The translations under genes were made by a program, and so were the position numbers. A model generated the notes under the pieces. The model worked only from the letters and a program-made list of their open reading frames with translations. It had not been told where the DNA came from and did no database searches. Positions 1-25,068 of a stretch of 25,068 nucleotides of DNA are shown piece after piece. The DNA is from a virus. The stretch's first letter is position 1. The number at the start of each line of letters is the position of its first letter. The stretch lies in the IMG/VR virus record IMGVR_UViG_3300025138_000325, positions 1-25,068 of that record, one strand, 5' to 3'.

Positions 1-593
1 CTACTAGCTAAATTTAATCTATCAGAACCACAAAAAATACCTATAACTCCACCACTATTTCCATTCATTCCACTTGCACAAGTGAACCATACATAAAAAT
101 GTGAAGTTGTACTTAAAGGTGTCATTGCTACAGTAAGTACTTGTGCACCATTACTTACTGCTTTGTTATTTGGAAAATGTTTTCCACCTAAATCATTGCT
201 ACTGCTAATAACAGCAGTTGTTGATGCATTTTTTATTTGTAAAACTTTACCACTTGGAGCCTCTCCCCATTCTGGGTCATTAGCACCTTGTTTTAAAACA
301 TAACCAGCTGTACCTTTTGGTAGTCTAGTTAATGCACTTGCACCTTTAAAGACCAAATCTCCTCTAGCTGAAAGTGTTGATGTTAAATCAGTTCCATTAC
401 TGCCATTAGTACCAGCAGAACTCATTATATTCCAATAAGCTGTTGCGTTGCCTACTGCTTGATTTGAATGGGCTTGAATACAAACATAACTATTTCCATT
501 TGCTGTAGCTATATCATCAACAGCATAAGACGTGCTGCTATTGTAAGCACCTGTCCAGTTTAATTTTAAAGAACCTAAATTTATTGTTGCCAT
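1..593 (-). CDS. Tail fibre / receptor-binding protein, C-terminus cut by window edge
   Basis: The start is ATG at 593-591, behind a strong ribosome site (AAAAAGGAG, about 6 bases upstream on the minus strand). The frame stays open to position 1, giving 197 visible residues. The protein opens with MATINLGSLKLNW, followed by a W-x-G-x-Y...ST-x-Y...DD segment and SYVCIQAHSN. I recognise this as a small beta module, resembling carbohydrate-binding folds, that recurs in marine phage fibre proteins. Next comes an 'LVFKGASALTRLPKGTAGYVLKQGANDPEWGE' type linker region (about residues 80-110), typical of fibres, and then a beta-rich, Ser/Thr/Gly-rich tail. It lies directly downstream of the full-length fibre gene, so it probably works at the tail tip in host recognition. 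Specificity cannot be told from sequence. The assignment rests on composition, motif resemblance and position. Confidence 0.7.
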   Translation of the reverse strand, partial: MATINLGSLKLNWTGAYNSSTSYAVDDIATANGNSYVCIQAHSNQAVGNATAYWNIMSSAGTNGSNGTDLTSTLSARGDLVFKGASALTRLPKGTAGYVLKQGANDPEWGEAPSGKVLQIKNASTTAVISSSNDLGGKHFPNNKAVSNGAQVLTVAMTPLSTTSHFYVWFTCASGMNGNSGGVIGIFCGSDRLNLAS

Positions 594-635
594 ATATCTC
601 CTTTTTAAATTATATTAATGAACAATCTACGCACA

Positions 636-2735
636 TTATATAGTGGCTATTAAATTGCCATTTGAATTAACGCTAAAGACAAAACCAGAAGCACTAAATA
701 AAACATCATTAAAGTTGGCATATTGACTTTCAGTGATGTTATCTACACCTTGATTAGTAGTAATATATCTAACTGCATTAGATCCAGGTGTTGGTGTGTT
801 TGCTGTTCCACCCATATTTGTATGAGAAGAACAATAGTAGTAAAGTGTTGGTGCACCACTAGCTACAACAATTGTTACTTGTGTTGAACTATTGTGCGTT
901 ACGCCTGTTGTATATTCTGATCCACTACCATGTGTTCCATTAGAAGTAGTTGAAAATTTAAATGGGTGTCCAGAAGGATAATTAAATATGTAAGTATTAC
1001 CTTCGTATAAATCTAAAGTATCTTGTTGAACACCATCTATAAAATATTTATTTGAACCACCAACTGAAACTACAGTTACTGTTCTAACTAATGTAGATGG
1101 ATTATAATATTGTTCAAAACCATAAACTTCTGCTGAACTTGCATTTGAATATACTAATGCGTTTGCACTAGAGTTAACAACAAGAGCTTGTCCTGCTGTA
1201 CCAATAGAAGCAGGTGTATCTGTTAAATCATTAATTGATATGTTAGCTAATTGAAATGTACCATAAGCTACTATCATTAAAATATCATTAACAGCAGCAC
1301 CACTTGCTAATACAATTGATGAACCAGAAGTTGCTGTGTAATCTGAATTTGCTAATTTTACACCATTTAAATATACATCTATAAATCCAGCGTCATATGC
1401 TAAAGTTTTTGAATTTGAATCTGCACCAGTAAATGTTGTTTGATTTGCTGTAGCTGTGTATTCAAATCTGTTACTTGTTCCGTTAACAGTTGAACCTGCT
1501 GCTGCCCATCCACCAGATTTGTAAACTTTTAATTCATCAGCTGTAGTATCAAAATATAAATCACCTGCATTAAGACTTGATGTTGGTGCTGAACTTGCAA
1601 TTCTATATACATCTCCAAAATTTTGTACTGATGCTAAACTGTTGCTTACACTTGTAATAGCTGCATGTGCATTAGCTAAATTATTTAAATTAGAAACACC
1701 TGCAAGTGTTGCCATGTTTGTTACATTTGTAGATGTACCAAGTGTAGCCATAGCAGTAACATTAGATGATGTACCTAATAAATTTAAATCTGTAACTACA
1801 GAACTTGTTCCAAGTAATCCCATTGCAGTAATATTTGCAGACGTACCTAATAAACCTATTTCAGTAGCTTTACCTGCTACAGATGAAATATTATTTGTAG
1901 GAGTTATTTGACCTGCAACACTATTAACATGACCTTGATTTGTAGAAGTTAAAGTTAATTGCCTCCATTGAGTATTAGTCAAGTCATAGACTTTCATAAT
2001 ATCATTTGTTGTATCAAAATAAATTGCTCCATCTACTAATGCGTTTCCGTCATTATCAACACTTGGGTTACTTGATTTAGCTCCTAAGAATCTATCATCA
2101 AATGTATCAAGTGCTGCTTCAGCTGCGTTTTTTGCATTTTCTGCTGACGTTGCAGAACCTGCTGCTGCTGTTGCTGAGTTACCTGCGTTTGTTGCTGATG
2201 TTGCTGCGTTTGCAGCTGATGTTAATAATCCAGAAGCATCAACAGTAAACTCTAATCCTGTACCACCAGAATTTGCTGACAATACTTTACCTGCAACCAT
2301 ATCTGGAAAAGTAAGATTAAATGAAGAAGAAGAAGTTGTAGCAACTCTTGGAGATAATTTTTGATCTCTTTCAAGCTGTTGTGCCATAGCAATAATTTTA
2401 TCTAATTCTGTATTTAATGAAGCTATTTGGAAAGCTCCAGATGTTGGAAAGTCTGTAGATCTCGCTATTGCTAAATCTCTAGATATTGTAATTATATTAT
2501 TTACTGTAGCTCCAGGCGAACCTAATGTAATAGATCCTCCACCTGTTTGTCCTGCACCAGATACAGAATACTGTGATGCGTTTGTAGGTGATGCCGAAAA
2601 AGTTAATAGTGATGTACCATTAAATACTTTTAAATCTGCATTATCAAAAAACTCGAATCCAACAGTAAAGCTAGTTTGTCCAGCTGTTGCTGTATATTGA
2701 ACTCGTGGTTCTACGTCTGAAATTATTATACTCAT
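636..2735 (-). CDS. Tail fibre protein, T7-type N-terminus with a cupredoxin-like C-terminal domain
   Basis: 699 aa. Residues 1-125 match the N-terminal tail-attachment region of T7-like fibres (RVQYTATAGQTSFTVGF, later LNTELDKIIAMAQQLERD). Residues 170-212 form an Ala/Ser/Asn-rich, probably coiled-coil stalk. Residues 234-262 and 388-418 are two copies of a YFDTT-x2-(D/E)-x-(M/L)KVY module. Between them, residues 294-345 hold about five imperfect 'LLGTSxNVTxM' repeats. Residues 424-494 form a second beta-sandwich-like module. Residues about 555-645 resemble plastocyanin-like cupredoxins, with H590 (GHPFKF) and a C635-x2-H638-x2-M641 cluster after YYY, which is the type-1 copper ligand order. 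The role is host adsorption at the tail tip. The start overlaps the stop of the upstream virion gene. Copper binding is inferred from ligand spacing alone. Confidence 0.85.
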   Translation of the reverse strand: MSIIISDVEPRVQYTATAGQTSFTVGFEFFDNADLKVFNGTSLLTFSASPTNASQYSVSGAGQTGGGSITLGSPGATVNNIITISRDLAIARSTDFPTSGAFQIASLNTELDKIIAMAQQLERDQKLSPRVATTSSSSFNLTFPDMVAGKVLSANSGGTGLEFTVDASGLLTSAANAATSATNAGNSATAAAGSATSAENAKNAAEAALDTFDDRFLGAKSSNPSVDNDGNALVDGAIYFDTTNDIMKVYDLTNTQWRQLTLTSTNQGHVNSVAGQITPTNNISSVAGKATEIGLLGTSANITAMGLLGTSSVVTDLNLLGTSSNVTAMATLGTSTNVTNMATLAGVSNLNNLANAHAAITSVSNSLASVQNFGDVYRIASSAPTSSLNAGDLYFDTTADELKVYKSGGWAAAGSTVNGTSNRFEYTATANQTTFTGADSNSKTLAYDAGFIDVYLNGVKLANSDYTATSGSSIVLASGAAVNDILMIVAYGTFQLANISINDLTDTPASIGTAGQALVVNSSANALVYSNASSAEVYGFEQYYNPSTLVRTVTVVSVGGSNKYFIDGVQQDTLDLYEGNTYIFNYPSGHPFKFSTTSNGTHGSGSEYTTGVTHNSSTQVTIVVASGAPTLYYYCSSHTNMGGTANTPTPGSNAVRYITTNQGVDNITESQYANFNDVLFSASGFVFSVNSNGNLIATI
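1701..1856 (-). repeat. Tandem 'LGTS-NVT' repeats inside the tail fibre
   Basis: Residues about 294-345 of the fibre contain a string of imperfect 10-12 residue units (LLGTSANITAM, LLGTSSVVTDL, LLGTSSNVTAM, TLGTSTNVTNM, then a decayed TLAGVSNL). At DNA level this appears as repeated acctaataa / gtagatgt blocks. Such repeats usually build a shaft and can change copy number. This is seen directly in the sequence. Confidence 0.75.
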
Positions 2736-5700
2736 TATTTAAATCGAAGTCCTTTTTCTAAATCGTCAAATAGCCAATCTAAATACCATACGTTCTGAAA
2801 TGGAATTAATCTACGCACATTACGTGCTGTATAATGATTATATGATTTACCACCTACATCATACATAATATCAAAAATATTATAAATTTGTGATGCCGAA
2901 GGACCAAGTAATCCTACTTTAGATTTCATAGAAGAACCATAAGGTTTACCTTCACCCATTAATGGAGCTATACCAATTCTATTATCTGTAAGAGCTTCTA
3001 TAGATCTATTAACATCTACAAATATTCCACCTAATCCAGATCTATCAAACGCTGCTAATAGTTTTGCTGTTAAAGATTTTTTAGAATAATCTTTATCAAA
3101 TCTAAATGTTGTGTAAACTGAGTCTACCAACATACCAGATCCCATTAACAACATAGAACCAAATAAAAAATCCATATCTTTTTCTTGCATACCCCTCATT
3201 AACATTCTTTGTGTAGAAGCCATTGCAAATTTTTTAAACTGTACAATAGTACTAGCAAGTTCATAGTTCATAAACAAAGGTGTATCTCCTTTGCCTGGCG
3301 TTACAATTGTAATATTAATATCTTTATTTAACGCTGCACCAAATCTTTGTTTAGCTAAGTCATCAGTCCATTCTACTGTATTAGCCATAAAGTTATGTGT
3401 AGTTTTAGTTCCATGTGATTCGTGCATTTTTGCAATTCTTTTTGCTACTTCTTCATCTATACCAGAAGCTGCTAATTTAGTTTTAAATTTATCTGACAAA
3501 GTACCTTTACTCCATTTTATAGAGTCTTCTAAGATTCTAGAACCAATAGTAACAGATGCTGCACTTTTCATAAATTCTGTCCATCTAGACATCATGTTAA
3601 TATACATAAAATTAAAGTTGGCTGCTTTCCCCATCATACCTTCTACTTTAGAAGACATACCAAACATATCTCCAATATCAGAAAAAAGCATAGCTCTTTG
3701 TCCAGTAACCATATCAACTGCTTCTGCAAAAGACTGAGCTTCTTTTTTACCTGCCTTAAAAATACCTCTATTTTTATTTGACAGCATATCTCCCCACATT
3801 TCAAACTGAGTTTTAAAACCTCTTTGAATACCAGATGTCATAACAGTTCTTGGTACATCAGCTACTGCTGCAAAGAAACCTGTAAGCATTGTTAAAGCAT
3901 TATAATGTTTCATTGTTCTCATAGCTCTAGATGTCCAAGCATGAGGATCAGCAGGTAATCCATATGTACCTCTAACCAGCTCAATACCAGCTTCTAGATC
4001 TTCTAGAACTTTGTTTCTCTCTGCCATAATTTTGGCTTTTTGTGTCTTATTTTTTGCCATAAATGCTTTGACATTATATTCTTCAGCTACTTGATATAAT
4101 CCAGGAAATGTCATTGATTGAGCTTCATCTATGTATTTATATCCTAGACCATTTGGATCTCCATATTTTTTAGTAAATAAAATGTCTGGAGTTACTTGTC
4201 TGTAGTATGTTTTCATTAGTGAGAAAATATCACTAACCATAAAATCATTTTCTAATAATTTAACTTGTGTTTCTGGTAGAAGGTTTAACTCTCTAGCTCT
4301 TGTAGCTCTAGCATATCTAGGTCTGTTAAAAGCATATCTTTCAAATAAAAGATCTTTAACATCATCAGTATATTTTGTTTTTTCAAATCTTTGAAATGGA
4401 AAATGTCCTGCTAGATCATCTGCTAAAGTATTTAATTTTTTTTCATTAATATACTTTCCTCTTTTAATTAGATCTTCTCTAATTATATTCTTAAACAATT
4501 CTTTGTTTTTATCTATATTGGTTTTATTATAAATTATATTAACATAATCTTTTATTAAACCATCTGACGATTTTAATCGTTCTTCTAATTTAGCAATTTT
4601 ATTTCTGATTTCTGTTGCAGAATATTGTGATGTAGTACCATCTACTTTAGACTTAAATGATTTAGAAGTTTCACCCTTCTTTTTCATTGTGTCCATTGTA
4701 CCTTTCCAGAAATTTAATTCTCTCTCAATAGGTAATTTACGAATGCCTAGTTCTTGCATTTCTTTACCTATTGGTCCATACACTTTGTCTTGTGTAACTC
4801 TTGCAGCTTGTGCTATTTCTGGAATATCATTCTGCATACCCTTTAATCTTGTTAATGTAACTTCTCTACTAAACTGAGCTAAAGACATTTGACTATTCAT
4901 AATATTGTGCATATTCAAACCTATTTCAGTTTTAGGATGTGAACCTTGTACTCTAGCAATATACTTCATGTATTGTTCTTTAATATCTTTCATAGCTTCT
5001 ATAGATCCTACTTCTCTCATTCTAAGTTGTACTTCAATAGATGGATCTGTTGCTTTAAAACCATACTGTTTAGTATTTTTTAATTTTAATAATGGTGTAT
5101 CTAATATATCTGCAATCATAGTTCTTGCATTTTTAGATACAGCTTTAGTAACTCTAAATACATTAGTCCAAGGACCATCTTCTCCAAAGACACCTAAATT
5201 ACTTTTAACAAATTTTTCACCTTGAAATTCTTCTAATGGTGTAGCTTTAATTTTAGTTTCATTAGCAGCAGCTCCTACACTTCCTGTTGTAGGTCTTTCA
5301 TTAGGATTAATAAATTTACCATCTTCATATATTTGTTGTGTAATTTGTTTTGGTGGTGCATGAAAAGACTCATCTGATTGAATAATCTTTTGATGTGTTG
5401 CTGCACTTACATTACCTTTAGCCATTTTATTAATTACATATGGTAATCCATAACCACCAGCTACAGTCCAAGGAACATAACTATCATCTCTAACAGGATC
5501 TATATTTTGTTTTGCTATTTCTTCAGCAGCAAATGCTGTACCAAATAACTTTGCACTTTGTCCAACTTTAGTAAATAACAATAAAGATGACGGATCTAAA
5601 AAAGCTCCTGTAACTCTACCAAGATGATACCAAGGACTAGCATAGTTTGTTTCAGCTTGTTGATCTAATTTACTTATAATAGATGTAGTTTCAGCTGCAC

Positions 5701-5941
5701 TTTTACTAAACATAAAATGATCATAGAAATCATTATAAGGTTGTATTTGTGGATCTTGTTTTGGATTATAATTTTCATCAGCAGGAAAATCTTGATTATT
5801 TGTTAAATATTCAATTGCCATATAAGGCAAGTTTTCATCTTTAAAACCTGTACCAAAATCAGATACATTATATTCTACTGGTGTAGTTTCTTTCTCAAAT
5901 GTTTTTTGAGCATCTTCTGGAGTAAATGGATAAGAAATCAT
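2735..5941 (-). CDS. Large internal virion protein (T7 gp16-position)
   Basis: 1068 aa. It is the third of three consecutive genes occupying the place of T7 gp14, gp15 and gp16, between the tail tube and the fibres. In T7 these proteins leave the capsid and form the trans-envelope DNA ejection channel. The N-terminus (MISYPFTPEDAQ) and the C-terminal segment at about residues 1041-1062 (NVRRLIPFQNVWYLDWLFDD) are of the kind I associate with the longest internal core protein of marine podoviruses. The middle is lysine-rich and helical, with hydrophobic stretches near residues 690-720 and 930-955. I see no lysozyme or transglycosylase active-site motif, unlike T7 gp16. Its start shares bases with the stop of the upstream gene (TAATG), implying translational coupling. 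The role is assigned mainly from size and position. Confidence 0.7.
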   Translation of the reverse strand: MISYPFTPEDAQKTFEKETTPVEYNVSDFGTGFKDENLPYMAIEYLTNNQDFPADENYNPKQDPQIQPYNDFYDHFMFSKSAAETTSIISKLDQQAETNYASPWYHLGRVTGAFLDPSSLLLFTKVGQSAKLFGTAFAAEEIAKQNIDPVRDDSYVPWTVAGGYGLPYVINKMAKGNVSAATHQKIIQSDESFHAPPKQITQQIYEDGKFINPNERPTTGSVGAAANETKIKATPLEEFQGEKFVKSNLGVFGEDGPWTNVFRVTKAVSKNARTMIADILDTPLLKLKNTKQYGFKATDPSIEVQLRMREVGSIEAMKDIKEQYMKYIARVQGSHPKTEIGLNMHNIMNSQMSLAQFSREVTLTRLKGMQNDIPEIAQAARVTQDKVYGPIGKEMQELGIRKLPIERELNFWKGTMDTMKKKGETSKSFKSKVDGTTSQYSATEIRNKIAKLEERLKSSDGLIKDYVNIIYNKTNIDKNKELFKNIIREDLIKRGKYINEKKLNTLADDLAGHFPFQRFEKTKYTDDVKDLLFERYAFNRPRYARATRARELNLLPETQVKLLENDFMVSDIFSLMKTYYRQVTPDILFTKKYGDPNGLGYKYIDEAQSMTFPGLYQVAEEYNVKAFMAKNKTQKAKIMAERNKVLEDLEAGIELVRGTYGLPADPHAWTSRAMRTMKHYNALTMLTGFFAAVADVPRTVMTSGIQRGFKTQFEMWGDMLSNKNRGIFKAGKKEAQSFAEAVDMVTGQRAMLFSDIGDMFGMSSKVEGMMGKAANFNFMYINMMSRWTEFMKSAASVTIGSRILEDSIKWSKGTLSDKFKTKLAASGIDEEVAKRIAKMHESHGTKTTHNFMANTVEWTDDLAKQRFGAALNKDINITIVTPGKGDTPLFMNYELASTIVQFKKFAMASTQRMLMRGMQEKDMDFLFGSMLLMGSGMLVDSVYTTFRFDKDYSKKSLTAKLLAAFDRSGLGGIFVDVNRSIEALTDNRIGIAPLMGEGKPYGSSMKSKVGLLGPSASQIYNIFDIMYDVGGKSYNHYTARNVRRLIPFQNVWYLDWLFDDLEKGLRFK

Positions 5942-8900
5942 TATCTTACTTTACCTAGTTTACCACCATAACTATTAATACCTAAATCATATCCTTCTAA
6001 TATCATAGCATCTAAGTACAATTGATTTTCTGGTGGATAGTAATTATTAAATGCTTCTGATCCCATTTCATGTTCAATCATAAATTTAATTAATTTATTT
6101 ACTTGTGTAGAATCAAAAAAGTTAATAGCTGTATCTCTAGAAAATTCAGTTTTTTCTTCTAAAGCTTGTAAATATATATCTGTATCTTCTGCATATGTAG
6201 AAAGTATTTCTCCAATTGTAGGTTCATCACCATATCTTTTAGTAGTATTATTATTAATTAATGTAGAGTTATTAATCATTACTCTAACACCAGCTCTTAT
6301 AGAATCTATAGGACTTGCAAATACTGCTGCTTGATTACCTGTATCTACATCAATCATTTCACCAACCCAAGCTGAATCAGTTTTCATAACTGCCATATAA
6401 TTATTAGTTCTAAATGTTAATGGTAAAGATTTGTCTTGATAATTATCATAAACATGCTGTCTAAATTTAAGACTCATATTTTTTTCTGTATAATTCATTT
6501 TATGTGGAGGCATAACAGATTCTATTAGTTTATCTTTTGGAATGATTTTACTATTAGCATCTATTCTAGCATCATAAGATAGTGTATCATTAATAGTATT
6601 ATTAATTTTAGCACCTTCTGCATAATATGGTTTTAAATCTACATCTATACCTAATGTTTTAAATATAAATGCAAATGGTTTTACTTCAGCAGGTACATCA
6701 TTTAATAATGGTACATCTGGATAAAACTTATAATCACTTGCTTCAATACCCATTTTAATAGTTTTATAAATTACATTTTTAGAAAAACCTTGCCAACCAT
6801 CATTACCATCTAGTAAATGACCAAATGTTTTTTCAAATTGATTATATTTTTCTTCTGTTAAAGTATTAATTAAATCTTTTCTTGATGCAGACTTACCAGT
6901 TAATTCTTGCATTCCACCAAATCCTGTAGGATCAAAAAATTTATTTCCTTCAGTTAAATTAATTGTATAACCATTATGATTAATTTTTAAATGATAATTA
7001 GGTTTACCAAACTTATTCATTGTACCTGTAGGTTCAATCATAGTATTTTCAAAACCATTATCTATTTCTGTTTTAATAATATCACTAAGACTATTAGGAA
7101 CACTTTTTCTATTAATAACCATATCTGTTAATGGTATTCCAAATCCTTCATCTTTAACTCCAAATCTTTCTCTTTTTTCTATTTCACTTAATGAACTTTC
7201 TAATTCATTACCAATAGCTATAATACTATTTTCAAATCCTTGTCCCATAAATCCTATTTCTTTTTCATAAGGATGTTTAGATATTTGTATTTTGTTATTA
7301 CCTGTAAAATTAGTTGCACCATAACCTTCTTTATTCATTGCATCTAATGCTGACATTGCTGCATTTTTAAACATTACTTTCCCTTTATCAGAAGTAATAT
7401 CAAATTCTTTACCACCATTCATGTGATTTAAATTAGTAAGAGTATGTTCTAACCATTTAGCTTTAACTGGTTCTGTTAATAATGTACCAGCAAAAGAAAA
7501 ACCAAAAGTAGTTGATGCTGCATTAAATATATCTGCATATTCATTTTTACCATTATTAAAAAATTTTTTAACCCAGTTTGTATCTGTATTAATATCTAGT
7601 TCACTTATTAAATCTTTATAAATATTTGCTGTATCTTTTGCATTAATACCTAAATGTTCTTCAAGTTTAATTTTGTTAGCTTTTGAATTTGGTATATCTG
7701 CACCAATACTATTTAATTTAGAAGCTAATGTAGCATCATCTTGCATAGATAAAGCTCCCATTAAATTACCTTCTTCATATATAAATTCATTATCAATAAC
7801 TAATCCAGGATATTTTTGTTTAGTTAAATTATATAATGATAAGTTATTTTTATATTCTGCAATCATACCTGCATTATTATAATCTACATTTATCTTTGTA
7901 TTTAATTTTTTAATAACAGCATTTGGTGTAATATTATATTTAGATAATACATCCATAGCTATTGCTAAATTACCATTTGATACATCAGTAATATTTTCGT
8001 TATTAATACCATATCTAGATAATAAAGCTGATGTAACTAATTCTTTTTGCGAATCATCTATATAATCTTTTTGTGTTCCACCAATCATATCACTAGCTAT
8101 CTTTTGAGCTTTAATATTATCTTGTGTAATTTTTACAACTTTACTAAATTGTGTTTTACTTACACCATCTAATGTGTTTATTACATATTCAGTTGAATTT
8201 GAATTTGCTCCATCTTGAAAATTACTAATGTGTAAAGGTTGTCCAGGTTCTTGTAATCCTTCTAAATCATATGTTTGTTTAGAAGCCATCATAGATTTAA
8301 TTTTATCACCATTATAGTTTTCATATAAATCCATAGCACTTTTAACTATAGATTTTCTATTAAACTCATTACCTATATAATTTTCATATTTTTTAAATAT
8401 AGGATTTTGTGCATCTTGTATGTTTTCTAAATCATCTGTACTAAGTTTTAATTGATCATTACCTTGTGCATAACTAGCAATATATTTAATAGCACTAGCT
8501 TTATCTAGTTTTTTCATACTACTAACAATTCGTAATACTTCTGTATTTTTAAGATCATTTTCTAAATCTTTTCTTAAATTATTACCAGAGTATCTCATAG
8601 TAGATACTAATGATGTTTCTGCACTACCATATATTTCATTAAGATTTTTAAATGTAGTATTAGCAGTATAACTATTAATATTAGTTATTGGTGCATCTGT
8701 ATCAACTATGTTTGATAATTGCATAGAAGTTATATCTTCATTATCAGTTCTGCTAGTTTGGAATCCTTCTAAAGCAAATGCATCATTTCTAGCTCTATAA
8801 TTTTTAGTTGCAAAACCTAAATTAGCTAAGTTCTTTTGTGCTAATATATTAGATACATAATTTTTATAAACAGTAGGTGTAGATTCTATTAAATTTTTAG

Positions 8901-9171
8901 AATAACTATCTACTGCATTCTTCATTCCATCTGGATCAAACTTAAATTTATCTTGTAATTGTATATAATGATCTCTACTTTTATCATTAAAACTAACTTT
9001 AAAATCTGTTGCTGCATCTGCTTCTGCAATTTTTCTAAAAGCATCTATAGATTCAGAAATAGGTTTTGCTATTTGTGCTGCTATATTAGTATCTGGAAAT
9101 TTTGGAATACCAATATTGTCAGCTACACTTGCTTTTAAATTAATTTGTTTTTTTGCTTGTTTTAATGCCAT
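5941..9171 (-). CDS. Large internal virion protein (T7 gp15-position) with a C-terminal P5-like structural domain
   Basis: 1076 aa, lysine- and asparagine-rich, mostly helical. The N-terminal 150 residues are long charged helices (for example FNDKSRDHYIQLQDKFKFDPDG), typical of gp15-type core proteins. Residues about 950-1037 differ: FASPIDSIRAGVRVMINN, then PTIGEILSTYAED, YLQALEEKTEF and a closing FMIEHEMG. This matches a domain I recall from many phage virion proteins, often labelled structural protein P5-like, with the pattern 'F.SPE.GIRA...TI..II..YAP...N.T..YI'. The start follows an RBS (GGAG) that overlaps the preceding gene's stop. Together with its two neighbours it probably forms the ejected inner core. 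No enzymatic motif is visible. Confidence 0.7.
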   Translation of the reverse strand: MALKQAKKQINLKASVADNIGIPKFPDTNIAAQIAKPISESIDAFRKIAEADAATDFKVSFNDKSRDHYIQLQDKFKFDPDGMKNAVDSYSKNLIESTPTVYKNYVSNILAQKNLANLGFATKNYRARNDAFALEGFQTSRTDNEDITSMQLSNIVDTDAPITNINSYTANTTFKNLNEIYGSAETSLVSTMRYSGNNLRKDLENDLKNTEVLRIVSSMKKLDKASAIKYIASYAQGNDQLKLSTDDLENIQDAQNPIFKKYENYIGNEFNRKSIVKSAMDLYENYNGDKIKSMMASKQTYDLEGLQEPGQPLHISNFQDGANSNSTEYVINTLDGVSKTQFSKVVKITQDNIKAQKIASDMIGGTQKDYIDDSQKELVTSALLSRYGINNENITDVSNGNLAIAMDVLSKYNITPNAVIKKLNTKINVDYNNAGMIAEYKNNLSLYNLTKQKYPGLVIDNEFIYEEGNLMGALSMQDDATLASKLNSIGADIPNSKANKIKLEEHLGINAKDTANIYKDLISELDINTDTNWVKKFFNNGKNEYADIFNAASTTFGFSFAGTLLTEPVKAKWLEHTLTNLNHMNGGKEFDITSDKGKVMFKNAAMSALDAMNKEGYGATNFTGNNKIQISKHPYEKEIGFMGQGFENSIIAIGNELESSLSEIEKRERFGVKDEGFGIPLTDMVINRKSVPNSLSDIIKTEIDNGFENTMIEPTGTMNKFGKPNYHLKINHNGYTINLTEGNKFFDPTGFGGMQELTGKSASRKDLINTLTEEKYNQFEKTFGHLLDGNDGWQGFSKNVIYKTIKMGIEASDYKFYPDVPLLNDVPAEVKPFAFIFKTLGIDVDLKPYYAEGAKINNTINDTLSYDARIDANSKIIPKDKLIESVMPPHKMNYTEKNMSLKFRQHVYDNYQDKSLPLTFRTNNYMAVMKTDSAWVGEMIDVDTGNQAAVFASPIDSIRAGVRVMINNSTLINNNTTKRYGDEPTIGEILSTYAEDTDIYLQALEEKTEFSRDTAINFFDSTQVNKLIKFMIEHEMGSEAFNNYYPPENQLYLDAMILEGYDLGINSYGGKLGKVR

Positions 9172-9173
9172 AG

Positions 9174-9677
9174 TTACTCCGTTTGTCCTGGATCGAGAGG
9201 ATCATTATAATTATCATATTGTCCTCTTGCTTTATATGATTTAGCATAAGCTGCTGTTTTAAATCCAGATGCTGCTATATTTGCATAAGCTCCAAACTCT
9301 TGAGCTTTACCCATAACTTTAGTAGTATAAATTGCACTCTCTATTTTAGACTCACCTCTTAATGTATTAATTTTAATATTGCTTATATCTTTTTGAGCTA
9401 TTCTATCTATCTCAGTTTGTGTAGATAAAAAATGTCTGCTTGTATCACTATACCCAGAACCTGCTACAATAGCTAAATTTTGTTTTCTTTTTTTTCTAGC
9501 TTCTTCTAATACATCATTAGAATCTGATAATCCTTTTAAAGCATTGTATTTTTTTTCAGTTTCGTATGCTGCTATCTTTGCTTTGTTTGCAGCTTTTTGT
9601 GCTTGAATACCTTGATAAGTACCAACAGCTTGTACACCAAAACTAATTACAGCTAATGTTACTGGATCAGCACTCAT
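9174..9677 (-). CDS. Small internal virion protein (T7 gp14-like)
   Basis: 167 aa. Residues 5-20 form a hydrophobic segment with glycines (VTLAVISFGVQAVGTY), followed by an Ala/Lys/Gln-rich helix (GIQAQKAANKAKIAAYETEKKY). This is the standard start of gp14-type internal virion proteins, which insert into the host outer membrane in T7. The middle contains GSGYSDTSRHFL and the C-terminus is hydrophilic. It sits immediately downstream of the tail nozzle gene, with a 4-base ATGA overlap, and upstream of the two large core proteins. This is the T7 order, and length also fits (T7 gp14 is about 196 aa). Confidence 0.75.
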   Translation of the reverse strand: MSADPVTLAVISFGVQAVGTYQGIQAQKAANKAKIAAYETEKKYNALKGLSDSNDVLEEARKKRKQNLAIVAGSGYSDTSRHFLSTQTEIDRIAQKDISNIKINTLRGESKIESAIYTTKVMGKAQEFGAYANIAASGFKTAAYAKSYKARGQYDNYNDPLDPGQTE

Positions 9678-11884
9678 GCAAAAACTACCTCCACACTCAT
9701 TCCTAATATTTTAATTGGCAAAGGATCATCTTGAGATAATGTAACTGTTGGACTTTGACTATAACCTAAAAAGAAAAATTCTTTTTTTGCAGTTACAGGT
9801 GTTAGGTCAGAACCACCAGTGAAGTTAACTTGTTGGACTACTAAAGATTTAGAGGTTGTGTCTGCAGCTTTTACAGTCAAATCTAAAGCAGAATTAATAT
9901 CAATGATGGCTCTTGAGATTCTTCTTGGAAGTCCTGTTAATGGACCTTCTGGTAATTCTTTATCTATCGGCATAGTTTCAATAATAGGTATATAGTTAAA
10001 TCCAATTTTTACTCCACTTGCTCTTGGCGAATTTAATGTAATAGTATCTGCAGCAGTAACAGTAAACGCACCTAATGAGCTATTACCTTCTACTGCATTA
10101 ATAGATTCATTTGTATAGATACCATTTACAGAATGTAAAAGTCCTTTGACTATTGTAACAGCAGCATCATTTGCTGGAGTGGCTGCTAAGTTTTTATCTA
10201 AGTTAAGATCATAAGATCCACTACCATTATTAGTTACAGCTTGAATAGTATATTCAGTAGCATTTCCTGCAATAGTAAATGTTTCATTAATTTTTGGATC
10301 TGATGTAAATCCATCTATTTTAACAACAGCTCCAGATTGACTACCACCTTGTACTAATGGTGTTCCTCTTTGACTAACTGTTGATGTTGTTTGCATATCT
10401 AATGTAATACTATCATCATCTCCAAATTTTTCTAGTGTATATACTGTAGATCCATTTAATTGTCTTTTAACACTACATACTAAAAATTCATTTAATGTAA
10501 TTACTGATTGATACAAGTCATTTTCTTTAGTTGTCCATAGACCCCATCCTGCTATTTTTTCATCTCTTACAGAATGAAACATAGCCATTGTTCCTGGTAG
10601 TGTAGTTCCATTGTTTAAAAAGAAAGCATATTGTTCTGGTCTAGTAAAGTTACCTTTTATAATAGCTACTTGTTTAGGGTTATCAATTAGATGTTGTGCA
10701 AGAATTGATACCGAAGTTGATTTATAACCATCTTCAATATCAGAATAAATAAACTCTCTAACAGCTTTACCGTTTTTTTGAATAAATCCTGCTGCTTGAT
10801 CAAACATAACAGGAGCTGTTCTACTAATACCATAAGGTGTTTGTCTTAATACTGACACATTACCAGGAGTAATAGTATTGTCATTAGCTCTTGGAATGTA
10901 ATATTCTCCACCATCTGTAAATACTTGTAAGTCTTTACCAGATAATAAATGTCTAACTTCATTAACTTCTGAACCTGCAATATCTAAATCTATAGCTTCA
11001 TCAGCTTCACCAGATCCAGTACTAAAATTAAAGTACTCAGATATTCTAGATCCTAATATTCCAGCAGGTCTAGATTTTAAACCACCTAACCAAAGTCTAT
11101 TACTATGAAAAGTAACAGCTTGTGGGAATCCTTGTTTAGTAGATATAGCTTGTTCTGCCCAATCATGATGAGGACCAGTACTACCCATATCTTCTATAAT
11201 AGTTATAGTAACTACTGTAGCAGAAGTAAAACCAGTTATCTTACCTTGTTTTTTATTAATCTCTATATAGTCGCCAACTTGATTACTTGTAAATGAACTT
11301 GCACTAGCAGTTACTGTTTTACCAGTACCTGTACTATGAGCAGATAAACTAACGCTAGTTGAACTAGAAGCATATTTAAAAAATGGTCTAGTTGTTTTAT
11401 TAACACCACTTACAGTTACTGAATCATCATCATCAAATGCAAATGCTGATACTGTAAATGTACTTGCAGAACTTCTAAATATTTTTCTTGTTTCATTATC
11501 TCTATGAGTAATAAAAATAGTATCACCAAATTGAGCAAAATTTAATTCAAACAATTGAGCTGTAGTCCAATTACAATTGCTTGTAGTATTTGATACTAAT
11601 GCAGTACCACTAATATTATAAACATCTAGTCTTTGATTAGATAAAACTATAATAGCTATTTCATCATCAGAAAAAACAAATGGAATTAATCTAGATTCAG
11701 CAGGTAATGTTGCTAGGTAAGTAGTACCTGGTCTTCTCATTAAACCACCTTCTGCTAATAATGCAAAGTTTCTACATTGCTTAGCACCATTAGTATAAGC
11801 AGGTGTATCTATTCTAGTAGCTAGTAGTGGGTTAAGCTCTCCAGAAGAAAAATTGGTTAATACAGTTTTTAATGTTCTTGCCAT
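9674..11884 (-). CDS. Tail tubular protein B / tail nozzle
   Basis: 736 aa. The N-terminus carries the hallmark of T7 gp12-type nozzle proteins at about residues 11-57: NFSSGELNPLL, R-x-D-x2-Y-x-NGAK, then LLAEGGLMRRPGTTYL. The rest is beta-rich with long Ser/Thr/Gly stretches, as expected of the propeller and fibre-dock domains. The nozzle closes the portal-tail channel and holds the fibres. It starts by sharing bases with the stop of the adaptor gene (TAATG), so the two are translated in tandem as in T7-like phages. The length is close to that of T7 gp12 (about 794 aa). Confidence 0.88.
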   Translation of the reverse strand: MARTLKTVLTNFSSGELNPLLATRIDTPAYTNGAKQCRNFALLAEGGLMRRPGTTYLATLPAESRLIPFVFSDDEIAIIVLSNQRLDVYNISGTALVSNTTSNCNWTTAQLFELNFAQFGDTIFITHRDNETRKIFRSSASTFTVSAFAFDDDDSVTVSGVNKTTRPFFKYASSSTSVSLSAHSTGTGKTVTASASSFTSNQVGDYIEINKKQGKITGFTSATVVTITIIEDMGSTGPHHDWAEQAISTKQGFPQAVTFHSNRLWLGGLKSRPAGILGSRISEYFNFSTGSGEADEAIDLDIAGSEVNEVRHLLSGKDLQVFTDGGEYYIPRANDNTITPGNVSVLRQTPYGISRTAPVMFDQAAGFIQKNGKAVREFIYSDIEDGYKSTSVSILAQHLIDNPKQVAIIKGNFTRPEQYAFFLNNGTTLPGTMAMFHSVRDEKIAGWGLWTTKENDLYQSVITLNEFLVCSVKRQLNGSTVYTLEKFGDDDSITLDMQTTSTVSQRGTPLVQGGSQSGAVVKIDGFTSDPKINETFTIAGNATEYTIQAVTNNGSGSYDLNLDKNLAATPANDAAVTIVKGLLHSVNGIYTNESINAVEGNSSLGAFTVTAADTITLNSPRASGVKIGFNYIPIIETMPIDKELPEGPLTGLPRRISRAIIDINSALDLTVKAADTTSKSLVVQQVNFTGGSDLTPVTAKKEFFFLGYSQSPTVTLSQDDPLPIKILGMSVEVVFA

Positions 11885-12483
11885 TATGCATCAGTTCTCG
11901 TAGAGTTTCTTAGATTGATAAATCTAGAAGTATCTAATTTTCTTGTAGTTACTTCTGCTGTATCTATATTTTTAGATATTAAAAATTGTCTATCAGACAT
12001 TTGTTTAAATTGATTTATCATACCAGCATCTCTAGCAACTGAACCTGCAAATAAAGAAGCTAAGTCATATTCTAAAGCTAATCTAAAATGAGGTGGAAAA
12101 TAATCTTCTTCTACTCTGTAAATATAATCTAATACTAAACTATGACCTGCACCATAAGTATTAACATAAATCATATTCTTATATCTTGTATAAGGAATAA
12201 TATAATCGTTAACTGTTAATGTATTAATTTGTAAGACTCCAGGATCAGCAGGTAGCTGATAAGCAAATTCATATCTTCCTACTGGAGCTGTTGATAATAA
12301 TGATAATGTTTTTTGATTAGTAGCAAATTTCCATCTATGTCTTGTTAAAGAAGCTTGTAAAATATCTTCATAAACATTTGAAGCAACTAAAGCTTCTGTA
12401 GATCCATCTGTAAAAGAAGATATAGGTTGAGCACCTATCATTACTAAAGCTCTTGCACATATATCTACTTTTGATGTCGCCAT
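11884..12483 (-). CDS. Tail tubular protein A / tail adaptor (T7 gp11-like)
   Basis: 199 aa, close to T7 gp11 (196 aa). The N-terminus has the conserved helix ICARALVMIGAQPISSF, then ALVASNVYEDILQASLTRHRWKFA, a 'YQLPADPGVLQI' strand and LALEYDLASLFAGSVARD near residue 140. These are all recognisable features of the gp11/Gp4-type adaptor that forms the ring between portal and nozzle. It is followed directly by the nozzle gene. It is separated from the upstream capsid pair by a GC-rich hairpin (12494-12530), which may set its expression below that of the capsid. Confidence 0.88.
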   Translation of the reverse strand: MATSKVDICARALVMIGAQPISSFTDGSTEALVASNVYEDILQASLTRHRWKFATNQKTLSLLSTAPVGRYEFAYQLPADPGVLQINTLTVNDYIIPYTRYKNMIYVNTYGAGHSLVLDYIYRVEEDYFPPHFRLALEYDLASLFAGSVARDAGMINQFKQMSDRQFLISKNIDTAEVTTRKLDTSRFINLRNSTRTDA

Positions 12484-12493
12484 AATTTATTTA

Positions 12494-12530
12494 ATTTTGT
12501 AATGAGGGCGAAATAAATCGCCCCCAAAAT
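12494..12530 (-). terminator. GC-rich hairpin between capsid and tail genes, possible attenuator
   Basis: GGGCGA (12506-12511) pairs perfectly with TCGCCC (12518-12523) across a six-base loop. An outer ATTTTG/CAAAAT pair (12494-12499 with 12525-12530) extends it. It is by far the most GC-rich spot in this gap and lies just after the capsid and 83-aa genes. T7 has its partial late terminator after gene 10, at the same place. No clean U-run follows on the minus strand, so partial termination or RNA processing is more likely than full termination. Confidence 0.45.
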
Positions 12531-12539
12531 TTTAGTGTA

Positions 12540-12791
12540 TTATGCTAAGACAGCAGTTGTAATTGCTGCTGCACCAGTAGCTGATGTTATTACTAACATG
12601 TCTACTGCAATTGTTCCACCTATACCAGATGTACAAATGATAATATCACCTTGTTTAACTTCATCTTTTGCAGCTAAGAAGTAATCAGAGTTATCGATAG
12701 TACCGATAGCATCTCCATCTATATAGAAGAATACTGAATTACCACCTGCTTCTGCAATCTTTTTGATTGGGTTGTCAGTTGCGTATGCCAT
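12540..12791 (-). CDS. Small virion-associated protein, possible capsid decoration protein
   Basis: 83 aa, Ala/Gly/Ile/Thr-rich with little charge. It has a short charged N-terminus (MAYATDNPIKKIAEAGG), a YIDGDAIGTIDNSDYF centre and alternating small and hydrophobic residues to the end, suggesting a compact beta fold. It lies between the major capsid gene and the tail adaptor gene, with only 14 bases separating it from the capsid start-proximal gene's stop. In related marine podoviruses a small protein of this shape often follows the capsid gene and is found in virions. I recognise the position and general look, not a defined family, so decoration is an inference. Confidence 0.55.
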   Translation of the reverse strand: MAYATDNPIKKIAEAGGNSVFFYIDGDAIGTIDNSDYFLAAKDEVKQGDIIICTSGIGGTIAVDMLVITSATGAAAITTAVLA

Positions 12792-12805
12792 ATATTATGC
12801 TCCTA

Positions 12806-13636
12806 TTATTCTGCACATTTTTGAACTCTAATACCATTGCCATCAACTAATGTACCACCTATGCTAAGCATAGAAGTAATTAAGTGAGAAACCTTTTCTG
12901 GTATGTAGTTCACTTCAGTTTTAACATCAGAACCTATTCCTAAGCCCAGTGATGATTTGTGGAAAGCTACAGTATGTCTATCAGTAGAACCAGAAGTTTC
13001 TAGTCCACTGTGTACAAACCATAAGAATCCTAACCATCTTTTTGCAGTCATTCCTCCAGCATATGGAAGCTCACCTTCGCCTACATATTCTACTCTAGAG
13101 AATTGATCTAATGCCAGTAGATCAGACCATTGTTTTGGTCCTACTACCCAGTATCTTTGGTTATCATCTGGAAGATCATTAGTATTGAAAAGTTCCATCA
13201 TAGCTGTTGCTTTGCCAAGATTCATTCCAGTACCTGTTCCAGTTGAGTTGTTCGCAAGAGTCGTAGCTCCATTCATAATCCCAGTTAATACACTGTCAGT
13301 TTTTCTACCTAAAGCGTATGCTGCAGATTGTGCAACTATTTGTCTTTCGTCAATGTTTACCTTTAACTCGTCTAGCTTGTCAACGTAATCAGCTGCATAG
13401 TAATCAGTTAAAGTTGCTGACACATTACTGTGTGAAAGATCCATTGCTACTACTTCAGCATGTCTTGCTTTAGTATTAGCTGCACCTTTTGCAACTTTCT
13501 GAAACTTAACAGTGTTACCGTTAACACCATTCACAGTTCTTACAAGATTCTTTAACTTAGAACCCATTCTTTGGTAAGCCATGTGAACTTCTGCTTCAAA
13601 CTGAGTAATAAAGGCATTTGTTATTGATGTTGCCAT
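12806..13636 (-). CDS. Major capsid protein (HK97-fold)
   Basis: 276 aa. The pattern fits the phage capsid family found in many marine podoviruses: helical N-terminus (ITNAFITQFEAEVHMAYQRMGSKL), a VNGNTVKFQKVAKG strand, an E-loop-like AMDLSHSNVSATLTDYYAADYVDKLD, a long spine-helix region (QSAAYALGRKTDSVLTGI), WVVGPKQWSDLLALDQFSRV, and a C-terminal strand cluster ending in GIRVQKCAE. It follows the scaffold gene and precedes the tail genes. RBS AAAGGA lies 7 bases before the ATG. A 146-base non-coding leader precedes it, the longest gap inside the virion block, suggesting its own promoter or processing site. It forms the icosahedral shell. Confidence 0.85.
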   Translation of the reverse strand: MATSITNAFITQFEAEVHMAYQRMGSKLKNLVRTVNGVNGNTVKFQKVAKGAANTKARHAEVVAMDLSHSNVSATLTDYYAADYVDKLDELKVNIDERQIVAQSAAYALGRKTDSVLTGIMNGATTLANNSTGTGTGMNLGKATAMMELFNTNDLPDDNQRYWVVGPKQWSDLLALDQFSRVEYVGEGELPYAGGMTAKRWLGFLWFVHSGLETSGSTDRHTVAFHKSSLGLGIGSDVKTEVNYIPEKVSHLITSMLSIGGTLVDGNGIRVQKCAE

Positions 13637-13782
13637 TTTATTGTCCTTTGTTTGTTGTTAAGTTACGTTATTTCCGATTATCTTACAAATGCAGGTTTGT
13701 TATCTAATTAAAGGCAAACATTAAACATTTTTAAGGTCTTGATATAGAAATAGATTTGTTTAATTATTTAAACAACGCACAA
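13637..13782 (-). promoter_or_regulatory. Non-coding leader of the capsid gene
   Basis: 146 bases without a gene, upstream of the capsid start. It contains a perfect inverted repeat GTTTAA-ttat-TTAAAC (13758-13773), a GTTTG/CAAAC pair near 13695-13714, an AT-rich TAAGATAAT box on the minus strand near 13677-13686 and the capsid RBS. An ACGCAC motif copy sits at 13775-13780. A late promoter here is plausible because capsid needs high expression, but no convincing -35 partner is visible. Confidence 0.35.
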
Positions 13783-14046
13783 TTACATCCATACTTTAGG
13801 AATAGTAATTACTTCTCCAAATTCTAAATTACCTTTTTTATCGTAGGAATATGTACCAAACAATGTGATATATGTTTTGGTTTCTTTGTATATCCACATT
13901 TGACTAGATACAGCTTTAGCAGGTTCTTGTTCATCCATATCAGACTTACTAACCCAACCTGTATCACTAATTGCATCTAGCCAATGCAAATCTTTTTTAA
14001 GTTTTTTATACTTAAAATTATTTTTTTGTTTCGTATGCTTTTTCAT
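13783..14046 (-). CDS. Hypothetical protein between scaffold and capsid
   Basis: 87 aa. The first 20 residues are very basic (MKKHTKQKNNFKYKKLKKD). The rest is mixed, with WLDAISDTGWVS, MWIYKETKTYITLFGTYSYD and a beta-hairpin-like end (FGEVITIPKVWM). It starts inside the last codons of the scaffold gene (29-base overlap, different frame). I do not recognise a family. The gene uses ordinary codons and ends cleanly, and the protein has a coherent fold-like composition, so it is probably real. Because of the overlap it is translated from the late message together with the scaffold. A role in head assembly is suggested only by position. Confidence 0.6.
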   Translation of the reverse strand: MKKHTKQKNNFKYKKLKKDLHWLDAISDTGWVSKSDMDEQEPAKAVSSQMWIYKETKTYITLFGTYSYDKKGNLEFGEVITIPKVWM

Positions 14047-14764
14047 ACAGCTCTGTTACACGCTTAATATAACTGTCATCTCTTTTACTTTGATCATAAT
14101 ATCTAGGATCATTCATCATAGATTTAAGATCTCCTAAGTCTGGAGTTACAGATACTTGTGTTGGTGTTGTAGGCATAGGACTATCTTTAGTCATCTTCAT
14201 TATTTCTTCTATTGCTTTTACACCATCAGCTGTTGATGCTATACTTGAAAAAGTACTATAAGCTTCTGGTGATAAATTCTTTTTCGACCAAAGCTCAGCA
14301 GCTTCAACTCTTTCTTTAGATGAATCTCCTAACTTTTCCATTTCAACATTTACATCTGGTAAAGTTGCCATTGCATTTGTTACAAAAGCATTAACACCTT
14401 CATCAAATTGTTCTTGAGATAAGCCATTCTTTTTAGCTGTATCTTTCCACCATTGTACTATTTCCATATCATCTGATACAGATACATCTACATTTTCTGG
14501 AAGTTCTGGAACATTGACTTTATATTCTTCTGGTGTTTTACCAAGTCTTTCTTGTTCTAAATCTTGTCTAACTTGTTTAGACAGATCTTCTGTTCTTGAG
14601 CCTAATTTTTTCTCAAGAGCATTATAACTTGAAGCTAAGTTTTCTAAGTTAACTTCTTTTCTATCAGCATCCCAAAATTTATCTTGTACAAATTCTGGTT
14701 TATCGCTTACAGTTTGCTCTTGTGCTTCTGTGGCGATTGGTGCTGTTGCATTATCATCTACCAT
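14018..14764 (-). CDS. Capsid scaffolding protein
   Basis: 248 aa, acidic, dominated by charged helices. It has a flexible Ala/Thr/Glu N-terminus, PEFVQDKFWDADRKEVNLENLASSYNALEKKLG (about residues 23-55), a long coiled-coil-prone KQVRQDLEQERLGKTPEEY stretch, and a C-terminal helix in which basic and acidic residues alternate (YIKRVTELYEKAYETKK), as scaffolds use to grip the capsid protein. This is the usual scaffold pattern in T7-like marine phages. It sits between the portal block and the capsid gene, as in T7 (gp9 before gp10). Good RBS (AAAGGAG). It overlaps the upstream gene by 11 bases. Confidence 0.8.
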   Translation of the reverse strand: MVDDNATAPIATEAQEQTVSDKPEFVQDKFWDADRKEVNLENLASSYNALEKKLGSRTEDLSKQVRQDLEQERLGKTPEEYKVNVPELPENVDVSVSDDMEIVQWWKDTAKKNGLSQEQFDEGVNAFVTNAMATLPDVNVEMEKLGDSSKERVEAAELWSKKNLSPEAYSTFSSIASTADGVKAIEEIMKMTKDSPMPTTPTQVSVTPDLGDLKSMMNDPRYYDQSKRDDSYIKRVTELYEKAYETKK

Positions 14765-15035
14765 CTTGTTCTCCTTTTTTTATTCTTGTTTGTATTACAC
14801 CTGCAAGGAATCTCATTCCTTCTAAATGAAATAATCCATTGCTGTCTATATTTGGACCAGCAACTGCTTCAGTTGTAATTGATTTAATATACTCAAGAAT
14901 TTTTTTTCCATCTTCACCCTTGAATACACCTGCAAAAGTTTTATTAAGATTACGTTCAACTTCGTCTTCTCTAACGTAACCATCAATAGATCTTGCAGGA
15001 ATTGGTCTTTTTTCTTTAAGTCCATCCCAGCTCAT
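14754..15035 (-). CDS. Bbp19-like phage protein
   Basis: 93 aa. The central part, TFAGVFKGEDGKKILEYIKSIT followed by NGLFHLEGMRFLAGVIQTRI (residues about 33-85), matches the pattern I recall for the Bbp19 family: an F-x2-VF...G...VL-x-YL helix followed by an EG-R helix. Small proteins of this family are common next to portal and scaffold genes in podoviruses. The function is not established. The start is coupled to the stop of the 56-aa gene (TAATG) with GAGG just upstream. Its end overlaps the scaffold start. A structural or assembly role is likely from context. Confidence 0.65.
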   Translation of the reverse strand: MSWDGLKEKRPIPARSIDGYVREDEVERNLNKTFAGVFKGEDGKKILEYIKSITTEAVAGPNIDSNGLFHLEGMRFLAGVIQTRIKKGEQDGR

Positions 15036-15205
15036 TATGACCTCGCAGTTTTTTTAGCAGCTGTAGATAGTTTTGCAAAATGGAATAAAGGTTTACTTGT
15101 TTTGCTATGTGTAGCTCCAGTATGTAATTTACCATTTGACATTTTATGACTACTACCTTTATGTTCTTTACCATTTCGAAAATAGTGTTTCATATTTTTT
15201 CCCAT
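15035..15205 (-). CDS. Small basic hypothetical protein
   Basis: 56 aa, starting MGKNMKHYFRNGKEHKG and ending in KKTARS, rich in Lys, His, Ser and Thr. It is joined to both neighbours by TAATG stop-start overlaps (portal stop at 15207-15205, next start at 15035), which strongly supports translation. Tiny proteins with 'HYF-NGK-HKG...MPNGKLHTGATHS' character occur between portal and scaffold in other marine phages. I know of no function. Its positive charge suggests contact with nucleic acid or an acidic protein. Confidence 0.65.
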   Translation of the reverse strand: MGKNMKHYFRNGKEHKGSSHKMSNGKLHTGATHSKTSKPLFHFAKLSTAAKKTARS

Positions 15206-16755
15206 TATTGTGGTATCTCTCCTTCTTTAGGTGCAGTTTGTAACTGACTAATCTGTTGTACTATTTGCTTTTGTTCTTCTTCATCACGAATAAGTTTTTC
15301 AGGCAAATTCATTTTCTCAGCTAGATACTTAGCAGTTTCATTTTGATTAACAATAACATTAATCATTTGTGGACCAAAAGTACCTGCAATAATTTCGTTA
15401 AATCTATTTACATCAGAAACATCTTGCATATGTTGAGCTTGAGCTAATGGTGATCTAGCTCCTATCTTAACTTCTCTACCATTAACTTTAGGTAATTCTA
15501 TTCTACCTTGTTTAGATAATATTCTAATAATTCTTTTTAATAATGGATGTATAAATTCAGATTGTAATCTTCCAAAAGAAGAACCTATCTGTCTTGATAG
15601 ATCTGCCATTCTTTCAGAAACTTCTGTTGCTGTCATTGGAGTTCCTTCTGGTCTTCCAAGAGCTTCCATGTATAAAGCTTTTTTAATATTTTGCCTCATA
15701 TCATTTAATACTAATTGAGCTACATCAAAATTAGATGCAGATTGAATTGCACTTAATCCTCTTGATCCTGGAGCTACTGGTATTAAAGATCCAGGTACTA
15801 ACGCTATGTTGTCTGGATTAATTACACCATCATCTTCATAAGTATAAACTCCAGATACTGACATCTGTGCATTTTGTAATATTAACTCAACAGTTAAGTT
15901 ACAAGTTTTAATAGCTCCCATTGCATTAAATATTGGTCCTCTACCATAAACTTCACCAGATGCTTTATTCCATCTAAATACTAAGTAAGGATTAGATCCT
16001 TCACCTTCATATTCTTCTTCAAAGATAACTGCTTTAGGATTATCTAATACTACACAGTATTTATATTTTTCTACATTTTCTTCATAAATTTTATATACAG
16101 CTTCTATAATTGTTAATTCTTTTTTTTGTTGAAGCAAATCAAAATTTTCTGGCATTACAGCTTTAGGATATAAAACTTTAATGTGTTCTGGTTTTACTTT
16201 TCTAGTTCTATATACTGTATCAATCTTTCCATCTGGTCCATTTAATAAACATACTTTAGGTAATGGTACAGCTGTAAATTTTACAGGATTAATAGCATCA
16301 CCTTCTTCAACTAACATACATCCAGTACCAACAGCAAGATCCATAAATGATTCGTGTACTTCTTGATTGAAGTTTGAGTTTTGTAATACTTCAAAAACGT
16401 ATTCTGTAATTTTATCTAACTGTAAATTAACTTGTGATTTTTGCTCATCTGGTATTTCAACACCTGCTTGAAAATCTGCCCATCTTGCAAATGTAGGTAC
16501 GATACCAGATTGCAATCTTGATGCAAATTCTTGTACACCTACTACAGCAGTTTCATCAAAAATTTTATCAGTTCTTCTTTGTCCTGGCGATTCATCATAA
16601 AAAGATTCTCTATTAGGTAAACAATACTCATAAGCTTCTTCAAACTTTTCTCTCCAATGATCTTTAACAGATACAGCTTCTTTATATTTTTCTAAGATAG
16701 CATTTGCTTTATCTGATGTATTTACTGATGGTGTAGTGTCTACTGTATAATCCAT
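15205..16755 (-). CDS. Portal / head-tail connector protein (T7 gp8-like)
   Basis: 516 aa, close to T7 gp8 (536 aa). Residues 30-100 carry the family signature: HWREKFEEAYEYCLPNR, a SPGQRRTDKIFDETAV segment, and FASRLQSGIVP followed by W. The clip and stem region follows. Near residues 355-405 there is GRPEGTPMTATEVSERMADL and a long helix ending in HPLLKRIIRIL, conserved in head-tail connector proteins. The twelve-subunit ring at one vertex is the DNA gateway and docks terminase. The gene sits between the lysine-rich protein genes and the Bbp19/scaffold/capsid block. Its RBS is weak, and a small hairpin (16779-16798) lies in its leader. Confidence 0.9.
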   Translation of the reverse strand: MDYTVDTTPSVNTSDKANAILEKYKEAVSVKDHWREKFEEAYEYCLPNRESFYDESPGQRRTDKIFDETAVVGVQEFASRLQSGIVPTFARWADFQAGVEIPDEQKSQVNLQLDKITEYVFEVLQNSNFNQEVHESFMDLAVGTGCMLVEEGDAINPVKFTAVPLPKVCLLNGPDGKIDTVYRTRKVKPEHIKVLYPKAVMPENFDLLQQKKELTIIEAVYKIYEENVEKYKYCVVLDNPKAVIFEEEYEGEGSNPYLVFRWNKASGEVYGRGPIFNAMGAIKTCNLTVELILQNAQMSVSGVYTYEDDGVINPDNIALVPGSLIPVAPGSRGLSAIQSASNFDVAQLVLNDMRQNIKKALYMEALGRPEGTPMTATEVSERMADLSRQIGSSFGRLQSEFIHPLLKRIIRILSKQGRIELPKVNGREVKIGARSPLAQAQHMQDVSDVNRFNEIIAGTFGPQMINVIVNQNETAKYLAEKMNLPEKLIRDEEEQKQIVQQISQLQTAPKEGEIPQ

Positions 16756-16778
16756 TATTTTTTATTCCACTTGTTTTT

Positions 16779-16798
16779 AAGTTTTACAATAAAAACTT
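16779..16798 (-). other. AT-rich hairpin in the portal leader
   Basis: AAGTTTT (16779-16785) and AAAACTT (16792-16798) are perfect complements around a six-base loop, in the 73-base gap between the DUF5872-like gene and the portal gene. It has no GC-rich stem, so it is a weak terminator candidate at best and may only shape the portal leader. Confidence 0.3.
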
Positions 16799-16828
16799 TT
16801 ATTTTCATAATTATTTTAGTTATATATT

Positions 16829-17206
16829 TCATCTTCTAAATCTCTTAGTTTTCGCTGCGATACTTCTTGGTTGTTTAACGAATTGTTTTCCCTTTTTGTT
16901 TCCACGTGCTTTAGCAGCGTTAGTTGCTGATTTTTCTTTAGCCGTAAGAGCCTTCCAAGCTTTCTTAGGTAAATATCTTCGTTTGCCTTCTGATTTTTTA
17001 CCACTGCTTGTTTGCCATTTTTGTTTTCCCCATTTGCTGAGTTTGTTTGATGAAGACTTAGATCCTCTATAGCCTCCACCTGCTTTCTTATAAATCTTTG
17101 TAGCAAGTTGCATAGCCCTAGCACTGTGTTTGCCCCCCATTTTTGCTTTGGCTTGAGCTTTAGCTCTTGCCCATAAAGCAGGTTTAGTTTTTTTTGCAAC
17201 AGCCAT
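16829..17206 (-). CDS. Lysine-rich DUF5872-like protein
   Basis: 125 aa with about one third Lys or Arg. Key segments are KPALWARAKAQAKAKMGGKHSARAMQLATKIYKKAGGGY (residues 7-45), GKRRYLPKKAWKALTAKEKSATNAAK (about 74-98) and a KQFVKQPRSIA tail. The helix with KAGGGY and the 'YLPKKAW..LT..E..ATN' segment match what I remember as DUF5872, known from marine phages and from large algal viruses. The extreme charge suggests DNA binding or condensation. The start overlaps the stop of the next gene upstream (TAATG). A reading frame shifted by one base (16816-17199) is also open but gives an implausible protein. Confidence 0.7.
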   Translation of the reverse strand: MAVAKKTKPALWARAKAQAKAKMGGKHSARAMQLATKIYKKAGGGYRGSKSSSNKLSKWGKQKWQTSSGKKSEGKRRYLPKKAWKALTAKEKSATNAAKARGNKKGKQFVKQPRSIAAKTKRFRR

Positions 17207-17481
17207 TAAGATTTTTTCTTATTGTTGTTTGCAAAACTTCTTGCTGCAGCCACACTACCAAAGCCCCAAGCTTTTAATGCTAAAGCTTTTCTAGTTGGTC
17301 TGCCTTTACTATCCTTCATTGGTCCTTTCATTCCTGCAAACCTTGCAGCAAAAGAAACCCTTCGAGGATTCTTACCTTTTTTAACTGGTGCTTTTAAGTT
17401 AGATCCATCTTTACGTTTAAAGAAAGCTCTACCTCTAGCATTCAGTCCACCTTTAGGATTCTGATATACCTTTGCTACCAT
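17206..17481 (-). CDS. Lysine-rich DUF6321-like protein
   Basis: 91 aa, very basic. The protein is almost entirely a conserved-looking block: NPKGGLNARGRAFFKRKDGSNL, then KNPRRVSFAARFAGMKGPMKD, then GRPTRKALALKAWGFGSVAAARSFA. I recognise this pattern as DUF6321, found in marine phages and some large eukaryotic viruses. No function is established. Coupled to both neighbours by TAATG junctions. Together with the following DUF5872-like gene it forms a pair of small, highly cationic proteins next to the portal, which could bind packaged DNA. That role is inference from charge and location. Confidence 0.7.
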   Translation of the reverse strand: MVAKVYQNPKGGLNARGRAFFKRKDGSNLKAPVKKGKNPRRVSFAARFAGMKGPMKDSKGRPTRKALALKAWGFGSVAAARSFANNNKKKS

Positions 17482-17678
17482 TATCCAAAGAAACCTCTAC
17501 CACCTGCTTGACCAAATAATGATCTAGAACCAATAACTCCTTTAGCAACTTTCTTGCTATAAGTTTCTTGTTGTTTTTTTAATTCAGCAGCTCGTCTTTC
17601 TTCTGCTGCTCTAGCTTCTGCGATTGCAGGATCTGCTCTTGGTGCTGGTGGTGGACTTGGTTTAAATATTGAACCCAT
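17481..17678 (-). CDS. Small Pro/Ala-rich structural-type protein
   Basis: 65 aa. The N-terminus is proline-rich (MGSIFKPSPPPAPRADP), residues 18-45 form an Ala/Glu/Arg coiled coil (AIAEARAAEERRAAELKKQQE), and the end is Gly-rich (IGSRSLFGQAGGRGFFG). Small proteins with this three-part layout are very common near portal genes in tailed phages, although their function is generally unassigned. Coupled to the preceding 52-aa gene by TAATG and to the DUF6321-like gene by another TAATG. I regard it as a real, probably virion-associated, protein. Confidence 0.65.
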   Translation of the reverse strand: MGSIFKPSPPPAPRADPAIAEARAAEERRAAELKKQQETYSKKVAKGVIGSRSLFGQAGGRGFFG

Positions 17679-17836
17679 TATAACTCCTCATCATCCATAT
17701 CATGTAAATCTTGAGAAGTTAACGAACCCATATTAGCTTCCATTTCTCTTAAAAGATCATCTTCTTGTTCATGAAGATCTCTCATTTCATCAATGATTTC
17801 TTGTACAGATTTTTGTTTCTTTTCAATTTTTGACAT
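17678..17836 (-). CDS. Small acidic coiled-coil protein
   Basis: 52 aa. After a basic start (MSKIEKKQKSV) the protein is a single acidic helix, with heptad-like spacing in IIDEMRDLHEQEDDLLREMEANM and an acidic tail ending DMDDEEL. It begins inside the end of the 141-aa gene (14-base overlap) and ends with a TAATG junction to the next gene. These couplings and the clean frame support translation. Its acidic character next to two highly basic proteins is notable and could mean a partner or chaperone role, but there is no direct evidence. Confidence 0.6.
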   Translation of the reverse strand: MSKIEKKQKSVQEIIDEMRDLHEQEDDLLREMEANMGSLTSQDLHDMDDEEL

Positions 17837-18248
17837 TTGGATCCTTACTTTTTTCATTAAATGACTTATATCCTGCTTTTATCAACGCACAATAAAGTTG
17901 ATAAGGAGTTAAGATATACCATTTATAGAATCCTATTAAACGCATTATAAAAGAAACGCAGGTCATATCTTTTATTCTAAAGAGCTGCCATTGTTCTTTT
18001 TCTGGACATCTTAATACTTTGTAGTCTTTCAAATAGAATAACATAGTTTCAAGTTGTTCTGGATTTACTAAGCTATGTTTTATTCCTGCGTGTGTATATT
18101 CTAAATGAATCCATAAATTTTTTTCTGGATCAAAATTTAAAGCTCCACAATGTTTAAAACCTTTTTTTAAAAACTGTAACCATTCTGGATAAGGATATTC
18201 ATCTGCTTCATAAAAATATACTAACCATTCCTTTTGAATATGTCCCAT
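17823..18248 (-). CDS. Terminase-adjacent protein, possible permuted papain-like (NlpC/P60-type) fold
   Basis: 141 aa. H33 sits in FKHCGALNF, followed by LWIHLEY (H48), a Glu/Lys-rich middle, and then DMTCVSFIMRLIGF with C97 at the start of a helix and TPYQLYCAL at 114-122. The order His-containing strand, then Cys helix, then a (T/S)P-x-x-L motif is that of circularly permuted NlpC/P60 or YiiX-like proteins. I have seen similar 'TCV.FV...LG....TPYQLY' proteins beside phage terminases. If active it could be a peptidase or amidase, but it could also be a catalytically dead fold. It overlaps the end of terL by 28 bases, with RBS AAGGAAAG. Confidence 0.5.
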   Translation of the reverse strand: MGHIQKEWLVYFYEADEYPYPEWLQFLKKGFKHCGALNFDPEKNLWIHLEYTHAGIKHSLVNPEQLETMLFYLKDYKVLRCPEKEQWQLFRIKDMTCVSFIMRLIGFYKWYILTPYQLYCALIKAGYKSFNEKSKDPNVKN

Positions 18249-19753
18249 ACTTTCCTTTTACTTGTACCTGGCTTTTGAAATACATCCCATTGTTTCTTAG
18301 CAACAGTTGGTTGTGTTTGTATTTTACCAGACATCATTGTTCTACCTTCACCAGCTCCCATCATTAAATATTGTAAAGCATCATGAACGTGAGAGTATCT
18401 ATTCTTTAATGGTTTCTCATCATATCTATCTCCAGATACTTGTAGTCTTCTATAATGATAACCACCATTAAAACCTTTTTTAAGATTGATACAATCAGTA
18501 CTCATAATAAATCCTGGTGATCCATCTACTAATCTTGAAAGTGTAGAATCAACAGCTTCTATTCTTAAAGCAACATCATTAGATGGTGCAGGTATAGCTT
18601 TTAATCCACAGTTTCTCATAATTTGAAATGGAGTTCTTTCATCTGTTTGTGATCTAAAATCTCCAGCAGGATCTCCATAGATCATAATCTCATGTCCTTT
18701 ATATAATTTTGCAAGTTCTCCTCTCAGTAATTCTGAGAATCTAATTACACCCATCTCAAAACAAACAAGCTCATTAATAATATTCCATTTACCTGTTGTA
18801 GTTCTTTGACCAAAGACAGCAGCAGGAGTTAATCCAAAGTCAACTCCAATCCATATTGGTTGTCCTGGTATTAAATCTATTTTATTTTTTGTTATGTGTA
18901 ATTCTTCTTTGAAGCTGTGATACACAGGTTTACCTTCTTCAATAGATCCTAGTTTATTTAAAACATAAACATCTATCCATCCTTTTGTTTTACCTCTAAT
19001 AATATTGTTATAATATTTTGGGGTTAGGTTTTTTTTATTTTCTGATTTAATGTTATCTTCATATGCACTTATAAATCCATCCTTATCTTTGTTTTCTAGC
19101 AAAGCAGGGGGTTGTGTATAGAAACTCCAGTTGTCTGGTTTAATTAACATTAAAGCTTCATCTCGAGAGATGTGATCTGGTACAGGTACATCTGCTGCCA
19201 TGATCGGCCACCAGTGATCTTCTTCTGGTGCATTGGTATCAGCTATAACTCCATACCAACTAGCTCCACCATCTCTCATACTAGGAAATCTTCCTACCCT
19301 CATAGTACAAGCATCTATAATTGATTTGGGTATTTCTCTTGCTTCATTAACCCAAACGCCAGTCAATTCTAATGATAGTAATTTCTTAACATCTTCTGGT
19401 CTATCAAGAGCTAAGAAGATAACTTCTACATCAAGTTCACCAACTAAGATTCTATGAGTATAAGGAACACTCCAGGCGAAGTTACCCCAGGTTTCTTCTG
19501 GAAACCAATCTAACCATGTTTTGATTGTTGTAGTTCTAAGCTGTGGATTTGTATTTCTAATCACAGCCCATCTAGATTTTCTTTTACCTGTTGCATTCTT
19601 CTTTTGTAATAAAGCTCGTCTAAATATTTCAATACAACACGCTACCGATTTTCCAGAACCTACTGGACCACGAAGTCCTCTAAAGAAGTCTTCTGACTTC
19701 ATAAACTTTTTAAGAGTATCGCCTTCTGGTTTGTATTTAAAGTTAATCGACAT
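18221..19753 (-). CDS. terL: Terminase large subunit
   Basis: 510 aa. The ATPase domain has Walker A at residues 29-36 (GPVGSGKS), an adenine-binding-side strand (RWAVIRNTNPQLR at 61-73) and Walker B with catalytic Glu at 131-138 (TGVWVNEA, E137). The RNase H-like nuclease domain has D305 (GVDFG), D361 (IYGDPAG) and D458 in SHVHDALQYLMMG. All key residues are present. It pumps DNA into the prohead and cuts the concatemer. It is preceded by a Ref-like HNH gene and a 62-aa protein, whose last 11 bases overlap its start. I do not infer the packaging type (cos, pac or direct terminal repeat) from this. Confidence 0.95.
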   Translation of the reverse strand: MSINFKYKPEGDTLKKFMKSEDFFRGLRGPVGSGKSVACCIEIFRRALLQKKNATGKRKSRWAVIRNTNPQLRTTTIKTWLDWFPEETWGNFAWSVPYTHRILVGELDVEVIFLALDRPEDVKKLLSLELTGVWVNEAREIPKSIIDACTMRVGRFPSMRDGGASWYGVIADTNAPEEDHWWPIMAADVPVPDHISRDEALMLIKPDNWSFYTQPPALLENKDKDGFISAYEDNIKSENKKNLTPKYYNNIIRGKTKGWIDVYVLNKLGSIEEGKPVYHSFKEELHITKNKIDLIPGQPIWIGVDFGLTPAAVFGQRTTTGKWNIINELVCFEMGVIRFSELLRGELAKLYKGHEIMIYGDPAGDFRSQTDERTPFQIMRNCGLKAIPAPSNDVALRIEAVDSTLSRLVDGSPGFIMSTDCINLKKGFNGGYHYRRLQVSGDRYDEKPLKNRYSHVHDALQYLMMGAGEGRTMMSGKIQTQPTVAKKQWDVFQKPGTSKRKVWDIFKRNG

Positions 19754-19931
19754 TTACACCAACATTTGCTTTTAACAGATTGTATATAGTTTCTTCACCA
19801 AAAGCTTCAACAAGTTTATCAGCTTCATAGTCTGTTATCATATGTGTTGGGTAATTTTTTAAATGTACTTTCTTAACAATAGTTCGTAATCGTTTACGAT
19901 CTTTTAAACTTAGATTATTGAGGAACGACAT
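19743..19931 (-). CDS. Conserved-looking small hypothetical protein upstream of terL
   Basis: 62 aa, beginning MSFLNNLSLKDRKRLRTIVKKVHLKNYP and continuing THMITDYEADKLVEAFGEETIYNLL. It is helical with a basic first half and an acidic second half. Similar 'LS.KDRKRIKTIVKKVH.K.YP..FITDYEADKLID' proteins occur before terL in marine podoviruses, but I know no function. It overlaps the HNH gene by 22 bases and the terL start by 11, so it is embedded in the packaging operon. DNA or terminase binding is a guess from charge and neighbours. Confidence 0.65.
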   Translation of the reverse strand: MSFLNNLSLKDRKRLRTIVKKVHLKNYPTHMITDYEADKLVEAFGEETIYNLLKANVGVNVD

Positions 19932-20197
19932 TTTAATTCTTCTACCCTTTCTAAAACTATCTTAAGTATTTCTTCTTCTTTGCCAAACTTTTCTTCAAAT
20001 GCCTTCTTAGCCATGTGTATAGAGAAGTTACCTTGATGATGGTCATGACATAAGGGAATTACGTGGAAGTGGCTTGTACGCCTTCCTATGCCAGTTCCAG
20101 GGGGTCTTATATGATGTAGGTTAGCTGGTCTTTCGCAAACATAGCAGCCAAGCTCAGCTACCCACCTCATATGTTCTCTTTCTTTCTTTGTCGCCAT
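19910..20197 (-). CDS. HNH endonuclease, Ref/DUF968-like
   Basis: 95 aa. Zinc and active-site pattern: C18-x2-C21, then LHHI (H28, H29), GTGIGRRTSHFHVIPLCHDHH (C50, H53, H54) and GNFSIH (H61), followed by AKKAFEEKFG. This order, including 'CHxHHxG..SIH...K.FE..YG', is that of the phage P1 Ref / DUF968 type HNH nuclease, which cuts DNA in single-strand or recombination settings. HNH proteins next to terminase are needed for DNA packaging cuts in some phages such as HK97. Start is a TAATG overlap with the upstream 44-aa gene. Either packaging or recombination is possible. Confidence 0.85.
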   Translation of the reverse strand: MATKKEREHMRWVAELGCYVCERPANLHHIRPPGTGIGRRTSHFHVIPLCHDHHQGNFSIHMAKKAFEEKFGKEEEILKIVLERVEELKCRSSII

Positions 20198-20331
20198 TAC
20201 TTTTTCTTTTTCATTTTAGCCATGATCTTTTTTTTCAAGGCATCTGGTAATGTTTTTTGTTTTGAACTTAACTTGCTTTTTGCAGCAGGTCTTCCTCTTT
20301 TTGAACCATAGGTTCCTTTTCCGTAGGGCAT
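20197..20331 (-). CDS. Tiny basic protein (MPYGKGTYGSKRGRP type)
   Basis: 44 aa, with one of the best ribosome sites in the window (GGAGGATAA directly before ATG at 20331). It begins MPYGKGTYGSKRGRPAAKSK and ends in a poly-basic tail (KKIMAKMKKKK). Proteins with this opening are widespread among phages as tiny lysine-rich proteins of unknown role. Its first 63 bases overlap the end of the 70-aa gene in another frame. It is joined to the HNH gene by TAATG. Nucleic-acid binding is suggested by charge only. Confidence 0.65.
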   Translation of the reverse strand: MPYGKGTYGSKRGRPAAKSKLSSKQKTLPDALKKKIMAKMKKKK

Positions 20332-20480
20332 TTATCCTCCATTACTTGTTCGTATGTTGATCTGCATCCATCTGGTGTTGCAGCACTAGCCATCTGTATT
20401 GCTTGTATATCATTATCGGCTGAATATACAATCTCTCTTTTGAGAGTGTCATCTTGCCATATGTTTACTTTGTAATTCAT
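20268..20480 (-). CDS. Small hypothetical protein
   Basis: 70 aa from ATG at 20480, chosen because AGGAGAG lies 2-7 bases upstream. An in-frame ATG at 20543 exists but would put a poorly conserved-looking, Phe-rich extension across the real RBS. The N-terminal half, MNYKVNIWQDDTLKREIVYSADNDIQAIQMASA, looks like a beta-beta-alpha unit. The second half is acidic. Its last 21 codons overlap the start of the next gene. I do not recognise a family. The overlap with a gene having a stronger RBS slightly lowers confidence in its C-terminus. Confidence 0.5.
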   Translation of the reverse strand: MNYKVNIWQDDTLKREIVYSADNDIQAIQMASAATPDGCRSTYEQVMEDKCPTEKEPMVQKEEDLLQKAS

Positions 20481-20552
20481 GTTCTCTCCTTTGTTTGTTG
20501 GAAGGAAGAACCTTATAGAACTAAAAAAAATTTTGAAACGCACTTAGCAATG

Positions 20553-20687
20553 CTAACGCCCTTGCCCTTTGTACCTAGTTTGTTTCTGTTGTAGTTTTTT
20601 TGATTTGTTCAGACTCTTTGTATGAACGCCCTTTCTTTTCTTAGGCTTATCTCGTGGTATAAAATGTGTAAACTTTTGCTTTGCCAT
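20553..20687 (-). CDS. Tiny basic protein (HFIPR-KPKKR type)
   Basis: 44 aa, MAKQKFTHFIPRDKPKKRKG followed by VHTKSLNKSKKLQQKQ and ending RYKGQGR. This composition and order (HF-x-PR-x-KPKKR-x-G...H-K-S-LNK...Y-x-GQGR) match a tiny cationic protein I have repeatedly seen in marine phage genomes, usually near the terminase. Function unknown, presumably nucleic-acid or ribosome related by charge. RBS AAAAGG lies about 6 bases before the ATG. Downstream on the minus strand come a TTAGC-att-GCTAA hairpin and an eight-T run, which might terminate weakly. Confidence 0.65.
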   Translation of the reverse strand: MAKQKFTHFIPRDKPKKRKGVHTKSLNKSKKLQQKQTRYKGQGR

Positions 20688-20725
20688 GTGTACCTTTTTG
20701 AACCCTGTTGTCCGTGATAGTCGCC

Positions 20726-20750
20726 TCGTCAGCTATGGCTGATGATTTTT
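20726..20750 (+). terminator. Plus-strand terminator-like hairpin in the terS downstream gap
   Basis: TCGTCAGC (20726-20733) pairs with GCTGATGA (20738-20745) through a four-base loop and is followed at once by five Ts (20746-20750). The one non-Watson-Crick position is G-T, a valid wobble in plus-strand RNA but an A-C mismatch in minus-strand RNA. Both points favour a plus-strand transcript, although every gene here is on the minus strand. Confidence 0.45.
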
Positions 20751-20793
20751 GCCCCCACCCTCCGACTCTGCGAGTCTACATGGAGTGGGTGCA
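20750..20793. other. GC-rich imperfect hairpin between terS and the next gene
   Basis: GACTC-tgc-GAGTC (20764-20776) is nested inside TCC/GGA (20761-20763 with 20782-20784), CCCAC/GTGGG (20754-20758 with 20785-20789) and TGC/GCA (20750-20752 with 20791-20793), with small bulges. An outer CGTGA/TCACG pair (20713-20717 with 20804-20808) could close the whole gap. This 116-base gap is strikingly GC-rich for this genome. It could be a structured RNA, a packaging site or an RNA processing element; the strand is undetermined. Confidence 0.4.
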
Positions 20794-20803
20794 TACCAAC
20801 GCC

Positions 20804-21178
20804 TCACGTTAAATCAATATTAATCTTAATATCCCCCTGTATGTTGTGACTCACCTTATCTGGTGCTCTCAACCCTACTCTATCGAGAATATCTCTACTA
20901 GCTTCTAGTTGAACGTATTCACTCCTTGCTCCACTGGATAGCTCGATCATCTTCCTACTCGCACTTACTGCCCCAAGTCCAAGAGTTTGTGCCACACGTT
21001 GTTGCATATACTGTTGTACCTTTGGTAAACGTAGTGTGCGAGAAGCACTTACTCTCGCTGAATCTTTACTAACATTCGTTGAATATCCTGCTGTTTTAGC
21101 AGCTTCAGTTATACTACACCCAGTAGCTACGATAGTATCTACTAATGCTCGTTGTTTCTCTGTAAGATCGTCTTTCAT
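20804..21178 (-). CDS. terS: Terminase small subunit
   Basis: 124 aa. The N-terminal part has the terminase small-subunit pattern: LTEKQRALVDTIVATGCSITEAAKTAGYS (residues 5-33), which is a helix-turn-helix, followed by ASRTLRLPKVQQYMQQR (45-61), then LGLGAVSASRKMIEL and a C-terminal tail for oligomerisation or large-subunit contact. It recognises phage DNA and brings in the large subunit. It is the first gene of the leftward operon. It faces the divergent gap, and a GC-rich gap separates it from the rest of the packaging genes. In 'Terminase_2' type proteins the spacing of these helices is the same. No better alternative, such as a generic regulator, fits the position. Confidence 0.8.
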   Translation of the reverse strand: MKDDLTEKQRALVDTIVATGCSITEAAKTAGYSTNVSKDSARVSASRTLRLPKVQQYMQQRVAQTLGLGAVSASRKMIELSSGARSEYVQLEASRDILDRVGLRAPDKVSHNIQGDIKINIDLT

Positions 21179-21197
21179 AACACTTATTTATTCTACC

Positions 21198-21234
21198 CTT
21201 ATAGGTACGTAGATATTAATTTTCCTTGTGTCAA
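21198..21234 (-). promoter_or_regulatory. Candidate promoter of the leftward (late) operon
   Basis: On the minus strand a perfect TTGACA -35 box lies at 21234-21229, inside an inverted CTTG-aca-CAAG. At 17-base spacing the -10 would be a poor TACGTA (21211-21206). A good TATAAG box lies at 21203-21198 but too far for this -35. The region leads straight into terS. A sigma-70 type promoter is plausible but not certain. Confidence 0.35.
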
Positions 21235-21284
21235 GACAAATAACAGACCTTTAGTGATATATCAAACTCACATAACTAGATGTT

Positions 21285-21625
21285 GTATGGCGACTAACAG
21301 GCTCTAGTGCTTTGCACCCAAGCCCTTCGGTCTTGTCCCTAAAGGGTAACGATCCTGGTCGCAAGTAATGGAGTTGCCAAAGGCAACGCTTAGAACCCCA
21401 TACGCAATTAGCTTCGCTACCATTCGCTGTTGCTCATTATTGCTATGGGTCCCCCTCTACACACGTAATCGCTGGAGTATAACAAGGAATCCCCTCATCC
21501 ATTCAATAGGGCGTAATGTCCACAAGGGACATGAACGCCACACCCTAAAGGGTGTCGAGCTATTGAGTGGCGAGTACTCCCCTTGTTTACTTAGCGATAC
21601 CACGTGCGTTAGGCACTGTTGGTAT
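21285..21625 (+). ncRNA. Large structured non-coding RNA candidate with pseudoknot
   Basis: About 340 bases, GC-rich against an AT-rich background, with no credible gene. Helices on the plus strand: 285-290/398-403; 291-294/358-361 with 298-301/354-357; hairpins 307-317, 319-335, 337-346 and a perfect 373-387; 404-408/439-443; hairpin 409-419; 468-473/593-598 enclosing a pseudoknot formed by 474-479/575-580 and 481-487/581-587; an 11-bp helix 499-509/560-570 closing a three-way junction with arms 510-539 and 540-555; and 3' hairpin 599-623 (all +21000). Wobbles T21502-G21567, T21480-G21574 and T21284-G21404 fit RNA from this strand. The architecture does not match the tRNA, tmRNA, RNase P, HDV-like or group I arrangements I know. 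It could be a free RNA or the leader of the rightward operon. A replication or packaging site is the alternative. Confidence 0.6.
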
Positions 21626-21630
21626 ATAAT
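21625..21630 (+). promoter_or_regulatory. Candidate -10 box before the first rightward gene
   Basis: TATAAT at 21625-21630, preceded by TGGTA, sits 24 bases before the first rightward start codon. No TTGACA-like -35 is found 16-18 bases upstream (the bases there read acgtgc, inside the RNA's last hairpin). It may be an extended -10 promoter or a chance AT-rich match. Confidence 0.3.
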
Positions 21631-21653
21631 AAACGATAAACAGAAAGGTTACT

Positions 21654-21824
21654 ATGGAGTACGTTAAATACTATGAGTTGATAGTTGATGAGCATGATAA
21701 GAAAAGAGTGCTTGAATTATCAATGTTAAAAGAAGAAGCTATAGTGAAATGTGACTATGATAAAGTTAATGAACTGAATAGCGAAATTAATAATATAACA
21801 AAAGGAGTTAAATATGATGGCTAG
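21654..21824 (+). CDS. First rightward gene, small hypothetical protein
   Basis: 56 aa, MEYVKYYELIVDEHDKKRVL followed by LSMLKEEAIVKCDYDKVNELNSEINNITKG. This is a short strand or helix and then a coiled-coil-prone pair of helices. RBS AGAAAGG lies 6 bases before the ATG. The next gene begins 11 bases before its stop, so the two are translationally coupled. I recognise no family. As the first product of the rightward arm, immediately behind the structured RNA, it is a natural candidate for an early host-directed or regulatory protein, but that is inference from position. Confidence 0.6.
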   Translation: MEYVKYYELIVDEHDKKRVLELSMLKEEAIVKCDYDKVNELNSEINNITKGVKYDG

Positions 21825-22311
21825 TGAACTAAATCAACAAGACTATTCTGATAGCAGACTAGGTGATATGGAAGATGTGTTAGATTGTGTTGATATGAAG
21901 TCTGGTATTAAGACTTTTTTCGATACAGTAATTTCACCATTTGCAGATCATCAAGATTGGACAATGTTGGCTGAATGGAATGCTAATAGTATTATTGGTG
22001 TATTCCAAAGACATCATGAACAATGTATAAAATCTTTAGATAAAACTAGAGATCTTATGAAGAATGCTATGAGAGAAGATGTTGGCAATGAGATCACTAA
22101 ACTAAATGTTGATAAGTTAATATTTAGACGAGATGCTCAAGAAGTTAATATCAAAAGAGCAGAAGCAATATTAAATGAGTTTCATATCTGTTATGAAGTG
22201 ACATTTGGTAAAAAGTTTATGCCTCAAAGCAGAACTGCTGCCAAAGATGTAACTAAACAGATGAAAGAATATAATGTTGCAAGACTTAAAGAAGCTTTAG
22301 GTCAGAAATAA
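21814..22311 (+). CDS. Hypothetical early protein
   Basis: 165 aa, mostly helical, moderately charged, with no signal peptide or membrane segment. The N-terminal 30 residues are acidic (DYSDSRLGDMEDVLDCVDM). Then come FFDTVISPFADHQDWTMLAEWNANSIIGVFQRHHEQ (about 35-71), two long charged helices and a basic C-terminus (AAKDVTKQMKEYNVARLKEALGQK). Start ATG at 21814 follows AAAGGAG; the ATG at 21817 would also work. A rho-independent terminator follows 10 bases after the stop, so this and the 56-aa gene form a two-gene transcription unit, possibly with the upstream RNA. I do not recognise a family. Confidence 0.75.
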   Translation: MMASELNQQDYSDSRLGDMEDVLDCVDMKSGIKTFFDTVISPFADHQDWTMLAEWNANSIIGVFQRHHEQCIKSLDKTRDLMKNAMREDVGNEITKLNVDKLIFRRDAQEVNIKRAEAILNEFHICYEVTFGKKFMPQSRTAAKDVTKQMKEYNVARLKEALGQK

Positions 22312-22321
22312 TTAGATAATT

Positions 22322-22358
22322 AAGCCCTGTACTCATCATTGGGTATGGGGCTTTTTTT
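22322..22358 (+). terminator. Rho-independent terminator after the first rightward pair
   Basis: AAGCCC (22322-22327) pairs with GGGCTT (22348-22353). An inner ACTC/GGGT stem (22331-22334 with 22341-22344) includes one wobble valid only in plus-strand RNA. A run of seven Ts ends at 22358. It lies 10 bases after the stop of the 165-aa gene. This is the clearest intrinsic terminator in the window. Confidence 0.85.
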
Positions 22359-22368
22359 CTCGCTAAGA

Positions 22369-22419
22369 GCCTATTTTCAAAACGTTCGGCGTTGAAAATC
22401 ATTAGGCGTTGCTGCCGAA
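22369..22419 (+). other. Predicted pseudoknotted leader of the membrane-protein genes
   Basis: ATTTTCAA (22373-22380) and TTGAAAAT (22392-22399) form a perfect 8-bp stem, extended by GCCT/AGGC (22369-22372 with 22404-22407) over a bulge. The loop sequence TTCGGC (22385-22390) is complementary to GCCGAA (22414-22419) downstream, giving an H-type pseudoknot. It lies between the terminator and the RBS of the 61-aa gene. A leader control element is plausible. Confidence 0.45.
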
Positions 22420-22450
22420 ACTCTAACAATAATAAACAAAGGAGAATACT

Positions 22451-22636
22451 ATGTTAATAAAACTACAAAACTGGCTAATGAATGTTGCTGCCAAATGGAT
22501 TTGGATTGCAATCATGTTGCCGATTAGAATCATTCTAGGTTTGATATTTGCTGTAGCAAAGCATATGCCTACTAAGGTTGAATTACCTTACAAAGTTGTT
22601 AAGAATGAACAACGTAAAGAAAACTGGTATAACTAA
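22451..22636 (+). CDS. Small single-span membrane protein
   Basis: 61 aa. Residues about 13-36 (AAKWIWIAIMLPIRIILGLIFAVA) form one, possibly two short, membrane segments, with basic residues on both sides and a hydrophilic C-terminus (ELPYKVVKNEQRKENWYN). RBS AAAGGAG lies 6 bases before the ATG. The stop shares a base with the next start (TAATG). No family recognised. Small membrane proteins of this kind in an early region may alter the host envelope or exclude other phages. A holin role is possible but an early position argues against it. Confidence 0.65.
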   Translation: MLIKLQNWLMNVAAKWIWIAIMLPIRIILGLIFAVAKHMPTKVELPYKVVKNEQRKENWYN

Positions 22637-22803
22637 TGGAAGTACTTATGAGAATCATGATGACACTTACAGGACTTATATTAGGTATGTTAGGTATGAT
22701 AACAGCAATACATTCTGATCACTATGTATTAGGGATCTTAATTAGTTTTGCTGGTGTCATGACAATGTTAACAGGACTACCAGATAACCAAAAGGACAGA
22801 TGA
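22636..22803 (+). CDS. Small two-span membrane protein
   Basis: 55 aa. Residues 6-25 (RIMMTLTGLILGMLGMITAI) and 31-48 (VLGILISFAGVMTMLTGL) are two hydrophobic segments separated by a short HSDHY turn, an alpha-hairpin membrane topology. It is Met- and Gly-rich. Start is coupled to the previous stop (TAATG), and the end overlaps the next start (ATGA). Alternative starts at the Met codons 5, 8 or 9 are possible, but the coupling favours 22636. No family recognised. Probably works with the 61-aa membrane protein made just before it. Confidence 0.6.
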   Translation: MEVLMRIMMTLTGLILGMLGMITAIHSDHYVLGILISFAGVMTMLTGLPDNQKDR

Positions 22804-23003
22804 CTAGATACAAACAACATATAATAGATGAACTAGCTAAGTTGCAATTTGATTATGCAGAATGCAGAATTGAAATGGATGAATTTATTTCTGGTATAAC
22901 TAGACTAGGAGTAGATTCACCTGGCGACATAGAGGAGCATAGATCAAATGCAGAAGAAGCAAGATACGACTACAAAGTATCTAAACATGAAGATAAGTTT
23001 TAA
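22800..23003 (+). CDS. Small charged hypothetical protein
   Basis: 67 aa, MTRYKQHIIDELAKLQFDYAEC followed by EMDEFISGITRLGVDSPGDIEEHRSNAEEARYDYK. It is two acidic helices around a short loop. RBS AAAAGGA lies just ahead, and the start overlaps the upstream stop (ATGA). It is overlapped at its 3' end by the next gene in another frame. No family recognised. Codon use and coupling support translation. Confidence 0.6.
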   Translation: MTRYKQHIIDELAKLQFDYAECRIEMDEFISGITRLGVDSPGDIEEHRSNAEEARYDYKVSKHEDKF

Positions 23004-23163
23004 AGAGATATTTGATTTACAACATATATTAAAACTATATTTTCTAGAGCAAGAAGCATTAGCTTATAAAAATACTAAAGATATTAAATGTTATAACTTT
23101 AATGAAAGATTAAAGCATTTAGTAGCATTGTATGAATTAGAGAATCCTAGCGTAGAAGATTAG
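22948..23163 (+). CDS. Small hypothetical protein
   Basis: 71 aa from 22948, where GAGGAG lies about 10 bases upstream. An internal Met at 22987 (MKISFKEIFDLQHILKLYFLEQEAL) would give 58 aa and looks like the real folded part, but it has no good RBS of its own. The protein is helical with two amphipathic helices (IFDLQHILKLYFLEQEALAY and FNERLKHLVALYELE). It overlaps the preceding gene by 56 bases if the upstream start is used, 17 if the internal one is used. No family recognised. Confidence 0.5.
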   Translation: MQKKQDTTTKYLNMKISFKEIFDLQHILKLYFLEQEALAYKNTKDIKCYNFNERLKHLVALYELENPSVED

Positions 23164-23199
23164 TCAGTTCATTACTGCTCCCTTGTTCTACGATAAACA

Positions 23200-23263
23200 C
23201 ACAGTTGCGTTGCACTGTGGGGATTAAGCAACGCACATAGCTATCCCAAGAAATGAGATAGCT
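23200..23263 (+). other. Predicted H-type pseudoknot plus hairpin ahead of a membrane-protein gene
   Basis: CACAGT (23200-23205) pairs with ACTGTG (23214-23219). The entire eight-base loop TGCGTTGC (23206-23213) is a perfect complement of GCAACGCA (23228-23235), eight bases further on. A second hairpin, AGCTATC/GATAGCT (23239-23245 with 23257-23263), follows. With no loop-1 bases, the full 8-bp second stem is sterically strained, but six pairs would fit. This fills most of the 141-base gap before the 69-aa gene. Confidence 0.55.
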
Positions 23264-23287
23264 TTAAACAGAAAGAAAGAAATAACT

Positions 23288-23308
23288 ATGAAAGGTATAG
23301 CTATATGA
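23288..23308 (+). CDS. Possible six-codon leader peptide
   Basis: ATG at 23288 opens a frame MKGIAI that stops at 23308, overlapping the ATG of the 69-aa gene (ATATGATG). It follows a purine-rich AGAAAGAAAG stretch that could serve as RBS. It may be a translational-coupling leader, or the purine stretch may simply serve the next start. Evidence is position only. Confidence 0.25.
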   Translation: MKGIAI

Positions 23309-23514
23309 TGTCCGTTATCAAAGAAAAAGCAAAAAATCTACGCACAAATGTAGAAGGGGTAATACCTAAGTTTTTTGGATTTTTAAAATATATTTTAATA
23401 GCCATATTATCTGGATTAAGCTGGGGTTTATACTTCACTGGTTTAATTATAGATATTAGTAATCACTATGTAAAATTTATTAAACAAACAATAACAAAGG
23501 AAAAAAATGACTGA
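23305..23514 (+). CDS. Small membrane protein
   Basis: 69 aa. A basic N-terminus (MMSVIKEKAKNLRTNVEG) precedes a hydrophobic stretch at residues about 22-50 (FFGFLKYILIAILSGLSWGLYFTGLIID), long enough for one membrane span or a re-entrant hairpin, and then a short basic tail. It lacks its own clear RBS and may be coupled to the six-codon frame that ends on its start. It is preceded by the pseudoknot/hairpin element and followed, with an 8-base overlap, by the RHH gene. Function unknown. Confidence 0.6.
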   Translation: MMSVIKEKAKNLRTNVEGVIPKFFGFLKYILIAILSGLSWGLYFTGLIIDISNHYVKFIKQTITKEKND

Positions 23515-23722
23515 AGAAGAATTGTTAAATTATATACCTAGAAAAAAAACTAGAAATAAAAATACTGAAAAATGGGGAATGTTTGGATTATCTTTAGGTA
23601 AAGAAAATTATGACAGACTACATGTTTATTGTAACAAACATAATCTATTTAAATCTACTTTAGTTAGATTATTAGTAGTAGATTATTTAGACAGAGCAGA
23701 ACAAAAGGATGACAATGTATAA
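23507..23722 (+). CDS. Ribbon-helix-helix (Arc/CopG-type) DNA-binding protein
   Basis: 71 aa. After a basic arm (PRKKTRNKNTEKWG) comes MFGLSLGKENYDRLHVYCNKHNLFKSTLVRLLVVDYLDRA (residues 25-64). It reads as strand (FGLSL), helix A (KENYDRLHVYCNKHN), turn (LFKS) and helix B (TLVRLLVVDYLDR), the ribbon-helix-helix layout seen in CopG/Arc repressors. Such dimers bind operator DNA. It probably regulates phage early transcription or a host gene. RBS AAAGGA lies about 6 bases before the ATG. It overlaps both neighbours. The lack of a toxin partner next door argues against a toxin-antitoxin pair. Confidence 0.6.
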   Translation: MTEEELLNYIPRKKTRNKNTEKWGMFGLSLGKENYDRLHVYCNKHNLFKSTLVRLLVVDYLDRAEQKDDNV

Positions 23723-24044
23723 TGTAATACTATGGAAAGATAATGACAATGAAGACATTCATGTGTTTGAAAATAAACCTACATTTGCTGATTTGTATAA
23801 ACTTATTGGATGTGAATTAATTGAAATTACAAAAGGTTATACCGAAGAATTAGGTACATTTGAAATGCACATAGACGAAGAAGGTAAGTTTAATAACTTA
23901 AACTACCCAAACAAAAGAGCAACTAAAGCTTGGTATGCTTGGCAACAAAGAACTAAAAGAGCTTGTTTGCCTGGCGACAATTTAGTTGGATCTGTTGCTA
24001 TTATTAAAAAACAAAAATTTAAACCAAAGGAGATGAATGGCTAA
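23715..24044 (+). CDS. DUF3846-like protein
   Basis: 109 aa from ATG at 23715, which sits 6 bases after AAAAGG. The in-frame ATG at 23709 directly touches that RBS and is less likely. The body reads MYNVILWKDNDNEDIHVF, then FADLYKLIGCELIEITKGY, EMHIDEEGKFNNLNYPNKRATKAW and GDNLVGSVAII. The order 'L...IG...IE...GY..DEEGK....NKRAT.A......D.I.G...I' matches DUF3846-type proteins, found in plasmids and phages in ardA/antirestriction-like accessory regions. Function unproven. Confidence 0.6.
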   Translation: MYNVILWKDNDNEDIHVFENKPTFADLYKLIGCELIEITKGYTEELGTFEMHIDEEGKFNNLNYPNKRATKAWYAWQQRTKRACLPGDNLVGSVAIIKKQKFKPKEMNG

Positions 24045-24381
24045 TTGTTATTATCATTCGGTATCATCAGTTAAAAAATGGGGTGGTAAAACACAAGACT
24101 ACCAACCTATACATGACTGGTTTGACGAATCTAAAAAGATTATTGCACACTGGAGTCATAGAGCTTTGCGACACCACGCTGAAGGTTGTTTTGCTGCCGA
24201 ACAAAAGTTTGGCACATCAATAAAAAATTCTGATGGTAAAATGGTTCCTGTCAGATTAATTGCAGAAAGACATATCGTAGAAGACATGGGTTGGATCCCA
24301 AGTTTTTACGATTGGGCAATTCTAATCAAGCCAACCAAATGGACAATGAAAGGTTATAAAAATGTCGGACAAGACAATTGA
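24037..24381 (+). CDS. DUF6915-like protein
   Basis: 114 aa. It is almost entirely a recognisable block: YHSVSSVKKWGGKTQDYQPIHDWFDESKKI, then HWSHRALRHHAEGCFAAEQKFG, IKNSDGKMVPVRLIAERHIVEDMGWIPSFYDWA. Many His and Trp residues (HDWFDES, HRALRHHAEG, ERH) suggest a metal-binding or catalytic pocket. I recall the pattern 'PIHDW.D.SK.....RHRALRHH.EG....E..FG....NS.G..VPVR.I.EQH..ED.G.IP...DW' as DUF6915, of unknown function, in phages and plasmids. It starts 8 bases before the previous stop and is followed, with a 20-base overlap, by the acidic DUF6878-like gene. Confidence 0.7.
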   Translation: MANCYYHSVSSVKKWGGKTQDYQPIHDWFDESKKIIAHWSHRALRHHAEGCFAAEQKFGTSIKNSDGKMVPVRLIAERHIVEDMGWIPSFYDWAILIKPTKWTMKGYKNVGQDN

Positions 24382-24781
24382 AGACGTACTAAGAGCATTA
24401 CACACACAAGGTATTACTAAAGTAGAAATAGAATATTCTGGTGGTAATGATGAAGGATCATTTGATAGCCCAGTATTCTATGCAGAAGATAAATCTGTGA
24501 CAGTAGACTGGACTAAAACTTTAGATCTTGATGAAGACGAAGACTTTGATGATGATAACTTTGAATCATTAATCTATGCTGATGAAGGTAGATTGAATCA
24601 ATGGTATTCATTTGCAGGTGAGTATTCTGTTAATGGTACACTTACCATTAATACAGAAACAGGTGACTTTGATGATAGTGCTGATTACACACATTCAGAA
24701 TATAGTGATGAATCAAAGTCTGGTAATGTTTTTAAAGATAAAAAAGAAAATATCTTTGAAAGATTAGGTGTAAAGAAATGA
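24362..24781 (+). CDS. Acidic DUF6878-like protein
   Basis: 139 aa, strongly acidic (LDLDEDEDFDDDNFESLIYADEG in the middle). N-terminus MSDKTIEDVLRALHTQGITKVEIEYSGGNDEGSFDSP, then WYSFAGEYSVNGTLTINTETGDFDDSADYTHSEYSDES. The 'GI..V.VEY.G.GDEG' start and 'G.Y.V.GT.TI.....' strand pair followed by 'Y..SEYS' are what I recall for DUF6878. RBS AAAGG lies 9 bases upstream. The acidic surface could mimic DNA, as antirestriction proteins do, but there is no direct evidence. The C-terminal 24 residues are basic. Confidence 0.6.
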   Translation: MSDKTIEDVLRALHTQGITKVEIEYSGGNDEGSFDSPVFYAEDKSVTVDWTKTLDLDEDEDFDDDNFESLIYADEGRLNQWYSFAGEYSVNGTLTINTETGDFDDSADYTHSEYSDESKSGNVFKDKKENIFERLGVKK

Positions 24782-24900
24782 CACCTAAAGAAAAGAAAGA
24801 GTACACTAAATGGGTAAATAGTTTTGCTAATCAAAAAACTGTTACCACTAAAACAACTAAAACAAAAAAGAAAGGTAAATATGAAACCAATAAGAAGTAA
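24778..24900 (+). CDS. Tiny lysine-rich hypothetical protein
   Basis: 40 aa, MTPKEKKEYTKWVNSFANQKTVT followed by a Thr/Lys tail ending KKGKYETNKK. Coupled to the previous gene by an ATGA overlap, and itself overlapped by the next start. Positively charged and probably disordered. No family recognised. Confidence 0.5.
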   Translation: MTPKEKKEYTKWVNSFANQKTVTTKTTKTKKKGKYETNKK

Positions 24901-25068
24901 TGAACTAAACTATCTTGATACACTTATACATGACAAGTTTAGAAACAGAAGACAAAACATTGAGTCAGAAATAGAAGCTGCTACTCAGAAACAAACTGAT
25001 AAAAACTATCCAAAGTTTGTTGAAAGATTAGGTCTTAAAGCTCAAATCAAAGCTTTTAAAGAAGCAAG
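24881..25068 (+). CDS. Hypothetical protein, C-terminus cut by window edge
   Basis: 62 full codons are visible from ATG at 24881 to the window end, with RBS AAAGG 6 bases upstream. It reads MKPIRSNELNYLDTLIHDKFRNRR followed by NIESEIEAATQKQTDKNYPKFVERLGLKAQIKAFKEA. This is a basic, helical, coiled-coil-prone protein. No family recognised. The frame is still open at the edge, so length is unknown. Confidence 0.6.
   Translation, partial: MKPIRSNELNYLDTLIHDKFRNRRQNIESEIEAATQKQTDKNYPKFVERLGLKAQIKAFKEA

Follow-up and report, generated by a model that had tools for sequence, protein, structure and literature searches.

A domain with a predicted cupredoxin fold and a complete set of type-1 copper ligands was identified close to the tip of the tail fibre of a marine virus, where it looks like an exchangeable cassette seated in the loop that joins two strands of the fibre's C-terminal cap. 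The window, that is, the whole stretch of DNA analysed, covers the 25,068 bases of an IMG/VR virus contig, and the fibre gene is a minus-strand open reading frame at 636..2735 encoding a protein of 699 amino acids. From comparison of relatives and from the structural model, the domain was delimited to residues 548-649 (789..1094, minus strand). Its putative ligands, recognised from sequence and conservation, are H590, the first histidine, in an HP motif (966..968), C635 (831..833), H638, the second histidine (822..824), and M641, the axial methionine (813..815), all on the same strand. C635 is the sole cysteine of the fibre protein, and histidines occur at residues 269, 357, 590, 602, 614 and 638. 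We are highly confident of the cupredoxin fold with this type-1 ligand set. The preliminary description of this DNA had named the same four residues with the spacing C-x2-H-x2-M, and all of them are present as claimed. It had placed the domain at 801-1043, which does correspond to residues 565-645, but the actual domain, as judged from relatives and the model, is wider; it had also assigned it to the tip, which is right as to proximity, although the domain is inserted in the C-terminal cap and is not the final piece of the fibre. A stand-alone phage plastocyanin gene was ruled out, since the domain lies within the fibre reading frame.

The fibre protein matched the PHROG tail-fibre family phrog_21412 (E 1.2e-45) and, with the whole protein as query, phrog_1640 over residues 5-122 (E 4.3e-18); this N-terminal part (2370..2723, minus strand) is the presumed attachment end. 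The genes upstream of the fibre matched internal virion protein, tail proteins, major head protein, head-tail adaptor and terminase. Both the N-terminal tail part and the location after the internal virion proteins are those of a T7-like marine podovirus tail fibre. Four DNA relatives of the contig were found in a phage collection, namely two pelagiphages and two uncultured MedDCM fosmid phages; MedDCM records AP013541 and AP013543 are among the relatives, the latter with 78% identity over the domain. Among the matches listed, the closest domain in the genome collection (L082, 89% identity) was located on a Ca. Pelagibacter contig. Because of these DNA relatives and of this closest domain, the hosts are probably SAR11 bacteria and the virus is probably a pelagiphage.

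The domain was modelled with AlphaFold2 from A1, in which the window domain is aligned with 43 others from viral contigs, 44 in all; the 43 came from a selection of 45 rows, of which the truncated L073 was omitted and L001, whose domain is identical to that of the window, gave way to the latter. The model has eight strands, a mean pLDDT of 87.5 and a pTM of 0.80, and the 10-residue blocks across model residues 11-110 average a pLDDT of 95-98 with the exception of 61-70 (83). The predicted fold is a Greek-key beta-sandwich of the cupredoxin kind, in which C635 (model residue 100) closes the penultimate strand (96-100), H638 and M641 (103 and 106) are in the loop ahead of the last strand (107-111), and H590 (55) is in the loop just before strand 57-60. 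Plastocyanin, azurin and amicyanin show this same succession of type-1 ligands, a histidine first and then Cys-His-Met at the last loop. Judging from the secondary structure together with the profile alignment to plastocyanin-type proteins, the four ligands would be placed as one type-1 site.

Foldseek found 21 PDB matches at E<=0.001, led by a Hyphomicrobium nitrite reductase with a cupredoxin domain (4.5e-5); rusticyanins and two-domain laccases were also matched. Three entries for the Shewanella SO1698 aspartic peptidase appeared as well, at E about 1e-3. With VIA-align 2, the highest similarity was to the N-terminal cupredoxin domain of 2dv6 (residues 24-137; Z 9.5, rmsd 2.6 A over 93 residues, 22% identity), with Z 8.8 to rusticyanin 2cal, and the best 50 matches, with moderate scores, were copper nitrite reductases, laccases, rusticyanin and coagulation factor VIII. 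The A domains of coagulation factor VIII have the cupredoxin fold. A second model, covering residues 483-699, scored the domain at 92-97 and reached Z 9.7 to 2dv6; strands flank the domain before (residues 535-543) and after it (654-659), with lower confidence there. The expectation of a plastocyanin-type fold was thus borne out as far as prediction and Foldseek place the ligands as in type-1 copper proteins, with cupredoxin domains as the top PDB matches, but the loop itself is amicyanin-like and not plastocyanin-like: in profile-PDB alignments, the plastocyanin loop has two extra residues before the methionine.

Several known proteins share parts of this arrangement. Rusticyanin and the cupredoxin domain of 2dv6 have the same fold as that predicted here and the same His...Cys-His-Met order at about 20% identity; they are an electron carrier or an enzyme domain, whereas the fibre domain is part of a virion and has proline after the first histidine. 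This HP pair sets it apart from most of 18 yardstick blue-copper proteins, which have asparagine at this position (HN), although one of them (L163) likewise has HP. The short C-x2-H-x2-M loop of amicyanin is found in the fibre domain, and the same spacing was seen in L163 and in the amicyanin-like L252, although the window sequence did not match the amicyanin model TIGR02657. The type-1 ligand set of known cupredoxins serves electron transfer, and the complete set in the fibre could be taken to mean that copper cycles between Cu(I) and Cu(II) at the host surface, for example oxidising a surface thiol or triggering a conformational change of the fibre. A single type-1 site requires a redox partner, but Pfam and PHROGs revealed no further redox domain in the fibre, and a redox function is considered most unlikely.

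The sequence link to the blue-copper families emerged from the relatives. The window domain by itself had no match in Pfam or NCBIfam; it did not reach the curated cut-off of PF00127 (Copper-bind). Used as queries against PDB sequences, neither the window domain nor the A1 profile of close relatives gave more than chance-like matches. The blue-copper families were reached with A4, a diverse alignment of 55 domains (the window, 9 from named phages and 45 from genome contigs) at 28-90% identity to the window. It consists of the window and 54 of 55 listed rows, a ligand-less Syn1 half-domain (L278:5543-5779) being left out; the rows had been pre-filtered by redundancy, length, E-value and unknown letters, the length filter having removed a long S-ShM2 copy with intact ligands, and its members had been gathered mostly through a genome scan whose patterns contain ligands. 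At E<=0.1, PF00127 was matched by 18 of the 55 members (best 2.4e-5), plastocyanin TIGR02656 by 15, amicyanin TIGR02657 by three (best 1.9e-4) and rusticyanin by one. Weak matches to Pfam families other than cupredoxins were also recorded among the relatives, namely FecR, DUF7574, CBM_4_9 and, in 11 of the 55, PF25489 (best 0.002).

When the A4 profile was compared with PDB sequences, all 24 matches at E<=1 were plastocyanins, pseudoazurin, copper nitrite reductases or copper oxidase, each match being weak singly because the best E was only 0.0076. The yardstick alignment A3 comprises the 18 PF00127-type proteins out of 33 blue-copper loci, longer ones being left out. Alignment of A4 with A3 by hhalign gave a probability of 93.3 and an E of 2.7e-7 over 68 columns, and both histidines and the cysteine of the site fell into register; the A1 profile aligned with A3 over 21 columns only. 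Plastocyanin (TIGR02656, PF00127) and pseudoazurin are hence connected to the fibre domain by profile through A4, whereas the window sequence itself matches neither of the two models.

The ligands are conserved throughout the close family. In a first viral scan, H, C and H were retained in 80 of 80 domains (72 distinct) among the matches listed, a tally that omits the incomplete domain of L070; the Met was in register in 71 of the 72 distinct domains, the exception having one added residue before it. A scan of the genome collection, for which two patterns each containing some of the ligands were used, yielded 85 domains, with H, C and H in all 85, Met in 84 and Gln in the remaining one. The first His was aligned in all 85, including the 51 that were recognised only by the Cys-His-Met pattern, where this residue is not demanded; C-x2-H-x2-M was present in five of the six recognised only by the His pattern, the sixth being the Gln variant, and the site was present in all three domains with neither pattern. 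A further scan, the least biased of these tests, used a ligand-free pattern taken from the N-terminal half, and overlaps the first viral scan. Among the best 80 of its 317 relatives, HP and C-x2-H-x2-M were found in 64 of 64 distinct untruncated domains; another 12 untruncated hits were duplicates in which the site was likewise complete, and four more domains end at a contig edge before the Cys but retain the His. A chance motif was ruled out by this conservation in the close and the diverse sets of relatives.

Conservation was also used to weigh the possibility that the domain is a metal-free adhesive or spacer beta-sandwich in which the ligands are retained for loop packing. Many other residues are constant among close kin too, with 35 invariant columns across 31 distinct fibre inserts, and for this reason the diverse alignment is the stronger test. 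In A4, whose 55 domains all have a site, invariance is confined to H, C and H, which thereby surpass every hydrophobic core position, and Met exceeds 90%; the statement holds for domains with a site, because the ligand-less Syn1 half-domain was omitted. A free cysteine beside two histidines and a methionine would be unusual as core packing.

Copies of the domain that have lost the site do occur. In ten named phage records, 19 matches were found in nine records and counted as 17 domains, of which 13 keep all four ligands, including all four domains of P-SSM2. All four ligands are absent from two S-ShM2 domains and one Syn1 domain, and a marginal S-B68 match lacks the Cys, the first His and the Met and has a His possibly at the position of the second ligand. 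The ligand conservation that had been expected of relatives was accordingly upheld within the close family but not in these four of 17 named-phage domains, and the homologues without ligands occur in cyanophages, as additions to intact copies in the same phages. Because the site has been lost in these four, a metal-free use of the fold in phage proteins does exist, and the site-less copies of S-ShM2, Syn1 and, marginally, S-B68 favour such a use in the fibre as well; given the three invariant columns, we consider it rather unlikely there. The joint loss of the four residues in three of these copies suggests that they serve one purpose, as a functional unit.

Conservation alone does not tell which metal is bound. 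Zinc, for instance, could occupy the site in nature, and Zn(II) can enter type-1 copper sites in vitro. A methionine as the fourth ligand in a cupredoxin frame is, on the other hand, typical of copper sites, and occupancy by another metal is thought very unlikely. That the site holds copper in the virion is somewhat probable.

The position of the domain in the fibre was established by comparison of related loci. A scan with the stem (residues 369-530; 1146..1631, minus strand), a part common to fibres without the insert, covered the best 80 of 379 related loci; the end of the fibre frame is included in 64 of them. The insert is present in 36 of these 64 complete fibres and absent from 28. Twenty of the 28 share the left flank of the insertion (SSAEVYGF, residues 533-540; 1116..1139, minus strand), which forms a strand of the cap according to the relatives and the second model, and a C-terminal cap ending in ATI or ATV; six have another cap, as does HTVC109P, in which no copy of the domain was found. 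The remaining two are L336, a frame of another kind, and L354, whose frame stops within the start of the domain. The right part of the cap (residues 656-699; 639..770, minus strand) is kept with and without the insert.

In A5, an alignment of 28 fibre ends (21 with and seven without the insert; the window and 27 of 32 rows, the insert-less L306, L307, L314, L327 and L330 being left out), the cap is continuous over the insertion point, with a short loop in the empty forms and the cupredoxin domain in the others. A tree of 41 stems (27 with and 14 without the insert) required seven changes of presence, at least three of them forced by well-supported branches; presence was still more clustered on the tree than in shuffles, which had a mean of about 12 changes. 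Among 37 insert-bearing fibres there are 41 pairs whose stems share 90% identity or more, and in seven of these the inserts share no more than 65%; in L303 and L319, the stem is 96%, the cap 95% and the insert 64% identical. Such divergence of the insert relative to the stem may reflect either exchange or fast divergence. The insert is under purifying selection, with a median pairwise dN/dS of 0.25 as compared with 0.18 for the stem and 0.21 for the cap, the pairs being non-independent.

The domain is found well beyond this contig, and the suggestion that kindred sequences exist in other marine phage structural proteins proved correct for both pelagiphages and cyanophages. Pelagiphages with the domain are HTVC028P, EXVC032P Baldr (in a putative tail fibre) and EXVC031P Hodr (in two pieces); cyanophages with it are S-TIM5, S-B68, P-SSM2, S-ShM2 and Syn1, and phage 023Pt_psg01 also carries it. 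Two of the four P-SSM2 domains lie in a putative proximal tail fibre, in S-ShM2 the domain is in the gp9 baseplate connector and a neighbouring protein, and in S-TIM5 it is in a structural gene near the portal gene. When viral proteins were searched by structure, further matches came from fibres and baseplates of cyanophages, and 'beta-sandwich' proteins of Pithovirus LCPAC302/304 and Marseillevirus LCMAC201 were matched at 24-28% identity.

Fibre-like genes with the domain were also seen in Pelagibacteraceae assemblies, where they probably belong to prophages or to phages collected together with the cell. Proteins of SAR86, SAR92, Woeseiaceae and Euryarchaeota (some titled Marine Group II or Poseidoniales) carry the domain behind N-termini that resemble, by eye, lipoprotein signals. 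Two archaeal domain proteins contain collagen-like repeats, Cellvibrionales proteins have one to three copies, and in Photobacterium and Flavobacteriaceae the domain is found in open frames of about 3,000-4,100 codons. From these sequences the domain looks like a swappable part common to ocean phages, bacteria and archaea. The family phrog_677, 'baseplate wedge tail fiber protein connector', was matched by 53 of the 55 members of A4 and by all seven full-length cellular proteins scanned, the best stretch being the cupredoxin part in six of the seven and a longer stretch including it in L108. Because all seven match through the domain, annotation based on PHROGs can label copper-like proteins of bacteria and archaea as phage tail parts.

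This distribution bears on a reading in which the copper-loaded domain acts as a lure, mimicking a copper carrier so that the receptor would be a host copper-uptake or cupredoxin-docking protein. Copper ligands are retained in a domain near the receptor-side end of the fibre, and cells of the same waters bear the domain on proteins resembling surface lipoproteins, so that partners could exist. A comparable idea has been published for iron: HxH iron sites were proposed in tail fibres, namely T4 gp37 and that of alterophage R22Y, together with a Trojan horse idea (PMC11705849). Those fibres resemble the present one in having a proposed metal site in a marine phage fibre, but the site described there is octahedral iron held by HxH, as against a type-1 set here. 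An iron-binding fibre of the HxH type was ruled out for the window, as no HxH occurs among its six histidines. As to the copper lure, the domain could be connected with neither a receptor nor a copper gene of the host, and it also occurs in a cyanophage baseplate connector and in the S-TIM5 gene close to the portal, not just at tips. A general module fits better than a specific lure because the domain occurs beyond tips, and the lure is judged unlikely.

In the reading preferred here, to which we assign a probability of about 0.5, the domain is a binding cassette close to the tip of the fibre that is stabilised by metal and swapped among phages. Each fibre chain would display one cupredoxin domain by its receptor-facing end, and the domain would load one copper ion, hence one per chain, once the particle has left the cell. 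The metal would pin the His loop to the Cys-His-Met loop and so provide a rigid surface, and this surface, variable around a constant metal site, would contact the host. Phages may swap the cassette much like other tips. A stricter version, in which blue-copper receptor-binding cassettes need copper for recognition and are 'switched on' by copper gathered after lysis, the receptor being a host copper-handling or cupredoxin-docking surface protein, is regarded as quite unlikely; if it were true, marine viruses would constitute a standing pool of protein-bound copper.

Cupredoxins have been recorded in marine phage genomes in another setting. Plastocyanin (petE) is reported as a metabolic gene of cyanophages S-RSM4, Syn9 and P-SSM2 (PMC2984593). 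It is likewise a cupredoxin in a marine phage genome, but petE is a stand-alone electron carrier of host type, while the domain described here is part of a fibre protein. For pelagiphage tail fibres, variable C-terminal regions without similarity among them, and a YadA domain in one, were described in PMC3909814, whose section on those regions does not mention a cupredoxin. In the open-access literature, as covered by titles and the beginnings of abstracts, no earlier report of phage virion proteins with a cupredoxin domain was found; entries in UniProt, InterPro or Gene3D, or subscription papers, may already give some of these proteins such a label.

The cassette amounts to a natural experiment: among closely related fibres some carry it, others lack it, and the versions carried differ. 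If the site holds copper, the virions of common ocean phages would be copper proteins, and a probable host-recognition part of these particles would depend on a trace metal.

Cyanophages S-ShM2, Syn1 and S-B68 were found to carry intact copies of the cupredoxin-like domain alongside copies in which the putative type-1 copper site is missing. The site-less domains were located at residues 213-309 of a 493-aa frame (L378) and residues 502-572 (L381) in S-ShM2, residues 501-662 in Syn1 (L375) and residues 502-568 in S-B68 (L376), the last being a marginal match whose sequence may retain the second histidine ligand. Another viral protein (L066:1829-3055) has two cupredoxin domains, in the second of which the methionine is preceded by one extra residue.

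Within the window, the gene for the 699-aa tail fibre is adjoined by a second tail fibre gene (3-593, minus strand), which is incomplete at the end of the record. At residues 16-46 its product resembles a carbohydrate-binding module, CBM_5_12, with a match slightly below the cut-off (E 2.3e-5).

Based on structure searching with the model of the window domain, matches were obtained to the BFVD entries A0A481Z7Q7, A0A481Z6J5 and A0A481YVH3 (124-169 aa, 24-28% identity), which are giant-virus "beta-sandwich" proteins of Pithovirus LCPAC and Marseillevirus LCMAC.

The domain also occurs in cellular proteins. A Woeseiaceae protein (L097:4444-6309) combines a cupredoxin at its C-terminal end with a cadherin-like stretch; its HEYYH stretch, which we take to resemble a zinc protease motif, gave no family match. 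Euryarchaeal proteins (L140, L155) have collagen-like repeats fused to cupredoxin, and their N-termini are lipoprotein-like. Through their cupredoxin domain, the "tail" and "virion" families phrog_677, phrog_30742, phrog_6005 and phrog_708 matched bacterial and archaeal proteins, and such cellular cupredoxin matches to these families are a possible cause of false phage annotation.

Follow-up and report, generated by a model that had tools for sequence, protein, structure and literature searches.

Experimentally known single-stranded DNA (ssDNA) promoters come so far from a few enterobacterial plasmids. Frpo2 and Frpo1 of the F plasmid were shown in vivo to drive early expression of the leading genes (PMC9849209). 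They also belong to the ssi elements (Masai & Arai 1997; PMC9849209; PMC11541004) and resemble the element described here in a module, M1, that is homologous by covariance model. The ssDNA promoters of the ssi2/ssi3 type in plasmid ColIb-P9 have a leading-region position comparable with that of the phage and F elements. The STAXI motif (RF01728) also lies near SSB, antirestriction and integrase genes, and its authors discuss ssDNA as a possibility (PMC2864571). C4 antisense RNA (RF01695) is likewise a short phage hairpin element near early genes, and GOLLD, ROOL and OLE (PMC12286853) are similarly large, ornate and partly phage-borne folds. The element analyzed here fills an intergenic gap of a marine dsDNA tailed phage, and we consider it, with a probability of roughly 0.55, to be related to Frpo/ssi, that is, a folding element that serves as an ssDNA promoter or priming element.

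The window, the whole stretch of 25,068 nucleotides that was analyzed, carries a leftward late operon with terS, terL, portal/adaptor, capsid and tail genes and, across the gap at 21285–21625, a rightward early operon. Judged by its terminase, portal/adaptor and capsid genes, the phage is a dsDNA tailed phage. The left divergent neighbor of the gap is terS, for the small terminase subunit (20804–21178, minus strand; PHROG 51, 2538 and 641), and the first gene of the early operon encodes 56 aa of unknown product (21654–21824, plus strand). A GC-richer, very strongly folding stretch fills the gap, alongside promoter-like sequences for terS and the early genes. That for terS and the late genes, TTGACA-N17-TACGTA (21206–21234, minus strand), was read from the sequence and is a consensus match only. 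The early one, TTTAGT-N17-TAACTA (21250–21278, plus strand), is conserved among relatives and ends about 10 bp before M1; the arrangement TTTAGT (or TTGTGT) ... CTCACA..TACTA is kept in 38 distinct homologues matching the motif. Because this conserved promoter-like sequence precedes the gap element, a plus-strand transcript through the gap is likely. Conserved half-palindromes, ACTTTAGT and ACTAAAtGTAGT, in the early promoter region (21250–21290) could be operators. Relatives of the phage carry SSB and the YqaJ recombinase in the early operon. A T7-type RNA polymerase was not detected in four larger contigs, a weak result since the controls of the search were also silent.

Searches with terS, together with a pattern search made independently of terS, gave 137 distinct homologous gaps, and nearly all of the pattern-search matches adjoin terS. 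Gap length ranges between about 200 and 700 nt, and the gaps are mosaics of modules. In the window, M1 is a four-way junction (21289–21363, 73.2 bits with model R1). It is followed by a hairpin read from the sequence, GTTGCC-AAA-GGCAAC (21373–21387), with a stem that forms in both RNA and DNA folds, and by module M2 (21396–21449), a rod found by motif scan and closed by CCCATAcGCAAT and ATTGCTATGGG. The M2 stem covaries, reading CTCGAT/ATCGCT in L050, CGCAGT/ACTGCT in L037 and CGAGAT/ATCTCT in L049. Module M3 (21460–21617) is of type A and comprises an AACAAGG/CCTTGTT rod, an internal loop GGAATCCCC/GAGTACTCC, an 11-bp helix and a three-way junction; in other phages it is replaced by type B (TTGTATCATGAG), so that relatives such as L088 and L089 have the same 5' half and different 3' halves. 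BLAST found no relatives of the M2-M3 stretch in plasmids and none of one type-B 3' half in phages, and both results count against an ssDNA reading. L087 has lost most of the 3' rod in a natural deletion that spares the promoter and genes; this rod is perhaps dispensable, unless a misassembly of the contig explains the loss.

Among isolates, Pelagibacter phage Hodr is the nearest by terminase (66% identity in terL and 59% in terS). The gap at the corresponding position in Hodr likewise folds strongly, and R1 finds no M1 match there. Hodr encodes a DnaT-like HTH protein in the early operon and is the only tailed phage found with ArdC. In its leader (L082:2585–2780; OQ414635, approximately 12180–12375; fold z −5.8) the Shine-Dalgarno sequence of the first early gene, CCAAAGGAGG, pairs over 10 bp with an upstream CCTCCTTTGG, suggesting translational control. 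The record OQ414635, named Hodr (EXVC031P), bears locus tags "EXVC032PBaldr," possibly a naming mix-up.

The helices that an earlier reading of this DNA from its letters only (the sequence-only reading) had proposed are all present where it placed them, and the strong fold is real: the RNA z-scores are −5.66 for the plus strand and −4.45 for the minus strand, with no shuffle folding as well, and with DNA parameters the minus strand of the gap has a z-score of −6.64. The Rfam scan that it had proposed gave no family match in the window; with Rfam 15 at gathering and permissive thresholds, nothing relevant appeared in the window or its relatives, and STAXI, C4, GOLLD, ROOL, OLE and all other families gave no score at family threshold. 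Its proposed covariation test was passed, in that diverged phage homologues keep the helices by compensatory change. An R-scape-like per-pair test had little power, with 1 significant pair in each set, and whole-structure tests with a tree-aware null were therefore used. When the single-sequence fold of the window is placed on the other type-A homologues, 85.5% of pairs are canonical as compared with 67.0 ± 2.4% in the null (z 7.7), and double compensatory changes occur at 31 pairs (null mean 15.8, maximum 23). The type-B homologues give z 5.3 and 3.8 with two reference folds. Over 17 type-A homologues, the 11-bp helix keeps a mean of 91% of its pairs and the AACAAGG/CCTTGTT helix 98%. The interleaved pseudoknot fared differently: its GGAGTAT/GTACTCC half keeps 57% of pairs, and it is complete only in the window and the near-identical L293. 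The outer 6-bp helix, which was said to close around the whole, is not conserved either (53% of pairs kept). The stretch next to the packaging gene does fold, is conserved and has a mosaic make-up; a conserved structured element without an Rfam match is what stands of the sequence-only reading, but its pseudoknot, its plus-strand RNA and its label "unassigned" do not.

M1 comprises an outer stem, GCGAY/RTCGC, a second stem, NNNGCTC/GATCNNN, that contains an invariant C.T opposition (A.G on the minus strand), and three inner hairpins. The C.T opposition is at the identical place in every correctly parsed copy. R1 was built from alignment A1 and contains no enterobacterial sequence. The P1a, P1b and P2 pairs were drawn on A1 by inspection, and the A1 counts lean towards them; because R1 is home-made, its E-values are rough, and counts on alignments fitted to it lean towards the model. 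In 67 distinct copies, 95.7% of the cells of the four-way junction are paired, as compared with at most 54.6% in slid controls, which speak against the pairing being an artefact of the drawn pairs. Changes on both sides are found in 14 of the 18 pairs, and the covariation is 0.355 versus 0.102 in shuffles. Minus-strand DNA folds of the window M1 and of the F M1 have the same four-way topology; the Pf1 copy, folded alone in the same way, has a different minimum. Among 75 tailed-phage loci, R1 detects M1 in 34 at E 0.01 and in 31 at E below 0.001, with a single copy per locus, in one orientation and at the end of the gap nearest the promoter. Phages of this terS family that are more distant (71–72% identity; L060:2848–2918, L065, L076, L079) have weaker M1 matches of 25 to 20 bits at the same place. 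The element to which M1 belongs is apparently undescribed.

When R1 was run on 20 kb of the F leading region (L495), it gave exactly two matches, both in leaders: one upstream of ssbF (10093–10174, 42.1 bits, E 1.5e-11) and one upstream of the ygeA/ygeB region (15481–15562, 33.0 bits, E 1.3e-8). Between the two leaders, identity is 89% over a stretch of 559 bp that begins shortly before M1, and, to judge by position and similarity, those of ssbF and ygeA correspond to Frpo2 and Frpo1, respectively. The homology between F and the phage concerns M1 only. F and the phage are also alike in the order M1, hairpin, rod(s), first gene, in the polarity of M1 relative to the downstream genes, and to some extent in neighbors such as SSB and antirestriction genes; in the tailed phage, M1 precedes the early operon with SSB and YqaJ, ArdC being confined to the distant Hodr. 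They differ in that the M2 and M3 rods are unrelated in sequence to the F rods and in that the phage also has a normal dsDNA promoter-like sequence. No −35 and −10 boxes in an intrastrand duplex were recognized by eye in M1, which weighs against the ssDNA reading. Entry as ssDNA, a defining feature of Frpo/ssi, is found with the inovirus copies of M1 (by taxonomy and gene content), whereas the terminase, portal/adaptor and capsid genes here are those of a dsDNA tailed phage. No ssDNA entry is known for such phages, which counts against the ssDNA reading. Because a dsDNA phage of this kind lacks one defining feature, the element contains a Frpo-family module but is not itself filed as a Frpo promoter. 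ColIb-P9, with its related leaders and known ssDNA promoters, has no significant M1 by R1, which again counts against this reading; a CCGAACC/GGTTTCGG hairpin similar to P2 of M1 lies at the equivalent place upstream of ssb (L497:12780–12880) and is perhaps a strongly diverged M1. STAXI differs in being a repeated pseudoknot and in the absence of an Rfam match for the gap sequences. GOLLD, ROOL and OLE differ in the same absence, in the mosaic of short modules and in the lack of a plus-strand wobble signal in the gap. C4 antisense RNA, considered once M1 had appeared in other phages, gave no match even at E 10, and integron attC-like and ribozyme readings were dropped after inspection by eye.

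Outside the terS locus, a search with the M1 pattern found two viral contigs, one of which (L314) we take to be an inovirus because it has integrase, Zot-like and coat-like genes. Two copies lie in an inovirus-like prophage of Pseudomonas. BLAST finds M1 in Pf1, other Pf phages and two Synechococcus inoviruses, and in 135 plasmid records that are mostly alphaproteobacterial (82 conjugative, 20 mobilizable). Of the genomes sampled, R1 matches M1 in 13 of 190 from one class and in 7 of 150 from the phylum; a scan of genome contigs with a short M1 pattern of 14 specified bases gave mostly chance matches, with about 15 genuine copies. On chromosomes, ardC (Pfam ArdcN and MPTase-PolyVal) is the next same-strand gene in five copies, and by a crude ORF call the next ORF is on the same strand in 31 of 42. 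Other chromosomal copies precede ParB-domain, mobilization (NikA-like) or plasmid genes, and some copies are near relaxase and type IV secretion genes. One uncultured Pseudomonadales chromosome (G012) has eight diverged copies in different contexts (L448, L456, L459, L462, L464, L466, L467, L468).

M1 runs antisense to the neighboring phage genes in all inoviruses that were inspected. In Pf1 (AY324828, 3686–3776) it is overlapped on the opposite strand by the annotated PA0719, the start of which may be misplaced. The virion strand of an inovirus has the same sense as its genes. For the leading genes of a plasmid to be transcribed while the transferred strand is single-stranded, that strand has to be their template. 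Because M1 is antisense in inoviruses, and by this template logic for plasmid leading genes, the entering strand would be the complement of the M1 sense in plasmids and inoviruses alike and hence the folded one. This complement is the strand whose hairpin loops resemble stable DNA loops. The homology, the covarying structure, the polarity and the gene context of M1 are direct observations, and its recurrence in inoviruses, plasmids and the Frpo leaders leaves "unassigned" without support and points to folded ssDNA.

An unlikely but substantial alternative is a structured RNA leader, transcribed on the plus strand from the early promoter and acting in cis (by processive antitermination as in HK022 put, or through the stability or translation of the mRNA) or as a small processed RNA. 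Likeness to HK022 put, suggested by the promoter-leader position, is retained only as part of this alternative. It fits the promoter-like sequence directly upstream, the strong plus-strand folding and covariation, the Shine-Dalgarno pairing in the distant Hodr, and the finding by eye of no terminator before the first gene. The sequence-only reading had also taken wobble pairs as a sign of a plus-strand transcript. That argument falls because G-U does not outnumber A-C in the covarying helices, where a functional plus-strand RNA should have G-U well above A-C: the counts are 12 versus 14 in type A and 17 versus 22 in type B, and the 3' helices have no G-U excess. The wide M1 set does lean towards the plus strand (G-U 18, A-C 8, p 0.08, in an alignment fitted to a plus-sense model), in favor of an RNA leader and against ssDNA. 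The antisense position of M1 in inoviruses and its Frpo connection speak against an RNA leader.

The stability of the two strands and their loops bear on the same choice. In 99 of 100 homologues the minus strand has the more stable fold; with either RNA or DNA parameters, this is true of 24 of 24. The z-scores are similar for both strands, which counts against the ssDNA reading, and the greater stability is therefore partly a matter of base composition. GNA triloops are reportedly very stable in DNA (Hirao and colleagues). On the minus strand of the tailed phages they are approximately threefold enriched (27/117 versus 223/2812 in shuffles), and on the plus strand they are not (7/117 versus 151/2812). 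UNCG loops show no plus-strand enrichment (1/106 versus 31/2794 in shuffles), a further point against an RNA leader. The minus-strand loops of the third hairpin (hp3) are GNA, GNNA or GNAB in 41 of 51 M1 copies; of these, the GNNA and GNAB tetraloops were selected for their stability in DNA (Nakano 2002, as cited in PMC8373063). Against the ssDNA reading, tailed-phage tetraloops are hardly enriched for GNNA/GNAB, and the hp3 loop of the window itself is TTTA on the minus strand.

It is more doubtful that the gap is a replication origin or protein-binding site, with hairpins that extrude or form on the lagging strand and load a primosome or initiator, the kinship with Frpo being confined to its ssi (priming) side. 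The location between divergent early and late operons would suit an origin, as would the SSB and YqaJ of the early operon, joined in Hodr by the DnaT-like HTH protein; Frpo, as the title of Masai & Arai (1997) has it, also serves primer RNA synthesis. No origin activity is known, however, the gap differs in length (about 200 to 700 nt) and swaps modules, and R1 does not match the complementary-strand origins of G4 and M13 (L444 and L446, no match at E up to 10). A mobile, REP-like palindromic repeat, spread by a single-strand transposase and functionless for the phage, would account for the eight copies in one Pseudomonadales genome and the modular shuffling but is very improbable, since tailed phages carry M1 once, in one place and one orientation, M1 has fixed loop nucleotides and stays conserved across long distances, and it is repeatedly placed upstream of ardC.

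The gap element is probably a folded single DNA strand rather than a new RNA. We infer that the element acts in the tailed phage as ssDNA and that RNA polymerase or primase reads it, for priming or early transcription. The working form would most likely be the minus strand, the template strand of the early operon, when it is single-stranded. M1 would then form a four-way junction next to the long imperfect hairpin rods, of which there are one or two, and from this folded DNA the transcription or priming machinery of the host would initiate RNA in the plus direction. The counterpart in conjugative plasmids would switch on the leading genes from the strand that enters; in inoviruses, this polarity would be consistent with complementary-strand priming. 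In the tailed phage, the element would most likely prime DNA synthesis on single-stranded early-region DNA that arises from replication or recombination, and it perhaps also directs transcription from such DNA.

More tentatively, conjugative plasmids, filamentous phages and tailed dsDNA phages may share one family of ssDNA promoters or primers, marked by M1, and marine tailed phages may start early transcription or DNA synthesis from ssDNA with a mosaic version of it, which would imply an unrecognized single-stranded stage. M1 would give ssDNA promoters a recognizable structural signature in Alphaproteobacteria, in the filamentous phages of Pseudomonas and Synechococcus and in a group of marine tailed phages, and it would predict where the DNA of an element is read while still single-stranded. 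It would serve as a search tool for leading regions outside the Enterobacteriaceae. For the Pf phages, M1 is a candidate element, with complementary-strand priming as one guess at its role, and for the tailed phages it prompts a question that can be tested directly, namely whether they pass through a single-stranded stage.
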